From: Desulfuromonas sp. | GTDB lineage: Bacteria; Desulfobacterota; Desulfuromonadia; Desulfuromonadales; Geothermobacteraceae | Direction of reading: 5' to 3' | DNA: 64,000 nt | NCBI GenBank assembly: GCA_002868905.1 | Contig: PKUA01000029.1 | Span: 1 to 64,000, forward strand | Shown here: positions 1 through 64,000 of the stretch, piece after piece | Layout of the letters: each line of letters opens with the position of its first letter | How positions within the stretch are numbered: the first letter of the stretch is position 1 | Program-made: the position numbers and the translations under genes | Notes under the pieces: generated by a model | The model's input: the letters and a program-made list of their open reading frames with translations, nothing else | Told to the model about the DNA's origin: nothing | The model's database searches: none

Positions 1-284
1 AACATGCTCAGGGTTTCTGCTCGAAAACGGTCTGGCGCCTGGAGCAACAGCGCCTGATTTGAATGTTCCTCCCGTTCCCCCGACTTGATATTGAATTTGG
101 CAAAACCCCGCAGGCTATTCACCGCAGAGCCGGTTTCAACGAGGCGGGAGTAGAGTATTTCACTCGGGACGCTGACGACCACTTTCGGTGTGGGTGTACA
201 CGCAACCGCAACCGGGACCACCAGGCAGACGACAAGCAGGTAACGGAACCCGGCAATCAAGGCCCGGCGATTACTGCGAATCAT
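1..284 (-). CDS. Lipoprotein, LolB/DUF4292-like (3' end outside window)
   Basis: The reading frame starts with ATG at 282-284 and stays open to the window edge, so only about 94 N-terminal residues are visible. The start MIRSNRRALIAGFRYLLV is followed by a hydrophobic stretch and a lipobox-like VAVAC, which indicates an exported lipoprotein. After the Cys comes SLRGFAKFNIKSGERE and then NQALLLQAPDRFRAE, the pattern of LolB-like/DUF4292 outer-membrane lipoproteins that carry or sense acyl chains. The start overlaps the end of the upstream TPR gene by 14 bases, so the two are probably translated together. The family assignment rests on the N-terminal third only. Confidence 0.7.
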   Translation of the reverse strand, partial: MIRSNRRALIAGFRYLLVVCLVVPVAVACTPTPKVVVSVPSEILYSRLVETGSAVNSLRGFAKFNIKSGEREEHSNQALLLQAPDRFRAETLSM

Positions 285-2058
285 CTCTCAACCACCTGAG
301 TTTCAACTGAAGGGACTGGTTGTCCGGCGAGATGGCAAGACTCCGTTCAAAAGCGGCGATGGCCTCATCGCGCATCCCGAGAGCGGCATAGACATAACCG
401 AGATGTTCGAAGATTACGGCATCTTCGTCCAGGCCAAGGCTCGCCTCCTCGAGGGTCGCCCTCGCATCATCATAATGGCCCAGCCGGTATTGTACCCACC
501 CGAGCGTATCGAGCATATAGGGTTGGCGCTCCTGCTCCAGCGCCTTCTGAATCAACCTCAACGCCTCATCGAGGTTGACGTTTTGCTCAGCGGAGTGATA
601 GGCGATGTAATTCATGGCATCGGCATGAGTTGGATCGCTCTCAAGGACCTCTCGCATTAAAGCGAGTGCCTCGTCACTTTGACCGATCCGCTCTTTCAAC
701 ATTCCGAGATGGTAAAGCAGCTTGACTGCATCCGGGAAAAGAGCCAGACCTCGCCGCAAGACAGCCATCGATTCCAAGGTGTTTTCTTCAGAGTCGTGCA
801 GGGCCGCCAGGAAATCGAATAGGTCGGGACGGTCCGGCGCCAGTGCGATTCTCTGTTGTATGTATTGAATCGCCCGCTCCGTTTTCTCGAGGTTGTGAGA
901 GACATACGCCAGGTGATGGAGGGAGTCGGGGAAGGTATCATCATCTGCTTCCACTTTCCCGAAGGCGGACAACGCATCCTCCCACTTTTCCTGTTGTTCG
1001 AGAACGAGGCCAAGGAAATAGTATGCCGATGTGGCAGGAGGATTGCTCTTGGCCAGTTTATACCAAACCGTTTCCGCATCCGACCAGCGCTCAAGTTCAA
1101 TGAGGACCAATCCCATCCGGCGGAGCATGGTGATGTTTTCAGAATCACCACCGTCAAAGGAGAGCATTTCGCTGATCGCCTCTTCCCAGCTCTCCTGCTG
1201 AATCAGAATTCTGATCAAATGTTTTCTCAAACTGTCGCTATCACCGTGCCGAACGAGGGCACTGCGCAGGACTTCAATTGCGGCTTTCTCGTCCCCCCGT
1301 TGCAGCAAGACCTCAACCAAACCAACGATAGCCGGTTGCAGTTCCGGGTGCTCCTTGAGCAGCTCCCGGTAAATCGACTCTGCTTCATCGAAACGATTCA
1401 GGCTGAGTTGAAGTTGCCCATACATGAGTCGTCCCGCTCTGCTACCGGGTTGAATTTCCAATAGCTGTTCAACGGTTTCAAGGGCCAGTTCGGGGTGCCC
1501 CAGCCGCTCCCGTGCAGCGACCAGGCGCAGGAAGGCACCTTCGGAATCAGGTTGCAAATCGATTGTCTGTTCCAGAACCCGGATTGCATCAGCCCACCGG
1601 CTCTGGCGATAAAGATATTCTCCAAGTTGCAGGAGAAGTTCCGGATTGTCCGGTTCCAGCGTTAAAACCTGACGAATCTCCCGCTCTGCCGCAGCCCAAT
1701 CACCCATGTGAGCGTAGACAGTGCCCAGTTCTCGACCGAGAAATGTCGAGGACGGGTCAGCGAGCCTGGCCTTACCAAGGTACTCAACGGCACTCTCCAT
1801 CTCCCCTTCGGCCATTTCAACCCGGGCAGCGACGTAATTGGCCCAAGCCAGGGACTCGGGATGGGCCAACCTGGAAGTTTGTGACGAGCTTAACCTGCCG
1901 GAGATGTCCCCGGACCCCGGCGCACCCGCCTGGCAACCGACATGGCACAGGACCAGGACCAACAAAAACAGTCGACCGCACTTAACGAACAGATCAGAGA
2001 GCATAACGTCGAAGATTCTCACCAACCGGCTTTGAATGTCAGTTGAGTTTGGGGGCAT
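271..2058 (-). CDS. TPR-repeat protein, probable exported lipoprotein
   Basis: This 595-residue protein consists almost wholly of 34-residue TPR units from about residue 50 to the C-terminus (for example AIAAFERSLAISPDNQSL at the end). The family serves as a scaffold for protein-protein contacts. The N-terminus contains a hydrophobic segment (LFLLVLVLCHVGC) that looks like a signal sequence ending in a lipobox, although the -3 residue His is unusual. A second in-frame ATG at 2002-2004 (MLSDLFVK) would place that segment closer to the N-terminus and may be the real start. It overlaps the downstream lipoprotein gene, which suggests a joint role in the envelope. The partner proteins cannot be inferred from sequence. 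Confidence 0.8.
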   Translation of the reverse strand: MPPNSTDIQSRLVRIFDVMLSDLFVKCGRLFLLVLVLCHVGCQAGAPGSGDISGRLSSSQTSRLAHPESLAWANYVAARVEMAEGEMESAVEYLGKARLADPSSTFLGRELGTVYAHMGDWAAAEREIRQVLTLEPDNPELLLQLGEYLYRQSRWADAIRVLEQTIDLQPDSEGAFLRLVAARERLGHPELALETVEQLLEIQPGSRAGRLMYGQLQLSLNRFDEAESIYRELLKEHPELQPAIVGLVEVLLQRGDEKAAIEVLRSALVRHGDSDSLRKHLIRILIQQESWEEAISEMLSFDGGDSENITMLRRMGLVLIELERWSDAETVWYKLAKSNPPATSAYYFLGLVLEQQEKWEDALSAFGKVEADDDTFPDSLHHLAYVSHNLEKTERAIQYIQQRIALAPDRPDLFDFLAALHDSEENTLESMAVLRRGLALFPDAVKLLYHLGMLKERIGQSDEALALMREVLESDPTHADAMNYIAYHSAEQNVNLDEALRLIQKALEQERQPYMLDTLGWVQYRLGHYDDARATLEEASLGLDEDAVIFEHLGYVYAALGMRDEAIAAFERSLAISPDNQSLQLKLRWLRDDSQ

Positions 2059-2246
2059 CCGCTCGCTTCTATCAACAAGTCAGGACAAGCAGTGAAAATG
2101 CCTTGGCAAACTATCATAGCGCCATCGAATGGTCAATTTCGGATAACCGATCCCAACCGGTATCATCTGTTCCTCGACAGAGCCGAAATCCTCATCTATA
2201 ATATTGAAATCATTAGGCATGAAAACAGTTTTGCCTGGAGGCGGCA

Positions 2247-2492
2247 TTGCGTTCACCAAGTCCCGTACGGCTCAAGGAAACATGGGTCCTCTGCTTCATC
2301 CTGGGCATCATCATGCTCAACTACCCCTTCCTTGAGATATTCAACAAACCGGTGACCCTGTTCGGGATCCCCCTGCTTGTTCTCTACCTGACATTCGGCT
2401 GGCTTTTTTCTATTTTCGTCATTTTTCTTTTCTCCCGCTATCTTGGCTCAGTTTCAGCCGAATCCGACAATCATTCCGGGGATGCCGAATGA
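2247..2492 (+). CDS. Small two-TM membrane protein preceding an SSS-type sensor
   Basis: An 81-residue protein with two hydrophobic helices (VLCFILGIIMLNYPFLEIF and LLVLYLTFGWLFSIFVIFLF) and an acidic C-terminal tail. The TTG start at 2247 is supported by a GGAGG sequence about six bases upstream. Its stop overlaps the next start in an ATGA, so translation is coupled to the large transporter-phosphatase gene. Small two-helix proteins encoded before sodium:solute symporters are often accessory subunits (DUF485/DUF4212-like), and that role is inferred here from position and topology. Confidence 0.75.
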   Translation: MRSPSPVRLKETWVLCFILGIIMLNYPFLEIFNKPVTLFGIPLLVLYLTFGWLFSIFVIFLFSRYLGSVSAESDNHSGDAE

Positions 2493-5400
2493 TTTCGATC
2501 CAGCTGATCACCGTTCTCTCTATCGCCTACTTCGTCATCCTGTTCGGCGTAGCGTATTACGCGGACTGGTGTAGAGAACACGGTCGCAGCCTCATTGCCA
2601 ACGCCCACGTCTACTCACTCTCAATCGCGGTCTACTGTACGTCATGGACCTTTTATGGCAGTGTCGGTCGGGCGGCGACCAGTGGCATCGATTTCCTTCT
2701 GATCTACCTTGGACCCACCCTGATGGCGTTTTCCTGGTGGTTCCTGCTCAGGAAAATGGTCCGCGTCAGCAAGGAACAGAACATCGTCAGCATCGGTGAT
2801 TTCATTTCAAGCCGTTATGGGAAGTCCGCCTTTCTCGGTGCCATTGTCACCATTTTCGCCGTCATCGGAATCATGCCTTACATCGCCTTGCAGCTGAAGG
2901 CGATTTCACAGTCATTTGACTTATTGACCCTTCCACCGGAAGTTTTCCGTCAGGGGGGAACCCATCATTTTCAGGCCATATCGCAAACCATCGATACGGC
3001 TTTTGTCGTTGCCCTGCTGCTCGGGCTGTTCGGCGTCCTTTTCGGCGCCAGGCACCTCGACGCCTCCGAAAGGCACGAAGGCCTGGTCGCAGCTATCGCC
3101 CTTGAATCGATTATTAAAGTCATCGCTTTTGTCGCCGTCGGTATTTTCGTAACCTATGGCCTGTTTGATGGATTCGGTGATATTTTCAGTCGTTTTCAGG
3201 AGACTTTCCCGGAACGAGCTTATCTGTTGCAGATAGGAGGCGAAAACACCAGCTACGCCAGGTGGTTCTCCTTGACCTTCATCGCCATGATGGCTTGCAT
3301 GTTTCTCCCTCGGCAGTTCCACATCATGGTCATCGAAAATTCATCGGAAGAGCATGTTAAGTCGGCCATGTGGAGATTCCCCCTCTACATGTTCGTCATC
3401 AACCTGTTCGTTATTCCCATTGCGCTCGGCGGGCTGATTCTCTCTAACGGGGACACCTCCCAGGCTGACTATTTCGTTCTCAACCTCCCGTTGACAAACA
3501 ATCAGGAATGGCTTGGCGTCCTGGCATTTCTGGGGGGATTTTCCGCCTCGGCCGGCATGGTCATGGTCTCTTCAGTGGCCCTCGCCACGATGATTCTCAA
3601 TCAGCTTGCCATGCCGGCGATCCTGAAGTTTCGCCTCGAAGTTGCAGACTTCTCCATTCTATTAATCAACCTGAAGCGCTTCTGTATTCTCGGGGTCATC
3701 TTTCTCGGATATCTTTACTACAGGATCATCGGTGAGAGTTATGCCCTGGTCAATATCGGCCTGATTTCCTTTATCGCCGCGACCCAATTTGCCCCCTCCC
3801 TGATTGGCGGCCTGTACTGGCGTCGAGCAACCCTGAAAGGAGCCGCCACAGGACTCATTCTCGGCTTCCTGATCTGGTTCTATACACTGCTGATCCCTTC
3901 TTTTGTCCGGTCCGGATGGTTGCATAGCGATATCCTTGAGAACGGACTGTTCGGGCTCTCTTACCTCCGACCGTTGGAACTGTTCGGTCTGTCCGGTTTC
4001 GACATCTGGACCCACTCTCTGTTCTGGACACTCTTCTTCAACGTTGGCGCCTTCCTCACTCTGTCGCTTATGTCAGAGCCGGAAAAACAAGTCCTCGAAC
4101 AGGTTCCCAAGTTCGTCGACACGTTCAAACCGCGCAGGGCCGAGCCGGAGAAACAACGCATCAGCAAGGCACCGACCATTATGGAATTCGTCGAGCTGAT
4201 GACGAAGTTCATCGGAGAAAAACAAGCTCATGCAGCCATCGCCGAATACCTTGGAGACCGGGAGATCGACCAGCGCGGAAGTTTGTCCGAATATGAGTTG
4301 CCGAGCCTGAAACGTTTCACCGAACGGACTCTGGCCGGTTCGGTCGGGGCAGCTCCGGCCAGGATCATCATTGAAAACTACCTGGTGACACGCGGCAGCA
4401 AAATGGAGGACGTGTTCGATATCTTCGGCTCGGTCAACCTGAGTCGGACATCGAGCCGTGAACAACTTGGCGTCCTCTACGAATCCGCCCGCGTCGTAGC
4501 GAGCGGGGCAAAGCTGCAAAGGATCATGGATGACATCCTCGACCTGATGGTGCAGCAGTTCAAGCTCGATCTTTGCGTCATACGGATGCATGATCCGTCT
4601 ACGGACAATCTCGTTGTCCACAGCCAACGGGGCATGAGCTCCGAACACCTTGGCCGGTCGGAACGGGAGCTGACGATGGAAACATACATCGGGCAGACCT
4701 TCCTCTCCAACGAACCGGTTGTCGTCAACGACACTGATTTCATGAGCAAGCCAATCTCCGCACAGATCATCCACCGTGAAGGGATCAAATCATTCGCCCA
4801 CGCTCCGATTACCATCGAAGGTGAGCCGATTGGGGTCCTCTCGGCTTTTTCGAAAACGATCAAAGGAATATTCACCGATGAGTTTGTTGAAATGTTTCTG
4901 AGCCTGGCCGGACAAGTCGGTGTCGCCTGGCGGAACAATCAACAAACCATTAAGCTGCTGGTTGCCGCCGAACAACAGAAAGAGATGGAGATCGCCAAGA
5001 CCATTCAGCTCGGCCTTCTTCCGAACTCGGTGCCGAAATTACCCGACGTTCATCTCGGAGGCATTTGTGTCCCGGCCAAAGATGTCGGAGGAGACTATTA
5101 CGACCACATGATGAGTTCGGCCCACCAACTCGACCTGGTTGTGGCTGATGTCTCCGGACACAATGTCGGCGCCGCCCTGCTGATGGCAGAAACCCGCACT
5201 TATATCAGGGCGCGCGCTCACAAGATTCCGACCGCCAAACAGGTCATGGCATCACTGAATGAATTTTTCTATGCCGACCTCTCCCGCGCCGAACTGTTTA
5301 TTACCATGTTTTACGCGCGCTACAATGCGAACCTCAAACGACTCGTTTACGCAAGCGCCGGACACTGCAAGCCGATTCTCTATCGCCATGCCACCAAAAG

Positions 5401-5710
5401 CTGTGAACGACTCGATGCCGAAGGACTGATTTTCGGAATTCTTCCTCAAGTCGAATTCGAAGAGCGGCACACCTATCTTTATCCAGGGGACCTGTTGCTG
5501 CTTTTCACTGACGGCATTGTTGAGGCCGAGAATGATCTCGGAGAATTTTTCGGCGAGGAACGCCTGGCTCGACTGGTGTGTGATTCTGTCAGCCTTTCAC
5601 CGCAAGAGATGATCGATCGGATTCTTAACCAGGCCCGGCTCTTCACCGGCACCCGACACTTCAAGGACGATGTCTCGCTTGTGGTCATGAAAGCGGAGGC
5701 GAAGAATTGA
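2489..5710 (+). CDS. SLC5/SSS transporter-like sensor fused to GAF and PP2C (SpoIIE-type) phosphatase
   Basis: A 1073-residue fusion. Residues 1 to about 530 form a 12-13 helix sodium:solute symporter fold resembling the N-terminus of CbrA (VYCTSWTFYGSVGRAATSG). Residues about 570-650 contain RTLAGSVGAAPARIIIENYL, like the STAC linker of CbrA-type kinases. A GAF domain covers about 660-815. The C-terminus (about 830-1070) is a SpoIIE-type PP2C phosphatase with VGGDYYD, VADVSGHNVGAALLMA, FTDGIVEAEN and KDDVSLVV, so the metal-binding Asp residues are present. In CbrA-like proteins this position holds a histidine kinase; here a Ser/Thr phosphatase replaces it. The following STAS and HATPase genes are its expected substrate and counter-acting kinase. 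Whether the symporter part still transports a solute or only senses it is unknown. Confidence 0.92.
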   Translation: MISIQLITVLSIAYFVILFGVAYYADWCREHGRSLIANAHVYSLSIAVYCTSWTFYGSVGRAATSGIDFLLIYLGPTLMAFSWWFLLRKMVRVSKEQNIVSIGDFISSRYGKSAFLGAIVTIFAVIGIMPYIALQLKAISQSFDLLTLPPEVFRQGGTHHFQAISQTIDTAFVVALLLGLFGVLFGARHLDASERHEGLVAAIALESIIKVIAFVAVGIFVTYGLFDGFGDIFSRFQETFPERAYLLQIGGENTSYARWFSLTFIAMMACMFLPRQFHIMVIENSSEEHVKSAMWRFPLYMFVINLFVIPIALGGLILSNGDTSQADYFVLNLPLTNNQEWLGVLAFLGGFSASAGMVMVSSVALATMILNQLAMPAILKFRLEVADFSILLINLKRFCILGVIFLGYLYYRIIGESYALVNIGLISFIAATQFAPSLIGGLYWRRATLKGAATGLILGFLIWFYTLLIPSFVRSGWLHSDILENGLFGLSYLRPLELFGLSGFDIWTHSLFWTLFFNVGAFLTLSLMSEPEKQVLEQVPKFVDTFKPRRAEPEKQRISKAPTIMEFVELMTKFIGEKQAHAAIAEYLGDREIDQRGSLSEYELPSLKRFTERTLAGSVGAAPARIIIENYLVTRGSKMEDVFDIFGSVNLSRTSSREQLGVLYESARVVASGAKLQRIMDDILDLMVQQFKLDLCVIRMHDPSTDNLVVHSQRGMSSEHLGRSERELTMETYIGQTFLSNEPVVVNDTDFMSKPISAQIIHREGIKSFAHAPITIEGEPIGVLSAFSKTIKGIFTDEFVEMFLSLAGQVGVAWRNNQQTIKLLVAAEQQKEMEIAKTIQLGLLPNSVPKLPDVHLGGICVPAKDVGGDYYDHMMSSAHQLDLVVADVSGHNVGAALLMAETRTYIRARAHKIPTAKQVMASLNEFFYADLSRAELFITMFYARYNANLKRLVYASAGHCKPILYRHATKSCERLDAEGLIFGILPQVEFEERHTYLYPGDLLLLFTDGIVEAENDLGEFFGEERLARLVCDSVSLSPQEMIDRILNQARLFTGTRHFKDDVSLVVMKAEAKN

Positions 5711-5810
5711 ATTCAACCATGCCAACCGTAAAGCGGTATGCTATCATATGACTTGACTAACCCGCTGTCGGCGAAGGGTTTGAAAGACCTCAATATTTCA
5801 AGGAGAAACC

Positions 5811-6146
5811 ATGATTCTAAACATTGAAGAGCATGATGCCGCCGTCCTCATTTCCGTCAAAGAGGAACGCCTGGATGCTCACAACAGTGGTGAATTGAAA
5901 AGTCAGATGCTGAACCTGTTCGAAGAGGGGAAAACCAACCTGGTCGTTGATCTTGAAGAGGTCCGGTTTGTTGACTCTTCGGGGCTGGGTTCCCTGGTGT
6001 CCGGATTTAAAAATGCCAGCGCTCGCAATGGAAACCTTAAACTTTGCGGCCTCCAACCGCAGGTCAAATCGATGTTCGAGTTAACCCGCCTGCATCGCGT
6101 TTTCGAAATTTATCAGAATTCCAAGGAAGCGATGGAGAGTTTTTAG
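5811..6146 (+). CDS. STAS-domain anti-sigma factor antagonist (SpoIIAA/RsbV-like)
   Basis: A 111-residue single STAS domain. The motif RFVDSSGLGSLVSGFKNA contains the Ser (DSSGL) that is phosphorylated in SpoIIAA/RsbV proteins. In that family the unphosphorylated form binds and neutralises the HATPase anti-sigma kinase, and a PP2C phosphatase restores it. Both partners are encoded on either side (2489-5710 and 6206-6631). The ATG follows a good ribosome-binding site (AAGGAGA), and a 100-base gap separates it from the phosphatase gene, leaving room for a promoter of its own. Confidence 0.93.
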   Translation: MILNIEEHDAAVLISVKEERLDAHNSGELKSQMLNLFEEGKTNLVVDLEEVRFVDSSGLGSLVSGFKNASARNGNLKLCGLQPQVKSMFELTRLHRVFEIYQNSKEAMESF

Positions 6147-6205
6147 GCAACACCAACCCTCCGGGCTGATTTATTAATTTCCCGGCTTAAACCACGGGCC
6201 AGATT

Positions 6206-6631
6206 TTGAGAAGCGATTCTATCAAAATCGACATATCAATCCCCAACCATACTCGTTATCTCGGCATGATCGGGAAAATCGGGGAGGATGTTGCACGTGC
6301 TATTAAAAGCTACCCGGGGGACCGCGAAGAACTTGCTTATCACATCAACCTCGTATTGACCGAAGCGATGTCGAATGCAATCCATCATGCCAACGAGGGG
6401 GATCCGGACAAGAAACTCAGAGTCTCGATTCAGATTGACCAGGGCGTGCTGAGCATCCAGGTTCATGACCAGGGGCGGGGGTTCAACTCAGACCAGTTCC
6501 CGGACCCTGAACTGAAACACCTGGAGGAACATGGACGAGGCATATACATCATCCGTTCGCTGATGGATGAGGTCACTTACCAGAAAGTGTCCACCGGCCA
6601 TGTTCTGGAAATGACCAAGACCCTCTACTGA
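6206..6631 (+). CDS. HATPase anti-sigma regulatory factor (RsbW/SpoIIAB-like Ser kinase)
   Basis: A 141-residue GHKL ATPase. The N box is TEAMSNAIHHANEG, the G1 box is VHDQGRGF and the G2 box is EEHGRGIYIIRSLMDEV. The order and short length match RsbW/SpoIIAB kinases, which phosphorylate the STAS antagonist and sequester a sigma factor or another output protein. The start is TTG; no strong ribosome-binding site is visible, so the start is less certain than the domain. No sigma factor gene lies in the window, so the final target must be elsewhere or may not be a sigma factor. Confidence 0.9.
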   Translation: MRSDSIKIDISIPNHTRYLGMIGKIGEDVARAIKSYPGDREELAYHINLVLTEAMSNAIHHANEGDPDKKLRVSIQIDQGVLSIQVHDQGRGFNSDQFPDPELKHLEEHGRGIYIIRSLMDEVTYQKVSTGHVLEMTKTLY

Positions 6632-6646
6632 TCCGGGCAAACGACT

Positions 6647-7261
6647 TTACCGGTTCTTTTCATGCCATGCCAATAGTTCCCGATGTGAATGGACCGTCGG
6701 AACCCCGGGGAATCTTCCTCCGAAAGCGACAAATGCCATTCCCGCACTTTGGGCAGCCTTCAAATCCAACTCCGAGTCGCCAACAAACAACAAATCGGGA
6801 ATCGCCATGCCGAGTTCCGTGCTGGCCAGGTTAAGCATATCCGGATAAGGCTTGGGACGCGACACATCCTTGCTTGTAACAACCACGTCGAAATACGATT
6901 CAAGGTCGAAATGGCACAAGATTTCCACCACGCTGTTCCCTCGATTGGTAGCTACAGCAAGGGGGCATGATGAAGCAAAGGCTGCAAGGACTTCGTGTAG
7001 ATTGTCAGCCGGAATCATGTAGGGGATAAACTCCCTGTAATCGAGGCTGTTTGCGATGGAGAGGGCTGGTGCGACATTCTCCTCTCCGAGAAGGGTCCTG
7101 AAAACATCGGGACTTGCTGCCGTGTGACAGAGCTGCGCGCGATCATCATCAGCGGGTATCGGCCCTATTGAGAACCGCTCAAGAACCGTATTGTAATATT
7201 CCAGGTTGGCCCTGCGGCTTTCGAACAGGACTCCGTCGCAATCAAAGACAATCCCTTTCAC
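6647..7261 (-). CDS. HAD-family hydrolase (phosphoglycolate phosphatase-like)
   Basis: The chosen start is GTG at 7259-7261, overlapping the lgt stop and preceded by a near-perfect AGGAGGAG; a longer frame to 7288 exists but lacks this signal. The product has 204 residues. The nucleophile motif VFDCDGVLFE is at the N-terminus, motif II is VATNRGNS, the Lys lies in SKDVSRPKPYPDML, and motif III is LFVGDSELDLKAA. These place it among the small-phosphoester HAD hydrolases with a helical cap, such as Gph. The substrate is not determined. Translational coupling to lgt is evident, but a functional link is not obvious. Confidence 0.88.
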   Translation of the reverse strand: MKGIVFDCDGVLFESRRANLEYYNTVLERFSIGPIPADDDRAQLCHTAASPDVFRTLLGEENVAPALSIANSLDYREFIPYMIPADNLHEVLAAFASSCPLAVATNRGNSVVEILCHFDLESYFDVVVTSKDVSRPKPYPDMLNLASTELGMAIPDLLFVGDSELDLKAAQSAGMAFVAFGGRFPGVPTVHSHRELLAWHEKNR

Positions 7262-8040
7262 CCTCTCCTCCTTTTCAAGCAATACCACAACCCGGCACCA
7301 CCGAGAATAATCATTGGCAGGGACAGATATTGCCCCATGGTCAAACCGAGTGAAAGGGTGCCGAGATGTTGGTCCGGTTCACGGACAAATTCGACCAGAA
7401 ACCTGGCAATCCCGTAACCGATGAAAAAGGTGAAAAACGGCACGCCCTGTCGTGCTTGTCGCCGATGCAGCCAATAGAGCAAAAGGAACAGGACGAAACC
7501 CTCCAGGCAAGCCTCATAAAGCTGACTTGGATGCCGTGGCAACGGTCCCGCCCCGGGGAAAACCATCCCCCAGGGAAGATCGGTGGTCCTCCCCCAGAGT
7601 TCTCCGTTAATAAAGTTGCCAATCCGCCCGAAACAGAGTCCGATCGGAGTGGCCGTGGCGATCATATCCCCGACATCGAGGATCGATGTCTTTTTTTGGC
7701 GACAGAACAGCAGAACAGCAATGACGACTCCGAGCAATCCGCCATGAAAGCTCATCCCTCCTTGCCAAACAGCCGGAATTTGCAAAGGATGCTGGAGGTA
7801 ATAACCAAGGTTATAGAAGATTACGTAACCGAGCCGTCCGCCCAGAATGACTCCACAAACCGTGTAGAATAGCAGGTCGCCGACATGGTCGGCGGTCAAG
7901 GCATAGTTCCTCAGTCGTCGGAGATGATGCAGCAGGGCGTATCCGCAAAGAAAACCGACGAGATACATCAGCCCATACCACCGTATAGCGAGCGGCCCTA
8001 ATTTAATGATGACCGGGTCGAATTGAGGGTAAGTCAACAT
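7258..8040 (-). CDS. lgt: Prolipoprotein diacylglyceryl transferase
   Basis: This 260-residue inner-membrane enzyme transfers diacylglycerol from phosphatidylglycerol to the lipobox Cys of prolipoproteins. Visible family signatures are GMSFHGGLLG (essential His), GRIGNFINGELWGR (essential Arg/Asn region) and seven hydrophobic helices. The start MLTYPQFDPVIIKLGPLAIR matches the normal Lgt N-terminus, so the 36 extra upstream codons of the open frame are not part of the gene. It lies 31 bases after the pseudouridine synthase gene and overlaps the HAD gene. Confidence 0.97.
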   Translation of the reverse strand: MLTYPQFDPVIIKLGPLAIRWYGLMYLVGFLCGYALLHHLRRLRNYALTADHVGDLLFYTVCGVILGGRLGYVIFYNLGYYLQHPLQIPAVWQGGMSFHGGLLGVVIAVLLFCRQKKTSILDVGDMIATATPIGLCFGRIGNFINGELWGRTTDLPWGMVFPGAGPLPRHPSQLYEACLEGFVLFLLLYWLHRRQARQGVPFFTFFIGYGIARFLVEFVREPDQHLGTLSLGLTMGQYLSLPMIILGGAGLWYCLKRRRG

Positions 8041-8071
8041 GTAAATTGCTCTTTCGGTTAAGGTGAAAAGG

Positions 8072-9067
8072 TCATGACCGGACCAGCTGCTGCAGTACAT
8101 TTCCCCAATCAACCTGGGAACCACAAGCCTTTTGCCAAAAGTAGGCAAAATCCGCGGGAGGCTCCACCTGGCAATGAAGGGGGATGTCTGTCATGGGATG
8201 GCGAAGGGCTAGCGAGGCCGAATGAAGAAGATGTCTTTTGGCCTGACCGGAACCGGGTTTGTCGACATAACCATAACGGACATCACCGACAAGTGGATAA
8301 CCTGCCTCGGAGAAATGAGCCCTTATTTGATGGGAACGACCAGTTTCGAGTCTTATACCGACCAGGCTGCAACCTGCATGGACCCCGATTGGCTGGTAGT
8401 GGGTAATTGCCCTTTTCCCACCTCTTTCCACGGAGAGAGTCCGGTTATCACGCCGACGGCGCGCCAGGAGCGAGTCAAAGGTTCCACCCTGCCTGACTTC
8501 CCCCGAGACGATTGCCAGGTAATATTTTTCGACCTTCCGGTCGCGGAACATTTGTGTCAGGCCCTTGTGAGACCTCTGGTTGATGGAAAAAAGGATGAGG
8601 CCGGATGTGTCGCGGTCGAGACGCTGCACCATACCGACATCCGGCCGAACACCTTTGGTTCTGTCTTGCTGAAGGTATTGAAGAACAACATGGTAGAGGG
8701 TCCCTTTGAAACGGGAAGGGGTCGGCTGAGTTTCCGTACCGGCAGGCTTGTTGATGACGAGCAGATAGTCATCCCGGTAGACGATATCCTGCTGACTGAG
8801 GGAGTACGCCTGGTACTTGCGTCCATCCAGGAACATTTCGATGGTTTGACCGGGGCGGACCGCAAAATCGCACCGGCGAATCCTTTTCCCATCGATAAAC
8901 ACACCGCCGAAATCGATGACCTTCCGGGCCAAGCCACGCGAAACGTCTGCAATCGATTCCGAAAGAACCTTGTCCATCCGCTCACCGTCGTAACGATCTT
9001 CCACAATCACCTTGAAGACCTGTGTTCCGGTTCCTTGCATAACCCTTTGCTGCCCTTCCCTCATCAT
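8072..9067 (-). CDS. RluA/RluD-family RNA pseudouridine synthase
   Basis: A 331-residue enzyme with an N-terminal S4 RNA-binding domain (about residues 30-80, VSRGLARKVIDFGGVFIDGK) and a pseudouridine synthase domain. The catalytic Asp (about D151) is in GMVQRLDRDTSGLILF. HQIRAHFSEAGYPLVGDVRYG near residue 250 is the second family signature. Its homologues isomerise uridines in 23S rRNA or tRNA; the exact target cannot be decided from the sequence. It is first in the short lgt-HAD operon. ATG codons at the first, second and tenth positions make the start slightly uncertain. Confidence 0.92.
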   Translation of the reverse strand: MMREGQQRVMQGTGTQVFKVIVEDRYDGERMDKVLSESIADVSRGLARKVIDFGGVFIDGKRIRRCDFAVRPGQTIEMFLDGRKYQAYSLSQQDIVYRDDYLLVINKPAGTETQPTPSRFKGTLYHVVLQYLQQDRTKGVRPDVGMVQRLDRDTSGLILFSINQRSHKGLTQMFRDRKVEKYYLAIVSGEVRQGGTFDSLLARRRRDNRTLSVERGGKRAITHYQPIGVHAGCSLVGIRLETGRSHQIRAHFSEAGYPLVGDVRYGYVDKPGSGQAKRHLLHSASLALRHPMTDIPLHCQVEPPADFAYFWQKACGSQVDWGNVLQQLVRS

Positions 9068-9078
9068 ACAGAACCAAT

Positions 9079-9109
9079 TTGACAGACGGCCTATTTCTGA
9101 TAATAGTTT
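9079..9109 (+). promoter_or_regulatory. Candidate sigma-70 promoter of the 6S RNA
   Basis: TTGACA at 9079-9084 is a perfect -35 hexamer. An AT-rich stretch GATAATAGTTT at 9099-9109 could supply the -10 element, although the spacing to the best hexamer match (GATAAT) is only 14 bases. It points into the 6S RNA and lies close upstream of its predicted 5' end. Confidence 0.45.
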
Positions 9110-9128
9110 AAAGAAGCGTCATTGAACA

Positions 9129-9303
9129 GATCTGGGATGTACGAGCGGATTTCAGGAGCGTGGCCAACACCGTTAAGAGATCAAACCTCTTGTCACTGTG
9201 TGGTGAGCAAGCCCACCCCTGAGTGGGACGCCTGAAACACATTGCGGGGTCGAGCAAAACAGTTCTTGGCTTCGTCCGTTGAAACCGTTCGGCATCCCGG
9301 ATG
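9129..9303 (+). ncRNA. ssrS: 6S RNA
   Basis: A long imperfect hairpin with the 6S architecture. The closing stem pairs TCTGGGATG (9131-9139) with CATCCCGGA (9293-9301), then CGAGCGGATTTC with GAAACCGTTCG. The interior holds a GGTGAGCAAGC element that resembles GGTGAGCATGC of E. coli 6S RNA, then a small hairpin (CCCAC/GTGGG) and GACGCCTGAAAC, matching the E. coli GAAGCCTTAAAAC in the 3' side of the central bubble. The length of about 175 nt fits the family. 6S RNA mimics an open promoter and binds housekeeping RNA polymerase in stationary phase. Open frames across this region are not credible genes. A terminator follows at 9321-9366. Confidence 0.88.
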
Positions 9304-9320
9304 TGCATAAACCATGAATG

Positions 9321-9366
9321 AAAAAAGAGGCCCCGGTTCTATGAACCGACGCCTCTTTTGTTTTTC
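9321..9366. terminator. Bidirectional terminator between 6S RNA and ihfB
   Basis: A strong hairpin, GAGGCCCCGGTTC with GAACCGACGCCTC around a short TAT loop, is flanked by A-rich and T-rich runs on both sides. It can therefore end the 6S transcript on the plus strand and the ihfB transcript on the minus strand. Confidence 0.85.
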
Positions 9367-9377
9367 CCTTGATGATA

Positions 9378-9662
9378 TCAATCAATGCAATTTACACGAT
9401 GCCGTAATTCTTTTCCCGTTTTGAAAAATGGCGTTTTTTTGGACGGGATGGATACAATCTCGCCGCTTTTTGGATTGCGTGCTTCACGTGCATCACGTTG
9501 ACGAACGGTAAATGATCCGAATCCACGAATTTCAACCCGGTCCCCTTGCGCCAGCGCATCACCGATGCTGTCGAAAATCGTATTGACGATGACTTCGGCA
9601 TCTTTTTTATTCAAAACGTCGGCCGACAACGACAACCTTTCAATCAACTCACTCTTCGTCAT
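9378..9662 (-). CDS. ihfB: Integration host factor beta subunit / HU-family DNA-bending protein
   Basis: A 94-residue HU/IHF protein. The start MTKSELIERLSLSADVLNK is the second ATG of the frame; the first ATG abuts the GGGAG ribosome-binding site and is too close to use. The DNA-binding arm signature is EIRGFGSFTVRQRDAREARN, followed by PKSGEIVSIPSKKTPFFKTG. The N-terminus and the RNPKSGE arm fit IhfB better than HU. Its position downstream of rpsA is typical for ihfB. In the cell it pairs with IhfA, bends DNA at specific sites and assists sigma-54 promoters. Confidence 0.9.
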   Translation of the reverse strand: MTKSELIERLSLSADVLNKKDAEVIVNTIFDSIGDALAQGDRVEIRGFGSFTVRQRDAREARNPKSGEIVSIPSKKTPFFKTGKELRHRVNCID

Positions 9663-9667
9663 GCTTT

Positions 9668-10567
9668 TCATCTCCCTTCAAACCCATTCCAGATAAAATT
9701 CAGTCCGGCGGATCCACGAAAATCCGGCAAACTTTCTCTTAAAGCGGCCGCCGTCTCGGAAAAGAGGTACTGAATCCAGCGTGGTTCCGGCTCAGGCGGA
9801 TAAACAACATCTGGTTCACCTTCTATCCCCCCGAGATTTCCTGCTGCCGCAATCGCATCCTGCAGGGTCCCAAGCTTGTCGATGAGTCCGTTTGCCAGAG
9901 CTTGGCGACCGGTATAGACACGCCCGTCTGCAAGATTTCCGACAACGGCCGGATCCATCTTTCTTCCCTTGGCGACAAAATCGACGAACTGTTGGTGAAC
10001 ATCGTCGATGATTCCCTGCAAAACGGTTCGATCCTGATCCGTCATCGGCCTGACGGCAGAGCCGACATCTTTCATTTCGCCACTTTTGATGACCTGGCTT
10101 TGCAGCCCGACCTTTGATAGCAAATCTTCGATGTTCGTAAATTCCATGATCACGCCAATGGAACCGGTTAAGGTACCTGGATTGGCGAAAATTTCATGAG
10201 CGGGAGCGCTAATATAGTAGCCACCAGATGCCGCGACAGTCCCCATCGACACCACGACAGGTTTCACCGCAGCGGTCTTTTCCACCTCGGCAGCGATCTC
10301 CTGCGACGGACCGACTCCGCCACCTGGAGAATTGACCCGGAGAACAATGGCTTTGACTCCATCGTCCTCACGGAAATCGATCAACTGGTTGACGACCGTT
10401 TCAGGAACTAAAATCGGGCCCTGAACAGGGATGACTGCAACCTTCTGGTTGCTGGGAAGCCTTGGCGATGTCCCGAAAAGGCTGGCGAGAACCAGTACGG
10501 AAACAAAGAAGAACAGAAAGACAACGCCGACAATGATTAATGCCAACCGAAAAGGATGTTTTTTCAT
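9668..10567 (-). CDS. sppA: Signal peptide peptidase SppA, S49 family (short form)
   Basis: A 299-residue protein with one N-terminal transmembrane helix (LALIIVGVVFLFFFVSVLVLA) and one S49 domain. The nucleophile Ser lies in VAASGGYYIS, and the catalytic Lys is expected in SQVIKSGEMKDVG. PGTLTGSIGVIME is another signature. The short, single-domain length corresponds to Bacillus-type SppA, which forms a ring. The enzyme degrades residual signal peptides in the membrane. It sits between rpsA and ihfB, with its stop six bases before ihfB. Confidence 0.94.
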   Translation of the reverse strand: MKKHPFRLALIIVGVVFLFFFVSVLVLASLFGTSPRLPSNQKVAVIPVQGPILVPETVVNQLIDFREDDGVKAIVLRVNSPGGGVGPSQEIAAEVEKTAAVKPVVVSMGTVAASGGYYISAPAHEIFANPGTLTGSIGVIMEFTNIEDLLSKVGLQSQVIKSGEMKDVGSAVRPMTDQDRTVLQGIIDDVHQQFVDFVAKGRKMDPAVVGNLADGRVYTGRQALANGLIDKLGTLQDAIAAAGNLGGIEGEPDVVYPPEPEPRWIQYLFSETAAALRESLPDFRGSAGLNFIWNGFEGR

Positions 10568-10600
10568 TCCGGCTCCAGACGACGCAATGCATAATTGACA

Positions 10601-10633
10601 AACCCGGGCACCAAAAAATTCAGTGCCCGGGTT
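10601..10633. terminator. Perfect inverted repeat between rpsA and sppA
   Basis: AACCCGGGCAC and GTGCCCGGGTT form an 11-bp stem with an 11-base loop. A T-rich run follows only on the plus side (GTCTTTTTC). In the direction of rpsA transcription the U-tract is weak, so it may act as a partial terminator or an mRNA-stabilising hairpin that separates abundant rpsA mRNA from sppA-ihfB. Confidence 0.6.
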
Positions 10634-10664
10634 GTCTTTTTCATCATATCGAGCTTACGCCAAT

Positions 10665-12410
10665 TTATTCAGAATCGGACTTGGGCCCATTTTTGGACAA
10701 TGCACCCTGCAGGAGATCCCCGAGGTTGGAGGTAGCGCTTCGCTGTGCGCCGATAAACTCATTGACCTCAGCCTTCTCTTTTTGATCGGCGAGCTGCTTA
10801 ATGGAAAGAGCAATCTTGCGATCTGCCGTATCGACGTTCAGCACAACAGCCTCAAGATTATCACCAACATCAGCAATCGACTTTGGCGACTCGACTTTTT
10901 CCTGGCTCAATTCGGAAACATGGATCAAGCCTTCAATCCCCTCTTCGACTTCGAGGAACACACCGAAATCGGTGACAGAGGTCACCTTGCCGCTGATGAT
11001 AGTCCCCGGAGTATAGCGACGGGGAATCTCGGACCAGGGGTCGGCGTTCAACTGCTTGATTCCGAGAGAGAAGCGCTCATTGTCACGGTCGATGTTCAAC
11101 ACGACCGCTTTGACGAGGTCCCCCTTCTTGTAGAGCTCCGACGGGTGTTTTACCCGCTTGACCCAAGAGAGATCGGAGATATGGACAAGACCGTCAATCC
11201 CTTCGTCAACTCCGACGAAAATGCCGAAGTCGGTAATATTCTTGACCTGTCCCTCGATGATGGTGCCAATCGGGAATTTTTCTCCGATGACTTCCCACGG
11301 ATTCGGCTCAACCTGCTTGAGACCGAGCGAGATCCGCCGATTTTCAATATCGAGAGCAAGGACGACCGACTCGACTTCATCACCGACATTCAGGACCTTG
11401 TTGGGGTGCTTGACTCGCTTGGTCCAGCTCATTTCAGAGACGTGGATCAGGCCTTCGACACCTTCAGCAAGTTCAACGAATGCTCCGTAATCGGTAAGAC
11501 TGACAACCTTGCCGGTTACCTTGGCACCGACAGGGAATTGTTCCGCGACAGTGATCCAGGGATCAGGAGTAATCTGTTTCAGACCAAGTGAAACCCGCTC
11601 CTTCTCCTGGTCGTATTTCAGAACCTTGACATTCAGAGTATCGCCGACAGCGATAATGTCGGAAGGATGGTTGACCCGGCCCCAGGACATATCGGTGATA
11701 TGGAGCAGGCCGTCAATACCGCCGAGGTCGATGAACGCACCGTAATCGGTGAGGTTTTTCACGACCCCTTCCATCACGGCACCCTCTTCCAGAACCTTGA
11801 GAGTATCTTCACGCTTGCTGGCGCGCTCCTCTTCCAGCAACGCCCGACGGGACAGCACGATATTGCCACGACGCTTATTGAGTTTAATGATCCTGAAGGA
11901 GTAGGTTTCGTTGATCATCTTCTCCAGGTTGCGAACAGGTCGGAGGTCAACCTGCGACCCTGGCAGGAAAGCGTTAACCCCGATATCGACGTTAAGTCCA
12001 CCCTTGATTCGCGACGTAATGCGACCTTCGACCACGGCGCCCTCTTCGAGGTCGCTCCAGATCTTTTGCCGGTCGGCTTTTTCCTTGGAGAGAGAGATCA
12101 GTCCCTTTTCGTTCTCGGTACTTTCGATGAAAACATCGAATTGATCACCGACGGAAACGACCATCTTCCCGTCTGCGTCAGTGAACTCATTGAGAGCGAT
12201 AACACCCTCAGATTTTCCACCGACATCGACAATAGCGCTGTCATCGTTGACCTGAACAATCGTCCCCAGAACGACACTGCCTGGGCGGAGCTCGCGGATG
12301 CTGTTTTCAAACAGCTCGGCAAAGCTCTCATCCATCATTTCGTCTTCTGCATCAAACTGCTCGTCCTGCATTTCTGCGTCTTCTTGGTTGTTAAGTTCGT
12401 TGTTTACCAC
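10665..12410 (-). CDS. rpsA: 30S ribosomal protein S1
   Basis: A 581-residue protein with six S1 RNA-binding repeats (for example GAVMEGVVKNLTDYGAFIDL, then GIDGLLHITDMSWGRVNHPS) after a short acidic N-terminal extension. S1 binds mRNA on the ribosome and allows initiation on weakly structured or weak-SD messages. Six domains and this length match proteobacterial S1. The ispH gene is 119 bases upstream; the gap may contain a separate promoter or an S1-autoregulated leader, but no clear element was identified. Confidence 0.98.
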   Translation of the reverse strand: MVNNELNNQEDAEMQDEQFDAEDEMMDESFAELFENSIRELRPGSVVLGTIVQVNDDSAIVDVGGKSEGVIALNEFTDADGKMVVSVGDQFDVFIESTENEKGLISLSKEKADRQKIWSDLEEGAVVEGRITSRIKGGLNVDIGVNAFLPGSQVDLRPVRNLEKMINETYSFRIIKLNKRRGNIVLSRRALLEEERASKREDTLKVLEEGAVMEGVVKNLTDYGAFIDLGGIDGLLHITDMSWGRVNHPSDIIAVGDTLNVKVLKYDQEKERVSLGLKQITPDPWITVAEQFPVGAKVTGKVVSLTDYGAFVELAEGVEGLIHVSEMSWTKRVKHPNKVLNVGDEVESVVLALDIENRRISLGLKQVEPNPWEVIGEKFPIGTIIEGQVKNITDFGIFVGVDEGIDGLVHISDLSWVKRVKHPSELYKKGDLVKAVVLNIDRDNERFSLGIKQLNADPWSEIPRRYTPGTIISGKVTSVTDFGVFLEVEEGIEGLIHVSELSQEKVESPKSIADVGDNLEAVVLNVDTADRKIALSIKQLADQKEKAEVNEFIGAQRSATSNLGDLLQGALSKNGPKSDSE

Positions 12411-12529
12411 GTTATTTAGCCCTTTTCCCCTATGGATTTTCCCTACCGTTGCGGCAGGCAGACCACTCCCTTACCTAGCGGCCATGGAGCGGAACGTTAA
12501 CACATGGTCCGACAAAAAACAAATCCTTT

Positions 12530-13375
12530 TTATTGCTGGGATGTTATCTGCTGGAGACGCAAAATAACCTGCTCTATCAACCAGGCCGGAGTTGATGCGC
12601 CGGCTGTCACGCCGACGGTCCTGGAACAGGCCAACCAACCCGGCTCGATATCATCCGCCGTTTCAACGTGATGCGTCTCAGGTTGGATGTCCCGGCAGAT
12701 TGAAGCGAGCCGGGTTGTGTTTGCGCTGTTGAACCCACCGATAACCAGGACCACATCCGCTTCCATGGCGATGGCCCGTGCCTCATCCTGTCGAACAGCA
12801 GTCGCATCGCAGATGGTATTGAAAACCCTGACCTCTTTCGCTTTGCGGAGGCAAACCGTCACAATATCCTGCAGATTATCGAAGGACTGTGTGGTCTGAG
12901 CAACGATTCCGTAGCGAGCCGCTTTTGGCAAACGTTCCGCATCCTCGGGGGTGGCGACGACCGTCACCGGACCGTCGGTCGCATAGGAAACAATCCCCTG
13001 CACTTCGGGATGATCACTTTCTCCGACCAGAATAAGGTGATACCCGTTGGCACTTAATGAGTTGGCATGCTTTTGCGCATTTTTCACAAAGGGACAGGTT
13101 GCATCGATGATCTCGAGTTCAAGCGCTTCGATAACTGCAATCTCATCGGCCGTCACCCCGTGAGAACGGACAATCACGGCACCCTCGCCAATCTCGGCCG
13201 GGGTTTTGACAACCCGGACCCCCCCGTCTTCCAATTTCTTGACCAGCTGCGGTGAATGAATGATCGGACCGAGCGAACAGATTTTCGAATGATTCTCGGC
13301 GGCGTCAAACGCCATCTGCGTCGCTCGCTTAACTCCGAAACAGAAACCTGCGCTTTTGGCAACGACAATTTTCAA
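12530..13375 (-). CDS. ispH: 4-hydroxy-3-methylbut-2-enyl diphosphate reductase
   Basis: A 281-residue IspH (LytB). It makes IPP and DMAPP from HMBPP in the last step of the MEP isoprenoid pathway and uses an iron-sulfur cluster. The three cluster Cys are visible in AKSAGFCFGVKRA, IIDATCPFVKNAQK and FNTICDATAVRQDEA. RSHGVTADE supplies the His motif. The start overlaps the stop of cmk by four bases, so the genes form one operon. Confidence 0.97.
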   Translation of the reverse strand: MKIVVAKSAGFCFGVKRATQMAFDAAENHSKICSLGPIIHSPQLVKKLEDGGVRVVKTPAEIGEGAVIVRSHGVTADEIAVIEALELEIIDATCPFVKNAQKHANSLSANGYHLILVGESDHPEVQGIVSYATDGPVTVVATPEDAERLPKAARYGIVAQTTQSFDNLQDIVTVCLRKAKEVRVFNTICDATAVRQDEARAIAMEADVVLVIGGFNSANTTRLASICRDIQPETHHVETADDIEPGWLACSRTVGVTAGASTPAWLIEQVILRLQQITSQQ

Positions 13376-14091
13376 TTCACAGACTCCCGACCCCCGGGCC
13401 CGTCACCGGCCATTCGCTGTTCAATCACTGCCATCATCTTCGACAACACCTCATCAATTGAGAGGTTGTCACTGTCGATCAGCACTGCGTCTTCTGTTCT
13501 GCGCAGAGGAGAGTGGGTTCGCTGCGAATCTGCCGCATCACGTTCCTCAACCTCGGCTATGGTCTGCTGTAGGTCGACATCAATTCCCTTGGCGGCAAGC
13601 TCTGCATGGCGGCGGCGTCCCCGTTCTTCAGCTGAAGCGATGAGGAAGAATTTCACGTCAGCTCGCGGGAAAACGACGCTGCCGATATCCCTCCCTTCGA
13701 GGACAACCCCCCCGCCCTCACCCATGGCGCGCTGTTTTTCGACCATCGCCTCCCTGACCGAAGGGACGGCAGCGATCCGGGAGGTCATGAGGCTCACTTC
13801 TGGAGTTCGAATGGTGTCAGTGACATCCACACCATTCAGCATCACTCTTTCTCCCTGGGCACCGCGCCGGAAATCGATATCGATCAACCGGGCCAGATCT
13901 CCCAGTTGTTCCGGGTTATCCGGGTCGATCTTCTGTTGCAGAGCAGTGAGGGCAACACAACGGTACATGGCTCCCGTATCAATATTGATGTATTCGAGGC
14001 AATCGGCGAGACGCCTGCTGAGAGTGCTCTTGCCGGCACCGGAAGGCCCGTCAATAGCTATGATTATTTGCTTGGATTTCTTGTTCATCAT
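13372..14091 (-). CDS. cmk: Cytidylate kinase
   Basis: About 239 residues. The P-loop is IIIAIDGPSGAGKSTLSRRL, GAMYRCVAL is the CMP-kinase signature, and LEGRDIGSVVFPRADVKFFL binds the acceptor. The enzyme phosphorylates CMP and dCMP. The start is placed at one of two tandem ATGs (MMNKK) that overlap the aroA stop; the open frame extends 18 codons further but without support. aroA-cmk-rpsA order is a widespread arrangement in proteobacteria, here with ispH inserted. Confidence 0.96.
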   Translation of the reverse strand: MMNKKSKQIIIAIDGPSGAGKSTLSRRLADCLEYINIDTGAMYRCVALTALQQKIDPDNPEQLGDLARLIDIDFRRGAQGERVMLNGVDVTDTIRTPEVSLMTSRIAAVPSVREAMVEKQRAMGEGGGVVLEGRDIGSVVFPRADVKFFLIASAEERGRRRHAELAAKGIDVDLQQTIAEVEERDAADSQRTHSPLRRTEDAVLIDSDNLSIDEVLSKMMAVIEQRMAGDGPGGRESVN

Positions 14092-15380
14092 TCTTTGATC
14101 GATTGAAGTAATTCCCAGAAATCGGGAAAGGATGTTGCCGTGCACCCGGTATCTTCAATTGTAACCTCTCCCTGGGCGTTGAGCGCAGCGACGGCAAGGC
14201 TCATGGCAATCCTGTGATCGCCGTGCGAATTAACGACGGCACCCTGCAGCGTTTCTCCCCCCTCGATGACCATACCGTCTTGCCTCGCTTCGATAGCAGC
14301 CCCCAATTTCCGAAGTTCGCTGACCATGGCAGCGATCCGGTCGGTCTCCTTGACCCTTAATTCTTCGGCGTCACGAATGGTGGTTGTTCCTTCGGCAAAG
14401 GCAGCGGCCACACTGATGACGGGGAACTCATCAATCGCGCGAGGCACGACATCACCGCCGATTTCGATACCGCGCAGTCGACTGCTGCGAACCAACAGGT
14501 CGGCGACCGGTTCACCGGAGAGCTCTCGCCGGTTGAGAAGCTCGATATCGCCTCCCATTTCCTGCAAAACATCGACTATGCCGCTCCGGGTAGGATTGAC
14601 TCCGACGTTCCTGATCAGGACTTCCGCATCCGGAGATATCAGGCAGGCAACAAGAAAGAAAGCGGCCGAAGAAATGTCGCCGGGGACATGGATCTCCTTC
14701 CCGGCCAGGTTCGGTTCCGGCTGAATGGTGACACCACCTTCGAATCTCTCCAACTCGGCACCCAGATATCGGAGCATTCTCTCCGAATGGTCCCTTGACA
14801 GGTGCGGTTCCAAAACCGTCGTACTGGCGTCCGCATAGAGACCTGCCAACATCAACGCCGACTTGACCTGGGCGCTGGCGATCGGTGAAGAATATGCTGT
14901 CCCACGCAATTGACAGCCGCGAATCGCCAGCGGTGCCTTCTCCCCGCCATCTCTGCCCCAGATATCGGCCCCCATGCCGGCCAGGGGTCCGACAACCCTT
15001 TTCATCGGACGCTTGCGCAGATATTGGTCGCCGCTGAGAACGGAAAAGAAATTCTGTCCCGACAACAATCCGGTCATCAGCCTCATCGTGGTGCCTGAGT
15101 TGCCGCAATCGATCACATCCCCGGGTTCTTGCAGGCCATGAAGCCCTTTACCGACGATCCGCAGCACGCCGTCCGGCAGGTTTTCTATCTGGACGCCCAT
15201 GGAACGAAACGCATTGAGGGTGGCATGGTTGTCTTCCCCCTGGAGAAATCCGTGAACAACCGATTCCCCCGTTGCAAGAGAGCCGAACATGATTGAACGG
15301 TGAGATATCGACTTATCCCCGGGCACGACGATCTCACCTCTTAGTCGGTTTTCTGCGGTTACGGTTCTTGTTTCGGTCAT
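14088..15380 (-). CDS. aroA: 3-phosphoshikimate 1-carboxyvinyltransferase (EPSP synthase)
   Basis: A 430-residue enzyme of the shikimate pathway that joins shikimate-3-phosphate and PEP. Signatures include VPGDKSISHRSIMFGSLA near the N-terminus, DCGNSGTTMRLMTGLLSG and EELRVKETDRIAAMVSEL. The length and motif order resemble class II (Bacillus/Agrobacterium-type) EPSP synthases. The final step to chorismate is not in this window. The stop overlaps the cmk start. Confidence 0.97.
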   Translation of the reverse strand: MTETRTVTAENRLRGEIVVPGDKSISHRSIMFGSLATGESVVHGFLQGEDNHATLNAFRSMGVQIENLPDGVLRIVGKGLHGLQEPGDVIDCGNSGTTMRLMTGLLSGQNFFSVLSGDQYLRKRPMKRVVGPLAGMGADIWGRDGGEKAPLAIRGCQLRGTAYSSPIASAQVKSALMLAGLYADASTTVLEPHLSRDHSERMLRYLGAELERFEGGVTIQPEPNLAGKEIHVPGDISSAAFFLVACLISPDAEVLIRNVGVNPTRSGIVDVLQEMGGDIELLNRRELSGEPVADLLVRSSRLRGIEIGGDVVPRAIDEFPVISVAAAFAEGTTTIRDAEELRVKETDRIAAMVSELRKLGAAIEARQDGMVIEGGETLQGAVVNSHGDHRIAMSLAVAALNAQGEVTIEDTGCTATSFPDFWELLQSIKE

Positions 15381-15399
15381 TTAATGGCTTCCCCAAACG

Positions 15400-16269
15400 T
15401 CAGGAGACGATGCCGTCTCGCAGCTGTTTTGATCGCAGAAAAAAATCGTACAGGACATCGCCGTTACCGGCATCAATATCCTGTTTCAACTCCCCGAGAA
15501 ACGCTTCGAAGCGTTCGACCATTTCAAGCAGAGCTTCCCTGTTCATCAGGGCAATGTCGCGCCACATGGTCGGGTCCGATGAAGCGATCCGGGTAAAATC
15601 CCGAAACCCCCCGGCAGAATACTCGAGGATGTTTTCCTCGAACTTGTCGTAGGAGCCGACGGCATTGACCAGGGCATAGGCAACCATGTGCGGCAGGTGG
15701 CTGATAGCGGCAAGGATCCTGTCGTGCTTGGTGGCGTCCATAATAATCACTTCGCTGCCAGCTATTTGCCACATTCGACTTATGAGTTCGGTGGCGTCGG
15801 CACCTGTCCTCCGGGTCGGGGTCAGAATACAACGACGACCTCGGTAGAGAGTGGCGAAGGCCGCCTCGGCTCCGCTGTTTTCCGTGCCGGCTATCGGATG
15901 ACCGGGAACAAATTGAACCGTATCGGGAAGAATCGGCTCAATAGCATCAATAAGGTCGCCTTTGACGCTCCCTCCGTCTGTCAGGATGGACCCCTTCTTC
16001 ATATGCGGAAGCGCTGCAGCCGCAACCTCCGGCAAACTGCAAACAGGCGTCGCAAGAAAAACGACGTCTGCATCGGCGACGGCAGCTTGGAGATCCCTGG
16101 AGAAATCATCGACGACCCCCAGCTCCAGGGCCTTTTCCAGGTTGGGAAGTCCCCGGCCTACGCCTATGACGGTTCCGACCTCGCCAGCCTCTTTCAAGGC
16201 AAGCGAGAGCGAGCCGCCGATAAGGCCGACACCGACGATGACCAGGCGCTGAATCAATGGCTGTTTCAT
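15400..16269 (-). CDS. tyrA: Prephenate dehydrogenase
   Basis: A 289-residue NAD(P)-dependent dehydrogenase that turns prephenate into 4-hydroxyphenylpyruvate for tyrosine. The Rossmann motif is VIVGVGLIGGSLSLALKEAG. VPGHPIAGTENSGAEAA holds the catalytic His region and AISHLPHMVAYALVNA is the second family signature. There is no fused chorismate mutase or ACT domain, so feedback control may lie in the adjacent pheA product. The start overlaps the pheA stop as TGATG. Confidence 0.96.
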   Translation of the reverse strand: MKQPLIQRLVIVGVGLIGGSLSLALKEAGEVGTVIGVGRGLPNLEKALELGVVDDFSRDLQAAVADADVVFLATPVCSLPEVAAAALPHMKKGSILTDGGSVKGDLIDAIEPILPDTVQFVPGHPIAGTENSGAEAAFATLYRGRRCILTPTRRTGADATELISRMWQIAGSEVIIMDATKHDRILAAISHLPHMVAYALVNAVGSYDKFEENILEYSAGGFRDFTRIASSDPTMWRDIALMNREALLEMVERFEAFLGELKQDIDAGNGDVLYDFFLRSKQLRDGIVS

Positions 16270-17342
16270 CAGCGCACCCTCGGATAAGAACCGAGAACCT
16301 TGAGAAACTGGCAGTGCTGCCGCAGATCCTGAATGGCCTCCAGGACATTATCATCTTCGATATGACCTTCCATATCGAGAAAGAAGATATATTCCCACGC
16401 CTTCTTTCGCAACGGCCGGCTTTCAATCTTACTCAAGTTTATGTCACGACTGCTGAACGGTTCCAGCATTCTGTAGAGAATTCCCGGTTCGTCTTTGACG
16501 CTGAACATGACGGAGGTTTTATCGTTGCCGCTGCGTCCGGGCACCTTTTGCCCGATAACCAGGAACCGGGTAAAGTTGTTCGGGTTGTCCTCGATTTTTT
16601 TCTGCACCACCTTGAGACCATACATCGAACCGGCCTGCTCACTGGCAATCGCGGCGGCGCTCTCATCATCGGCCACCAACTGGGCAGCCAGGGCAGTGCT
16701 CGCGACATCAACCAGGGATACGTCAGGGAGATTTTCTTCCAACCACCCCCGGCACTGGGCCAGCGCCTGAGGATGTGAAATGACCTTTCTCACTTTACTC
16801 GAATCCCCTGAGCTGCTGAGCAGATCATGTGAGATTTCCAGCAGGATTTCTGCAATGATTTTCAAGTCGGAATCGAAAAACATATCAAGGGTATGGTTGA
16901 CGATTCCTTCGTTGGAGTTTTCGACCGGCACCACACCATAATGGGCGCGATTCCTCAACACCTCATCAAATACATTGGGGATGCTTTTTTGCGGGACCAA
17001 TTGTGCAGAATGACCGAACTGACGCATGGCAGCAATATGGGTGAAAGTCGCTTGCGGACCAAGGAATGCGACTTTCATGGGTTCTTCCAGCGAAAGACAG
17101 GCAGAAATAATTTCGCGAAAGACGCGACGAACACCATCTTCCGGAAAAGGACCGGAATTATGACCGATAAGCCGGTCGAAAATCGCCTTCTCCCGGCTCG
17201 GAACATAGAACTCGCTTTTGGCGCCGCTCTTTGCCTTGCCTACTTCCACAACGACCTCGGCACGGCGATTCAATAAATCGAGGATCTCGTCGTCGATATT
17301 ATCAATTTTTTCGCGCAGTTCATTCAGCTGTTTTTTTAACAA
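16269..17342 (-). CDS. pheA: Bifunctional chorismate mutase / prephenate dehydratase (P-protein)
   Basis: A 357-residue fusion. Residues 1-90 are an AroQ-type chorismate mutase (LREKIDNIDDEILDLLNRRA), about 92-270 the dehydratase (FLGPQATFTHIAAMRQFG and NNFTRFLVIG, with the catalytic Thr-Arg-Phe), and about 280-357 an ACT domain with KIESRPLRKKAWEYIFFLD, where the ESRP motif binds phenylalanine for feedback inhibition. It is the first gene of the pheA-tyrA-aroA-cmk-ispH-rpsA run, divergent from the aminotransferase gene. No Phe-rich leader peptide or T-box was seen in the 186-base gap. Confidence 0.97.
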   Translation of the reverse strand: MLKKQLNELREKIDNIDDEILDLLNRRAEVVVEVGKAKSGAKSEFYVPSREKAIFDRLIGHNSGPFPEDGVRRVFREIISACLSLEEPMKVAFLGPQATFTHIAAMRQFGHSAQLVPQKSIPNVFDEVLRNRAHYGVVPVENSNEGIVNHTLDMFFDSDLKIIAEILLEISHDLLSSSGDSSKVRKVISHPQALAQCRGWLEENLPDVSLVDVASTALAAQLVADDESAAAIASEQAGSMYGLKVVQKKIEDNPNNFTRFLVIGQKVPGRSGNDKTSVMFSVKDEPGILYRMLEPFSSRDINLSKIESRPLRKKAWEYIFFLDMEGHIEDDNVLEAIQDLRQHCQFLKVLGSYPRVR

Positions 17343-17528
17343 TGTTCCCTCCCGGAACAGGCTTTTTCAAGCGATGAGATCTGGTCCCGTCATCGATTTC
17401 ACGGGGAGACGCACTTTACCTTATCAACTCGTAAATTGCAATCGGCAAGAGGCGCAAGTATGTGTTTCTGCTTGCTTTGCAATCGACCCACAGCTACACT
17501 GCAGCCACTTTAAAGCAAGGAGCAACCT

Positions 17529-18716
17529 ATGATTATTGCGGACAAGATCAAAGACTCGATTGACCGGGCCAGTTGGATTCGCAAGATGTTTGAGGAAGGA
17601 GCCCGCCTCTGCAAACAATATGGGGCTGAAAACATCTATGATTTCACGCTCGGAAACCCGACGGTTGAACCGCCTGCCAGATTCTATCAAGAGCTGCAAA
17701 ACCTGGCCAATCATCCTGATCCGGGGATGCACCGCTACATGAACAACGCCGGATATGCCGAAACCCGTCGCGCGGTAGCCGGCAAGATATCCCGCACCGC
17801 CCCCACACCCCTGGAAGAAGATCACGTCATTATGACATGCGGCGCCGGCGGCGCCCTCAACGTTACGCTGAAAACGGTACTCAACCCCGGCGATGAAGTC
17901 ATCATCCTGGCGCCGTTTTTCGTTGAGTACTGCTTCTATATCGAAAATCATGGTGGGACCCCTGTTCAGGTCTGGACCAACCGGGAGACGTTTCAGCTCG
18001 ACATCGCCGCCATCGAGGCAGCGATAACCCCCCAGACCCGCGCCATTATCATCAACAGCCCAAACAATCCGACCGGCGTTATCTATCCTGAATCGTCGTT
18101 GCAGCAACTGGGCGAGCTGCTGACGAAAACCAGGGACAAGTCCGGGCAACGGATTCTGGTGATTTCGGATGAACCCTATGCGCGAATCAGCTACGACGGC
18201 GTCACCGTCCCCAATATTTTCAATTCTATCGATGATGCCGTCATCGTGACCTCTCACTCCAAGGACCTGGCCCTACCCGGAGAGCGGATCGGCTACCTGG
18301 CCGCCAACCCCGTGATGGCCGATGTCGATCTTTTTATCGATGGGGCCACTTTTGCCAACCGCACCCTCGGGTTCGTCAATGCCCCCGCACTCTCGCAGCG
18401 ACTGGTTGCCAACCTGCAGGATGAGAGCGTCGACATCGACGCCTACCAACTCAAGCGGGACCTGCTCTACGAAGAATTGAGTGGGTTGGGTTTCAAAATG
18501 GTCAAGCCATCCGGGGCGTTCTACCTCTTTCCCCGCTCTCCGCTGGAAGATGACGTCGAGTTTGTCAAGCGCGCGCAGCATCACCACCTGTTGCTGGTAC
18601 CCGGCAGCGGCTTCGGCGCCCCGGGCTTTTTCCGCATCGCCTATTGTATCGACCTCTCCATTATTGAACGGAGCCTGCCGGCCTGGCGAAATCTGGCACG
18701 TGATTTGGGGATGTAA
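17529..18716 (+). CDS. PLP-dependent class I/II aminotransferase
   Basis: A 395-residue fold-type I aminotransferase. TLGNPTVEPP is the N-terminal substrate loop, INSPNNPTGVIYPE holds the PLP-binding Asn, ISDEPYARISYDG holds the Asp/Tyr that contact the cofactor, and SHSKDLALPGERIGYLAAN holds the Schiff-base Lys. The C-terminal Arg for the substrate carboxylate is probably in FFRIAYC. Family members act on aspartate or aromatic amino acids. Divergent placement next to pheA-tyrA suggests a role in Phe/Tyr transamination, but this is context only. A ribosome-binding site (AAGGAGCAACCT) precedes the ATG. Confidence 0.92.
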   Translation: MIIADKIKDSIDRASWIRKMFEEGARLCKQYGAENIYDFTLGNPTVEPPARFYQELQNLANHPDPGMHRYMNNAGYAETRRAVAGKISRTAPTPLEEDHVIMTCGAGGALNVTLKTVLNPGDEVIILAPFFVEYCFYIENHGGTPVQVWTNRETFQLDIAAIEAAITPQTRAIIINSPNNPTGVIYPESSLQQLGELLTKTRDKSGQRILVISDEPYARISYDGVTVPNIFNSIDDAVIVTSHSKDLALPGERIGYLAANPVMADVDLFIDGATFANRTLGFVNAPALSQRLVANLQDESVDIDAYQLKRDLLYEELSGLGFKMVKPSGAFYLFPRSPLEDDVEFVKRAQHHHLLLVPGSGFGAPGFFRIAYCIDLSIIERSLPAWRNLARDLGM

Positions 18717-18751
18717 ACCGGAACAACCTAAGATGAATTGATACCATTGCT

Positions 18752-18826
18752 GTAGAGACGTCCCGGCGGGACGTCTTCATTTCATCTACAACCAAAAAAC
18801 GAGACGTCCCGGCGGGACGTCTCTAC
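18752..18826. repeat. Paired palindromic hairpins, GTAGAGACG/CGTCTCTAC family
   Basis: Two copies of the 21-base palindrome AGACGTCCCGGCGGGACGTCT lie 28 bases apart. The left copy carries GTAG on its outer side and the right copy carries CTAC, so the pair forms one larger inverted unit. It lies in the convergent gap between the aminotransferase and recJ. Neither hairpin is followed by a T-run, so a classical terminator is unlikely. Related elements occur at 21459-21488 and 54513-54626. Confidence 0.85.
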
Positions 18827-18837
18827 TCTTTACTGAC

Positions 18838-20562
18838 CTACCCTTCAGTCGGCCGTAGCGCCTTCACCCTGAGCTGAAGCGATTCGCGCCCGTTCCAGCG
18901 ATTGACTCCGACAGTGCAGAGCATATCGACCACCCCGTGCAGCATTTCACGCTGATCCATCATGCCGAAGGCGACACAGGCGGCACTGAAACCGCCCTGG
19001 CAGGCGGTAAACCGTAAATGTTCCCCCTGCTTGCCGAGTGATGCGACCTGGACCGGTTCAACCTGCCTGACCATAAAGATCGGCTCAGGGTTGCCGATAC
19101 CGAATGGCGCAAGTATTTCAAGTTCCATGGCCCAGTCCAGGCTCACCTCATCCAGCGTAATCTCTTCATCGTAATAAAAAGTCGGTATGAGATCTTCTTC
19201 GGCAACACGATCATCGACCGTCTGCTCGAACAGCTTTGCAAAGCTGGCAAAGGAGTCGCGTGTGACACCCAGACCGGCGGCAGCAGCGTGCCCGCCAAAC
19301 GCAGTCAAGTGATCCGAGCACGCCGCCAGTCCTTCGTAAAGATGAAAACCGGCTGCGGACCGCGCCGACCCTTTCCCATCGTCTCCGTCAAAAGCGACAA
19401 GCACTGTGGGTCGATGGAACCTCTCCACGAGACGGCTGGCGACGATACCGATAACTCCCTGGTGCCAACCATCATCCCCCAGAACGATGGATTTCCGGTC
19501 AGGGGCATCCTGCAGTTCCAGCAAGGCCGCATCAAGGGTCTGTTTCTCCAGGTCTTGCCTCTCACGGTTCCACTGATCGAGTTGACCAGCTATCGCACCA
19601 ACCTCCTGTTCATCTTCGGACAACAGCAGCCTGACTCCGAGCGCAGCATCCTCCAGTCTGCCGGCGGCATTTAACCTGGGGGCCAACCGGAACCCGACCG
19701 CACCGCAGTTAACCTCCTTGACATCCGCCACCTTTTTCAAGGCCTTGATTCCTGACCGGCTGGTCGAACTCATCAGCTTTAATCCCTGTTTGGCCAGGGT
19801 GCGATTCAAACCACGGAGAGGTACAAGATCCGCGATCGTGCCCAGGGCAACTAGATCGAGTACCCGCCGCAGATCAAACTCTTTACGTTCACCAAATGCA
19901 CCCGTATCACGCAGGTGCCGCCGCAAACCAACGAGCAGGAAAAATGCAACGCCGACTCCTGCCAGCGATTTGAACGGGAATTGGCAGCCAGGCTGTAACG
20001 GATTCAGTATGGCAATTGAACGAGGCAAATCCTCAGGGGGGTGATGATGATCGGTAATGATGAGGTCGATTCCGAGCTGTGCGGCCAGTTCAGCTTCTTC
20101 ATGTGCGGAAATTCCGCAATCGACAGATAAGATCAGCTTGGTCCCATCTGCGGCGGTGGAACGGATCGCTTCGGCAGACAGGCCATAACCGTGATGAAGT
20201 CGCAAAGGCAGAAAGTAGTCGACGTTGGCACCGAAGGCCGAGAGAACTTCCACCAGCATGCTCGCGCCGCTGATGCCGTCCACATCATAATCCCCATGAA
20301 CAAGAATCGGCTCCCCGGCTGTGATCGCATCCGCCAACCGCGCTACTGCGACCTCCATACCGAGCATCAACGACGGGTCGGGGAGACCCGCCAGTCGAGA
20401 ATCGAGGAATTCTGCAACCTGATCGGTGTCGGAGCAACCTCTGGCCATCAGCAACCCGGCGGTCATCGGTCGCAATCCGAACTTACTACAAACCTGCGAG
20501 ACAAGTAATGTCGGCCGTTCAAATTCCCGGGCTACCCAGCGCCGCTCGGTTACGGCTTCCAT
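18838..20562 (-). CDS. recJ: Single-stranded-DNA-specific exonuclease RecJ
   Basis: A 574-residue DHH-superfamily nuclease. LVHGDYDVDGISGASMLVEV is motif I, LSVDCGIS and LIITDHHHPPEDLP (the DHH motif) follow, and the DHHA1 region contains GSARSAAGFHLYEGLAAC and FGGHAAAAGLGV. RecJ degrades single strands 5' to 3' during recombination and mismatch repair. The start overlaps the stop of the upstream beta-helix lipoprotein by 13 bases. Its place at the end of the sec operon recurs in this bacterial group. Confidence 0.97.
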   Translation of the reverse strand: MEAVTERRWVAREFERPTLLVSQVCSKFGLRPMTAGLLMARGCSDTDQVAEFLDSRLAGLPDPSLMLGMEVAVARLADAITAGEPILVHGDYDVDGISGASMLVEVLSAFGANVDYFLPLRLHHGYGLSAEAIRSTAADGTKLILSVDCGISAHEEAELAAQLGIDLIITDHHHPPEDLPRSIAILNPLQPGCQFPFKSLAGVGVAFFLLVGLRRHLRDTGAFGERKEFDLRRVLDLVALGTIADLVPLRGLNRTLAKQGLKLMSSTSRSGIKALKKVADVKEVNCGAVGFRLAPRLNAAGRLEDAALGVRLLLSEDEQEVGAIAGQLDQWNRERQDLEKQTLDAALLELQDAPDRKSIVLGDDGWHQGVIGIVASRLVERFHRPTVLVAFDGDDGKGSARSAAGFHLYEGLAACSDHLTAFGGHAAAAGLGVTRDSFASFAKLFEQTVDDRVAEEDLIPTFYYDEEITLDEVSLDWAMELEILAPFGIGNPEPIFMVRQVEPVQVASLGKQGEHLRFTACQGGFSAACVAFGMMDQREMLHGVVDMLCTVGVNRWNGRESLQLRVKALRPTEG

Positions 20563-21431
20563 GCTGTACCCGCTGTGCTGATGGGTGAACCAGCTATCGG
20601 ATGGAAGCGGACCCGACCTAGATGGCTGTCGAGCCTGTAATCGAACAAGGTCGATTCGATGGCCTTAACCTCCGTCGTGCCCCACCAGTTTCCAGGGAGA
20701 AGGACATCCTCGTTGACTTCCTCGCCGAGAACAACCTGGTAATCGAGGTTATTTACAAAGTTGTTTTGTGAAACAAGAAAATCTCTTGGGTGGGATGTAA
20801 TAAACAACCCCTTACGATTGTCTTTTAAGACGTTGTAACGAATCACCGGTGAACCGAAATGAAACCGGATCGCCGTATGGTTCTGAATGAAGTTGTTGTG
20901 TTCTGCCACAATGTCGCTGGAATGGAAACGCAGTCCGACCAGGTTGGACCGGAACAAAGACTGCCTGACCACCACCTTCGATTCCTGAATATGGAGCGCG
21001 CTGTCCGCCCCTTCGAAAATGCAGAAAGAGAAACGTGCGTCCGGACTCTGCATGATGTTGACCCCACCCCAGGGAGAGGGAGATTCAACCGAATTGTCGG
21101 AGGTAAACTTTATGGGCGCATCAGGAGTGCCCTCGGCGACAACACTCCCCTTGATGATCAGTTCACTACCGACAAAATGGGGATGGTCCTGAAACAAATC
21201 TGTTCCCGGCTCTGCTTCTGAAAAAGAGATGACGGTGCCAGGCTGAATTTTCAAGGAGGAATCTTTGGCAAATACAACGTCACCAGCGATCCGTATATTC
21301 CCCTCCCAACGATGTGACCCGTGTAGTTCGGAACCGGCAATCATCTGGACGCTTGACACTGGAGAACAGGAGGCAGTGGTTATCAGGACCCCTATAGAAA
21401 GTATGATGTTAGCAAAAAAACGACTTTCCAT
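20550..21431 (-). CDS. Lipoprotein with right-handed parallel beta-helix repeats
   Basis: A 293-residue protein with a signal sequence ending in the lipobox TTASC (Cys about 22). The body consists of parallel beta-helix turns (LHIQESKVVVRQSLFRSN, LRFHSSDIVAEHNNFIQNHT, IRFHFGSPVIRYNVLKDNRK) like PbH1/NosD-type repeats, followed by LLPGNWWGTTEV, a motif often seen after such repeats. No catalytic residues of pectate lyases could be recognised, so binding or envelope structure is as likely as catalysis. It overlaps recJ and may be expressed from the palindromic gap upstream. Confidence 0.82.
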   Translation of the reverse strand: MESRFFANIILSIGVLITTASCSPVSSVQMIAGSELHGSHRWEGNIRIAGDVVFAKDSSLKIQPGTVISFSEAEPGTDLFQDHPHFVGSELIIKGSVVAEGTPDAPIKFTSDNSVESPSPWGGVNIMQSPDARFSFCIFEGADSALHIQESKVVVRQSLFRSNLVGLRFHSSDIVAEHNNFIQNHTAIRFHFGSPVIRYNVLKDNRKGLFITSHPRDFLVSQNNFVNNLDYQVVLGEEVNEDVLLPGNWWGTTEVKAIESTLFDYRLDSHLGRVRFHPIAGSPISTAGTAWKP

Positions 21432-21458
21432 ATTTGATGGTTGGACTCATTTTTTGTA

Positions 21459-21488
21459 GGTAGAGACGTTGCATGCAACGTCTCTACC
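21459..21488. repeat. Perfect 30-base palindrome, GTAGAGACG family
   Basis: GGTAGAGACGTTGCA and its exact reverse complement meet without a spacer, so all 30 bases are self-complementary. The ends are the same as in the copies at 18752 and 54601, but the core (TTGCATGCAA) is different. It sits just upstream of the beta-helix lipoprotein gene. Confidence 0.88.
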
Positions 21489-21508
21489 TCTTCCTAAAAA
21501 GACATACG

Positions 21509-21541
21509 ACAAAAAGGCCGAACAGCGTTCGGCCTTTTTGT
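21509..21541. terminator. Rho-independent terminator after the secDF-TPR operon
   Basis: The arms CAAAAAGGCCGAAC and GTTCGGCCTTTTTG are perfectly complementary around an AGC loop, and each is followed by a T-run on its strand. It ends transcription of the TPR gene at 21550 and would also work in the opposite direction. Confidence 0.9.
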
Positions 21542-21549
21542 CAGACATG

Positions 21550-22164
21550 TTACTTAGACTGGTCTGGAAGCGGCGGGTGACCTTCAGGCAGCTCCATGTT
21601 GCCCGCACCCTTTAAAGCGTCCAGCTCCCTTTGGACCTGGGCCGCTCCTTGTCCGCCGGGATTGAGTTTCAGATACTTTTCCCAGGCCTCGACCGCATTC
21701 GGCAAATCCTGCAGATCATAGCGATAGACGATGCCCTGATTGAAAAGACTCTGAATATGTCTCGGATCGAGCTCGTTCGCCTTCTTGAAGTTCTCGATCG
21801 CCTTGTCGTACCAGCCGAGTTGGCGGAACATGACGCCCTGATCGGTCAGCACGTTCGGGTCATTCGGATCGAGCGCCAACGCCTTGTCATAGGCATCGAC
21901 AGCTTTCATCGGCTGCTGGGAGTCGAAATATTTATGACCCAGCTGGACCCAGGCGTTGCGGTTTTCCGGGTCCTTGGCGACGACCCCTTCCAGAATCCTG
22001 ATATCTTCCTGGAAGTTAACAGCAGGTGCCGGGGCTGAGGCCGGCGGTGCTGCCGTACGTCCCGGCGAGGAGCCTTTCTGCATCCACATCGTCCCCCCGA
22101 CACCGAGCAGAATGCCGATGACCAGGGCGACGCCCATCATAACGATCGTTTCCTTGTTTTCCAT
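21550..22164 (-). CDS. Membrane-anchored TPR protein
   Basis: A 204-residue protein with one N-terminal membrane helix (VMMGVALVIGILLGVGGTMW), an Ala/Pro-rich linker, and about four TPR units (residues 60-185, for example AVDAYDKALALDPNDPNVLT). The start is coupled to the secF stop (TAATG). Membrane-anchored TPR proteins like this serve as assembly platforms, and the sec context suggests a role at the translocon or in export quality control. That role is inferred from position only. Confidence 0.85.
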   Translation of the reverse strand: MENKETIVMMGVALVIGILLGVGGTMWMQKGSSPGRTAAPPASAPAPAVNFQEDIRILEGVVAKDPENRNAWVQLGHKYFDSQQPMKAVDAYDKALALDPNDPNVLTDQGVMFRQLGWYDKAIENFKKANELDPRHIQSLFNQGIVYRYDLQDLPNAVEAWEKYLKLNPGGQGAAQVQRELDALKGAGNMELPEGHPPLPDQSK

Positions 22165-23096
22165 TACGCTTTCTCCCCGGCTGCTTTGGCAGCACGGCTC
22201 GCCTTGCGGTAATCGTCCCAGAAAATCAGCAACGGGCTCGCCACGAAAATGGACGAGTAGGTACCGATCAGGACACCGACCAGCATGGCAAAAGCAAAGT
22301 TATGGATGACACCGCCGCCGAAAACAAACAGGGCGATTAACACCATCAATGTCGTACCGGAAGTCAACAAGGTCCGGGACAGGGTTTCGTTAATGCTCCG
22401 GTTGACAATCTTGGTAAAGCCTTCCTTGTTGTAACGACCCATGTTCTCGCGAATCCGATCATAAACGATGATGGTGTCGTTGAGGGAATAGCCGATGATA
22501 GCCAGGAATGCGGCAATAATCGGCAGATCGATCTCCCGTCCGGAAAGCGAAAAGGCACCGATGGTAATCGCCACGTCATGGACCAGGGCGAGAATGGCAC
22601 CAACGGCAAACCTGAACTCGAAGCGCAGGGTGATGTAAATCAGGATTGCTACCATCGCGAAAAGAATCGCCTTATAGCCCTTCTCCCGCAAGTCTTCACC
22701 AACTTGCGGACCGACCATCTCGATCCGGCGCATTTCAACCTTCTCTTCACCGTACTCAGTTTTGAGCGCCGAGGTAACCTGCTGCCCAATCCCCTTCATC
22801 TCGGTGGAGCTGCTCTGGGTCCTGATCAGGTATTCCTTGGCGTCATCACCGAACTGCTGGACCACCACGTTGCCGAGGTCCAGGCTCTGCAAACCGTCCT
22901 TGATGTCGGTGGCGCTGGTGTTGTCGGCAAAACGAACCTGGATCAGGGTGCCGCCGGCAAAGTCGATGCCATACTCGGGGCCACCCTTAACAACCAGGGA
23001 GGCCAGTCCGATAACGATCAGAGCTATCGATACGATCACCGCAATTTTGCGACGTCCGACAAAATCGATGTTGATATCCGGTTTAACCAACTGCAT
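22164..23096 (-). CDS. secF: Protein translocase subunit SecF
   Basis: A 310-residue RND-type membrane protein with six helices. GIDFAGGTLIQVRFADN lies in the first periplasmic domain and SLNDTIIVYDRIREN in the fourth helix region is the SecF signature. With SecD it uses the proton gradient to pull secreted proteins through SecYEG. The gene begins after a TAAGGAG ribosome-binding site, 11 bases after secD. Confidence 0.98.
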   Translation of the reverse strand: MQLVKPDINIDFVGRRKIAVIVSIALIVIGLASLVVKGGPEYGIDFAGGTLIQVRFADNTSATDIKDGLQSLDLGNVVVQQFGDDAKEYLIRTQSSSTEMKGIGQQVTSALKTEYGEEKVEMRRIEMVGPQVGEDLREKGYKAILFAMVAILIYITLRFEFRFAVGAILALVHDVAITIGAFSLSGREIDLPIIAAFLAIIGYSLNDTIIVYDRIRENMGRYNKEGFTKIVNRSINETLSRTLLTSGTTLMVLIALFVFGGGVIHNFAFAMLVGVLIGTYSSIFVASPLLIFWDDYRKASRAAKAAGEKA

Positions 23097-23107
23097 GACT
23101 GGACTCC

Positions 23108-24694
23108 TTAAATACTCAGGCGCTTAACCTGGTTCCGTTCCAGGAAGAAATCATAAATCACCCGCGTAACAAAGATCGCGGTGAACATGGATGCGAGGAT
23201 GCCGATGGAAAGCGTGACGGCAAACCCCTTGACCGGACCGGTTCCGAACTGAAAAAGAACCAGAGCAGCAATCAGGGTGGTCACGTTGGCGTCAACGATC
23301 GTGATCAACGCCTTGCCGTAGCCGACGGCTACGGAATTCCGCGCATTCTTCCCGGCTCGCAACTCCTCCCTGATCCGCTCGAAGATCAAGACATTGGCAT
23401 CAACCGCCATACCGATGGTCAGAACGATACCGGCAATACCCGGCAGGGTCAGGGTCGCCTTGAACATGCTGAGCATGGCGAGGATAAAGACGATATTGAG
23501 TGCCAGGGCGAGGTTGGCAATCAACCCGGAGAGTCGATAGTAGATCAGGATCGCAGCAACGACCAGCAAACCACCGATAATGACCGACAGGATGCCCTGG
23601 TTGATCGAATCCTGGCCGAGAGACGCCCCGACCGAGCGATCCTCGAGTATTTCCACAGGTGCCGGCAATGAACCGGCCCGGAGCACGATGGCGAGGTCGG
23701 TCGCCTCCTGCTCGGTAAAGGATCCGCTGATCGAGGCGTTGCCTCCGGAGATCCTCTCCTGAATCACAGGGGCTGAATAAATCGTATCGTCCAGCACAAT
23801 GGCCATCCGATTGCCGACATTCGCTGCGGTGACCTGGTCAAAGCGCTTGGCCCCGACGGAATTGAACTTGATCGAAACGTAGGGTTTGTTAAAACGCGTA
23901 TCGATCTGCACCTGGGCGTCTTCAAGCAGGTCGCCGGTCAACACGGTCTTGCTCTGAACCACCATCGGGTTTTCTGAAACGGCACCGGTCTTGCTGTCAA
24001 CCTGCCGCTCGTAGAGGACCTGGGTACCCGGGGGAAGAGTGTCCTGCGGACTGACATTGTCAGCCAGCATTTTAAACTCAAGCCGGGCAGTCCTGCCGAT
24101 CAGGGCAATGGCGCGATCCCGATCCTTGATCCCCGGAAGCTGGATCAGGATGCGATTATCACTCTGGAGTTGCAGGGTCGGTTCGCTGACACCGAACTGG
24201 TCGACCCTGTTCCTGAGGGTCTCCAGAGCCTGGCGCACAGCGTAATCCTTGACATTGGTCACTTCCTGGTCACTCAACCGGAAATGCTTGAGGATATAAC
24301 CGCCGCTGTCCGTCAGGGTCAGCGGTTCGAGGTTGGGAAAGTTCTCCTTCATCAAGCCATCGACTTCGAGTCCCGCCGCATCGTCATAAACGGTCACGGC
24401 CAGCTGAGCCCCCGGACGGCGTTCGACACGCTTGAAGATAATATCCTTCTCCCGCATCAAGGTCTCGGTCTGATCGACCAGACTGTCAACCCGGCTTTCA
24501 ACCGCCTTGTCGACATCAACTCCGAGGACCAGGTGCATCCCTCCCTGAAGATCAAGGCCGAGATGAATCGGGTCAAAAGCCTTCAGCCATATTTCAGGCA
24601 AGCTCTCTTTTGCCATGGTCGGTGCTAACGCAGCGAAGGCGAGCACCAGGCAGCAGACCACGATAAGTCCCCGCCACTTTACACTTTTCGACAT
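23108..24694 (-). CDS. secD: Protein translocase subunit SecD
   Basis: A 528-residue partner of SecF. HLGLDLQGGMHLVLGVDVD marks the first periplasmic region, LRNRVDQFGVSEPTLQLQ and ELKNRI-type IQLPGIKDRDRAIALIG follow, and TIGMAVDANVLIFERIREEL is the membrane signature with the proton-relay Asp. An AAAGGAG ribosome-binding site lies just upstream. The yajC gene precedes it by 50 bases, which gives the normal yajC-secD-secF operon. Confidence 0.98.
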   Translation of the reverse strand: MSKSVKWRGLIVVCCLVLAFAALAPTMAKESLPEIWLKAFDPIHLGLDLQGGMHLVLGVDVDKAVESRVDSLVDQTETLMREKDIIFKRVERRPGAQLAVTVYDDAAGLEVDGLMKENFPNLEPLTLTDSGGYILKHFRLSDQEVTNVKDYAVRQALETLRNRVDQFGVSEPTLQLQSDNRILIQLPGIKDRDRAIALIGRTARLEFKMLADNVSPQDTLPPGTQVLYERQVDSKTGAVSENPMVVQSKTVLTGDLLEDAQVQIDTRFNKPYVSIKFNSVGAKRFDQVTAANVGNRMAIVLDDTIYSAPVIQERISGGNASISGSFTEQEATDLAIVLRAGSLPAPVEILEDRSVGASLGQDSINQGILSVIIGGLLVVAAILIYYRLSGLIANLALALNIVFILAMLSMFKATLTLPGIAGIVLTIGMAVDANVLIFERIREELRAGKNARNSVAVGYGKALITIVDANVTTLIAALVLFQFGTGPVKGFAVTLSIGILASMFTAIFVTRVIYDFFLERNQVKRLSI

Positions 24695-24744
24695 GATTGC
24701 TCAGGTCTCCTTTCCCAAACAGAAAACCGACGACGTTGCCGGTA

Positions 24745-25062
24745 TTACCCTTCTTCCTGGCCGGCTTTGCCGACGATGGAACTGCGATTGAATTTCATTT
24801 TGACCCCGGAAGCAACTTCGAGGGTCACGGTCGTTTCGTACAACTGAACAATTTTGCCATGAACACCACCGGCCGTCACGACCTGTTCTCCGACCTGCAT
24901 CTGTTCGACCAGTTCCTTGTGTTGTTTGGCTCGCTTCTGCTGAGGACGGATCAGCAAAAAGTAGAAAATCGCAAACATCACGACCAGCATGATGATATTT
25001 CCGTAGGGATTTCCTCCCTGAGCGGACGCTTCACCTGCCATTGCGAATGCATTTGTTACCAT
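24745..25062 (-). CDS. yajC: Preprotein translocase subunit YajC
   Basis: A 105-residue single-span membrane protein (IIMLVVMFAIFYFLLIRPQQ) with the YajC signature RPQQKRAKQHKELVEQMQVG and a cytoplasmic beta domain (VVTAGGVHGKIVQLYETTVT). YajC joins SecDF in the holo-translocon. A strong AAAGGAGG ribosome-binding site precedes the ATG. It follows tgt by 53 bases, as in many proteobacteria. Confidence 0.97.
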   Translation of the reverse strand: MVTNAFAMAGEASAQGGNPYGNIIMLVVMFAIFYFLLIRPQQKRAKQHKELVEQMQVGEQVVTAGGVHGKIVQLYETTVTLEVASGVKMKFNRSSIVGKAGQEEG

Positions 25063-25115
25063 GTGTTTCCTCCTTTATAACCTTGGAAATGAGAACCTGA
25101 AAACTATCTATCCTG

Positions 25116-26276
<1,161 letters not shown>

Positions 26277-26296
26277 CTACAGTGCTTTAAAAGCGA

Positions 26297-27334
26297 TTAT
26301 TCAATCAGCATACAATCGCCGTAGCTGAAAAACCGGAAACGGTCTCGAACAGCTTTCTCGTAAGCCTGTAACAGAAACTCCTTGCCGGCAAAAGCTGAAA
26401 CCAACATCAGCAGGGTCGACTTCGGCAGGTGAAAGTTCGTGACCAATGCATCAACGATTTGGAAATTGAACCCCGGAGTTATAAACAAATCGGTTTCACC
26501 CTTCCCGGGAGCAACCCTCCCAGTCCGCGCAACCGACTCCAGTACCCTGACCGACGTGGTCCCGAGAGCAATGACCCGTCGGCCCTGCTCTTTGGCCTCG
26601 TTGATGGTCAAAGCAGAAGATTCGGAGACCTCGAACAGTTCCTTGTGCATCCTGTGCTCGGACAGGTTCTCCACCCGTACCGGGAGAAAAGTCCCGATAC
26701 CGACATGAAGTGTCACCGGACAGGTCTCAACCCCTCTGCTCCGAAGTCTGTCGAGGACTGCACGGCTGAAATGCAAACCGGCTGTCGGGGCCGCGAGCGC
26801 ACCTTCCCTTGCGGCAAAAAGTGTCTGATATCGTTCCGTATCCTGTTTTTCCGCTCTCCGCCGAATGTAAGGAGGCAGCGGGAGCTCTCCATGGCGTTGA
26901 AGCAGGTTGGAAAAATCATCTGAACCGTGAAAGCGAATACGCCGTTGAGGCTCGTCACCTCCGGGGAGCACCACGCCGGTAAAGTTATCCGCGAAAGAGA
27001 TATGGCTCCCTTCACGCGGAGACCTGGATGCCTTGACCAGGCAATGCCAGACCTCGTCGTCCCCCGGCTCCCTTCTTGTCAGCAACAATTCAACCTTCCC
27101 GCCGGAGTCTTTTATACCGAACAGCCGGGCCGGGATAACCCGTGTATCGTTGACCACGAGCAGATCACCCGGGATCAGCAAATCGGGCAATTCTGCGAAC
27201 TCCGTCGCCTCGATCACCCGAGAATCACGATTAAGCACGAGAAGGCGGGAGTCACTTCGCGACGGCGCAGGATACTGGGCGATCAACTCATCTGGCAAGG
27301 AAAAATCGAAATCACTGAGACGTTGATCAGGCAT
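26297..27334 (-). CDS. queA: S-adenosylmethionine:tRNA ribosyltransferase-isomerase
   Basis: About 345 residues from MPDQRLSDFDFSLPDELIAQ, the usual QueA N-terminus. Two further in-frame start codons (TTG and ATG) lie just upstream; the chosen ATG has the better spacing to AAAAGG. QueA adds the ribosyl moiety of SAM to preQ1 in tRNA to make epoxyqueuosine. Signatures are NDTRVIPARLFG, GALAAPTAGLHFSRAVL and VTNFHLPKSTLLMLVSAFAG. No preQ1 riboswitch was found upstream. Confidence 0.97.
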   Translation of the reverse strand: MPDQRLSDFDFSLPDELIAQYPAPSRSDSRLLVLNRDSRVIEATEFAELPDLLIPGDLLVVNDTRVIPARLFGIKDSGGKVELLLTRREPGDDEVWHCLVKASRSPREGSHISFADNFTGVVLPGGDEPQRRIRFHGSDDFSNLLQRHGELPLPPYIRRRAEKQDTERYQTLFAAREGALAAPTAGLHFSRAVLDRLRSRGVETCPVTLHVGIGTFLPVRVENLSEHRMHKELFEVSESSALTINEAKEQGRRVIALGTTSVRVLESVARTGRVAPGKGETDLFITPGFNFQIVDALVTNFHLPKSTLLMLVSAFAGKEFLLQAYEKAVRDRFRFFSYGDCMLIE

Positions 27335-27405
27335 ACACATCAACCTTTTTAAATGATCGGAGCGAAGGAGCTTGGACAGATGTGAAAAAATTTAATCCGG
27401 CCCTG

Positions 27406-27600
27406 TCAGGAAACGTGGTAAATTGCCGCATACACGAGCAACAGGCCGGTTAACATGCAGCCGAATCCGAGGGCGCGCAAACCTGTTTCACCGATCTTGC
27501 TTAACTCCAACAAGGCACGTCGAACACCGGTTGGAGAAAGAAACCAGGGCGCTCCTTCGATGACGAGGACTATTCCGACAATAATCAGTGCCAATTTCAT
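27406..27600 (-). CDS. Small membrane protein, DUF2065/YjeT-like
   Basis: A 64-residue protein from the ATG at 27598-27600 (MKLALIIVGIVLVIEGAPWF). Two hydrophobic helices are separated by LSPTGVRRALLELSKIGETG. This arrangement and the EG.P.fl.P sequence fit DUF2065 (YjeT), whose function is unknown. The longer open frame begins in unrelated upstream sequence. It lies 71 bases before queA and may share its transcript. Confidence 0.82.
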   Translation of the reverse strand: MKLALIIVGIVLVIEGAPWFLSPTGVRRALLELSKIGETGLRALGFGCMLTGLLLVYAAIYHVS

Positions 27601-27632
27601 GAAGAAATCCCTAGGTTTGGAAACGACTTGAC

Positions 27633-27648
27633 TGGCAGGCAACTTGCA
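27633..27648 (+). promoter_or_regulatory. Candidate sigma-54 promoter for the HD-GYP gene
   Basis: TGGCAGGCAACTTGCA has the -24 GG and -12 GC elements exactly ten bases apart and differs little from TGGCACG-N4-TTGCA. It points to the HD-GYP gene, which begins about 205 bases downstream. No enhancer site was identified. Confidence 0.5.
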
Positions 27649-27853
27649 AGTATTTGAGTTGATAAACAGGCGGCAAATCATAATTCGTCATAATTTTGCT
27701 GTCAAGCGCTAGCACTCCTGCGTGAAAAGACATGACAGAACGTCTTTTGCCGTAATAGTTGCGTGTACGTGCAGGATGCAGGAAACATCAGCAGGACGGG
27801 AATAATTAAAATCGGCCCTCTTCAGGGCACGAAAAAGGCAGGCTCCGAGACCA

Positions 27854-29896
27854 GTGTTCAATTCTCTGAAAGTCAAAATTATCGGGTTGACAACGGTCAT
27901 CATGATCATGGCGGTTGTGTTGACCGCATGGCTGAACGTCCGAACCCAGGAAGCGATGCTGTCCCGTTTCGCCGAGCAAAACGGTCGCGTCCTCGGGGAC
28001 ACCATCCACAACAGCATCATCGCCAACATGGCGAGCGGTAAAAACGAAGAAGTCGCCAATATCCTCCGCCGCATCGCCAAAGAACCCGCCATTGAATCAA
28101 TCCGAATTTTTGATGAAACCGGTCGAATTCTGATCTCTGCCTTTCCTGAGGAAACCGGTGATCTTGTCCCGGCTTCTGAAATTCTCGCTTATCGATCCGG
28201 AAAATTTGCGTTCACGCAGAGCATGGACGGTTCCCTGCACCACACCAACATGGTGCCGATACACAACGCACCTGTCTGTCATGAATGCCATGACTCGAAC
28301 ATCGACGTACTCGGCATTCTCAACGTACACATCTCGCTTACCGAGATGGCCATGCTGCAGAACCAGGGGCGAGCTGCTGCCATTCTCTCCTCCGGTGGCA
28401 TGCTTGTTTTCCTCATCCTGATTCTCGCTGCCTTCATACTTATCTATGTCGATCGTCCGTTGCGGAGATTTGCCTCGGCCATGCATTTGGTGGAACAAGG
28501 AGACTTTGGCCGTGCTACCACCTCAATCGGCAGTTCCCGTGAGATGGCCATCCTGTCCGAAAAATTCAACCTCATGGTCGACAGACTGAAGAACCTGATC
28601 GAAAGAACCGTCGCCCAGGAGAGGGAGATGGCGGTAACGGAAGAGAAGCTCTCCCACCACGATGAAATCCGCAACATGAACATCACCCTGGAGGAGCGGC
28701 TCAAAGAGATCGAGTACCTCAACATCACTCTGGAAGAACGGATTGAAGAGATCGAGGAAGCCAACTTCAAGATAGCCGACCTCGCGGGGGAGCTTGAAGA
28801 ACGCAACACCAATCTTGAGCGCGCCGTCAACAGGCTTCAGGCTCTCAATCAGATGGGACTGTCGATTAATTCGACCAACAACCTGCCGCGACTTTTCAAC
28901 CAGTTGATCAACCGTGCCCTCGACACACTCAACGCCAATGTCGGTTATATCCTGTTACTGGACCGCGACAGTTGGACTCTGAAAATCGGTGCTGCCAAGG
29001 GAATTGCCGAGAATTTCGATCGTAACATGCGGATTCCGATCAAGCAGGGCGGCGTCTCGCAGTGGGTCCTCAAAAACCACCAACCCCTGTTGATATCGGA
29101 CATTTCCGAGAGCAGGGAGTTCAGTCGCGTCAGCCGTCTCGGCTTCACGAGGGAAACCGTTATCTGCGCTCCCCTGACCAACCAGAACGAAATCATCGGC
29201 ACACTGACATTCTGCAATCGTCGGGATGAATCACCATTCAACGCCGAGGACCTCGAACTGACTTCGACCATCGCTGCACAGGCCAGCGTTGCCATTCGGA
29301 ATGCCCGCCTCTACGAGGAGCAGGAGCTTACCTACCTCAACACGGTTCAGGCCCTGGTTTCCGCCGTTGAGGCTAGCGACGCCTACACCCGCGGACACTC
29401 CGAACGAGTCACCCGGTATGCCATGAAGCTTGCCAACCACATGGATCTCTCGGTGGAGTCGCTGAAGAATCTCGAACAGGCCGCCATCCTTCACGACATC
29501 GGCAAAATAGGTATCTGCGAAGCGGTTCTCCATAAAAAGGAGAAACTCTCGAGCGAAGAGTTCGAAATCCTTTATCAACACCCCGCGATCGGGCACAAGA
29601 TTCTCGCCCCGATCAGCTTCCTCGGCGAGGTCAGGGACATCATCCACCAGCACCATGAAAGATTTGACGGCAAAGGCTACCCTGCCGGGCTCAAAGGTGA
29701 GGACATCTCCCTTGAAGCGAGAATTCTCGCTGTTGCCGACACCTACGATGCCATGACCACCGACAGACCCTATCGGAAGGCCTTGAGCCACGAAATCACA
29801 ATCCAGGAAATTCGTGATCACGCAGGGTCGCAGTTTGATCCCGTCGTTGCCGAGGCTTTTCTGGAAATGTGCGAAAAATCCCCGATTCACACCTAA
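27854..29896 (+). CDS. HD-GYP c-di-GMP phosphodiesterase with c-haem periplasmic sensor, HAMP and GAF
   Basis: A 680-residue sensor starting at GTG (27854). Residues about 10-30 (IIGLTTVIMIMAVVLTAWLN) and 175-198 are transmembrane. The periplasmic loop between them contains VPIHNAPVCHECHDSNIDV, a CXXCH site for covalent haem. A HAMP domain (about 200-250), a long coiled coil (250-330), a GAF domain (about 345-490) and an HD-GYP domain follow. The active site is visible in AILHDIGKIGI and HHERFDGKGYPAGLKGEDI. The HD-GYP family hydrolyses c-di-GMP. A haem sensor suggests control by redox state or a gas, which is inferred. The GGDEF gene follows after 18 bases, giving opposing activities in one operon. 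Confidence 0.93.
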   Translation: MFNSLKVKIIGLTTVIMIMAVVLTAWLNVRTQEAMLSRFAEQNGRVLGDTIHNSIIANMASGKNEEVANILRRIAKEPAIESIRIFDETGRILISAFPEETGDLVPASEILAYRSGKFAFTQSMDGSLHHTNMVPIHNAPVCHECHDSNIDVLGILNVHISLTEMAMLQNQGRAAAILSSGGMLVFLILILAAFILIYVDRPLRRFASAMHLVEQGDFGRATTSIGSSREMAILSEKFNLMVDRLKNLIERTVAQEREMAVTEEKLSHHDEIRNMNITLEERLKEIEYLNITLEERIEEIEEANFKIADLAGELEERNTNLERAVNRLQALNQMGLSINSTNNLPRLFNQLINRALDTLNANVGYILLLDRDSWTLKIGAAKGIAENFDRNMRIPIKQGGVSQWVLKNHQPLLISDISESREFSRVSRLGFTRETVICAPLTNQNEIIGTLTFCNRRDESPFNAEDLELTSTIAAQASVAIRNARLYEEQELTYLNTVQALVSAVEASDAYTRGHSERVTRYAMKLANHMDLSVESLKNLEQAAILHDIGKIGICEAVLHKKEKLSSEEFEILYQHPAIGHKILAPISFLGEVRDIIHQHHERFDGKGYPAGLKGEDISLEARILAVADTYDAMTTDRPYRKALSHEITIQEIRDHAGSQFDPVVAEAFLEMCEKSPIHT

Positions 29897-29914
29897 CCGA
29901 CCGTTGATTTGCTC

Positions 29915-32074
29915 ATGAGGTTTGCCGCAGTTCGATCACTGTCTCTCTCCAAGAAAATCCTGCTGCCGTTTATCCTGCTTCTTCTTATTCTCGGCCTCAC
30001 CGCCACCCTCGGAACCATCTACCTGATCCACGACTCACTCAACACCTCCACGAACCAACACCTGGAGGAGTCGCGCGATCGAATGCTGCATCAGATCAAA
30101 GCGGTCGAAAGACACCTTTTGCACGATTCAGAACTACTCACCGCATCGATGATTGACGGCAAGTTGGACCCATCTACCTTTCAAGCCCAATCGAAGGCTT
30201 TGCAGTTATCGGGGATGGTAGCAAAACTGCTCAACCGGGACGATGTTGCCAAGATAGAGAATATACAACTTCGTCAATTCATCGATCATGCCATCCGGAG
30301 CGGCAAGCCTCGCCTTCGCTTCTTTGACCAGCTTTCCGGCGAACCCACGCTCGCTCTCGCGTTAACCTTGACCGAGGACGAATCACCTCAAGTCCTGTTT
30401 CTTTACCATCCTTTCAAGCAGGCCTTTTTCAATCCCCTGCTCGGCTCAACCAAACTCGACTATTATCTGTTCAGCAAATTCGGCGATCCCCTTCTTTCCA
30501 GTGATCCGGGCAGGGAATTACCACCCATTTCCAGTGAGACGCTTGACAAAGCCATTCAGGGGATATCAACCACCTCAAACATACCGGGTGAGAGAACGCG
30601 GTATATCCTGAGCGGGGTTCCACTCGGCACAACTGACCTGCTTCTCATCGGTGTAGCCGTACCGACCAAGCAACTCGAAACCCTGATTGGAAGTCTTGCG
30701 ACCCGCTCCGTTTTCACCATCCTGATTATTCTCATCGCCGGCGGTCTGCTCTTCTTCAAATATCTCACCTACCTGACAAAACCGGTCGAAGAACTCCTTG
30801 CCGCCACCCGACGTGTCAGTGACGGAGACCTTGAATACCGCCTTCCTGTCGATCCGGACCATGAGGGCGACGAATTGAATCAACTCTCGTTCTCATTCAA
30901 TTCGATGGTCGAACAACTCTCTGAGCTATGGCAGGAGAAGGTGTCCAACGAGCGTGAGTTGACCCTGGCCCAGGAAGAGTTGAAGTACAAGGAAATCCTC
31001 GAAACGAAGAACAGTGAAATCGAGCGCTCGCACCAGGAACTTCGGTCCTCCTTCAAGGAACTGACCGCCCTGCTGCAATTGAACCAGACGATGACCTCGA
31101 CCCTTGATTTGAGTGTTCTTTTCGATCGTATGCTCTCGGTTCTGAGAGAGCTTTTCAGCTGCAAACTTGTTTTACTTCTCTATGATTCCGGGAGCAACGA
31201 TCTGGAATTTCGTAAATCGGTCGGCATCGATCCGGAAGTCTTAAAAGATGTCACTTTTGAACTTGATGAGGGCATAACCGGACGCGCGGCCAACACGCAG
31301 AAACTTGTCTACGTTGCCGACATTAAGAATGATAACGGCAATCTGAATTACAAAGGGAGGGTTTCACCCCGGGGAGCGATGGCGAGCGTCCCGCTGGTTA
31401 ACAAAAACCGGCTTCTCGGGGTTTTGAACCTGCACCACGAGGAAGTAGACGGTTTCAACGACAATGACCTCAGGCTGATCCAGGCGATAGCCAACCAGGC
31501 GGCGATCGCGATTGAAAACAGTCAACTCTATGAAAAAGCCCGCAATCTTTCCAACACCGACGAGTTGACCGGGCTCGCAAACCGAAGGCATTTTCAAACC
31601 ATCCTTCAGCGGGAAGCAGCCCAGGCCCAACGATTTCAATCGTATTTTGCCCTGATGATGATCGACATCGATCATTTCAAGCAGTACAACGACACCCACG
31701 GCCATCTCAAAGGGGATGTCGTCCTGCGGCAGGTCTCAAGTCTTTTGTTGCACAACACGAGAGGGATCGATTTGGTGGCGAGGTTTGGTGGCGAGGAGTT
31801 CGTGCTTCTGCTACCGAAGACCAATAATCACGGCGCCAGGGCTGCCGCGGAAAAATTACGCTCCTGTATTTCCCAGGCTGAATTCGAAGGTGCCGCCGAA
31901 AGCCAGCCACTTGGCAAGCTCACCATTTCGATCGGCATTTCCGTCTACCCGGATGACAGCAAGGATGTATTCGAACTGCTCGACCTGGCCGACCGGGCTC
32001 TCTACCAGGCAAAAGACGCCGGTCGAAACCAATCCATTATCTGGAGCGACACTTTCAAAAATGCGGCGTCCTGA
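29915..32074 (+). CDS. Membrane GGDEF diguanylate cyclase with HAMP and GAF
   Basis: About 719 residues from the ATG at 29915; a TTG six bases earlier is an alternative. Two membrane helices (about 15-38 and 268-290) enclose a periplasmic sensor region with no recognised motif. A HAMP domain, a coiled coil, a GAF domain (about 390-540) and a C-terminal GGDEF domain follow. The active site RFGGEEFVLLLP is intact, and RGID five residues before it matches the RxxD inhibitory site, so c-di-GMP feedback is likely. It makes c-di-GMP and is encoded directly after the HD-GYP gene. Confidence 0.94.
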   Translation: MRFAAVRSLSLSKKILLPFILLLLILGLTATLGTIYLIHDSLNTSTNQHLEESRDRMLHQIKAVERHLLHDSELLTASMIDGKLDPSTFQAQSKALQLSGMVAKLLNRDDVAKIENIQLRQFIDHAIRSGKPRLRFFDQLSGEPTLALALTLTEDESPQVLFLYHPFKQAFFNPLLGSTKLDYYLFSKFGDPLLSSDPGRELPPISSETLDKAIQGISTTSNIPGERTRYILSGVPLGTTDLLLIGVAVPTKQLETLIGSLATRSVFTILIILIAGGLLFFKYLTYLTKPVEELLAATRRVSDGDLEYRLPVDPDHEGDELNQLSFSFNSMVEQLSELWQEKVSNERELTLAQEELKYKEILETKNSEIERSHQELRSSFKELTALLQLNQTMTSTLDLSVLFDRMLSVLRELFSCKLVLLLYDSGSNDLEFRKSVGIDPEVLKDVTFELDEGITGRAANTQKLVYVADIKNDNGNLNYKGRVSPRGAMASVPLVNKNRLLGVLNLHHEEVDGFNDNDLRLIQAIANQAAIAIENSQLYEKARNLSNTDELTGLANRRHFQTILQREAAQAQRFQSYFALMMIDIDHFKQYNDTHGHLKGDVVLRQVSSLLLHNTRGIDLVARFGGEEFVLLLPKTNNHGARAAAEKLRSCISQAEFEGAAESQPLGKLTISIGISVYPDDSKDVFELLDLADRALYQAKDAGRNQSIIWSDTFKNAAS

Positions 32075-32091
32075 TCACCACAACCCACGAG

Positions 32092-33183
32092 TCAATCCTC
32101 GTCCCATTCTTCAAGCGCCTTTTTCTTTTTCTGATATTTGCTGACGCTCCGCCAGCGTTGTTTTTCAAGACTTGCGCTGGTCTGGGTTTGCCTCTTTTCC
32201 AGGGACTCTGCTTCACTCTGCAGCTTCAGGAAGCTTTGGTACCGCACGTCGTCAACCTCCCCCTCAGTCACCCCCTGCTTGACCCTGCAGCCCGGTTCAC
32301 TCTCGTGTCTGCAGTCACTAAAGCGGCACATCTTCCCAAGCTCCCTGATCTCTTCGAAAGTATCCCCCACTTCGCTGATGTCGATGCCGAGCTGCAATTC
32401 ACGCATTCCCGGGTTGTCGATCAACATGGCGCCGTTATCGAGCAGAATTAATTCGCGGTGAGTCGTCGTATGCATCCCCTTCCCCATCGATTCACTGACG
32501 GCGGAGGTCAACTGGCGTTCATAACCCAACAGGGCATTGATAATGGTGGACTTGCCGACGCCGGAAGAACCGAGCAGAGAGACCGTTTCACCCGATCGGA
32601 GGTATGGCACCAGAAGCGAGGTGATGTCATCCTGCTTGGCTGAAAAATGCAGGATCGGGATTCCGGGCGCCAGGGTTTTCACCTCGGCGAGAATTTTTGT
32701 CAGGTCGGTGCAGAGATCCGCCTTGTTCAGGATAACAATGGGACTGGCCCCACTCTGGTGAACCAGTGCCAGGTAACGCTCCAGCCGTCGCGGGTTATAG
32801 TCCCGGTCAAGGCCACTGACAATAAAGACCGTGTCGACATTTGCGACCAAAACCTGAATGACGGGCTGACCATGTTGCTTTCCCGGCGCCTGGCGACTGA
32901 TACATGTGCGACGGGGTAATACCGCTTCCACCAGACCATCCCGTTCCTTATCTCCCGCACGAAAGACAACCCAGTCGCCAACGACCGGCAACAAGCCACC
33001 CTGTCTTGCCAGGTGGTGCAGTCGCCCGGGTATTTTGAGTTCAACCGGTTGCCCGAACCGGTCGATGATGCTGCAGAATTTCCGGGTCGACTGCATGACC
33101 CTTCCCGCCGACAGTCCGGAATCGGCGTATCCGGTAAAAAGCTCATTCAATTTTTTGTCCCAACCGAGACATCGTTCTTTCAT
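32092..33183 (-). CDS. rsgA: Small ribosomal subunit biogenesis GTPase RsgA
   Basis: About 363 residues from the ATG at 33181-33183, which overlaps the AddA-like stop as ATGA and follows a good AGGAGG; 27 extra upstream codons of the frame are excluded. The GTPase motifs are circularly permuted: ILNKADLC (G4) comes before GSSGVGKSTIINALLG (G1) and DNPGMRE (G3). An N-terminal OB fold and a C-terminal zinc site (CRFSDCRHESEPGCRVKQ) complete the family pattern. RsgA acts in late 30S assembly. A basic C-terminal tail (YQKKKKALEEW) follows. Confidence 0.96.
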   Translation of the reverse strand: MKERCLGWDKKLNELFTGYADSGLSAGRVMQSTRKFCSIIDRFGQPVELKIPGRLHHLARQGGLLPVVGDWVVFRAGDKERDGLVEAVLPRRTCISRQAPGKQHGQPVIQVLVANVDTVFIVSGLDRDYNPRRLERYLALVHQSGASPIVILNKADLCTDLTKILAEVKTLAPGIPILHFSAKQDDITSLLVPYLRSGETVSLLGSSGVGKSTIINALLGYERQLTSAVSESMGKGMHTTTHRELILLDNGAMLIDNPGMRELQLGIDISEVGDTFEEIRELGKMCRFSDCRHESEPGCRVKQGVTEGEVDDVRYQSFLKLQSEAESLEKRQTQTSASLEKQRWRSVSKYQKKKKALEEWDED

Positions 33184-36100
33184 GGCAACCGTACCTCCTG
33201 CCAGATATCGTGCGGCATAAAATACAGGGCTGCACGCAATCTCTCCTGCATCCCGGACTGGCAAATAAGCTGGGAATAATTGACCAACTGCTCGCGATAT
33301 CGATCGACCTCACGATCAAGAAACGCCTGCAGGGACTCTCCCTGCTCGGGTTCCCCCGTCTTGTAATCAATGACCCAGCGGTCGCCATCCTCGGCGACAA
33401 AGGTCCTGTCAATAACGGCACTGATCCGATTCCCATTGATGATCCCGGTCAAAGGCAGCTCAGATTTGGCGCCGTCGTGCGCAGCAAGGATCCACGTCCC
33501 CTTATCACTTGACAATGCGACCTTAAGCGACAGGATGACTTTCTTTTTCGCTCCCGGCAGAGATTGCGACGGGATGCCGCCATTCAGCAGTGCGTCAGCA
33601 ATACGCTCCCCATTGGCATCAACCCTGGCGGCAGTCCACACATTCACGCCTTCAAGGGCAATTCGTTCCAGCCATGAGTGCACCACCTGACCGACAATTC
33701 GCCCTTCTTCAAATCTCAGAGAAGCTCCCTGGTGGCGATATTCCGTGCCCCTCTTTTCTGAAGCTTTACGAGTCGTCAGGACGTCTGGTTTCAAGCTTCC
33801 AGCAAATTCAGGGATCCGCCAAATTGATGGGAGCCTGGCGAGAGAGGAGACCGGCGACGAACTATCATCCAAATCTCCGTCCTCGTCATCAATCACGTCG
33901 AAGTCGCTCTGCCAGTACGGCCACGCCAGTTCGAGCAACGATCCCGCGGTCGGCGTCGGCTCTCCCTTGGATCTCTGTTCGAGATGTCCGAGCAGATACA
34001 GCCTCTGCTTTGCACGCGTGGCGGCGACATAGAGCAACCTGACCGATTCATGTCGATCTTTGTCTTTTAACAGCTCCCCGATAGCATTATAGGTCTCATC
34101 GACACGATCGGTGTCAGCGGCCGGAATCGGTGCGAGAAGCAATTCGAAATCAGGGTGTTCCTGCCAACGCAGCATCTCCCGCTCATTGCCACGGGTGGCA
34201 CGCCCGAGGCCCGGAAGAATAACCGTGTCGAACTCCAGCCCCTTCGCCTTGTGAATGGTCATGAGCTGGAGGGTGCCGTCCGCCAAAGGATCAGGTGCCG
34301 CATATAGTTTGCCGAGCCGTTCCTGGAGACGGGCGAAAGACTCCAGGTCGCCACCACGCTCCTCCCTTTCCAGCAGGTAGAAAAACTGCCGCGCATCGGA
34401 CAACTCACCCTCGGTAAGACAGGCCGGCCCTCCGAGCTGAAGCCAGGTCGATTCGACCAGCCGACGCAAAGGCAACCTCCCGACCTTGTCGAGGGCACCG
34501 GCGAGAACCGGCACGATACGTTGCAGCCGATCCATCCCTTCCTTACTGAAACGGGGGAAGAGCTCGGTCTGGGACGGTTGCCGGCTGAGCAGATTCCAGA
34601 CCGGCGTGCTGATATCCCCTTCGCATAGTTCGACAAGGTCTGAGAGAGGCAGGCCTGCCCAGGGAGCACGCAGAATGGCCAACCAGGCAACTCTGTCGGC
34701 GGGATGTAACAGGGCGCGGGTCAACGCCAGCAGATCCTGGGCGACCGGACGGCTGTTGAGCGGATCGATATCCTGAGCCTGGAAGGTCAAACTTTCCCGT
34801 TGCAGCAGCGTGACCAGATCCCGCAAGTGGGACCGGGATCGAACCAGGACTGCGATCGTTCCCCCGGGATTCTCGCATTGCGAATGACGGATATGCTCAA
34901 CGATTCGCTCCGCTTCGGCCCGATCCTGTCTTCCGACCCAGGCCGTGCCTGACACGGCAACACCGTCAAGGGAGGGGCACACGGCTTCTGCCGGTGAGAA
35001 CGGTACCGCTCCGGAAACCTCTTCGGCTTGGGGAGGGAACATCGGTTGGAAACCGTCATTGAACCAGGAAACCAACCCGGCTTGGGAACGAAAATTCGCT
35101 GTCAACGAGAGCGGATCAAGGCAGACGTCACCGACCTTGCCGGCCCTTGCCCGAATGAACAGCCCGACCTCAGCCTCGCGAAAGCGATAGATCGACTGCA
35201 TCGGGTCACCGACCAGGAACAGGGTCCTGCCATCCCCCGCACACCATCCGGAGATCAGTCTCAGCACCAGATCGTATTGACCATACGAGGTGTCCTGAAA
35301 TTCATCAATAAGCAGATGCCTGATTTTGCGATCAAGGGCCAGCAACATCTCTTCGGGTTGATCTGCGCTGCCGAGCGCGAGACGGGCCGCCGATGCCAGA
35401 CCGATGAAATCGATCTCACCGCGCCGGCTGAAGACCAACTCAAGTTCGCCAGCAGCAAGCGGGAGGAGTTCGATCAGGCTCTCGAGGGCGGCCCAGTCTT
35501 CATCGTGGTAGGTCGAGCGCGGCAAGGAGCGTAGTTGTTTCAAAGCGATGTGCAGGGCGGAATTCTCCCGTAGCCCTTCGAGCCACGAAGTCATGCGCTG
35601 CTTCATGTCAGCATGTTGTTTCCCCGCCGGGAATCCTTGCGCCTTGGTGACGGTCGAACGGACATCCCCTTTTCCGGTCAATACCAGGTCGGTCAGTGCA
35701 TTCCAGGCAACCTGCGCCTCGACGGTTGCCGCAGGCCGCGCCAGGAGCGCTGGCAGCGACTGCAGAGGATGCCCGTGATCGAGGTTGCCGACGGCAAAAT
35801 CGATCAGTTGTCGCAATTCACTTAAGCCCCCCTGCTCCAACAGTTGTGTGACCTGTTCAAGCCGACTGCAGACAAATCGACCGAGCCCCTCTTCCAATAA
35901 GGCACGGGCCTTGTCACGACGCCGTTTGAGCAGGTGCCGCAGCCATTGGTCTCGTCGGCCGAGCATGGTGACCAGGGCATCCCTGAAGCGGGGTAGCTGG
36001 TTGTCAAAGCGGGCCAGGAGCGGAGAAATAAGGTGCCTTTCCTTTTCACTCCGCTGCAACCTCTCCAACAACTGTTCAGCCGCTTCGCGATACAGCTCAA

Positions 36101-36560
36101 TCGGGTCATCATTGACCCGCGGTGCGTCTCCACAGCGGGTGAGCCACGGCATGCGGCGCGTCAATACGGCACAGAGGCTGTCGATGGTCTGGATCTGCAG
36201 ACGAGACGGGTTGTCAATCAGACGCCAGTTATGCTTCCTGTCGCGCTGCAACACCCGCCGGGCCAGTTCCCATGTCTTGATCGCATGTGAATCGTTGGGC
36301 GACACATCATCGCATCCCCTTTCCAGGGCCTGAAGCAAGCGGGAGCGCATCTCCGACGCCGCCTTCCTGGTGAAGGTAATCGCCAGAACCTCTTCCGGCG
36401 ACTCACACTCCGCCAACAAAACCAGGAGCCGCTGAATCAACAGCTCGGTCTTGCCGGAGCCTGCGGGGGCCTGGACAATGAATGAACGTGAAGGATCGAG
36501 CGCTCTCTCGCGAACGGCTGAATCCGGTGGAGTCTGGCCGGCCCTGACGGAAGTCGTCAT
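33180..36560 (-). CDS. addA: AddA/RecB-like UvrD-family helicase with C-terminal PD-(D/E)XK nuclease
   Basis: A 1126-residue protein. The Walker A motif is VQAPAGSGKTELLIQRLLVL, motif Ia is ITFTRKAASEMRSRL, the Walker B motif is LLIDEFQDTSYGQYDLVL, and motif VI lies in RLLYVAATRAKQRLYLLG. The C-terminus has GQVVHSWLERIAL and WVIDYKTGEPEQ, the RecB-type nuclease motifs. The arrangement fits AddA/AdnAB-like enzymes that resect double-strand breaks for RecA. The adjacent gene (36557-39250) encodes the presumed second subunit and overlaps this start by four bases. The symbol addA is by analogy; the pair differs from Bacillus AddAB. Confidence 0.85.
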   Translation of the reverse strand: MTTSVRAGQTPPDSAVRERALDPSRSFIVQAPAGSGKTELLIQRLLVLLAECESPEEVLAITFTRKAASEMRSRLLQALERGCDDVSPNDSHAIKTWELARRVLQRDRKHNWRLIDNPSRLQIQTIDSLCAVLTRRMPWLTRCGDAPRVNDDPIELYREAAEQLLERLQRSEKERHLISPLLARFDNQLPRFRDALVTMLGRRDQWLRHLLKRRRDKARALLEEGLGRFVCSRLEQVTQLLEQGGLSELRQLIDFAVGNLDHGHPLQSLPALLARPAATVEAQVAWNALTDLVLTGKGDVRSTVTKAQGFPAGKQHADMKQRMTSWLEGLRENSALHIALKQLRSLPRSTYHDEDWAALESLIELLPLAAGELELVFSRRGEIDFIGLASAARLALGSADQPEEMLLALDRKIRHLLIDEFQDTSYGQYDLVLRLISGWCAGDGRTLFLVGDPMQSIYRFREAEVGLFIRARAGKVGDVCLDPLSLTANFRSQAGLVSWFNDGFQPMFPPQAEEVSGAVPFSPAEAVCPSLDGVAVSGTAWVGRQDRAEAERIVEHIRHSQCENPGGTIAVLVRSRSHLRDLVTLLQRESLTFQAQDIDPLNSRPVAQDLLALTRALLHPADRVAWLAILRAPWAGLPLSDLVELCEGDISTPVWNLLSRQPSQTELFPRFSKEGMDRLQRIVPVLAGALDKVGRLPLRRLVESTWLQLGGPACLTEGELSDARQFFYLLEREERGGDLESFARLQERLGKLYAAPDPLADGTLQLMTIHKAKGLEFDTVILPGLGRATRGNEREMLRWQEHPDFELLLAPIPAADTDRVDETYNAIGELLKDKDRHESVRLLYVAATRAKQRLYLLGHLEQRSKGEPTPTAGSLLELAWPYWQSDFDVIDDEDGDLDDSSSPVSSLARLPSIWRIPEFAGSLKPDVLTTRKASEKRGTEYRHQGASLRFEEGRIVGQVVHSWLERIALEGVNVWTAARVDANGERIADALLNGGIPSQSLPGAKKKVILSLKVALSSDKGTWILAAHDGAKSELPLTGIINGNRISAVIDRTFVAEDGDRWVIDYKTGEPEQGESLQAFLDREVDRYREQLVNYSQLICQSGMQERLRAALYFMPHDIWQEVRLP

Positions 36561-39250
36561 CCCCCGCCCTCCTCATCCAGGCTCGACAGTCGCCGCTCCG
36601 ATATTCGGCACAGCGGAACCAGGTCGCAGTAACGGCAGGTCTTTTCAGCGTCGAGCGGATCGACCTGCGCTTCACCGGCAACAAAAGCCCGAGCAAGCCG
36701 TTCGAGGTTCACGCCCCAGGCATCTTTCAGGGCATCGAAACTCTCCAGACCCGCCTCGGCCAGGAATCGAGCCTGGCTACGCTGCAGGGATGAGTCCCAA
36801 CATTCCGTATTGCGGACCAGCCCGTTATAACCCATCTCCTTCGGGTTGGAGCGCACCGAAGCATAGACCACCGCACCAACATCTTCACCCTGAACCATAG
36901 TGCAGTAGATCGGCAACTGTGGCTCCCTGATGCGCTCACCCATCCAATCCTTGACCGAAGTCCTCCCCGTCTTGTAGTCGACAATGGCGAAATTGCCGTC
37001 GGCCAGTCGATCGATCCGGTCAACCTTGGTTTTAATCTGCAGCGGACCAAGAGCTATGATCTTCTCCTTCTCCAGCAGCTCGACTTCAACCTTGAAGGGG
37101 GGACGCTCCTTTTCATGCTCCATCCAGCGCAGCATCAGATGAACCAACCTCCCCTGTTCCAGGTCCCGTTGCAGTGGTGAAGCCCCAGGGATTGTCTCTC
37201 CAACCGTGACGACCTCTTCTTCGATCAGGCAACGCAACCTCGCTTCATCCAACTGCAAAAGTCCGTCCCGCGATTCCAGGCGTTCCCACAGCTTCTCCAG
37301 CAACCGATGAACCAGGTTGCCTCGAGTCATGTTGTCCAATCCGACGTCAGGCTCTTCCAGCCCGGCGCAGCGCAGCCGGTGATGAGCCATCGCCCTGAAG
37401 GGGCAAAGCGCCTGATCCTGAAGCAGCCTGGTCCCCCCACTTACCTTCCGATTTGCAGGCAGAGGCGGGGCTTGGTGGTCTGCGACAAATTCCAGGGGAG
37501 GTTTCTGGTCCCAAATGGTCGTCAAAGGGTCGCAAACCGGCGATAAATCGAGAGTAGCATCGGCACAATCGACCACCAGCCGACTCGACCGCTGAATGAC
37601 CCCTTCGACCTGCTGAGCCCAGCTGAAGACAACTTCACCGGCAGCACCCTTTAATCGATGCACCATACCTTCGGCCCATTCCAACTCCCCGTCCGCATCC
37701 ACATGCGGCATCCCTGTTTGACGCTGCAAGCTGATTGGCAGGAAGGGATTGGGATGAGAGACTTGCGGCAAAGCGTTCTCATGTGCCCCCATCACCCAGA
37801 GGTAATCAAAGCTGAGGCCGCCCGCCTCGAGGATCCCGAGAAGTTGCAGATTGCCATCACGCGCCTCGGGCTGGAAGAGGACCCTTGAGGCCTCTCGCTG
37901 CAATTGACTGACCGCTTCCTCGCGGGACATTTCAATACCGAGACGATCCAGGCTGGAAAAATCGCCGAGCAACTGTTTGAATTTCTGGACGGCCTGATAT
38001 TCACGACTGGTCAACGAACGCCAGCCAGGCCAACCCAGCGCATCGAGCAGGTTGGTGAAGCTCTCGACCCAGCGCCCGCAGGAAACAGTTTTACGGATTC
38101 TCAGAAGCCGGTTGATGGCATCAAGCTGCCCCTTGAGATGTCGGCGTAGCTCATCCGGCATCTTTAACGCCGTCAGGGTTCCCCCCAGGGCCTTGAGAGA
38201 TCGTTCGCGCTGCCGTTTCGCCCGTAACTGTCTGTCGACATCGGCACGCCAACCCCATTGCTCCGCGCTCCCTGCGAGGTAGACCGAGCGGAAAAAACGG
38301 CTCAGCGTATCGATGTTCTCAATCGGCTTGAGCCCGAGGACCAGCATGGCGACGGCGACCACACCCTCGGCTGCCAATGGCCTCCCAAGGGAGAGGCTGA
38401 ATGCATCTTCGGTTTCCACGCCGGAGACGGCGCCTGCAGGATCGAATTCGGCCTGAAAAGTCAACTCGAGCAGATCCCGGTATTCATGCAACTGCGGCAT
38501 GACGACAGCGACGCTCACCGTGCGATTCTTTTCCAGGATGCGACGTGCCCAGCGAGCGCAGGTTTTAACCTCGTCAACCGGGTCGAGAGCCCCGAATTTC
38601 ACCGGGACAGTCTCCGCAACGCGCTCCGGATTCCAGAAAAAAACCTTGGTGCGACATACCCGCAGTTGATCAACCAGGTGGACCATCTCAGGAGTAAGAC
38701 GGTCGAAACCGGCCAGGACGACCTCATCAGGAGGTATCAAACCCCCGGTTGCCAGGCTTTGAACCAGTTGTCCGGGGACAGCAGACGAATCGATCCACCC
38801 GTTCTCGGTGATCTTCTGTCGATAGTCTCGATTCCAGCGGAGCCAGGCCTTCTGTTCTTCCGTTTCCGAAACGAAGTCAGACCCGGCTCGAAACTGATGG
38901 AGGAGTTGACTCGCCTCGCGAGCCCGGCCGGCGGTCGACGCGACCTGCAATAGAGTATTGTCGGATCGTTCCATGTCGAGACGAACAACCTGCTCCCACA
39001 GGAAAAGAGACTGCGTCTCGGAAAGAATTTTTTCCGCCCCGACCAGGCGGTCATATTCGCGCAAGTACCAGACAGACAGGGGCAGGATGGCAGGGGTGAT
39101 CCAGGCGGCACTGCCACGCTTAACCTCTGTCTGGTCAAAAAGGTCGCGGAGGGAGCGGGCCAACCGGTTATTGGCCGTAAGGACTACCCCGCATCGGGCA
39201 ATGCGAAACAGCTCTTCCTGTGAGGTGATGAATTCCCCTTCAACCCGCAT
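36557..39250 (-). CDS. AddB-like PD-(D/E)XK nuclease with probable Fe-S cluster
   Basis: About 897 residues from the ATG at 39248-39250, where the protein sequence begins to look like its family (MRVEGEFITSQEELFRI). The C-terminal nuclease has GNLVHRLLEKLWE and AIVDYKTGRTSVKDWMG. Four Cys, one in QALCPFRAMAHH and three in CRYCDLVPLC, match the 4Fe-4S staple of AddB-type nucleases. An inactive helicase-like core lacks a clear Walker A. This type, often named probable DNA repair protein, is encoded beside the UvrD-like partner and overlaps it. The two presumably form one break-resection enzyme. Confidence 0.82.
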   Translation of the reverse strand: MRVEGEFITSQEELFRIARCGVVLTANNRLARSLRDLFDQTEVKRGSAAWITPAILPLSVWYLREYDRLVGAEKILSETQSLFLWEQVVRLDMERSDNTLLQVASTAGRAREASQLLHQFRAGSDFVSETEEQKAWLRWNRDYRQKITENGWIDSSAVPGQLVQSLATGGLIPPDEVVLAGFDRLTPEMVHLVDQLRVCRTKVFFWNPERVAETVPVKFGALDPVDEVKTCARWARRILEKNRTVSVAVVMPQLHEYRDLLELTFQAEFDPAGAVSGVETEDAFSLSLGRPLAAEGVVAVAMLVLGLKPIENIDTLSRFFRSVYLAGSAEQWGWRADVDRQLRAKRQRERSLKALGGTLTALKMPDELRRHLKGQLDAINRLLRIRKTVSCGRWVESFTNLLDALGWPGWRSLTSREYQAVQKFKQLLGDFSSLDRLGIEMSREEAVSQLQREASRVLFQPEARDGNLQLLGILEAGGLSFDYLWVMGAHENALPQVSHPNPFLPISLQRQTGMPHVDADGELEWAEGMVHRLKGAAGEVVFSWAQQVEGVIQRSSRLVVDCADATLDLSPVCDPLTTIWDQKPPLEFVADHQAPPLPANRKVSGGTRLLQDQALCPFRAMAHHRLRCAGLEEPDVGLDNMTRGNLVHRLLEKLWERLESRDGLLQLDEARLRCLIEEEVVTVGETIPGASPLQRDLEQGRLVHLMLRWMEHEKERPPFKVEVELLEKEKIIALGPLQIKTKVDRIDRLADGNFAIVDYKTGRTSVKDWMGERIREPQLPIYCTMVQGEDVGAVVYASVRSNPKEMGYNGLVRNTECWDSSLQRSQARFLAEAGLESFDALKDAWGVNLERLARAFVAGEAQVDPLDAEKTCRYCDLVPLCRISERRLSSLDEEGGG

Positions 39251-39626
39251 GATGGACCTTGGAGATAAGCAACCGCGCAACGAATGCACCGAGCAGAATG
39301 CCGCAGAAATCGGCAACCAGGTCACCCCACTCGGCACTTCTTCCGTGACTGAAAACCGACTGGAACACCTCCATCATGGCGCCATAGCAGAAAGAACTTA
39401 TCAGGGCCAGCAGCAGTCGTCGCCAGTCGTGCCACCAAAGGCCCAAACCGAGGTAGAGCAGACTGCTCAACAATCCATAGGCGAGAAAATGATTCAGTTT
39501 GTCCCAGCCGAGAAGCCCTGGAGGATGAGGGGGATTTTCGACCAGGGAGAGCCAGGCGATCAAAATGCTCCAGCCGAGAGCGAAGAGAAGGAGAATGAAT
39601 TGAAGGATGCGAGTGCGATTTGTCAT
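39240..39626 (-). CDS. VanZ-family membrane protein
   Basis: About 128 residues with four helices from the ATG at 39624-39626 (MTNRTRILQFILLLFALGWS). VanZ signatures are GWDKLNHFLAYGLLSSLLY and SAEWGDLVADFCGILLGA. The molecular function of the family is not known, apart from a link to teicoplanin tolerance in some Gram-positives. The stop overlaps the AddB-like start region by 11 bases. Confidence 0.88.
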   Translation of the reverse strand: MTNRTRILQFILLLFALGWSILIAWLSLVENPPHPPGLLGWDKLNHFLAYGLLSSLLYLGLGLWWHDWRRLLLALISSFCYGAMMEVFQSVFSHGRSAEWGDLVADFCGILLGAFVARLLISKVHHAG

Positions 39627-39757
39627 AAGAACCTGAATTGTAGAATAAACGACATGCAACTGTTCGATATTCTACAATCAGAAGGTCACATTCTTCAACC
39701 GATAGTTGGTCTCAACCTAAGTAGTTGAATTGCTGCAAGTTTTTCATCGATATTTTA

Positions 39758-39773
39758 TGGCATAGTCTATGCT
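39758..39773 (+). promoter_or_regulatory. Candidate sigma-54 promoter for the small lipoprotein
   Basis: TGGCATAGTCTATGCT has GG and GC separated by ten bases, with a good -24 element and a weaker -12 element. It ends about 28 bases before the ATG at 39802. The same stretch is AT-rich, so a sigma-70 promoter is also possible. Confidence 0.4.
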
Positions 39774-39801
39774 GATAAAAACGGACAAAGGAGGTTCAAT
39801 C

Positions 39802-39945
39802 ATGAAAAAAGCATTGTACGTTACTGTTGTTGCCCTGTTGACTCTCGGGCTGATCGGCTGTGCCGCAACAAATCCAGGCGGCACTCAGCAGGTCAAGTGT
39901 CCGGCATGCGGCTATCAGTTTGACGTCCCGGCTGAACGGCCATAA
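39802..39945 (+). CDS. 47-residue zinc-ribbon lipoprotein
   Basis: A very short gene with a perfect AAAGGAGG ribosome-binding site eight bases before ATG. The product has a Lys-Lys start, a hydrophobic stretch and the lipobox LIGC (MKKALYVTVVALLTLGLIGC). The 27-residue mature part contains CPACGYQFDV, half of a zinc ribbon with a single CXXC. A strong terminator follows at 39969. All signals of a real gene are present, although it is shorter than most gene finders accept. No function is known; the two Cys could bind a metal as a dimer. Confidence 0.85.
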   Translation: MKKALYVTVVALLTLGLIGCAATNPGGTQQVKCPACGYQFDVPAERP

Positions 39946-39968
39946 CTTTAACCGATATAATCACGAAC

Positions 39969-40000
39969 GAAAAAAGCAGCCCGGACGGGCTGCTTTTTTC
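39969..40000. terminator. Terminator of the small lipoprotein gene
   Basis: GAAAAAAGCAGCCCG and CGGGCTGCTTTTTTC form a near-perfect stem with a very short loop and T-runs in both directions. Confidence 0.9.
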
Positions 40001-40021
40001 ATTTCCACCTAAAAAATCGAT

Positions 40022-40170
40022 TTGTTTCCCCTCGCCCTCAAGGAGAGGGTGGCGAAGCGTCGGGTGAAGGAACGAACTTTCATCAAGCGCAGTCATCCGA
40101 CCTTACGGGCACCTTCTCCCCGAGGGAGAAGGAAAAACCCAGGGACAGCCCATGTTCAGGGACAGCCCCT
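40022..40170. repeat. Dispersed-type hairpin repeat with two short direct repeats
   Basis: No gene is evident here. CCCTCAAGGAGAGGG near 40035 and the perfect hairpin CCTTCTCCC-CGA-GGGAGAAGG at 40112-40132 are separated by GTCGGGTGAAGG, a layout common to dispersed repeats in many genomes. It is followed by AGGGACAGCCC repeated at 40141 and 40158. The element fills most of the gap between the small lipoprotein terminator and the Met/His-rich gene. Whether other copies exist in this genome cannot be judged here. Confidence 0.6.
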
Positions 40171-40209
40171 AGGCTGCCAGATTTATTGTCATTCCGGAAC
40201 AGGTTATCT

Positions 40210-40761
40210 TCAATTCGAGAAGTCAAACTCGAACTGGCGCTTTTTCTCATCATAAATCCGGGTCCCTACGGTAATCTTGGCAGGTTTGCCGGCTTGAACA
40301 GTGATGTCGGCCCCGTAGCCGTCTTCCATCTTCATCAGCTTGACCGCGTCAGACGCCTCACCACCTTCCGGTGTCACCTTCACCGCGGCCATCCCATCGG
40401 AAATCGGCTTGCCGCTGGCGATGTCGGCGAACATCACCATGAAATGATGAGTCGCGCTCATCCCCATCTTCTGCATCTTCATCATGGCCGCGTCATCATA
40501 GGCCTTGATGTGCGCCATCGCCCGCACCCCGTCCTGATCGACGTTGCCGAGCATCAGCATCCCACTCATCATCCCTTCACCATGATCCATCTTCTCGTGC
40601 ATGGAGTGGTCATGCCCTGAGTGATCGTCGGCCTTCATTTCCATCTTGCCGTGGTCCATCTTCTCATGCCCCGAATGATCGCCATGGCTCATGGCAAAGG
40701 CAAACACCGGCAAGGCGATGAGAGACATCACTGAAATGGCAGCAAATAGTGTTCTTTTCAT
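40210..40761 (-). CDS. Periplasmic Met/His-rich metal-binding protein
   Basis: A 183-residue protein with a signal peptide (MKRTLFAAISVMSLIALPVF, cut near AFA). Residues about 24-62 are full of His, Met and Asp (MSHGDHSGHEKMDHGKMEMK and DHSGHDHSMHEKMDHGEGMM), as in periplasmic copper or silver carriers. The C-terminal part (about 80-183) is a beta-rich domain without a recognised family. It is the last gene of the Cus cluster, 81 bases after cusA, and probably supplies or buffers metal for the RND pump. The metal is inferred to be Cu(I)/Ag(I). Confidence 0.85.
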   Translation of the reverse strand: MKRTLFAAISVMSLIALPVFAFAMSHGDHSGHEKMDHGKMEMKADDHSGHDHSMHEKMDHGEGMMSGMLMLGNVDQDGVRAMAHIKAYDDAAMMKMQKMGMSATHHFMVMFADIASGKPISDGMAAVKVTPEGGEASDAVKLMKMEDGYGADITVQAGKPAKITVGTRIYDEKKRQFEFDFSN

Positions 40762-40842
40762 TTTTTTAACCCTTTCCTCTTTTGTTGGTGATACAGGCGT
40801 TAAACCTGTCTCAATGATTTTCCCGACATACCGATCCAGTTT

Positions 40843-43800
40843 TCAATGTTCGACGATGTCTCCGGTTGATGTCGGTTGGTAATCCTTCTGCAATGATAAC
40901 CCGCGCCACATGAAATAGATAACCGGGAAGACCAGCAACTCCATCAACCCCGAAGTGATAACGCCGCCGACCATCGGTGCGGCGATCCGTTTCATCACGT
41001 CGGCGCCGGCGCCGTGACTCCACATGATCGGGACCAGGCCGGCGATTATGACGCAAATGGTCATGATCTTTGGCCTGATACGCTTGACGGCCCCGTGGTG
41101 AATCGCCTGTACCAGATCGCCGTGCGTCTTCATTCTGCCGTTCTTGACCCACAGCTCATAAGCAAGGTCGAGATAGAGCAGCATCACCACACCGGTCTCC
41201 GCGGAAATCCCGGCCAGGGCGATGATACCGACCCAGACAGCCACTGACATGTTGTAGCCGAGCAGATAGAGGTACCAGAAACAGCCGACCAGAGAGAGCG
41301 GCAGGGCGACAAAGATGATCGCCGTTTTAACTATGCTCTTGGTGTTCATGTAGATGATCACCAGGATGATCAGCAGCGTCAACGGAATCACCACCGTCAA
41401 GGTCTTGCGCGCCTTCTCCATGTACTCGTACTGACCGCTCCAGATGATGTTGTAACCTGCGGGCAGTTCCACCTTCTCTTCGATAATCTGCCTGGCGTTT
41501 TCGACATAGGTACCAACATCGATGTCTTTCAGGTCGACGTAGATCCAGGCGGTTCGCCGCGCGTTCTCGCTCTTGATCCCGGCCGGGCCCTTTTTGATCT
41601 TGATCGTGGCGACCTGGGAGATCGGGATGTGCTTGCCGTTGGCGATCGGCACCAGCACCCGCTCCAGAGCCTGCAGGTCGGTACGATAATCGCGCTGGTA
41701 ACGGATATTGACCGGGTAACGTTCCAGTCCCTCCACCGTCTGGGTGATGTTCATCCCGCCGATGGCTGACTTGATGATGTCCTGCACGTCGCCGACAGTC
41801 AGTCCGTAGCGTGCCACGGCGGCACGATCAATCTCGAAGTCAAGGTAGTTGCCACCGACCACCCGCTCGGAAAAGGCGCTCAAAGTTCCGGGGATGTCCC
41901 GCACGATCGCCTCGATCTGTTCCCCTAAATCGGAGAGAGTCTGCAGGTCGTCTCCCATGATCTTGATTCCGACCGGAGTCTTGATCCCGGTCGAGAGCAT
42001 GTCGATCCGGGTTTTGATCGGCATGGTCCAGGCGTTGGTCAGGCCGGGAAACTTGATCGCCTCGTTCAACTCGTTTTTCAGTTCTTTAACCGTGATGGCG
42101 GTCTCTTCCGGCCAGACCAGCCGGAGCGGCTTCTTCACCCACTCCCAGAAGTCGCTCCAGCCGCTGTAAAAACGCTGCCGCGGCAACTTGCGCCACTCAT
42201 CTTCAGGCTTGAGCATGATGGTTGTTTCGAGCATCGATAACGGCGCCGGGTCGGTGGCGGTCTCGGCCCGCCCGACCTTGCCGAAGGTGTGGTGGACCTC
42301 CGGGAATTGCTGGATGATCCGGTCGGTCTGCTGCAGCAGCTCTTTCGCCTTGGTGATCGAAATCCCCGGCAGCGTCGTCGGCATGTAGAGCAGATCCCCC
42401 TCGTAGAGCGGTGGCATGAATTCCGAGCCCATCTTTTTGTACGGGTAGTAGCTCGATGCCGTCAGCAGGAGCGCTACGATCAACACAGGCCAACGCCATT
42501 TCAACACGAAATCGACCACCGGGTGATAGGTACGGATCATGATCCGGTTCAGAGGATTCTTCTCTTCGTCCGGAATCTTGCCACGAATGAACCACCCCAT
42601 CAGCACCGGCACAATGGTGACCGAGAGGAAGGCCGCGGCCCCCATGGCGTAGGTTTTGGTATAAGCGAGCGGCTTGAACAGTCGCCCTGACTGTTCACCG
42701 AGAGTGAAGACCGGGAAGAACGAGACTGTGATAACCAGCAGTGAGTAAAACAGCGCCGGACCGACCTCCTTGGAGGCATTGGCGATGATCTCCCAGTGCG
42801 GTTTCTTGCCCCGGTCCCGCTCCAGGTGCTTGTGGGCGTTCTCGATCATGATGATCGCGGCATCGATCATGGCACCGATGGCGATGGCGATCCCGCCGAG
42901 ACTCATGATGTTGGCGTTGATCCCTTGCCAGTACATGATCATGAAGGCGATCAGGATCGCCACCGGCAGAGTAAAAATCGCCACCAGGGAACTGGAGAGG
43001 TGAAACAGGAACAGTGCGGTGACCACCGCGACGACAATACTCTCCTCAATCAGCTTCTCGTTCAGGGTATCAACCGCCCGCTCGATCAGACCGCTCCGGT
43101 CGTAGACCGTTTTGATTGTCACCCCTTCCGGGAGCCCGGCCTGGAGATTCTTCAGCTTCTCTTTGACATTCTCGATGGTCTTGAGGGCGTTCTCGCCGAA
43201 ACGCATAACGACGACACCGCCGACCGCTTCTCCCTTCCCGTCGAGCTCAGCGGCGCCGCGCCGCAGCTCCGGGCCGATAGTGACACGTGCCAAGTCGCGA
43301 ACCAGGATCGGCGTTCCACGCCGGTCGCTGCCGACCACCACATGCTCGATATCCTCTTTGGATTGCAGGTAACCCAAGCCCCGGACCATGAACTCGGTCT
43401 CGGCCATCTCCACCAGGCGGCCGCCGACATCGTTGTTGGAGCGCTGGATCGCCTTCTTGATCTGCGGGATGGTGATATGGTAAGCGAGCAGCCGATCGGG
43501 ATCGACCTCGACCTGGTACTGCTTGACATACCCGCCTATGGGGGCGACCTCGGAGACCCCCTCAACCGACGTCAGCTCGTAGCGGAGGAACCAGTCCTGC
43601 ATGGAGCGAAGCTGCTGCAGGTCGTGGTTCTCGCTCTCCAGAACGTACTCGTAAACCCAGCCGACGCCGGTCGCGTCGGGTCCCAGGCTCGGCGTCACCC
43701 CGGCCGGCAACTTTCCGGCGGCATAATTCAGGTATTCGAGCACCCGGGATCGCGCCCAGTAGAGATCGGTTCCGTCCTCGAAAATAATGTAGACGAATGA

Positions 43801-44070
43801 GAGCCCAAAGAAGGAATAGCCGCGCACGACCTCGGCCCCCGGGACCGCGAGCATCTGGGTGGTCAGAGGATAGGTTACCTGATCCTCGACCACCTGCGGC
43901 GCCTGGCCGGCGTACTCCGTAAAGACAATAACCTGAACATCCGAAAGATCGGGAATCGCATCGATTGGCGTTTGCCGCAGGCAATAGATGCCTCCGACGA
44001 TCAGGAAGAAGGTCAGCAGAGCCACCATGAACTTGTTTTTTATCGACCAGTCAATAATATATTCAAGCAT
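40843..44070 (-). CDS. cusA: CusA-type heavy-metal RND efflux pump
   Basis: A 1075-residue inner-membrane RND protein with 12 helices and two large periplasmic loops. The proton-relay helix reads IAIAIGAMIDAAIIMIENAH, the form found in CusA/SilA rather than CzcA. GSEFMPPLYEGDLLYMPTTL and TPVGIKIMGDDLQTLSDLGE are further HME-RND signatures. It takes Cu(I) or Ag(I) from the periplasm or cytoplasm to the CusBC channel. Metal specificity is inferred from this resemblance. It follows cusB by 29 bases. Confidence 0.93.
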   Translation of the reverse strand: MLEYIIDWSIKNKFMVALLTFFLIVGGIYCLRQTPIDAIPDLSDVQVIVFTEYAGQAPQVVEDQVTYPLTTQMLAVPGAEVVRGYSFFGLSFVYIIFEDGTDLYWARSRVLEYLNYAAGKLPAGVTPSLGPDATGVGWVYEYVLESENHDLQQLRSMQDWFLRYELTSVEGVSEVAPIGGYVKQYQVEVDPDRLLAYHITIPQIKKAIQRSNNDVGGRLVEMAETEFMVRGLGYLQSKEDIEHVVVGSDRRGTPILVRDLARVTIGPELRRGAAELDGKGEAVGGVVVMRFGENALKTIENVKEKLKNLQAGLPEGVTIKTVYDRSGLIERAVDTLNEKLIEESIVVAVVTALFLFHLSSSLVAIFTLPVAILIAFMIMYWQGINANIMSLGGIAIAIGAMIDAAIIMIENAHKHLERDRGKKPHWEIIANASKEVGPALFYSLLVITVSFFPVFTLGEQSGRLFKPLAYTKTYAMGAAAFLSVTIVPVLMGWFIRGKIPDEEKNPLNRIMIRTYHPVVDFVLKWRWPVLIVALLLTASSYYPYKKMGSEFMPPLYEGDLLYMPTTLPGISITKAKELLQQTDRIIQQFPEVHHTFGKVGRAETATDPAPLSMLETTIMLKPEDEWRKLPRQRFYSGWSDFWEWVKKPLRLVWPEETAITVKELKNELNEAIKFPGLTNAWTMPIKTRIDMLSTGIKTPVGIKIMGDDLQTLSDLGEQIEAIVRDIPGTLSAFSERVVGGNYLDFEIDRAAVARYGLTVGDVQDIIKSAIGGMNITQTVEGLERYPVNIRYQRDYRTDLQALERVLVPIANGKHIPISQVATIKIKKGPAGIKSENARRTAWIYVDLKDIDVGTYVENARQIIEEKVELPAGYNIIWSGQYEYMEKARKTLTVVIPLTLLIILVIIYMNTKSIVKTAIIFVALPLSLVGCFWYLYLLGYNMSVAVWVGIIALAGISAETGVVMLLYLDLAYELWVKNGRMKTHGDLVQAIHHGAVKRIRPKIMTICVIIAGLVPIMWSHGAGADVMKRIAAPMVGGVITSGLMELLVFPVIYFMWRGLSLQKDYQPTSTGDIVEH

Positions 44071-44099
44071 TGTTAACCCAGTTTCTTAAGTGGATCATC

Positions 44100-45623
44100 C
44101 TAGAACAGGTCTTCCAGATTTTCCTTCTTCTTTGGTGGCTCATCCCCGAACAAATTTTCCATGCTCTCGTCTTTACCATGGTCATGTTTTATTGCGGCTT
44201 TCGGCTTGGCCTTTTTCGGTTCGAGCATCTTGGCGATCGCCTCACGCAGCTGACTCTCCGAATCGAGCATGAACTGGGCGCTGGTGACGACGACTTCCCC
44301 ATCGAACAGTCCCTGTTTGACCTGGATGTACCCGGCATCGTCCTGCAGGCCGGTCTTGACCTGACGCGGCTCGAATTTCCCATCGCCGAGAGCGACGAAC
44401 ACAAGCCGCTTCTCGCCGCTGTGAAGAACAGCTTCGACCGGAACCGCCAGGACATCTTGGACCGCTTGGGACTTCAGCCGGACGTTGACGTACATATCGG
44501 GTTTAAGTTCAAAATCCGGGTTGTCCATTTCAAGGCGCGCCTTGACGGTTCTGGTTTTGGGTTCCACATACGGATAGATGTAGCCGACCTCGGCCTTGCG
44601 CGTCTCTTCACTGACATAAGGCAGGATAATCTCGGCCTCCTGACCGACCTTGACCCAGGGGAGCTGGTATTCGTAGATATCGGCATAAATCCAAACCGAT
44701 GAGATATCGGAAAGCATCAACAGGTCCTGTCCCGGTTTGACATACTGACCCTCTTGCACCATTTTCATGTTGACGATACCCCGGTTTGGGGCATAAAGGG
44801 TCAGGGTTTTGCGCACCTCCCCGGTCTGTTCCAGGCGCTCGATCTGTCTATTGGAGATATCCCAGAGTTGCAGGCGCCGACGCGAGGCTTCATACAGGCG
44901 CTTTGCACCATTGGCGATACTGGGGAAACGGCTTTCGGAAAGGTTGCGGTGATTGTCGCGCGCCAGCAGGAACTCTTCCTGGGCCGTCACCAGCTCCGGG
45001 CTGTAGATATCCAACAGGGCCTGGCCTTTCTTGACATGCTGTCCTGTTTCGCTGACATGGAGCTTTTCGACCCAGCCGGCCACCTTGCTGTTGACGTTGT
45101 ACTGCTTCGGCTCCTCGTAGCCGACAAGACCGACGGTGCGCAGGGTCCGGTGCAGGTCGCGCCGCTCGACCCCGGCCGTCCTAACCCCCATGTTCTGCGA
45201 GGTGACCGGGTCGATGCTGATAACCGAGCCGCTGGCTGCCTCATCCTCGTAAACCGGAACCAGGTCCATCCCCATTGGCGATTGACCAGGCTCCTTCCGG
45301 ATATAGGTCGGGTCCATCGGGGCGACCCAGTACTTGATTTTCCGTTCCCCCTGCGGCTTTTCAACACTCCCGCTTGCCTTGAGTGGCGTTAAGTCCATAC
45401 CGCAGATGGGACATGCCCCTGGCTCGTCAACGATAATCATCGGGTGCATGCCACAGGTGTACTTCTGTTCAGCCGCTTCGGCATGACTCGCCAACAGATC
45501 GAAACCGTGGAGGCGATCATGGGTCACCGACGCAAACCAGAGCCCGCCTGTCAGCAAAACTGCAATTAGAAGCAATGTTCGAATTTGTTTCAGCGTTCTG
45601 TTCACGTTTTTCCTTCCCATCAT
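44100..45623 (-). CDS. cusB: CusB-type periplasmic adaptor with heavy-metal-binding domain
   Basis: A 507-residue membrane fusion protein. One N-terminal helix (LLLIAVLLTGGLWFASVTHD) anchors it. Residues about 53-82 form a heavy-metal-binding domain (TCGMHPMIIVDEPGACPICG), and about 97-125 a second, Cys-less copy (KEPGQSPMGMDLVPVYED). The barrel-sandwich/hairpin region includes AGWVEKLHVSETGQHVKKGQ. The C-terminal tail is Lys/Asp/Glu-rich (GDEPPKKKENLEDLF). It links CusA to CusC and passes metal to CusA. It overlaps cusC in an ATGA. Confidence 0.92.
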   Translation of the reverse strand: MMGRKNVNRTLKQIRTLLLIAVLLTGGLWFASVTHDRLHGFDLLASHAEAAEQKYTCGMHPMIIVDEPGACPICGMDLTPLKASGSVEKPQGERKIKYWVAPMDPTYIRKEPGQSPMGMDLVPVYEDEAASGSVISIDPVTSQNMGVRTAGVERRDLHRTLRTVGLVGYEEPKQYNVNSKVAGWVEKLHVSETGQHVKKGQALLDIYSPELVTAQEEFLLARDNHRNLSESRFPSIANGAKRLYEASRRRLQLWDISNRQIERLEQTGEVRKTLTLYAPNRGIVNMKMVQEGQYVKPGQDLLMLSDISSVWIYADIYEYQLPWVKVGQEAEIILPYVSEETRKAEVGYIYPYVEPKTRTVKARLEMDNPDFELKPDMYVNVRLKSQAVQDVLAVPVEAVLHSGEKRLVFVALGDGKFEPRQVKTGLQDDAGYIQVKQGLFDGEVVVTSAQFMLDSESQLREAIAKMLEPKKAKPKAAIKHDHGKDESMENLFGDEPPKKKENLEDLF

Positions 45624-46927
45624 TTCTCGGCAGACAAGTTCCCGTTGGACAAATCATCCCAACTCAATCCACTGACCGCTGCCAGTTTGGCGAGAGTGAT
45701 TTGATGATCAGCCACGGCGCGATGATAGTCGATCTGGTAGCGATACAGCTTCATCAGGGCATCCAGCAGGCTGAGAAACTCGATCTTGTCGACCTGGTAG
45801 GCGGTCAGTCCTGCCTGGAAAGTCTGGTCGGCCTGAGGTATGATCCCGCCGTTGAACAGATCGGCCAGGTCCCGGTTTTTCCTGACCTGGTAAAGCAGGC
45901 TGTCGATCTCGCTGCCGACCCGGACGCGAAAACTCTCCAACCTGGCGTTCGCTTCGCGGATGGCCGATTCGGCACCGGCGACCTGCTCGTGGCGCTTCTC
46001 TTGCCAGAGCGGGAGGTTCAGGCTGATGCCGGCGCTGACAAAATCTTCACCATCCACCGGATCTCCCATCACATCTTCCCTGAAGCGGTACCCGGCCCAG
46101 AGAGTGAAATCGGGGCGGTAGTCAAGCTTCGCCAGGTCCCGCTCTGACTTTGCTTTCTCGATCAGGGCCTGGAAGGCGGCCACCAGCGGCCGCTGTTCTT
46201 TGGCGGCCTGCCGCAGCTGGCGTGGGGAGATATCGACCGGAGTCAGCTCGATGTCACGCGGAACGTCGATTGTGCCGGTTTCGTTCCGGCCGAGCAGGCG
46301 AGCGAGCATCGCCTCGCTGCTCTCTTTCTGCTGGCGCAGGGAGATGTCGCGGTCCATCAGCTTGGACCTTTCGACCTGTGCCTTCAACACGTCCTGCTGC
46401 AACCCTTTGCCGACGGCGTAACGGGATTCGGTCAACTGGATGAAGTCATCGAGGAGCCGCAGGTTTTTGCCGACCAGTTCGATAGCCCGTTCCTGAAACC
46501 AGATCTGGTACCAGGTGGTGCGGATCTTCTCCTCGAGTTGCAATTTCCCGTCGGCATAGACTCCGGCGAGCCAGGCCGCCTGATGCTCGGCTTGCTTCCG
46601 TTTTTCACCCAATTTGCCCGGATAGGGAAACTTTTGCGCCAGGCGCAGGTCCTTGCCGGTCATCGGTGTTTCATCACCATCCAGCGAACCGACCGGGTAA
46701 TTCATGAACGCAAACGACAGCACCGGATCCGGCAGCGTGTCGACAGGAATCGCCTTGCGCTCAGCCTGTTGCCAGCGCGCCTCCGCAGCGTGCAGTTCCG
46801 GGTTGTTCTGCAGACCCTCGGCAACCAGACTGTCAAGTGAGACAGGTGCGGCTAAGGCTGTCGCGGCCGCGAACAGAACGATTGCCCCACCAATCAGACC
46901 GAGGCGATGCCTAGTTGAAAAGATCAT
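45620..46927 (-). CDS. cusC: CusC/TolC-type outer-membrane efflux channel
   Basis: A 435-residue outer-membrane factor with a signal peptide (LGLIGGAIVLFAAATALAAP). Two OEP repeats are visible: EGLQNNPELHAAEARWQQAE at the start of the first and KLDYRPDFTLWAGYRF in the second. Long alpha-helical heptads follow each. The protein lacks an obvious lipobox, so it resembles TolC more than acylated CusC. Its start overlaps the cytochrome c gene end by 17 bases, and its stop overlaps cusB. It completes the tripartite efflux channel. Confidence 0.9.
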   Translation of the reverse strand: MIFSTRHRLGLIGGAIVLFAAATALAAPVSLDSLVAEGLQNNPELHAAEARWQQAERKAIPVDTLPDPVLSFAFMNYPVGSLDGDETPMTGKDLRLAQKFPYPGKLGEKRKQAEHQAAWLAGVYADGKLQLEEKIRTTWYQIWFQERAIELVGKNLRLLDDFIQLTESRYAVGKGLQQDVLKAQVERSKLMDRDISLRQQKESSEAMLARLLGRNETGTIDVPRDIELTPVDISPRQLRQAAKEQRPLVAAFQALIEKAKSERDLAKLDYRPDFTLWAGYRFREDVMGDPVDGEDFVSAGISLNLPLWQEKRHEQVAGAESAIREANARLESFRVRVGSEIDSLLYQVRKNRDLADLFNGGIIPQADQTFQAGLTAYQVDKIEFLSLLDALMKLYRYQIDYHRAVADHQITLAKLAAVSGLSWDDLSNGNLSAEK

Positions 46928-47381
46928 CGGTACCCTCTTTTGGCAGCTGCACGATGAAATTCACCAGATCCCAGCGTTGCAGGGGAGCAAGTCTTTCCCC
47001 GAAAGCGGGCATCCCGGTCTGTTTGGTCCCGTGGCCGATAATCCAGTACTTTTCCCCAGGCGAATAGATGCGGCTGTGGGCCTGATCGTGGAAATTCGCC
47101 GGCTTGTTCTTCATCCCGGCGGCTGCCGGGCCGTCACCTCGCCCCTTTTCACCGTGGCAGACCGTGCAGTTGGTCCGGAACAGTTCGGCGCCTCGTTTCA
47201 GGGAGGCGCTGGTCGGGGTTACCGGGGTCCGGTCCATGATGCGGTACTCTTCCGGGATAGTATCCTTGACCGCCATCATCCCCGCCATGTGCTCGTCCCC
47301 TTCGTGGTGATGACCGTCACCTGCCGCGAGTATCGGTGCAGGCAACAAGACCAGCCATGCCAGAATCGTCAGGATCCTCAT
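46911..47381 (-). CDS. Periplasmic monohaem cytochrome c
   Basis: About 156 residues from the ATG at 47379-47381 (MRILTILAWLVLLPAPILAA), preceded by GGGAGG. A His-rich stretch follows the signal peptide (AAGDGHHHEGDEHMAGMMAV). The haem site is CTVCHGEKGRGDGPAAAGM and the likely Met ligand lies in GTKQTGMPAFGERLAP, as in class I cytochromes c with nosC/PQQ-type spacing. Its place in a copper efflux operon suggests electron transfer tied to metal oxidation state or detoxification, but the partner is unknown. It overlaps cusC. Confidence 0.9.
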   Translation of the reverse strand: MRILTILAWLVLLPAPILAAGDGHHHEGDEHMAGMMAVKDTIPEEYRIMDRTPVTPTSASLKRGAELFRTNCTVCHGEKGRGDGPAAAGMKNKPANFHDQAHSRIYSPGEKYWIIGHGTKQTGMPAFGERLAPLQRWDLVNFIVQLPKEGTDDLFN

Positions 47382-47680
47382 CTTTTCCTCCCGCACTCCG
47401 GGCAATACAGCCATTCTTCGTCAACGGAATTGCCGCAGGAGCACTGCAACGGCTCGATATCACGATGTTTACCCAGTTTCAGCATAACAAGAATCAGTCC
47501 GGCTACAAGGTTGCCGGCCACGAGCAGCCAGGTCACTCCATTGAGCTGTACGAAGTGACCAAGGGCGCACCGGCCGCAGCAATAAGCCCAGATATTGTAG
47601 GCGATCACGGCGATCATGCCGCCGACCCCCCACCAGCCGAGGAAGAAACTGTCTCGCCCGAAAAGACCTGACAGGCTCAT
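47378..47680 (-). CDS. Membrane protein with C-terminal zinc ribbon
   Basis: About 100 residues from the ATG at 47678-47680 (MSLSGLFGRDSFFLGWWGVG), with GGAGGA upstream. Two helices (residues 10-30 and 38-62) enclose a conserved-looking CCGRC motif, and the C-terminus has CSCGNSVDEEWLYCPECG, two CXXC-type knuckles of a zinc ribbon facing the cytoplasm. The stop overlaps the cytochrome gene start. No family name is recognised. The Cys-rich features and operon suggest metal sensing or assembly. Confidence 0.78.
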   Translation of the reverse strand: MSLSGLFGRDSFFLGWWGVGGMIAVIAYNIWAYCCGRCALGHFVQLNGVTWLLVAGNLVAGLILVMLKLGKHRDIEPLQCSCGNSVDEEWLYCPECGRKR

Positions 47681-47937
47681 AAGCGTCCTCCGACCTGCTT
47701 GTTGCCACCACACCAGGGACAGAAATTTTCACCTTTGCGATGAGTTTTCCCGCACGACTCACAATGTTCCTGCAGCAGTGTGTGACAGCGGGGACAGACG
47801 AGCCAGTCCGACTCGACCGTGGCATGACACCCGGCACACTGACGGACCGGGATTCGCAGCCGCTCCTGGCGAGAGTTGAGTTCGTCGTTGATGAGCCAGA
47901 GCAGGATCGCGAGGATTGATATGAAAATCAGCAGCAT
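47677..47937 (-). CDS. Small membrane-anchored double zinc-ribbon protein
   Basis: An 86-residue protein with an N-terminal helix (MLLIFISILAILLWLINDEL) and four Cys pairs (CAGCH, CPRCH, CESCG, CPWCG) arranged as two zinc ribbons. The CAGCH could bind haem in principle, but regular pairing with CPRCH points to zinc. It lies 15 bases after the ABC ATPase gene and overlaps the next gene, so it is part of the operon. The function is unknown. Confidence 0.82.
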   Translation of the reverse strand: MLLIFISILAILLWLINDELNSRQERLRIPVRQCAGCHATVESDWLVCPRCHTLLQEHCESCGKTHRKGENFCPWCGGNKQVGGRL

Positions 47938-47952
47938 AATTCGTCCTCCGTA

Positions 47953-48660
47953 CTAAACCACTTCGGCAAGCGGCTGCCGACGATCAGAATGATCCGGATC
48001 AATCCTTCCGTCCTTCAGGGCGATGGTTCGATCGAACCAGCGCCTGTTCTCCCGGTTATGCGTTACCATGACGATAGTCTGCCCGGCGCCATGGAGGCCA
48101 TTGAGCAGTTCCATGATCTGGTCGCTGGTCCGGCTGTCGAGGCTGCCGGTCGGCTCGTCAGCCAGGATCAACGGCGGATTATTGACCAGGGCCCGCGCGA
48201 TGGCGACCCGCTCCTGTTCGCCACCGGAGAGCTGTTGAGGCAGGTGCAGCAGACGGTCTTTGAGACCGACTTTCTCAAGGACGGCTTCAGCCATCTCACG
48301 CTTCTCGGATGATTTACGGCCGGTCACGGTCAGCGGTAGCATGACATTCTCATGTGCGGTCAGAAACGGGACCAGGTTGTGTGACTGGAAGATAAAACCA
48401 AGATATTCGCGCCTGAAATCAGCCAGTTTCTCCTGACCGAGCTGGTAGACGTCGATGCCGTCGATGACGAGTTGTCCGGTCGTGGGACGACTCAAACCGC
48501 CGAGCAGGGCCAGGAACGTGCTTTTGCCGCTGCCGGAGGGTCCCATGACGCCGAGGAATTCTCCCTCTTCGACGGAAAGGTCGAGGGAGTCCAGCGCGAT
48601 CACGCAATCGGCGCCATTGGTGAAATGCTTGGTCAACTGTTTCATTTCGATCAAAACCAT
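47953..48660 (-). CDS. ABC transporter ATPase, LolD/MacB type
   Basis: A 235-residue ATPase. Walker A is GVMGPSGSGKSTFLALLGGL, the signature is LSGGEQERVAIARAL, Walker B is LILADEPTGSLDSRT and the H-loop His lies in IVMVTHNREN. It pairs with the FtsX-type permease encoded 12 bases upstream. MacB/LolD-type systems act on periplasmic proteins or lipids (mechanotransmission) and do not move the substrate through the membrane. The pairing with DUF2318 recalls iron-uptake clusters with such ABC genes. Confidence 0.92.
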   Translation of the reverse strand: MVLIEMKQLTKHFTNGADCVIALDSLDLSVEEGEFLGVMGPSGSGKSTFLALLGGLSRPTTGQLVIDGIDVYQLGQEKLADFRREYLGFIFQSHNLVPFLTAHENVMLPLTVTGRKSSEKREMAEAVLEKVGLKDRLLHLPQQLSGGEQERVAIARALVNNPPLILADEPTGSLDSRTSDQIMELLNGLHGAGQTIVMVTHNRENRRWFDRTIALKDGRIDPDHSDRRQPLAEVV

Positions 48661-48672
48661 GATGTTTCGCTC

Positions 48673-49830
48673 CTAAAGTGCCCGCAGGGCTTCACTCGGT
48701 TCGAGGCGGCTGGCACGAAATGCCGGTTGCAGCGCAGCAAGAAGACCGACGCAAACGGCAGCGACAAGTGCTCCGACCGCGATGACCGGATCAAAGTGCC
48801 AACCGGTCGGGGAGTCACTCAGCAACGGCAACGCCCCCAAAGTCACTCCGACACCGAGAAGGTATCCGAGCAGACCGGCTCCAGCGCTGATAACGGCTGA
48901 TTCGACCAGCACCAGGCGCAAAACATGAAAGCGCCGGAATCCAATGGCGCGATAGATGCCGATTTCGCGGGTTCTCTCGCTGACGGCCCCCATCATGGTA
49001 ACGAAAACCAGCAGGGCACCGACCAACATCACGACCGCCGCAACACCATAAGAGAGCAGCTTGAACTGGGCGATGGCGTGCATGCGGGTCTTCACAACCT
49101 GCTGAACAGCCTGGACGTCGACACCCGGCAGAACTTCCTGAAGCTGCCTTACCATGTCTTCGACCGGACAGTCATGACAGAGAGCGGCAATCTCGACCAT
49201 GGTTACGACCCCCTCTTTTCCGAGAAGGCTCTGAGCTGTCGCGAGTTCCGCGAGGATGAGCTGGTCATCCTGCGAGCCGGTCTCGTTCAGGATGCCGACG
49301 ATGGTGAAGGAGCGACCGTTGAGATCCAGCGTCTCCCCCATGGCGAGGTTGAGCTGCCGGGACACAGCGCTGCCGATCACCAACTCATCGGGTCCTGACA
49401 TCACACGGCCGGAGACGCTCCACCATTTTTTCAGTCCGAACTCGACCTTCGGATCGACCCCCATCAACAGAACATGTTGACCGTTCAAATCGACGGCCCC
49501 AAGGACTTTCGGGGCGATCGCAGCGATGTTGCGCCGGTTACGGATGGTATCGATCGCAGCGAGTGACCCCTCGGGGATCTCACTGGCTGTCAGACTGACA
49601 CCACCGAGACTGACACCGCCATAGCTGAGAGAGAGGTGGTCCGTCTCGGGGGTAATCATGATGTTGGCCCCGAACTGCTCCAGCTCATGCTGGGCGCGCA
49701 TGCTGAGAGCCGAGCTGAGGGAGAGGAGGGAGACGACGGTCGCGACACCGATCATCAAACCCAGGAGCAGGAAGGCGGCCCTCCCCTTGCGGCGCTTGAT
49801 ATTGTTGAAAACGATATGCTCGAGGCGCAT
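48673..49830 (-). CDS. FtsX/MacB-type ABC permease
   Basis: A 385-residue permease with one N-terminal helix (AFLLLGLMIGVATVVSLLSL), a large periplasmic MacB-PCD domain (about 45-255) and three C-terminal helices. The periplasmic region contains EIAALCHDCPVEDMVRQLQE, a pair of Cys that could bind metal or form a disulfide. RTREIGIYRAIGFRRFHVLR is the FtsX signature. The gene lies between DUF2318 and the ATPase with gaps of about 12 bases. Confidence 0.9.
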   Translation of the reverse strand: MRLEHIVFNNIKRRKGRAAFLLLGLMIGVATVVSLLSLSSALSMRAQHELEQFGANIMITPETDHLSLSYGGVSLGGVSLTASEIPEGSLAAIDTIRNRRNIAAIAPKVLGAVDLNGQHVLLMGVDPKVEFGLKKWWSVSGRVMSGPDELVIGSAVSRQLNLAMGETLDLNGRSFTIVGILNETGSQDDQLILAELATAQSLLGKEGVVTMVEIAALCHDCPVEDMVRQLQEVLPGVDVQAVQQVVKTRMHAIAQFKLLSYGVAAVVMLVGALLVFVTMMGAVSERTREIGIYRAIGFRRFHVLRLVLVESAVISAGAGLLGYLLGVGVTLGALPLLSDSPTGWHFDPVIAVGALVAAVCVGLLAALQPAFRASRLEPSEALRAL

Positions 49831-49842
49831 GGTGTCGAATCC

Positions 49843-50367
49843 TTAGTTGATCTGGAAGTTGAAGTAGCGATCGCCCCGTTCCAGCGCCGCGACCCGAATC
49901 ACGATCTCATTCCCGACCAGGTTCCGTTCCAACGGCGCGGGGTTACATCCACCCTTAACCTGGTTGATCATGTCGGTACGAAATGCCATGTCGCAGTTAT
50001 TGCAGACCATCTTGTTCCCTTCCTGACGATAGCCTTTTTTCTCTTTGTAGCAGACGTCGCAACTGTCGAAGGCTGCGCGGATGACCCCATCCTGGCTCTT
50101 GACCAGGAAGAAGTCGATTGCTCCCTGTTTCCCCTGGTAGCGGAAATAGCGCGCATTCCCATCGGCAAAAGCATCTGCAGTGAGGCGGACCGTACCGTCA
50201 GAGTTTGCTTTGACCTGCTGGGGGCCACCTGCAGAACCGCCCGCGACGAAGAACCATGCCCCGGCCGCCAGGGCTACGATCACCACCAGAACAATCGGGA
50301 TCAGAAGACCGGAACTCTTTTTTCCCGTTTGCTGAAATTGTGCTTTCTTATCGTTTCTTGCAGACAT
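49843..50367 (-). CDS. DUF2318 membrane-anchored Cys-rich protein
   Basis: A 174-residue protein with one helix (LLIPIVLVVIVALAAGAWFF) and a periplasmic domain with CDVCYKEKKGYRQEGNKMVC and CNNCDMAF. Cys pairs and an additional Cys (KGGCNPAP) fit DUF2318, a family that often occurs with iron/copper uptake ABC or FTR1 genes and is annotated as Fe-S-containing. A ribosome-binding site (AAGGAG) precedes the ATG. No FTR1 or P19 gene is nearby, which distinguishes this locus from the classical iron cluster. Confidence 0.88.
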   Translation of the reverse strand: MSARNDKKAQFQQTGKKSSGLLIPIVLVVIVALAAGAWFFVAGGSAGGPQQVKANSDGTVRLTADAFADGNARYFRYQGKQGAIDFFLVKSQDGVIRAAFDSCDVCYKEKKGYRQEGNKMVCNNCDMAFRTDMINQVKGGCNPAPLERNLVGNEIVIRVAALERGDRYFNFQIN

Positions 50368-50403
50368 GCCGTGCTCCTTGGATGGATTTGTTTTGAGATA
50401 AAG

Positions 50404-51273
50404 TTACCCGCAGCAGCTGCCGCCGCACCCGGACGAAGAACCGGCGGCAGCTTTCAGTTGCGGATCAAACACCTTCACTTCGGTATTCCCGACCAGGTCC
50501 TGATACCAGGAATTTAAAACCTGTTGCCGCGCAATCCCTTGCGGAGCATTCTCCAACACATAATCGTCGATCATGCGCTGAATGATCAGGTCGGTTTTCA
50601 CCCGGGCACGGAATTGATCCAGGCCGCCGAAGCGTGCCACAACCCAGGAGTCGAATTCGGGGTGAGAGCCTGCCACCTCCTGCTGCCGTGCATCAACTTC
50701 ATCATCACGCACAACCACCTGGTATTTTTCGGCTGCAGCAAGCAAGGTTTCCTTCTGCAGCAGGTCATTCCAGGTCTCCTGCCGTGCGGCAGAGAGCAAC
50801 TGCGGAGTCAACTCCTGTTGTCCGATGCGGAAACGGACCGCCTCCTCATAGGATTCCCGGCTTAGCAGGCGTTGCCCAATCTTGGCAATATATTGACGGC
50901 TTAACAGGGCTTCTTCCCGCTGCATGGAACGATAATCGGCGGCAGAGAGTTCCGTTTTGATTGCTGCCGGATATCCCGAATCGGTAACGAGGCCGGCGAT
51001 CTTCCGACCATCGATCTTGTCGGGATCGAATGTGACGCGACCCGACCCGGAGGTCACGCTGACCACGACCTCATCGATACCCGGCTGCTGCAGCAGAGAG
51101 CTCTCGATGGTTTTGACGCACGACCCGCAGGTCATCTTGTCGATCCGTAACTCGACCAGGGCAAGGCTTTGATCGGTTGTGGCGGTGGCAGCAGCCCCCC
51201 CCAGGTAAAACCAGCCACCAACCAAAACGGCCGGCAGAAGTACGGCCAGTGCAATCAACTGTTTTTTCCCCAT
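50404..51273 (-). CDS. HMA metal-binding domain fused to SurA-like chaperone domain, Cys-rich tail
   Basis: About 289 residues from the ATG at 51271-51273, the third in-frame ATG and the best spaced from AAAGGA; earlier ones lie at 51282 and 51303. After a membrane anchor (LIALAVLLPAVLVGGWFYLG) comes a heavy-metal-associated domain with DKMTCGSCVKTIESSLL (MXCXXC). Residues about 115-255 resemble the SurA N-terminal chaperone (EKYQVVVRDDEVDARQQEVA, RFGGLDQFRARVKTDLIIQR) without a PPIase domain. The C-terminus ends in CGGSCCG. The fusion suggests a metallochaperone that folds or loads periplasmic partners. It is the first gene of the cluster. Confidence 0.83.
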   Translation of the reverse strand: MGKKQLIALAVLLPAVLVGGWFYLGGAAATATTDQSLALVELRIDKMTCGSCVKTIESSLLQQPGIDEVVVSVTSGSGRVTFDPDKIDGRKIAGLVTDSGYPAAIKTELSAADYRSMQREEALLSRQYIAKIGQRLLSRESYEEAVRFRIGQQELTPQLLSAARQETWNDLLQKETLLAAAEKYQVVVRDDEVDARQQEVAGSHPEFDSWVVARFGGLDQFRARVKTDLIIQRMIDDYVLENAPQGIARQQVLNSWYQDLVGNTEVKVFDPQLKAAAGSSSGCGGSCCG

Positions 51274-51320
51274 GGATGACATGTCCTTTCCGTTTATAAT
51301 CATAAATCAAGCTCTTATAT

Positions 51321-51337
51321 TACAGGTGTCGTGCCAA
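51321..51337 (-). promoter_or_regulatory. Possible sigma-54-like promoter of the metal cluster
   Basis: On the minus strand TTGGCACGACACCTGTA has a perfect -24 element (TTGGCACG), but the -12 element has GT where GC is expected. A sigma-70 promoter (TTTAAA, 16 bases, TAATAT) overlaps it and is equally possible. The site lies about 50 bases upstream of the chosen start. Confidence 0.35.
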
Positions 51338-51440
51338 CTTTAAACGACATTTCAAGTAACTGTTTTTACGTACCATTTTAGTATTATGCAGTTTTTGAAT
51401 TTTCAACATGGATCAATTTTGTCGGATATTCCACTCGCTG

Positions 51441-51458
51441 GTGTAGAATATGCTACAC
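51441..51458. promoter_or_regulatory. Interrupted palindrome upstream of the M1 peptidase gene
   Basis: GTGTAGAATATGCTACAC has six-base arms (GTGTAG/CTACAC) around AATATG and contains a -10-like TATGCT. It lies 59 bases before the peptidase ATG and within the divergent region with the metal cluster. It may be an operator; no regulator is known. Confidence 0.35.
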
Positions 51459-51516
51459 TTTTCGTTAATGTCCCGTCCCAACCTGAATTGATCGTTCAAT
51501 ATCCAGGATCTGACTG

Positions 51517-53589
51517 ATGACCAAGCGCTTTGCATTCGCAAAAATGAAACACCCGGCAATCAACCTCACCTGCGCCTCTCTATTTGTCCTTTTCTTTTTC
51601 TTGCCCGGGATATCCATAGCAGCCGGGGAGATCGTGCTGCACATCGTCTTGCAGCCGGACAATCACCTGCTGCTTGGTGAAGCGACGATCTCTCCCGAAC
51701 CGGGCGAACATGACCCTCTTCACCTCGCCCTCTCAGAGAAAGCCACTGGGATCCGGGTTCAACAGAATGGCCTGGACATGGCCTTTGGTTTTGCCAACGG
51801 ACGTCTCACCATCCCGACCACGACGGACCTTCTCACCGTATCCTGGCAAGCGCGCTTCGATCAGCCTGTTCCGACCACCCCGACCCACCACGAAGATCCA
51901 AGTTATGGGGTACGCGCCATTATCTCTTCCGTTGGTACTTTTCTCGGACGTGAGAGCAACTGGCATCCTCGACCGCTGAACGGGCCCTCCACCTATGAGC
52001 TGACGGTTGAGTCTCCCGCCGGTTATCGCGTCATCTCGCAAGGGGTTCTGTTGAAGGAACAGAGTGCCGGGGGGCGTGGCAGCATGACCTGGAAGTCGAC
52101 CCTCCCGGAATCCGCCCTGACCCTCGCGGGCGGCCCGTTGCAGTTGACCACATCGCAGCTCGATGACATCCAGCTGTTCACCTTTCTCTCAGCCGAGAAT
52201 CAACCCCTTGCCGACACTTACCTTGCAGCGACGAGGAATTACCTGGAGATGTACATCGACCTGTTCGGCCCCTACCCGTTCGGTAAATTCGCCGTGGTCG
52301 AAAACTTTATCCCGACCGGATACGGGTTCCCCGGGTGGACCCTGCTCGGCTCGACGGTTATCCGCCTCCCCTTTATCGTGACGACCAGCCTCGGTCACGA
52401 AGTCGCCCACTCCTGGTGGGGAAACGGTGTCCATGTCGATATCGAACGGGGCAACTGGAGCGAGGCCCTTACGACATACATAGCTGATCACCTCTATAAG
52501 GAACGGGAATCAGCTGAAGCGGCCCGGGATTACCGGCTCAAAATCCTGCGCGATTACGCCGCCCTGGTCGACACGCAGAACCGTTTCCCGCTTAACCGGT
52601 TTATCTCGCGCCATGACCGGGCCAGCCAGGCCATCGGCTACGGCAAAGGGATGATGGTGTTCCATATGCTGCGCCGGGAAATCGGCGAAGAGCCATTCTG
52701 GCAAGGACTCAGGTCTATCTCGGGGGACCGGATGGGGGAGCGGGTATCATGGGAGGACCTGCGTGGAGTGTTCGAGAAAACGAGCGGTCGCTCGTTAAAT
52801 GCATGGTTCGACCAGTGGCTAACCAGAGCCGATGCTCCGGAATTGGCGCTGACGAATGTCACAATGGAGGACACAAACCATGGCTGGCAGGTGAACGGAG
52901 CCATCAAACAGTCAGGCACACCTTTCCAGTTAAACCTTCTCCTGAAGTTGGAATGTGGTGATGAAGAGACGTCCATGGGCAGGGTTCGCCTGGAAGGCGC
53001 CCGGACACCGTTCAGCTTGACCTGCCGCAACCAACCGACCCGCCTGACCGGGGATCCGATGGCCGATCTCTTTCGCGAGCTCGGGCCGGGAGAACTCCCT
53101 CCGACCGTCAACGGCCTGCGCAATCCGACACGCCTGTTGCTGGTTACCTCGCCCTCCTCAGATCGACAGAACAGCGGACCGCTTCTCGGTGCTTTCCGGC
53201 AAAACCGGGTTGACTCCATCCCGGCAGAACAGTGGTCAGTCAGGACTACGCGTGACAGGGACCTCCTGGTCACCGGCGCAGCTGCCGATATCTGTCTCTC
53301 CTCGCTGCCGAATGAAGCCGAAATCAAAGAAGGCCAGCTTCATCTCCCCGCAGGAGATTTCGATCTCGCCAGCCACTCGGTCTTCCTCGCCTTGCGACAT
53401 CCGGCCAATCCGGAACGAAACTGTTTCGTCTTTTTGACTCCCCCGGATGCTCCACGGGCCGTCGTCAGCCGCAAGATCCCCCATTACGGGAAATACGGCT
53501 ACCTGGTCTTTGACGGCCCGACCAATGTCGCCAAGGGGTTCTGGCCGCCAGAGGACTCTCCCCTGACAATCGAATTTGAAAAGCGTTAA
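51517..53589 (+). CDS. Exported M1-like zinc metallopeptidase
   Basis: A 690-residue protein with a signal peptide (LTCASLFVLFFFLPGISIAA) after a basic N-terminus. The zinc site is HEVAHSWWGNGVHV followed by WSEALTTYIADHL, giving HEXXH and the third ligand Glu 18 residues after the second His, one residue closer than in typical M1 enzymes. The GXMEN aminopeptidase motif that normally precedes HEXXH was not seen. A C-terminal region beyond residue 450 has no recognised motif. It therefore may act as an endopeptidase or as a degenerate M1 protein. The upstream palindrome at 51441 could regulate it. Confidence 0.85.
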   Translation: MTKRFAFAKMKHPAINLTCASLFVLFFFLPGISIAAGEIVLHIVLQPDNHLLLGEATISPEPGEHDPLHLALSEKATGIRVQQNGLDMAFGFANGRLTIPTTTDLLTVSWQARFDQPVPTTPTHHEDPSYGVRAIISSVGTFLGRESNWHPRPLNGPSTYELTVESPAGYRVISQGVLLKEQSAGGRGSMTWKSTLPESALTLAGGPLQLTTSQLDDIQLFTFLSAENQPLADTYLAATRNYLEMYIDLFGPYPFGKFAVVENFIPTGYGFPGWTLLGSTVIRLPFIVTTSLGHEVAHSWWGNGVHVDIERGNWSEALTTYIADHLYKERESAEAARDYRLKILRDYAALVDTQNRFPLNRFISRHDRASQAIGYGKGMMVFHMLRREIGEEPFWQGLRSISGDRMGERVSWEDLRGVFEKTSGRSLNAWFDQWLTRADAPELALTNVTMEDTNHGWQVNGAIKQSGTPFQLNLLLKLECGDEETSMGRVRLEGARTPFSLTCRNQPTRLTGDPMADLFRELGPGELPPTVNGLRNPTRLLLVTSPSSDRQNSGPLLGAFRQNRVDSIPAEQWSVRTTRDRDLLVTGAAADICLSSLPNEAEIKEGQLHLPAGDFDLASHSVFLALRHPANPERNCFVFLTPPDAPRAVVSRKIPHYGKYGYLVFDGPTNVAKGFWPPEDSPLTIEFEKR

Positions 53590-53605
53590 GCCAATGCAAA
53601 AGAAA

Positions 53606-53614
53606 TGATATAAT
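53606..53614 (+). promoter_or_regulatory. Extended -10 promoter of the ChaN-like gene
   Basis: TGATATAAT is a perfect extended -10 (TGnTATAAT). It lies 20 bases before the ATG at 53635, so the transcript would begin just before the AAAGGAG ribosome-binding site. The -35 match is weak, which extended -10 promoters can tolerate. It indicates that chaN has its own promoter besides any read-through from the peptidase gene. Confidence 0.6.
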
Positions 53615-53634
53615 GCCGCCTAAAGGAGATCAGC

Positions 53635-54483
53635 ATGAGATTCTTACTCTACTTTCTGATGGCCGGCTGCCTCATTTCATTACCGGCGACAGCGGCCAAA
53701 GCCCATATACTGGATCTGAACAAGGGTGATTACATCTCGTTCGAGGATATGATGACCGACCTTGCCTCGGTTCGGATCATATTTATCGGAGAGTTGCACG
53801 ACTCCGACGCCCACCATCGCGCCCAACTGCAGGTGATCCACCAATTGAAAGAGATGGGAGTCGACGTCGCCGTCGGCCTGGAAATGTTTCAGGCAAGCGA
53901 CCAGTGGGCACTCGATCTCTGGAGCGAGGGGGAGCTTGCCGTTGATCAATTCCTGCCGATCTACAACCAGAACTGGAGCATGTGGCCGGTCTACAGCTCC
54001 ATTTTCCGCTACGCGCGGGACAATGAGATTCCGATGATCGGTCTCAACCTCGACAGGGAAGTCACCAGAATGATCGCGAGCAACGGTTTTGCCTCCCTGC
54101 CGCCGAGCGTGGCGGAGGGGCTACCGCCGATTCGGTGCGACATCAGCGGGGAATACCAGGAGTACCTGCGCAAGGCCCTCGGTGGGCATGGCGACAACGG
54201 CCAGATGTTCATGCATTTCTGTGAGGCCCAGGTCGCCTGGGATACGTTTATGGCGTGGAACCTGAACAACTACCTCCAAGCGAATCCCGGCAAAGTGATC
54301 GTCACCCTGGCTGGAAGCGGCCATAGCTGGCGCTTCGGAATCCCCGAACAGATTGAGCGGTCCTCGAAGCTTTCGCATCGCATCCTGCTTCCGGAAATGC
54401 CGGGCAGAATGGAATTGGGTCGGGCCTCGTCCAAGGATGGTGATTATCTGCTGCTTGGCACCGAAGCAGGGCCTATGCACTGA
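53635..54483 (+). CDS. ChaN-family haem-binding protein
   Basis: A 282-residue protein with a signal peptide (LLYFLMAGCLISLPATAAKA). The family signature IFIGELHDSDAHHRAQLQVI and VAVGLEMFQASDQWALDLWS are visible, and the C-terminal motif is VTLAGSGHSWRFGIPEQIE. ChaN (DUF399) proteins form dimers that stack haem between them in Campylobacter and occur with iron uptake genes. The mature form here does not show a clear lipobox, although a Cys (AGC) occurs in the signal. Neighbours with haem motifs support a haem-related role, which is inferred. Confidence 0.85.
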   Translation: MRFLLYFLMAGCLISLPATAAKAHILDLNKGDYISFEDMMTDLASVRIIFIGELHDSDAHHRAQLQVIHQLKEMGVDVAVGLEMFQASDQWALDLWSEGELAVDQFLPIYNQNWSMWPVYSSIFRYARDNEIPMIGLNLDREVTRMIASNGFASLPPSVAEGLPPIRCDISGEYQEYLRKALGGHGDNGQMFMHFCEAQVAWDTFMAWNLNNYLQANPGKVIVTLAGSGHSWRFGIPEQIERSSKLSHRILLPEMPGRMELGRASSKDGDYLLLGTEAGPMH

Positions 54484-54512
54484 GGAACGGGTTGTCCTGT
54501 CGTGATTTTGCA

Positions 54513-54626
54513 GAGACGCCCCGCTGGGCGTCTCCGATGGACATCCTGCAAAGGGAGACGTCCCAACGGGACGTCTCTACGTCACATCGATTGCCAGTGA
54601 TAGAGACGCATTGCAATGCGTCTCTA
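54513..54626. repeat. Cluster of three hairpins, GTAGAGACG family
   Basis: Three palindromes follow each other: GAGACGCCC-CGCT-GGGCGTCTC (54513-54534), GAGACGTCCC-AAC-GGGACGTCTC (54555-54577) and the fully self-complementary TAGAGACGCATTG with CAATGCGTCTCTA (54601-54626). The outer GAGACG/CGTCTC arms are constant but the cores differ. The last one ends 38 bases before the haem protein start at 54664, so it lies in its leader. Confidence 0.88.
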
Positions 54627-54663
54627 CTTCATTCGAAAATGCGATTTCATTTCTGGAGAGAAA

Positions 54664-55566
54664 ATGAAGTTTGCCCTGCCGTTATTGTTCTGCCTGGTTT
54701 TTCTCGCTTATCCACTGCAATCCCTGGCCACCGAGCAGATCGCCCTCGACACCGGTCAAGAATGCGGGTTTTGTCACCTCGACCCGTCCGGTGGGGGCGA
54801 ATTGACGACCCAAGGCGAAAAATACCTGAATGAAATTGCCGCATCGGGAGAATCGGCGACTTCCGTCCCGAGCAAAATTTTCCGTTTGCTTGTCGGCTAC
54901 CTGCATCTCCTCTTCGCCGTGTTCTGGTTCGGAACGATACTTTATGTCCACCTCGTCCTGAAACCTGCTTACGCTGCACACGGCTTGCCACGTGGAGAGA
55001 AGATAGTTGGGGTCGCCTCGTTCTGGATCGTCGGGATCACAGGGGCGATCTTGACATCCTACCGCGTCGACAACTGGCAGATGCTGCTGGAAACCCGCTT
55101 CGGCAACCTGCTGCTGGTCAAGGTCGGACTCTATCTGACCATGATTGTCTCTGCCATCCTCGTTATCAAGGTCATCGGACCGCGCCTTAAATCGAAGAAA
55201 AGCACCGAACACATCCCCGGCAAACCCTTTACAGTCGAAACTCTCCAGAAATTTGACGGCAAAGAGGGACGCCCCTGCTATTTCGCCTACCAGGGAAAAG
55301 TCTATGATGCCGGGGAGAGTCGACTTTGGCCGGCGGGCGACCATATGAAGCGGCACGCAGCGGGAACAGATCTGACCACAAGCCTCCCCCTGGCCCCCCA
55401 TGATGTGTCCGTCATGGAGCGTCTGCCGGTGGTTGGCGACTACCAAACCGGTGGTGGGGATAAAGATGCCAACGCCAAGGCCTTCTTCTTTGTCGCCTAT
55501 ATGAACTTGATCATCGTCCTGCTGATCCTTTTCATCATTGCCCTGTGGCGTTGGGGCTGGTCCTGA
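54664..55566 (+). CDS. Membrane protein with c-haem motif, CopD-like helices and cytochrome b5-like domain
   Basis: A 300-residue protein from the ATG at 54664 with a GGAGAG ribosome-binding site. A signal peptide (LLFCLVFLAYPLQSLA) is followed by QECGFCHLDPSGGG, a CXXCH haem site. Three helices (about 77-100, 118-138, 152-175) include His residues in YLHLLFAVFWFGTILYVHLV, resembling CopD-type b-haem helices. A cytochrome b5/steroid-binding-like domain (about 192-260; FDGKEGRPCYFAYQGKVYDA, then WPAGDHMKRHAAGTDL) and a final helix follow. The c-haem end is predicted periplasmic and the b5 domain cytoplasmic. It may conduct electrons across the membrane; the partners are unknown. Confidence 0.8.
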   Translation: MKFALPLLFCLVFLAYPLQSLATEQIALDTGQECGFCHLDPSGGGELTTQGEKYLNEIAASGESATSVPSKIFRLLVGYLHLLFAVFWFGTILYVHLVLKPAYAAHGLPRGEKIVGVASFWIVGITGAILTSYRVDNWQMLLETRFGNLLLVKVGLYLTMIVSAILVIKVIGPRLKSKKSTEHIPGKPFTVETLQKFDGKEGRPCYFAYQGKVYDAGESRLWPAGDHMKRHAAGTDLTTSLPLAPHDVSVMERLPVVGDYQTGGGDKDANAKAFFFVAYMNLIIVLLILFIIALWRWGWS

Positions 55567-55581
55567 TACCGGCTTAATGAA

Positions 55582-55800
55582 TCAGGTGACCATCGGGCCG
55601 GACTTGGGGTGATCGAGGTCTTCGCAGTCGTGGTAATCCCAGCAACGGGTGTGGTTGTCATTGGTTTGAACCACCATGTGGCCGGTTGACATGACACACT
55701 CCGTCACCCGCCCTTCTTCGTTGGTCGCAGGGTGCCGCACGAATGAATCATTACCCGCTTCCGTTTCCAGACATAGATGTTGATAGCGATCTTTTCGCAT
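55582..55800 (-). CDS. Conserved-looking 72-residue hypothetical protein
   Basis: It starts at ATG 55798-55800 (MRKDRYQHLCLETEAGNDSF) with AGAGGAGG upstream. The sequence has VTECVMSTGHMVVQTNDNHT and RCWDYHDCEDLDHPK, with several Cys and His. No signal peptide or membrane helix is present. The ribosome-binding site and compact length support a real gene. The end nearly meets the convergent haem protein gene. The family is not recognised. Confidence 0.75.
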   Translation of the reverse strand: MRKDRYQHLCLETEAGNDSFVRHPATNEEGRVTECVMSTGHMVVQTNDNHTRCWDYHDCEDLDHPKSGPMVT

Positions 55801-55906
55801 AATTTGCCTCCTCTGCCTTTTCATCCATTGTAAAGCAATCAGAAAATTCATGTGTTATAAGGGAGCATCTCGGACTCCATTGCTCCCGTGAATCAAAAAT
55901 TGAACT

Positions 55907-55955
55907 GTAGGTGCGGCGCTCGCTCCGCCCGGGGCGCGGCAAGCAGCGCCCCTAC
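55907..55955. repeat. GC-rich imperfect palindrome, GTAGG/CCTAC ends
   Basis: The element runs from GTAGGTGCGGCGCTCGCTCC to GCAAGCAGCGCCCCTAC, with GCGGAGC/GCGCC arms in between. The form is known from dispersed repeats in other bacteria. Its ends (GTAG...CTAC) resemble those of the GTAGAGACG family in this window, but the inside is different. Confidence 0.6.
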
Positions 55956-56011
55956 CAATTCGGTATTTTGATAGATGTCCAATCAAGCAGTAGCTCTGGA
56001 AAAGCCGTCAA

Positions 56012-56039
56012 AGAAAAGGCGCCGCACAAAGGCGACGCC
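56012..56039 (-). terminator. Probable terminator of the 76-residue zinc-knuckle gene
   Basis: On the minus strand GGCGTCGC pairs with GCGGCGCC (one G-U) and is followed by TTTTCTTT. It lies about 55 bases after the stop at 56093. The remainder of the 55801-56092 gap holds the repeat at 55907 and nothing else that could be recognised. Confidence 0.6.
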
Positions 56040-56092
56040 AGGATGAAGTGTCATGAGACGATCTCGTTAGTTACGGGACCGATCAATGCCGG

Positions 56093-56323
56093 TCATGGTC
56101 CAAACGGAGCAGGGTCACTGTACATGACTTTCTCACGCTCCGACCGGGCAATATTCAGACTGGCATTGTGCTTGAGGTGAGCATGCAACTCCCCCGTGTC
56201 CTTCTTCTCGCCCGTTTCCATCTTCCTGATGTCTGTTCCGCCACAAGATTCACACACGTAAGCATTGTGATCGCCCAGCTCGGAAACAGCTTCACTGAAC
56301 CTGTCTGTGTATTTGCCGGTCAT
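56093..56323 (-). CDS. 76-residue protein with one zinc-knuckle motif
   Basis: The ATG at 56321-56323 has GGAGACTTGCC upstream. The sequence contains YVCESCGGTDIRKMETGE, a single CXXC typical of a half zinc ribbon, and an acidic/His stretch (KDTGELHAHLKHNASLNIAR). No membrane segment is present. The family is unknown, but ribosome-binding site and terminator (56012) indicate that the gene is real. Confidence 0.72.
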   Translation of the reverse strand: MTGKYTDRFSEAVSELGDHNAYVCESCGGTDIRKMETGEKKDTGELHAHLKHNASLNIARSEREKVMYSDPAPFGP

Positions 56324-56624
56324 GGCAAGTCTCCTTTCTCAATCCCTGTTCTTCTACAAATTCCACTGAGGTGCGTTCAATCATCTGTGGTGTTTATGGG
56401 ATTGATTACATAGGCATTATAACATAAATGACCTGTTTGGTCGCCAATCCCAACCCAATACCATCCAATTATGTCCATCTGCTACCATGCCTGCCACGGA
56501 CTAACGTCCCCTAATTAAGCAAATGCGCTAAATGTAATATTATTAACCCTTGAATCAACAAAGGTTTTTTGATTTTTTAATACGAAATCGCCCGGTCAGG
56601 TTTCTCTATCGAGAGGAGGCTGGA
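56324..56624. other. Divergent intergenic region without a recognised gene
   Basis: About 300 bases separate two divergent genes. The region is AT-rich, with stretches such as TAATATTATTAACC near 56540 suggesting promoters for the YkgJ gene. A TTG-started extension of the YkgJ frame to 56550 exists but lacks a ribosome-binding site. No RNA gene or strong hairpin was found. Confidence 0.5.
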
Positions 56625-57098
56625 GTGAAAACCAAAACCGGCTGGCTGAAACGGTTATTCGGAGAAAAAGAGACTCAAACCTGCCTCGCATGCGGCGAAT
56701 GCTGCAAAGCCTTTAGTTGGCATCTGAAAGTATCGCCACTGGACATTGAACGCTGGCGTGATCTGGGCAGGGAAGATATCATCGCCCACGTCAATCTGAA
56801 GCGGGGCTGGATCTGGTATGATCCGGAAACCCGTGACCCTCTCCCCCTCTGCCCCTACCTGGTGCAAACCGCACCCGACAAGGCACACTGTGGGATCCAC
56901 GAGATCAAACCGGATGTCTGCAGGGATTACCCCAAGTTGACACATGGAGGGAGATGCTGGCGCGGCCTGGTGCTGGGGTTATTGCTGCCGCTGGCGGCAA
57001 CACCGATCCCGCGCAAATTGATCCGCTTTACCAAGCAGGCGATTTGCTACGATCGCGGACTTTCCGATTTGGGCAACCTGTTTAACGGGATGATTTAA
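56625..57098 (+). CDS. YkgJ-family Fe/Zn Cys-cluster protein
   Basis: A 157-residue protein with GTG at 56625 after AGGAGG five bases upstream, which favours this start over TTG at 56550. The Cys cluster is TCLACGECCKAFSWHL, with further Cys in LCPYLVQTAPDKAHCGIHEI and KPDVCRDYP. The pattern CXXCXXCC plus three distant Cys identifies the YkgJ (CxxCxxCC) family, whose metal is zinc or iron. The function is unknown. It stands alone between a divergent and a convergent gene. Confidence 0.9.
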   Translation: MKTKTGWLKRLFGEKETQTCLACGECCKAFSWHLKVSPLDIERWRDLGREDIIAHVNLKRGWIWYDPETRDPLPLCPYLVQTAPDKAHCGIHEIKPDVCRDYPKLTHGGRCWRGLVLGLLLPLAATPIPRKLIRFTKQAICYDRGLSDLGNLFNGMI

Positions 57099-57126
57099 AC
57101 ACCGGGCGAGGCAACCCTGTTAACCG

Positions 57127-57780
57127 CTATTCCTCAAGGCGGACGGCTACCCGCACATCTCCCCTGGTAAACCAGACTCGATCCCGCTCGATTTCCGCAA
57201 CCGTGTATCCGTCAATCACCGTCCCCTGCATGACGGGGAGATCGTTGACCACGGCCAACCGATCAGCGTTGTTTTCCTGGTATACGATCCCACTGACAAT
57301 CAGCGGCGACTCCAAACTCATTGCGCTGACGGGCTTTGCGTCTGCGGAAATGTTCTTCGTCTCAGCGGAGGCCATCGTCTTCGGCTCCAGATCCTTCACC
57401 AGGGAGGATTTTTCAACAGCAGCAGGTTGCCTGACCGGCTGCTGAACAGGGGTGGATTTCTTCTCCACCTGGGTTGTTTTCACTTCAAGTTCAGGCTTCA
57501 AAGCAACTTCAGACACCTCGGTTCGCTGTTGCTGAGAAGGTCGGGCATCCCTGATTGCACTGTCATCGTTATCTCTGTCCAGATTGATCCAGACAAGGAA
57601 TCCTCCGACAACTGCAACGGTCAGCAGGACCAATGCAGCAATCCATAGGCCTGCCCAACCTCCTTTGGCCGGTGCGGAGCTGTCACCCAACAGGATATCG
57701 CGCGAAATATCGACCTGTCCCCCGTCACGACTCGCCTTCTCCTCCTCGAGTCGTTTCAGTGCCTTGAGAATCGAACTCAT
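57127..57780 (-). CDS. gspB: GspB-like protein (T2SS assembly, B family)
   Basis: A 217-residue protein with cytoplasmic start MSSILKALKRLEEEKASRDG, one helix (LWIAALVLLTVAVVGGFLVW, about 43-65), a low-complexity periplasmic linker and a C-terminal T2SSB domain (SPLIVSGIVYQENNADRLAV). In other bacteria GspB binds the ATPase GspA and guides assembly of the secretin through peptidoglycan. It overlaps gspA in an ATGA. No secretin or other Gsp genes are in this window. Confidence 0.88.
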   Translation of the reverse strand: MSSILKALKRLEEEKASRDGGQVDISRDILLGDSSAPAKGGWAGLWIAALVLLTVAVVGGFLVWINLDRDNDDSAIRDARPSQQQRTEVSEVALKPELEVKTTQVEKKSTPVQQPVRQPAAVEKSSLVKDLEPKTMASAETKNISADAKPVSAMSLESPLIVSGIVYQENNADRLAVVNDLPVMQGTVIDGYTVAEIERDRVWFTRGDVRVAVRLEE

Positions 57781-59453
57781 GCGCGTCCTCCCATCACCAG
57801 CCGGGCAGCGGGATAACCGGCAGCCCGATACAGGAACATCATTGTCTGCGGCCCGACCTGGCCATCCTGGGAGATGCCTACTGCTCGTTGAAAATCGGTC
57901 ACGGCGCGAATGGTTCGGTCATCGAACTGACCGGTCACTTCCAATCCTTTGAATCCGGCTTTTTGCAGCAACTGTTGAAGCCTGGAAACCGAATCACCCT
58001 CCACTCCTCTTTGACTGATATAGGGGAGCTTTTCATGGTTTTTCCAGAGAAGATAGCCGCGTCCGGACCAAAAACCCTGCATGGTCGTAAGCTGCATCCT
58101 CTCTGGTTTATCAGAACCCGCCTGGACAAGAATTTCCCCACCACTGCTTTTTTCCATGGCCAGGAATCCCTGGTCAGACGTACCCGGGATCAAGCACTCA
58201 GCGATGCCCGGCACTTCGTAACGCAGGAAACCTTCCAAGCGACCTTTAAACACAGTCAGTTGCAACCCCTGCTCAGCCGCCCATCTCTCAAGAAAACCGG
58301 CATCCCTGCCGTTTTCCGGAAGAGGGGTTGCAGGGTCGACCTCCCAGGCATCGGTGACCTGCCTCAAGGCAGTTTGAAAACTTTCCGCCTCCGTTTTTTG
58401 CTCCAACCAGGCACGCACCCGATCCAAACGCTTATCCGACACCGTGGCTCCTTCACGGACTTGAACCCGGTCGGGAACTGAAGCGCTGGCAGCAGGCACA
58501 TTAACAATCGCCACGTCCCTGGGTTCCGCTGGGGTCGACTCGTTGCTGTGGCCAAACAGATTCCACCCGGCAAGGACCAGCAACAGGATCAAGAGTATTG
58601 CCCCCGCAGGATAATGCCAGGCAGTCGAGTTAACTTGGCGGGGTATTGTCCGCTTCATTTCCCGCTCGGCCCGGGACACCATCGCTCCGGCTACGCTGCG
58701 CTGTTTTTCCGAGTAGCCAATAAGCAGGCTTCGGTCGCAAATCACATTGATCAGTCTCGGGAAACCACCGCTGTAACGATAGATCCGTTTCACCGCGCGC
58801 GGGGAGAAGAGCTCCCCCCCTTTATATCCCGCGATATCAAGTCGATGCCTGATATAGGTGCCGGTATCGGATGCGTCCATCGGCCCCAGGCGATAGCGGA
58901 CAGTGATCCGTTGGCTCAACTGCCGCAGGTTGGGGGCTTCCAGCATCGCGGCCAATTCCGGCTGACCAACCAGCAAAATCTGAATCAGCTTGTCGGTTTC
59001 GGTCTCAAGGTTGGAAAGGAGCCGGATCTGCTCCAGCACCTCGGGTCGCAGGTTCTGGGCTTCGTCGATAACGAGCACGACCGTTCGCCCGGCCCGGTTT
59101 TCCTCGAGCAGAAACCTGTTCAGTTCCGCGTGAAGATCGGCGGCGCTGGTCGACTCGGCAGACAGGCCGAACTCCCGGTTGATACTTTGCAGCAGTTCGA
59201 GCGCGGAGAGGCTCGGATTGAAGATGAAAGCGAGTCGGTAGTCCTCTGTATCGAGTTGGTTAAGCAAGGTTCGAAGAACCGTCGTCTTTCCGGTGCCGAC
59301 CTCACCCGTCAGTTCGATAAACCCGACCCGCTGTTGAATACCGTACAATAAGTGAGCGAACGCATCCTTATGGTTTTTACTCAAAAACAGGAAGGCGGGG
59401 TTCGGTGTGATGGCGAACGGTTTTTCCTTGAGGCCGAAATATTCCGTATACAT
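57777..59453 (-). CDS. gspA: GspA/ExeA-like ATPase with peptidoglycan-binding domain
   Basis: A 558-residue protein. The N-terminus MYTEYFGLKEKPFAITPNPA is the ExeA signature. Walker A is TGEVGTGKTTVLRTLLNQL, Walker B VVLVIDEAQNLRPEVLEQI. A transmembrane helix at about 285-305 separates the AAA domain from a periplasmic part that ends in a PG_binding_1 fold (about 485-545, VSRLQQLLQKAGFKG, ITQ-type FQRAVGISQDGQVGPQT). ExeA-type proteins rearrange peptidoglycan for secretin assembly. It is encoded with gspB only, so its secretin may be elsewhere. Confidence 0.9.
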   Translation of the reverse strand: MYTEYFGLKEKPFAITPNPAFLFLSKNHKDAFAHLLYGIQQRVGFIELTGEVGTGKTTVLRTLLNQLDTEDYRLAFIFNPSLSALELLQSINREFGLSAESTSAADLHAELNRFLLEENRAGRTVVLVIDEAQNLRPEVLEQIRLLSNLETETDKLIQILLVGQPELAAMLEAPNLRQLSQRITVRYRLGPMDASDTGTYIRHRLDIAGYKGGELFSPRAVKRIYRYSGGFPRLINVICDRSLLIGYSEKQRSVAGAMVSRAEREMKRTIPRQVNSTAWHYPAGAILLILLLVLAGWNLFGHSNESTPAEPRDVAIVNVPAASASVPDRVQVREGATVSDKRLDRVRAWLEQKTEAESFQTALRQVTDAWEVDPATPLPENGRDAGFLERWAAEQGLQLTVFKGRLEGFLRYEVPGIAECLIPGTSDQGFLAMEKSSGGEILVQAGSDKPERMQLTTMQGFWSGRGYLLWKNHEKLPYISQRGVEGDSVSRLQQLLQKAGFKGLEVTGQFDDRTIRAVTDFQRAVGISQDGQVGPQTMMFLYRAAGYPAARLVMGGRA

Positions 59454-59626
59454 AACCTGACTCTCTTTGCCGTTGATTCATTCCGCCGGCACAGTTTACT
59501 ATTTTCTGCCGCAGTTGCGAAGGTTTCATTCCATTGCGGCTTTTCAGCAGGGTCGAACCTGCTATTCTATGTCTTGTAGAGATCAGAAAACTTCAAGCCC
59601 TCATATGAAAAGGATCAGGTGACGCC

Positions 59627-61342
59627 ATGTCGCACGATTGGAAACGCTATACCCAGTCTCCCCGTATCGCCTATTTCACCATGGAAATCGGCCTGACCCA
59701 GGAAATCCCGAGCTACAGCGGCGGCCTCGGTGTCCTTGCCGGAGATACCATCAAAAGTGGTGCGGACCTCAAGCTCCCCCTGGTCGCGGTCACCCTGTGC
59801 CACCGCCAGGGCTATTTCAGGCAGGAGATCGACGTCGAGGGGAGACAGCAGGAACATCCGCGCGCCTGGGCACCCGAGAAGCTGACCGAACACCTTCCGG
59901 CCAAGACCCTGGTCAATATCGAGGGGAGAGATGTCAAGGTTCAGGCCTGGCTCTACCGCGTCAAAAGCCCGACCGGCGGTGAAGTTCCGGTGCTGTTTCT
60001 CGACACCGACATTCCGGGCAACTCGGATGAGGACCGGCGTATCACCGATCAACTTTACGGCGGGGACCTGACCCTGCGCCTCAAGCAGGAGATCGTCCTC
60101 GGCATCGGCGGAGCGCGACTGCTCTCAGCGCTCGGCTTCCATATTTTCAAATACCATATGAACGAAGGACACGCGAGCCTGCTGACCCTCGAACTGTTGC
60201 AGCGTTCCAGACGACCGGTCGAGGACGTGTGGGATATCCAGGCTTCCCTCGACACCCACTCGGTCATCAATCAATGCGTCTTCACCACCCATACACCGGT
60301 CGAGGCGGGTCATGATCGCTTTCCTTACGACATGGCCCTGCGGGTCATGGGCGAGGTCCTCCCCCTGGCGGTGCTGAAAAGCCTGGCCGGCGAGACCGAG
60401 TTGAACACGACCGTTCTCGCGATGAACCTGAGCAAATACGTCAACGGGGTTGCCAAGAAACATGGCGAGGTCTCCAAAGCGATGTTTCCCGGTTTTGAAA
60501 TCCACGCCATCACCAACGGCGTCCACCCGTTCACCTGGACCTCCCCCTACTTCGTCTCACTGTTTGACGAATATCTCCCTGGTTGGGCCAACGAACAGGA
60601 GATGCTGGTCAGGGTCGACAACATTCCGGATGCCGATGTCTGGGATGCGCACTGCGGAGCCAAGGCCTACCTCTTCCAGTACATCAAGGAAGTCACGAGC
60701 GTCGAACTTGATCCGGACATCCTGACCATCGGTTTTGCCCGTCGTTTTGCCACCTACAAGCGCGGCGATATGATCTTCACCGACATCGAGCGACTGCTCG
60801 AACTCGGTCAGGGGAAACTGCAACTCGTGTTCGCCGGCAAGGCCCACCCCAAGGATGATCCCGGCAAGGAGGTTATTTACCGGGTCAACCAGCACATCAA
60901 ACATTTGCGAGGAAAGATCGAGGCGGTCTACCTGCCGAATTACAACATGGATGTTGCTTACCGCCTGATTCCGGGTGTCGACATCTGGCTCAATAATCCA
61001 CTCCGTCCACTGGAAGCCTCAGGGACCAGCGGCATGAAAGCCGCCTTCAACGGCGTACCGAATTTCAGCGTGCTGGATGGCTGGTGGATCGAAGGTCACA
61101 TCGAGGGGATCACGGGCTGGGCCATCGGACCACCGCCTGTTGGAACCGAAGCGGACACCAAGTCGGCCGAGAAAGACCCTGAAGACCTGTACGACAAGCT
61201 CGGATCGGTCATTATGCCGCTCTACTACGATGATCGGGCAGGATGGATCAAGGTGATGAAGAATGCCATAGGCAAGAACGCCTACTACTTCAACACCCAT
61301 TCGATGATGAGACGCTACGCGACGGAAGCATACCTCGGCTAG
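59627..61342 (+). CDS. glgP: Alpha-glucan (glycogen) phosphorylase, short form
   Basis: A 571-residue GT35 enzyme that releases glucose-1-phosphate from alpha-glucans. [20 protein letters not shown] is the start of the short-form family, [13 protein letters not shown] holds the substrate region, [16 protein letters not shown] is the phosphate-binding region, and [20 protein letters not shown] carries the PLP Lys. It is about 250 residues shorter than E. coli GlgP, as usual for this subfamily. A weak AGGATCAGGTG ribosome-binding site precedes ATG. It stands alone and is followed by a hairpin at 61364. Confidence 0.95.
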
Positions 61343-61363
61343 AAAGCGGGTTGGATTCACCTC

Positions 61364-61401
61364 GGGGTTGTCGGTCTCTCATCAATGTGGTCGACAGCCC
61401 C
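61364..61401 (+). terminator. Hairpin after glgP
   Basis: GGGGTTGTCG pairs with CGACAGCCCC (one G-U) around an 18-base loop. Only a weak T-rich stretch follows, so terminator strength is uncertain. Confidence 0.5.
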
Positions 61402-61419
61402 CCTCATTTCAATCTCCAG

Positions 61420-61866
61420 CTAAATTTCCAACATGCCCTTCAGCAGAGCGACATGATTCTCGTCACCTGACCCGAGGCTGGAAAACATCTTCTGAAGATC
61501 AGGGGTTTTAAATTCAATCGCCAGGTTGGCATGAACCTTCATAAGGGCGTTTTCCAGGGCTATCATGCTGCGAACGACCCTGTCGTGAGGCAGGTCCGGT
61601 TTTTCCTGAACAGCCTGTAAAAACTGCTTGGTACGTGTCAACAGCTCGCCGACCTGTTTCTCTGACAGGTGCGTATCGACAATGACTCTTTCCCGGAGAA
61701 GTCGCTTGGCCATCTCCAGTGCCCGGGCATGATCGGACTCTTCATCGGCCAGCTTTTCCCAGACCTGCCGGTATTTTGGATTCGACGACTCCCTCTCCGC
61801 GAGAGTTCGGTAAATCCGCTCGACAAGGTTCTCGATAAGGATACATTCCATTAGTACTTTCAACAT
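61420..61866 (-). CDS. Ferritin-like (rubrerythrin-type) four-helix protein
   Basis: A 148-residue helical protein. The helices hold acidic and His residues in the order ENLVERIYRTLAERESSNPK, ADEESDHARALEMAKRLL, IALENALMKVHANLAIEF and GSGDENHVALLKGMLE, which fits a diiron four-helix bundle (E...DEE..H, E...H). No rubredoxin domain is present. It lies 15 bases downstream of the BioD-like gene and is probably co-transcribed. Iron or oxidative-stress functions are plausible but not shown. Confidence 0.78.
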   Translation of the reverse strand: MLKVLMECILIENLVERIYRTLAERESSNPKYRQVWEKLADEESDHARALEMAKRLLRERVIVDTHLSEKQVGELLTRTKQFLQAVQEKPDLPHDRVVRSMIALENALMKVHANLAIEFKTPDLQKMFSSLGSGDENHVALLKGMLEI

Positions 61867-61881
61867 GTTATCTATTTTTCC

Positions 61882-62976
61882 TTAAAGATGATCGTAGATT
61901 TTTTCGAACGGCATCCCGGTTTCTGCGAGATCCTGCACCAACCGTATTTTTTCTTCGTCTTCAGCATAAATCTTGGATACAAAATTTTTCAACTTCAGAA
62001 ATATCTCGGCGGTGGTCCGTGCGGGACACCTGAGATAAGGGATGCCACAGTCGTCGATAATCCGCTGGGTGATGTTCGAGACAGGCGCCTCTCCGGTAAT
62101 GACAAGACCGGCGATTTTGTCAAAATATTCCGGCATATGATAAAGGGTCGAAAGCATCACCAGTAGCTCATCGCGGCTGCTGGTCACGACCAGAAGCGTC
62201 GAAGTTTGCAACAGGTCGACAACACGCTGGGTCGACGCCGCCCCGAGCTGAACACCGTGCACGATGCGCGAGACTTGCTCCTCGCTGCTGTGCAATTTGA
62301 GTTCAAGGAGTCTGGAAACGGTCAACAGAGTCGGATGAGCCAACACATCCGAGTAATCGTACCCTCCCAACACGCTGATCCCCGTCGACTTGAAAGCGGT
62401 CTTCAGATAAAGAAGGGTCTTTTCCCGCTTATCGGGGATAATCTTGTTCGGCATCAGGATTTTGACCTCGGCCCGCTCTTCCCGAAACAGGGCGAGGTTG
62501 AGGCTGACATCATCTATCGTACTTCCGAGCGCGGCGCCGGTCACCATCAGGACCGGGGCGTCGAGTTCCTTCGCGATCCGTGCATTACTGACCCCGGCTA
62601 CCGAACCGACTCCCGAGTGCCCCGCCCCCTCGATGACCAGGAAGTCGCACCAGGTATCGAGAATTTCAAAGGCCTTGCCGATTCGTTCAAGCAGCCTCTC
62701 CGGTTCGATAATGCCCTCGAGGATGCGTTGAGTGTCCCCCTTGTGCAGAACGACCGGCGACATCTGCTCGATCTGGTCTCCCATTCCGAAGACCTTGGCC
62801 ACCAGTTTGGCGTCCATGTCGACATCCCGCCCCTCGAACACGGCTATTTTTGGTCCGAACGGCTTCATGAAACCGATCCGCATGCCTGACTTTGCCGCTA
62901 GATGAAGCAATGAGAGACTAATCGTCGTCTTGCCACAATGCTGCCCCGTCGCGGCAATGAATACCCTTTTGGCCAT
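61882..62976 (-). CDS. BioD-like P-loop plus DRTGG protein (Pta N-terminal homologue)
   Basis: A 364-residue protein with P-loop FIAATGQHCGKTTISLSLLH and LVIEGAGHSGVGSVAGVSNA, both typical of dethiobiotin-synthetase-like GTPase/ATPase domains, and a DRTGG domain (about 220-320; LVVTSSRDELLVMLSTLYHM, ITGEAPVSNITQRIIDDCGI). This is the N-terminal architecture of long phosphotransacetylases, but the catalytic PTA_PTB domain is missing. It may regulate acetyl-phosphate metabolism. The function is unknown. Confidence 0.85.
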   Translation of the reverse strand: MAKRVFIAATGQHCGKTTISLSLLHLAAKSGMRIGFMKPFGPKIAVFEGRDVDMDAKLVAKVFGMGDQIEQMSPVVLHKGDTQRILEGIIEPERLLERIGKAFEILDTWCDFLVIEGAGHSGVGSVAGVSNARIAKELDAPVLMVTGAALGSTIDDVSLNLALFREERAEVKILMPNKIIPDKREKTLLYLKTAFKSTGISVLGGYDYSDVLAHPTLLTVSRLLELKLHSSEEQVSRIVHGVQLGAASTQRVVDLLQTSTLLVVTSSRDELLVMLSTLYHMPEYFDKIAGLVITGEAPVSNITQRIIDDCGIPYLRCPARTTAEIFLKLKNFVSKIYAEDEEKIRLVQDLAETGMPFEKIYDHL

Positions 62977-63118
62977 GTGATTTCCTCGTTATGTCAGCCG
63001 TGAACACGGGAGGTTTTCGATAAGATCCAGCAGCAATGAACTTACACCAAAGCCTTTCGACTTTCAATCAAGGCATCTATGAAAACTGCGCAACTTCCCG
63101 GCTCACCTACTGTTTAAA

Positions 63119-63451
63119 TTAACTCCCGTCATCCGTGAAGTGATCACCTAAAAGGGAACGCGAGTGTTCGTCATCATGGCAGTAGATGCAAAGGTTTTCC
63201 CAATTGCTGCCATCTGGGGGGTTGTTGTTGTGATTGCCATCCTTGTGATGAACTGTCAACAGGTGGAGGTTGTCGAGCTCGAATTCGCGCGCGCACTTGG
63301 CGCAAATCCAACCATGAATTTTCAACGATTTTTCCCGGTAGCCGCTCCCCTGCGACTGCCCCTGTTTCAGACGTCGGACTAAATCGTCACACTCTTCCTG
63401 GCTCTTGGCTGATTGCCGTCCACGCACTCGAGAGCGAAATGAACGTGTCAT
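63119..63451 (-). CDS. HNH endonuclease-like protein, YajD type
   Basis: A 110-residue protein. The zinc/HNH site has ICAKCAREFELDNLHLLTVH, HHKDGNHNNNPPDGSNWENL and CIYCHDDEH, giving CXXC, HH, N and CXXCH ligands. YajD-type HNH proteins are small and of unknown role; some act as nucleases. The CXXCH here is part of the zinc site, not haem. No restriction or phage genes are near. Confidence 0.88.
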   Translation of the reverse strand: MTRSFRSRVRGRQSAKSQEECDDLVRRLKQGQSQGSGYREKSLKIHGWICAKCAREFELDNLHLLTVHHKDGNHNNNPPDGSNWENLCIYCHDDEHSRSLLGDHFTDDGS

Positions 63452-63577
63452 GATGATCCCCTATAAGTAGGCTGACGGATTATCCATGCACCGGTGGGAA
63501 AGCCGACCCCTATGGTCTGACCGGCTCCCGGGTCAAATCGTATAACCCATCAACAAAACACAAGTGTCGTTGGCCGA
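63452..63577. other. Intergenic region with potential RNA structure
   Basis: The stretch contains CCATGCACCGGTGGGAAAGC followed by CCGACCCC and GACCGGCTCCCGGGTC, so several short self-complementary arms (GACC/GGTC, ACCGG/CCGGT) are possible. It would be the leader of the HNH gene on the minus strand. No known riboswitch consensus could be matched. Confidence 0.3.
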
Positions 63578-64000
63578 TTATATCACGGGGACCCCGGCCG
63601 CTTCAGCGAGACGGACAAGTTCTTTCTCATCAATGTCCGTCATTGCGGTTTCGGGGATGAAGAAAAACGCGTTGTCGCTCATGTAAAACGCCAGTCCGGG
63701 AGGAAGTCGCTTGACCTGCACGAACGAACTCCACGGCTGACCGTAGCAAGCACTGACACCTTCAACCAGAATTTGTTTCCGTGAGATAGTCACCCGCAAC
63801 TCCTGGCCGACAAACGGGTGACGTCCTGCAGCCCGCAGTGATCTGGCCAACAAAACCGGTCGGGAAAGAACACCAAATAATCCGGTCGCCAAAAGCATCC
63901 AGCCAACCAGGTGATGCCCGAACCAACCGGCAACTCCCATACAGCCGAGAATCAAACAGAAAAGACCAAGACAGAAACGATTCCGCAAACTTCGGTCAGC
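63578..64000 (-). CDS. Partial membrane protein (5' end uncertain or outside window)
   Basis: The frame continues to the window edge; an internal TTG at 63986-63988 is only one possible start. Two helices (about LGLFCLILGCMGVAGWFGHH and LVGWMLLATGLFGVLSRPVL) are followed by a soluble domain with SACYGQPWSSFVQVKRLPPG and AFFFIPETAMTDIDEKELVR. The order of two helices and such a domain resembles YcxB-like proteins, whose function is unknown. Confidence 0.7.
   Translation of the reverse strand, partial: ADRSLRNRFCLGLFCLILGCMGVAGWFGHHLVGWMLLATGLFGVLSRPVLLARSLRAAGRHPFVGQELRVTISRKQILVEGVSACYGQPWSSFVQVKRLPPGLAFYMSDNAFFFIPETAMTDIDEKELVRLAEAAGVPVI

Follow-up and report, generated by a model that had tools for sequence, protein, structure and literature searches.

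Four open reading frames on the same strand at positions 2247–6631 of the window (the whole stretch of 64,000 nucleotides analysed here, from Desulfuromonas sp.) form an operon encoding a small membrane protein, a fusion protein, a STAS protein and a HATPase. An earlier sequence-only reading of this DNA had placed the last three at 2489–5710, 5811–6146 and 6206–6631, and these boundaries hold. The end of the small ORF and the start of the fusion overlap in ATGA. The features of the locus are the following.

2174–2202, + strand: promoter-like site of the sigma70 type, TCGACA-17-TATAAT, a consensus match only (11/12), about 45 nt 5' of the first gene
2237–2241, + strand: Shine-Dalgarno-like GGAGG, read from the sequence, preceding the TTG start at 2247
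2247–2492, + strand: small two-helix membrane protein, 81 aa, TTG start, putative SLC5-STAC sensor partner (CbrX-like position and topology)
2489–5710, + strand: SLC5-STAC-GAF-PP2C(SpoIIE) fusion, 1073 aa (ORF, Pfam, CbrA alignment, AlphaFold2 model, fold search)
2501–4090, + strand: SLC5 transporter-like domain, residues ~5–534 (CbrA alignment and AlphaFold2 model)
4178–4390, + strand: STAC four-helix bundle, residues 564–634 (CbrA alignment and AlphaFold2 model)
4514–4927, + strand: GAF domain, residues 676–813 (Pfam; structure match 2qyb)
4877–5017, + strand: continuous helix 797–843 from the last GAF helix to PP2C, candidate signalling coiled coil (AlphaFold2 model)
5021–5695, + strand: PP2C/SpoIIE phosphatase domain, residues 845–1069 (Pfam, metal Asp, model)
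5811–6146, + strand: STAS antagonist, 111 aa, DSSGLG phosphorylation motif (Pfam and motif)
6206–6631, + strand: RsbW/SpoIIAB-like HATPase Ser kinase, 141 aa, TTG start (Pfam and motifs)

Domain structure of the encoded proteins

Residues 6–634 of the fusion align with the solved SLC5-STAC chain of CbrA (10ed_A, E 5e-69), while the Pfam search of the fusion reported no SLC5 model. Our AlphaFold2 model (mean pLDDT 82.6) contains the transporter helices, the STAC bundle, the GAF domain, the helix 797–843 and the PP2C domain at 845–1069. The four STAC helices (564–575, 577–588, 601–619 and 621–634) follow the last membrane helix in the model, and in this region LAGSVGAAPA of the fusion is aligned with LSGLMGPSVA of CbrA. 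A fold search with the model returned SLC5 symporters, the Geobacter GAF structure 2qyb and the PP2C domains of RssB, Rv1364c, SpoIIE and SiaA. Alignment, model and fold search thus agree on the CbrA-type SLC5/SSS fold and STAC-like linker proposed from the letters of the sequence.

The Pfam search places SpoIIE at 879–1068 (E 6e-50) and GAF at 676–813 (E 2e-15), the latter confirming the middle part of the SSS-GAF-PP2C architecture. This GAF domain is 48% identical to the Geobacter sulfurreducens structure 2qyb and is kept in all fusion copies. The four metal-binding Asp of the PP2C domain are intact: D869 and D887 are present in 63/63 copies, D1008 and D1061 in 62/62, counting every copy long enough to show the position. 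Together with the Pfam and fold matches, this indicates that the output is a SpoIIE-type PP2C and not a kinase, as first proposed; the domain stands where CbrA-type sensors have DHp-CA, and the fusion does not classify as a histidine kinase.

The two following genes had been read as the STAS antagonist and the HATPase kinase of a partner switch, and Pfam supports both assignments, with STAS (E 2e-21) in the 111-aa and HATPase_c_2 (E 1e-26) in the 141-aa protein. The motif DSSGLG with its phosphorylatable Ser is invariant in 29 sequences, as are the N, G1 and G2 boxes of the kinase (E53, N57, D88xGxG and G110RG) in 32 sequences, and the kinase has no DHp. The scores lie far below the RsbW, SpoIIAB and SpoIIAA equivalog cut-offs. 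In its genome, the window HATPase is the only strong HATPase_c_2 protein.

The small protein is modelled as two helices with moderate confidence (mean pLDDT 70.9). Pfam and NCBIfam could not name it, giving only sub-threshold matches, among them DUF3311, DUF4212, DUF485 and DUF997, which we take to be small partners of SSS transporters. DUF3311 is encoded beside MctP (PMC9100948). The gene overlaps the fusion gene by 4 nt at 51/69 loci, and its family adjoins SLC5-STAC sensors whose output is a kinase, PP2C or GGDEF-EAL. The suggestion that it could be a sensor subunit therefore gains support, since it belongs to a conserved family of SLC5-STAC partners for which CbrX of Pseudomonas CbrA is an experimental parallel (PMC13022988). 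Two profiles of the family (A2 and A5) gave no match among PDB chains at E<=10, a set in which the presence of CbrX is uncertain.

Conservation and distribution of the operon

We searched for relatives of the fusion together with their gene neighbours and found the same operon at 70/80 retrieved loci. Wherever an operon locus is not cut by a contig end, it holds the small gene, the STAS gene and the HATPase gene in the same order. The fusion lacks adjoining STAS/HATPase genes at 10 loci; as these were collected via similarity to the window protein, the figure is a minimum and the sample is not random. A full-length fusion and the kinase are present in 19/19 sampled genomes of the window's class (Geobacter and relatives) and occur together in 0/375 sampled genomes elsewhere in the phylum; the kinase scores about 178 bits or more in the former against 92 bits at best in the latter. 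Because 70/80 relatives carry the operon and 19/19 class genomes carry fusion and kinase, the operon association is not due to chance. Failure of the homologues ever to co-occur with STAS/HATPase genes, named earlier as grounds for dropping the partner-switch set, was not seen; synteny, the strictness of the co-occurrence and the preserved catalytic residues all favour the set. A conserved fifth operon gene was sought and not found, the gene 3' of the kinase lying on the opposite strand in most loci and belonging to several families.

Pocket conservation and copies outside the operon

K210 of the fusion aligns with K196 of the CbrA Na2 site and is Lys in 63/63 copies (proton-coupled type). With pocket positions taken from one structure, 31% identical, the pocket residues of operon copies have a mean identity of 0.91 versus 0.61 for their SLC5 domain, and those of copies outside the operon 0.57 versus 0.62. 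The difference between the two groups was reached in 0/20,000 draws with matched conservation. PP2C identity is not lower outside the operon, and GAF identity among operon copies ranges freely from 0.33 to 0.63.

The extra SLC5-PP2C copies, with diverged pockets, have no adjoining STAS/HATPase genes of their own, and in 8/9 examined genomes holding such a copy the kinase is encoded elsewhere in the genome. Of 12 genomes reached from the loci, 11 each encode a single close kinase alongside between one and six fusion matches; in the twelfth no kinase was found, and its fusion genes are broken at contig ends. Several sensors thus probably feed a single STAS/kinase pair, as judged from gene content, and we infer that the fusion paralogues share one STAS protein. 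Some of the paralogous genes adjoin TRAP uptake or acetyl-CoA hydrolase/transferase genes.

Comparison with known systems

Among the closest systems is Pseudomonas CbrA (SLC5-STAC-PAS-histidine kinase) with CbrX, which shares with our operon the alignable front end (6–634), the Na2-site Lys and a small two-helix gene upstream that overlaps the sensor gene. It differs in carrying a PAS domain and a histidine kinase in place of GAF and PP2C, and also in the pocket, where the fusion (CbrA in brackets) has T54 (A56), I72 (C74), P76 (V), A266 (F248), A269 (S251) and R275 (H257). The hybrid kinases CrbS (acetate) and RpuS (pyruvate) have the SLC5-STAC front end as well, but their output is a hybrid histidine kinase; S54 and H275 set the RpuS-type pocket apart, and CrbS was compared by architecture. 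Plasmid-borne hybrid kinases of the CrbS/RpuS architecture agree with the window protein at nearly every pocket residue. We considered acetate as the ligand on account of this identity; the pocket resembles a state common among SLC5-STAC sensors, and acetate stays a suggestion.

In other Desulfobacterota classes the same SLC5-STAC-GAF front end, 50–52% identical over 6–841 and preceded by the same small gene, carries a histidine kinase instead of PP2C, and no close STAS/HATPase pair was found with it. The trio of PP2C, STAS and HATPase with intact motifs and the helical linker to PP2C resemble RsbU/RsbP-RsbV-RsbW and SpoIIE-SpoIIAA-SpoIIAB, from which the window operon differs by its transporter-type sensor and the lack of a sigma gene. 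SSS+PP2C fusions have already been noted, without further study, in a SMART survey of Actinobacteria (PMC7918813). These proteins also join SSS with GAF and PP2C (SSS+GAF+PP2C_SIG+HATPase_c); as described, rather than by sequence, they are set apart by a kinase within the same protein and by their phylum. On the Geobacter orthologue of the fusion we found no literature beyond structure 2qyb.

Discussion

We consider it likely that the locus is a transceptor phosphatase operon, in which the state of the SLC5 domain acts through PP2C, STAS and the kinase on a target whose gene lies elsewhere. Binding, and perhaps transport, of a small solute would fall to the SLC5 domain, which the small two-helix protein probably holds. 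STAC and GAF would relay the state of the SLC5 domain through the helical linker to PP2C, the GAF domain perhaps adding a cytosolic signal. Active PP2C would then remove the phosphate from the STAS Ser, and the dephosphorylated STAS protein would capture the HATPase kinase, which would release, or stop acting on, its target. Extra SLC5-PP2C copies with other pockets would probably feed the same pair. The direction of the reaction, the ligand and the role of GAF are what we infer here. A coiled-coil linker mechanism of PP2C activation has been reported for RsbU and proposed to be exchangeable with kinases and cyclases (PMC12143880).

One alternative concerns the sensor. Histidine transport through its own SLC5 domain is not needed for the CbrA kinase to signal (PMC5715377), so the SLC5 domain of the fusion may, by analogy, serve as a co-expressed transporter and as a scaffold for dimerisation in the membrane, with the GAF domain reading a cytosolic signal. 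CbrA deprived of its membrane part retains signalling, for which its PAS domain is required (PMC6591292), a chimera shows that the SLC5 domain of CrbS can substitute for that of CbrA (PMC5715377), and the fusion has GAF in every copy. The pocket, however, is the best-kept part of operon copies and the diverged part of the others, whereas GAF varies among operon copies; transport alone could also account for the pocket conservation. We regard this reading as possible and lean against it. That PP2C works independently of the STAS and HATPase genes beside it is highly improbable: the 10 loci without these genes would fit it, yet strict co-occurrence (19/19 vs 0/375), conserved gene order and the kinase found elsewhere in 8/9 genomes with a non-operon copy speak against it.

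The sequence-only reading of a solute-transport-like sensor controlling a partner switch stands for the front end and the switch set, supported by synteny, co-occurrence and motifs, while a dedicated alternative sigma factor as the target finds no support. Its remark that no sigma factor is encoded nearby is correct, the sigma-factor matches of the same genome lying on other contigs than the window's. The conserved neighbourhood contains neither a sigma gene nor another partner gene that is conserved, and a survey of the sigma70 family showed no alternative factor shared by all 19 switch-bearing class genomes; so the target would be RpoD, sigma-54, a lineage-specific factor or a non-sigma protein. 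The last, such as the diguanylate cyclase or anti-sigma relay known from SiaABCD or Hsb systems, is a real possibility: the neighbourhood without a sigma gene, the gene after the kinase lying mostly on the other strand, the missing universal factor and the PP2C fold match to SiaA all agree with it, set against the absence of a conserved partner gene and a survey confined to the sigma70 family. That the kinase serves RpoS as its anti-sigma factor in a general stress and starvation switch seems unlikely to us. The RpoS-like gene of the window genome adjoins an nlpD-like gene and a second match of the RpoS/RpoD type occurs in 18/19 class genomes, but genome G239, rated 100% complete, has operon and kinase with one such match only, RpoD by length, which weakens RpoS as a class-wide target, and none of the operons was seen to adjoin an RpoS gene. 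Control of the housekeeping factor RpoD would be analogous to the proposal for the Chlamydia Rsb network (PMC4552016). RpoD is universal in bacteria. Its being the sole sigma70-family factor in all 19 genomes therefore says little, and we hold this target to be quite unlikely.

The operon brings together a transporter-type sensor and a partner switch based on Ser phosphate, two known modules that usually occur separately. One front end is joined to a histidine kinase in other Desulfobacterota, to PP2C in the window and to GGDEF-EAL in an Azoarcus relative, and this variety offers a natural test of the proposal that linkers form an exchangeable toolkit (PMC12143880). With the pocket fixed in operon copies and changed in the others, the question of the ligand is open to direct test. 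The class in which the operon is fixed has environmental and electrochemical importance, and we found no study of the operon there. We tentatively suggest that Geobacter and its relatives may possess a core class-wide switch, in which paralogous phosphatases with different pockets dephosphorylate one STAS protein bound by one kinase, which has RpoD or a non-sigma regulator as its target. If this is true, several nutrient signals would be integrated, and the sensing of electron donors would determine a global state.

Results

Layout and conservation of the operon

The reading frames proposed from sequence alone were checked and their positions were borne out. The small gene and the fusion gene, which is followed by the STAS and HATPase genes, have these features:

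About 45 bases upstream of the small ORF: promoter-like TCGACA-17-TATAAT
Five bases 5' of the TTG start: GGAGG
2247-2492: small ORF, TTG start, 5' of the fusion gene with an ATGA overlap
2489-5710: fusion gene (SLC5, STAC, GAF, long helix, SpoIIE-type PP2C)
Fusion residues about 5-534: SLC5 domain
Fusion residues 564-634: STAC
Fusion residues 676-813: GAF
Fusion residues 797-843: long helix
Fusion residues 845-1069: SpoIIE-type PP2C domain

The STAS protein carries the DSSGLG motif and the HATPase protein the N, G1 and G2 boxes. Scanning species genomes yielded 80 loci, of which 70 are operon loci showing the co-occurrence of fusion homologues with STAS and HATPase genes on which the sequence-only reading depended. 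Wherever the contig extends far enough at these operon loci, none of the small gene, STAS and HATPase is missing and their order is constant, and the end of the small gene overlaps the fusion by 4 bases in 51/69 cases. One typical Desulfuromonadales operon (L015, nearly identical to L014) comes from a record labelled Chloroflexi, which is probably misbinned.

A survey of the phylum covered 394 genomes. The 19 that belong to the window's class each hold a full-length fusion together with the kinase (at roughly 178 bits or above); elsewhere in the survey no full-length fusion was found, and the best kinase score was 92 bits. The most divergent class member is the fusion of genome G239 (L175, 43% identical), whose kinase is also the most divergent in the class.

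A modular front end

Outside the window's class but within the phylum, the query aligns over residues 6-841 with roughly 50% identity; the C-terminus was read in six of these proteins and is a histidine kinase in each. In a tree of the SLC5-STAC-GAF region the PP2C proteins cluster as a single group (98), next to the histidine kinases of other classes; since the kinase side is united weakly (61) and a long outgroup branch is flagged, we leave the direction of the swap unclaimed. A Cupriavidus plasmid relative also ends in a histidine kinase. On an Azoarcus sp. KH32C plasmid, SLC5-STAC is fused to GGDEF-EAL downstream of the same small gene (L185, 2784-6180), and this is a c-di-GMP output version of the front end. 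Coiled-coil linkers have been proposed, in a study of RsbU, to let phosphatases, kinases and cyclases exchange sensors (PMC12143880).

Small ORFs that match the small-protein profile lie immediately 5' of the genes for Desulfobacterota GAF-kinases (E between about 1e-21 and 1e-27), for the Azoarcus EAL protein (1e-14), for the Cupriavidus kinase (8e-14) and for a Paracoccus kinase (2e-7, again with a 4-base overlap), and the motif reads approximately N-Y/F-P-x4-F-N ... G-x-P ... Y ... W. Pseudomonas CbrX, a possible homologue, has the same gene position. Earlier work on CbrX found only translational coupling (PMC6591292); cryo-EM has since shown it as a two-helix hairpin attached to the CbrA SLC5 domain, although it is dispensable there for growth on histidine (PMC13022988).

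Putative solute pocket

The pocket residues of CbrA correspond to Y49, T51, W53, T54, F69, I72, Y73, A266, A269, R275 and F428 of the fusion, and its Na2-site lysine K196 to K210, which is invariant (63/63). Among operon copies, mean pairwise identity is 0.91 at the 11 pocket positions versus 0.61 over the whole SLC5 domain, and stays at 0.91 in nine-row subsets, whereas nine copies outside the operon show 0.57 versus 0.62. Sets of positions as conserved among operon copies as the pocket were drawn 20,000 times, and none reached the pocket difference. The contrast represents few independent events, because the nine copies outside the operon are related to one another and about four changes between operon and non-operon types suffice on the tree. 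The operon-copy pocket is that of most SLC5-STAC sensors compared, hybrid kinases included, but differs from those of CbrA and RpuS. For the ligand, acetate or another short organic acid is a plausible guess and nothing firmer. The GAF domain, solved in a Geobacter sulfurreducens relative (2qyb), is a live alternative as the sensor, since signalling by CbrA did not require its own SLC5 domain to transport substrate (PMC5715377).

Copies outside the operon

At 10 of the 80 loci the fusion has no adjoining small gene, STAS or HATPase, with the downstream side cut off in L029 and L045. TRAP transporter genes (DctP, DctQ, DctM) lie near three of the ten:

L011 2689-8979: fusion copy without its own STAS/HATPase, beside TRAP genes
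L073 5746-11960: the same arrangement
L026: the same arrangement

Acetyl-CoA hydrolase/transferase genes lie near two (L026 and L047). Two further extra copies, L133 and L134, retain the small gene, with STAS and HATPase not found beside them. An in-frame TAA in L133 and a split over two reading frames in L045 may reflect decay or assembly error. PP2C identity does not drop in copies outside the operon. The 12 genomes reached through the loci hold one to six fusion matches and one close kinase each (none in one fragmented genome). The simplest model, we infer, is that extra copies share one STAS/kinase pair.

The window's genome has a second SpoIIE phosphatase of 278 aa (L002 1438-2274; C38:96316-96900), which could act on the operon's STAS protein; its gene overlaps an ORF judged on visual inspection to resemble PilZ. 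Two STAS-like ORFs of this genome (L104 and L106, contig C37) adjoin CheA/CheW-like chemotaxis genes.

Candidate targets of the proposed switch

The sigma70-family inventory, typed by length and score rather than by tree, differs among the 19 class genomes. Matches in G130 are only RpoD- and RpoS-type, while G239 has RpoD, three shorter matches and no RpoS-type match, so that RpoD is the only sigma70-family factor common to the 19. Candidate targets are RpoD, for which there is a proposal in Chlamydia (PMC4552016), sigma-54 and a non-sigma protein; the target may also differ between lineages.

Discussion

A domain search in a 2021 review lists actinobacterial SSS proteins with GAF, PP2C_SIG and HATPase_c (PMC7918813); our literature search found no work on these proteins or on the operon described here. 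This is a real, conserved signalling operon, apparently unstudied. Its wiring is likely, judged from sequence, to be as proposed, with the fusion dephosphorylating the STAS protein. The operon combines two known kinds of system in a new form.

Follow-up and report, generated by a model that had tools for sequence, protein, structure and literature searches.

Among the closest known relatives of the sensor reported here are those of GSU0935 and GSU0582 (PDB 3B42 and 3B47; PF21563), which bind haem c, in GSU0935 with His/Met ligation (PMC8396549). NO and CO displace the Met from the reduced haem of GSU0935, and oxidation also releases it (PMC8396549). Both proteins are included in a preprint on the sCache_heme family (DUF3365/Tll0287; PF11845), which describes c-di-GMP enzymes fused to such domains and behaviour typical of an NO sensor, with a membrane-bound, HAMP-containing member that binds NO and releases it slowly (PMC12889525). 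The outputs named in the text of that preprint are GGDEF and EAL, not HD-GYP (PMC12889525), whereas our sensor has an HD-GYP output. It shares with the family a Cache fold with an inserted CXXCH. Globins hold their haem non-covalently, unlike covalent c-type haem. A globin-coupled HD-GYP protein of Vibrio fluvialis is likewise a haem-controlled phosphodiesterase, but its sensor is unrelated to ours and it is activated by O2, not by NO or CO (PMC10882959). GSU2622, known by description, is a HAMP/GAF/HD-GYP protein with a haem motif, earlier called a predicted c-haem phosphohydrolase (PMC2923632, PMC8396549), and has the same described domain set as our protein. Both the sensor type and the output are therefore known, and it is their combination that is little studied; no study of the HD-GYP/GGDEF pair described below was found in a search of mainly open-access literature.

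The pair lies in a 64,000-nucleotide stretch of Desulfuromonas sp. DNA, referred to as a whole as the window. A preliminary description had placed adjacent HD-GYP and GGDEF reading frames at 27854-32074 and proposed that they form an operon; both genes were found at these positions, with the following features.

27633..27648, +, predicted sigma-54 promoter element (-24/-12), TGGCAGG-CAAC-TTGCA, TGGCAGGCAACTTGCA (motif score and conservation)
27677..27705, -, sigma-70-type promoter TTGACA-17-TATGAT in the opposite direction (DUF2065 side), overlapping the sigma-54 region (11/12 matches)
27854..29896, +, HD-GYP gene, predicted c-haem-sensor phosphodiesterase, 680 aa, GTG start (ORF and profile matches)
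27863..27943, +, transmembrane helix 1, residues 4-30 (hydropathy)
27944..28366, +, periplasmic c-haem sCache sensor domain, residues 31-171 (PF21563, 3B42, AlphaFold2, Foldseek)
28028..28030, +, Met59, at the position of GSU0935 Met60 in the alignment, predicted distal haem ligand
28277..28291, +, CHECH, predicted covalent haem-attachment motif, Cys142/Cys145/His146, residues 142-146 (invariant in orthologues)
28367..28465, +, transmembrane helix 2, residues 172-204 (hydropathy)
28454..28591, +, HAMP-like segment, residues 201-246, then a conserved coiled coil (PF00672)
28883..29296, +, GAF domain, residues 344-481 (PF01590, E=4.3e-16)
29354..29848, +, HD-GYP domain, residues 501-665, Y/F (predicted binuclear) subfamily (PF13487, E=2.7e-42)
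29909..32074, +, GGDEF gene, dCache-HAMP-GAF-GGDEF predicted diguanylate cyclase, 721 aa, TTG start, alternative ATG at 29915
29999..30760, +, GGDEF protein, periplasmic sensor of dCache type lacking CXXCH (AlphaFold2, top matches)
31760..31771, +, I-site RxxD (RGID), present in 35/35 full-length partners
31787..31801, +, active-site motif GGEEF, intact in the window protein (motif alignment)

The GGDEF gene follows the HD-GYP gene on the same strand after a gap of 12 nt. This spacing, together with the lack of any terminator-like site found between the genes, suggests co-transcription and supports the proposal of one likely operon. The element TGGCAGGCAACTTGCA sits 221 nt ahead of the HD-GYP start codon, and its score was reached by 0 of 300 shuffles; the sigma-54 consensus is given in PMC2725144. 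Among 64 distinct orthologue leaders, TGGC-N7-TTGC occurs in 38 (0.12 expected from shuffles; 0 on the other strand), so that a -24 GG/-12 GC element is kept on the same strand and at roughly the same upstream position. The candidate sigma-54 promoter of the preliminary description is backed by this conservation, rpoN is present in the genome, and the operon is likely transcribed via sigma-54. For the opposing promoter, a -35/-10 pair is seen on the minus strand in 53 of the 64 leaders (26 on the other strand, 15 in shuffles). A strongly conserved TGTCAAG was considered as a leader element and rejected, as it reads as the -35 box of this opposing promoter. No credible Rfam match to a riboswitch, c-di-GMP and cGAMP classes included, was found in the leader of about 195 nt in the window, nor to a riboswitch in 11 orthologue loci.

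The HD-GYP protein is ordered as transmembrane helix 1, periplasmic sCache sensor, transmembrane helix 2, HAMP, coiled coil, GAF and HD-GYP. The HAMP-like segment falls under the PF00672 cut-off (21.5 bits), while a Geobacter orthologue is above it; the coiled coil that follows is conserved in the orthologue alignment. The sensor matches PF21563 (E=2.4e-7, 31.4 bits, cut-off 27) and aligns with GSU0935 (PDB 3B42; E=3.5e-7) with CXXCH on CXXCH, which sets CHECH apart from a chance CXXCH. Its AlphaFold2 model (pLDDT 91.2; all models were of monomers) has 3B42 as the top Foldseek match, with a large rmsd that probably reflects a domain-swapped dimer in the crystal; that 3B42 is not among the 50 matches listed in the VIA list is not evidence against the family. 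The model and hydropathy together place a periplasmic sCache/PAS-like fold between two membrane helices, as in GSU0935 and GSU0582, with CXXCH and distal Met aligned; sensor identity is about 25%, and the output of those two proteins is a chemoreceptor domain instead of HD-GYP. The PF11845 profile gave no match to our sensor at E<=1, so a place in sCache_heme would follow only by way of GSU0935, which the preprint counts in (PMC12889525).

Conservation of the haem motif is complete: CXXCH is found in 34/34 full-length orthologues from relatives and in 48/48 named loci, two overlapping sets. The Met aligned with Met60, the distal haem ligand of GSU0935 (PMC8396549; residue number deduced from the spacing to His144), is kept in 46/47 loci and nearly invariant in the orthologue alignment, with 3 of the 34 full-length orthologues lacking it. 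The preliminary description had read CHECH, between two membrane helices, as a covalent haem site, to be abandoned if close homologues did not conserve it. Its placement between the helices is confirmed, the motif is conserved, and by sequence the anatomy is that of a c-haem sensor.

Our preferred reading, to which we assign a probability of roughly 0.7, is a sigma-54 operon that adjusts c-di-GMP through a haem-gated HD-GYP one-component sensor and an independently sensing GGDEF cyclase. The sCache domain would carry one covalent haem c on Cys142 and Cys145, with His146 as the proximal ligand and, in the reduced state, probably Met59 as the distal one. Met59 should be displaced when the haem is oxidised or takes up NO or CO. 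As Met59 lies on a long helix that continues transmembrane helix 1, its displacement should shift the membrane helices, and this movement would pass through HAMP, coiled coil and GAF to alter HD-GYP activity. The GGDEF protein would respond to another signal through its dCache domain and make c-di-GMP, restrained by its product at the I-site. That haem controls c-di-GMP hydrolysis, in which direction, and in answer to redox, NO or CO, we infer from the likeness to GSU0935 and GSU0582.

With regard to the stimulus, the haem might sense only the redox potential of the periplasm or electron-transfer chain, and not NO or CO. The midpoint potentials of GSU0582 (-156 mV) and GSU0935 (-251 mV), proposed to be complementary redox sensors (PMC8396549), are in line with this, as is the distribution of the gene. 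Full-length HD-GYP orthologues occur in 34 of 58 genomes and, in an overlapping set, at 48 named loci, at a fixed genome site adjoining queA-tgt-yajC-secDF, and the pair is ancient and has been kept in bacteria rich in cytochromes. None of the 9 relatives with few multihaem cytochromes (counted through PF09699) has the HD-GYP gene, a correlation confounded by phylogeny because these 9 genomes come from two families, and it is also absent from 15 cytochrome-rich genomes. Three Geobacteraceae orthologues (L107, L108 and L114; 48-49% identity) sit next to queA-tgt-yajC and have the sigma-54 element but, unlike the window, have no GGDEF partner adjoining the HD-GYP gene. They appear to be counterparts of GSU2622, which is the probable Geobacter orthologue, and GSU2622 is reported lost in Pelobacter carbinolicus (PMC2923632). 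Against a purely redox role, the GSU0935 and GSU0582 domains bind NO and CO too, and a related signalling sCache_heme protein shows NO-sensor kinetics (PMC12889525). The two kinds of stimulus are not separable by sequence, and we place a redox-only sensor at slightly under even odds.

The GGDEF partner of the window has the features of a working cyclase. The dCache-type sensor is modelled by AlphaFold2 at pLDDT 90.3 (top matches to dCache-type domains), and GG[DE]EF, the metal Asp, the base-contact Asn and Asp, and the I-site are all present, with RGID and GGEEF separated by five residues; the active site and inhibitory RxxD are intact, as first described. No CXXCH haem site was found in the window GGDEF protein. 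By sequence, the partner of one of 35 relatives (L096) does contain a CXXCH. In Hypr GGDEF proteins, which make cGAMP, Ser or Thr stands in place of the base-contact Asp. This assignment was rejected, as the window protein and each of the 35 full-length partners keep the Asp.

Partner orthologues occur only beside the HD-GYP gene (22/22, p=1.4e-7; adjacent in 21 relatives), and among the relatives' genomes none was found without a full-length HD-GYP gene. Of the 35 full-length partners, 17 have a degenerate GGDEF active site, 16 of them in one clade of 21 (100/100 support) in which several branches have also lost the partner gene, yet RxxD is kept in the degenerate proteins as well, and in those genomes the HD-GYP enzyme retains its own active site. 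The new observation is that the HD-GYP site never decays, while in one clade the GGDEF site degenerates or the gene is lost. The opposing c-di-GMP activities first proposed for the pair therefore fit the window but are not general, many relatives having a degenerate partner site or no partner gene. The retention of RxxD despite catalytic decay points to c-di-GMP binding as the lasting role of the partner. It might be chiefly a receptor that binds c-di-GMP at its I-site and signals to the haem phosphodiesterase or controls it, perhaps as part of a complex, with synthesis a dispensable second activity that the window copy still has. We regard this as rather unlikely: the window copy and those of roughly half of the loci have an intact active site, as for a working cyclase, I-sites are common in cyclases anyway, some altered motifs (GSEEF, DGEEF) may remain active, and the complex is hypothetical. 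Quite unlikely, in our estimation, is a two-protein module in which I-site binding by the dCache-GGDEF partner sets the activity of the never-decaying periplasmic haem-gated phosphodiesterase, one clade having lost catalysis and kept binding.

The preferred reading also takes c-di-GMP as the probable HD-GYP substrate, judging from sequence. The domain has the HDIGK and HHERFDGKGYP motifs, and its best solved match is PmGH (4MCW; PMC4159591; E=7.1e-39), a c-di-GMP enzyme with the same catalytic domain, whose D183, H189, H221, D222, K225, H250, H276, H277 and D305 have kept equivalents; the metal ligands are kept in all complete orthologues. The Glu/Asp of a trinuclear centre (PmGH E185) was not found, Tyr replacing it in 49/49 HD-GYP sequences, which places the enzyme in the Y/F, predicted binuclear, subfamily. 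Hydrolysis of 3',3'-cGAMP, or of both dinucleotides, rather than mainly c-di-GMP is suggested by the second-best solved match, V-cGAP3 (E=1.2e-38), which shares this Tyr and a YTxGHSERV segment, and by cGAMP signalling in Geobacter (PMC6456294). We find it distinctly improbable, as the Y/F feature is shared by a large subfamily and is no sign of cGAMP specificity (PMC4159591), and the linked GGDEF protein retains the canonical Asp with no Hypr change. Finally, the reading of CHECH as a fortuitous or structural motif that binds no haem deserves almost no credence: nothing was found in its favour, and against it stand the match to a solved haem c family, the invariant CXXCH and conserved Met, the periplasmic site, and the cytochrome c assembly genes present in the genome.

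Respiration in many bacteria of this order runs through cytochromes in the periplasm and outside the cell, and c-di-GMP influences both their biofilms and their electron transfer. A sensor with haem c in that periplasm, coupled directly to the breakdown of c-di-GMP, would offer a short path from redox state or NO to a biofilm decision. Partners with a decaying catalytic site and a surviving I-site are natural variants for studying roles of GGDEF proteins besides synthesis. By analogy with the characterised sensors, the haem HD-GYP/GGDEF pair probably makes biofilm-type decisions depend on redox state or nitric oxide.

The HD-GYP gene is followed on the same strand by the GGDEF gene encoding its partner, after a spacer of 12 nt (18 nt with ATG 29915 as start codon), with no terminator-like site seen between the two. 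The features are as follows.

27854-29896 (+): HD-GYP gene, 680 aa
Residues 4-30: TM1 of the HD-GYP protein
Residues 31-171: periplasmic domain
Residues 172-204: TM2
After TM2, before GAF: HAMP-like segment, then conserved coiled coil
Residues 344-481: GAF
Residues 501-665: HD-GYP domain
29909-32074 (+): GGDEF gene, 721 aa; TM, periplasmic dCache, TM, HAMP, GAF, GGDEF

The preliminary description placed a covalent haem site, CHECH, in the periplasm between the membrane helices, and the site indeed lies at residues 142-146, between TM1 and TM2. The periplasmic domain scores above the PF21563 profile cut-off, and aligns with the crystallised c-haem sensor of the Geobacter chemoreceptor GSU0935 (E=3.5e-7) with CXXCH on CXXCH. 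That alignment also pairs Met59 with the distal haem ligand of GSU0935, Met60 (PMC8396549), a number inferred here from its spacing to His144. An AlphaFold2 model of the domain (pLDDT 91.2) has a Cache-type fold whose best Foldseek match is the GSU0935 sensor structure 3B42 (E=6.4e-7, TM 0.45, rmsd 13 A); we infer that the weak superposition probably arises from a domain-swapped crystal dimer. Lack of conservation of CHECH had been set beforehand as an outcome that would refute the proposal. CXXCH was found in 34/34 full-length orthologues from the 58 relatives' genomes searched and in 48/48 named orthologues, two sets that share members, so this check does not refute the proposed haem site. 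Met59 is retained in 46 of 47 named loci, and is missing from the orthologues of genomes G019, G022 and G036. Cytochrome c assembly genes are present in the genome that the window comes from. The sole other PF21563 sensor there has CSSCH and is part of a histidine kinase (HAMP, HisKA, HATPase), outside the window on contig C79 (L119:487-2037 (-)).

The HD-GYP domain matches the solved c-di-GMP enzyme PmGH (4MCW; E=7.1e-39) and, second, V-cGAP3 (1.2e-38). Every complete orthologue has identical counterparts of the PmGH ligands H189, H221, D222, H250, H276, H277 and D305, and of D183 and K225. Since Tyr occupies the E185 position in 49/49, the domain belongs to the Y/F subfamily, predicted to be binuclear by Bellini et al. 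(PMC4159591). Together, these features make activity on c-di-GMP likely.

By analogy with GSU0935 and GSU0582, another Geobacter chemoreceptor with a c-haem sensor domain (PMC8396549), the reduced haem would be His/Met ligated, and oxidation, NO or CO would cause Met to leave. The helix bearing Met59 is an extension of TM1, so release of this residue could plausibly start a membrane signal, to be relayed to HD-GYP by way of HAMP, the coiled coil and GAF. NO-sensor kinetics are reported for a related signalling protein of the same fold (PMC12889525).

Both the sensor type and the HD-GYP output are already known, as is haem control of an HD-GYP protein in Vibrio fluvialis (PMC10882959). GSU2622, the probable orthologue, was named a predicted c-haem phosphohydrolase in 2010 (PMC2923632) and features in later transcriptome papers. 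In the literature searched we found no description of the linked GGDEF partner, of I-site conservation under its catalytic decay, of a conserved sigma-54 element with an opposing promoter, or of the gene's fixed locus.

The pair is flanked by opposite-strand genes: DUF2065, queA, tgt, yajC, secD and secF to the left, and rsgA (identified via PF03193) to the right. A 6S RNA lies at 9126-9307 (+) of the window (Rfam, 50.7 bits against a cut-off of 46.4). In both Desulfuromonadales and Geobacteraceae, virtually all loci of sufficient length have the HD-GYP gene next to queA-tgt-yajC-secD(F), indicating that the gene has been inherited vertically at a fixed site. None of the nine relatives that have at most two PF09699 matches carries the gene, against 34/49 of the others (p=1.2e-4), but just two families supply those nine, so the correlation is confounded by phylogeny. 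The loss of GSU2622 reported for Pelobacter carbinolicus offers a parallel case (PMC2923632).

The sigma-54 promoter candidate suggested upstream is supported: TGGCAGGCAACTTGCA at 27633-27648 (+) matches the consensus (PMC2725144), and rpoN is encoded in the genome. TGGC-N7-TTGC occurs on the sense strand, 170-360 nt upstream of the gene, in 38/64 distinct leaders, Geobacteraceae loci included, against 0.12 in shuffles and 0 on the other strand. A sigma-70-type promoter, TTGACA-17-TATGAT at 27677-27705 (-), overlaps this element and faces the opposite way, so the predicted transcripts would have starts separated by ~10 nt and would collide. This layout recurs in ~20 relatives, and mutual occlusion of the two predicted promoters is possible. 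No known riboswitch was found (Rfam) in the leaders of the window and 11 orthologue loci. A conserved CGGGCTTTT-like sense-strand motif lies ~50-120 nt before the HD-GYP start (for example in loci L035, L038, L059 and L060); it occurs in 17/52 non-redundant leaders at <=1 mismatch (best chance value ~12), and is weak in the window, near 27740.

For the GGDEF protein of the window, the intact active site and inhibitory RxxD described earlier were both found. The I-site reads RGID, and GGEEF, the metal Asp and both base-contact residues (Asn and Asp) are in place, which predicts an ordinary cyclase rather than a Hypr enzyme. Its dCache sensor lacks CXXCH and, judged by this, should sense something other than the haem sensor does. 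A single partner among 35, that of locus L096, has a CXXCH (CCRCH) in open frame. Full-length partner orthologues occur in 22/58 genomes, all 22 with the HD-GYP gene and the partner directly downstream. In genome G020, which has no HD-GYP orthologue, a two-piece partner on a short contig (G020:C418:118-1567) reflects either decay of the gene or a break in the assembly.

RxxD is kept in all 35 full-length partners of the window and named loci. The active-site motif is altered in 17 of them (for example to GNDQF, GTDQF, SKEQF or GSEEF), and in these the base-contact Asn is often missing too; the HD-GYP site is intact in genomes with an altered partner. A single clade of 21 rows (support 100/100) accounts for 16 of the 17, and all its members have a degenerate, missing or truncated partner. 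Synthesis of c-di-GMP by the partner thus looks dispensable in this clade, and on this pattern of sequence conservation the lasting requirement is for the predicted haem phosphodiesterase first and for I-site binding second.
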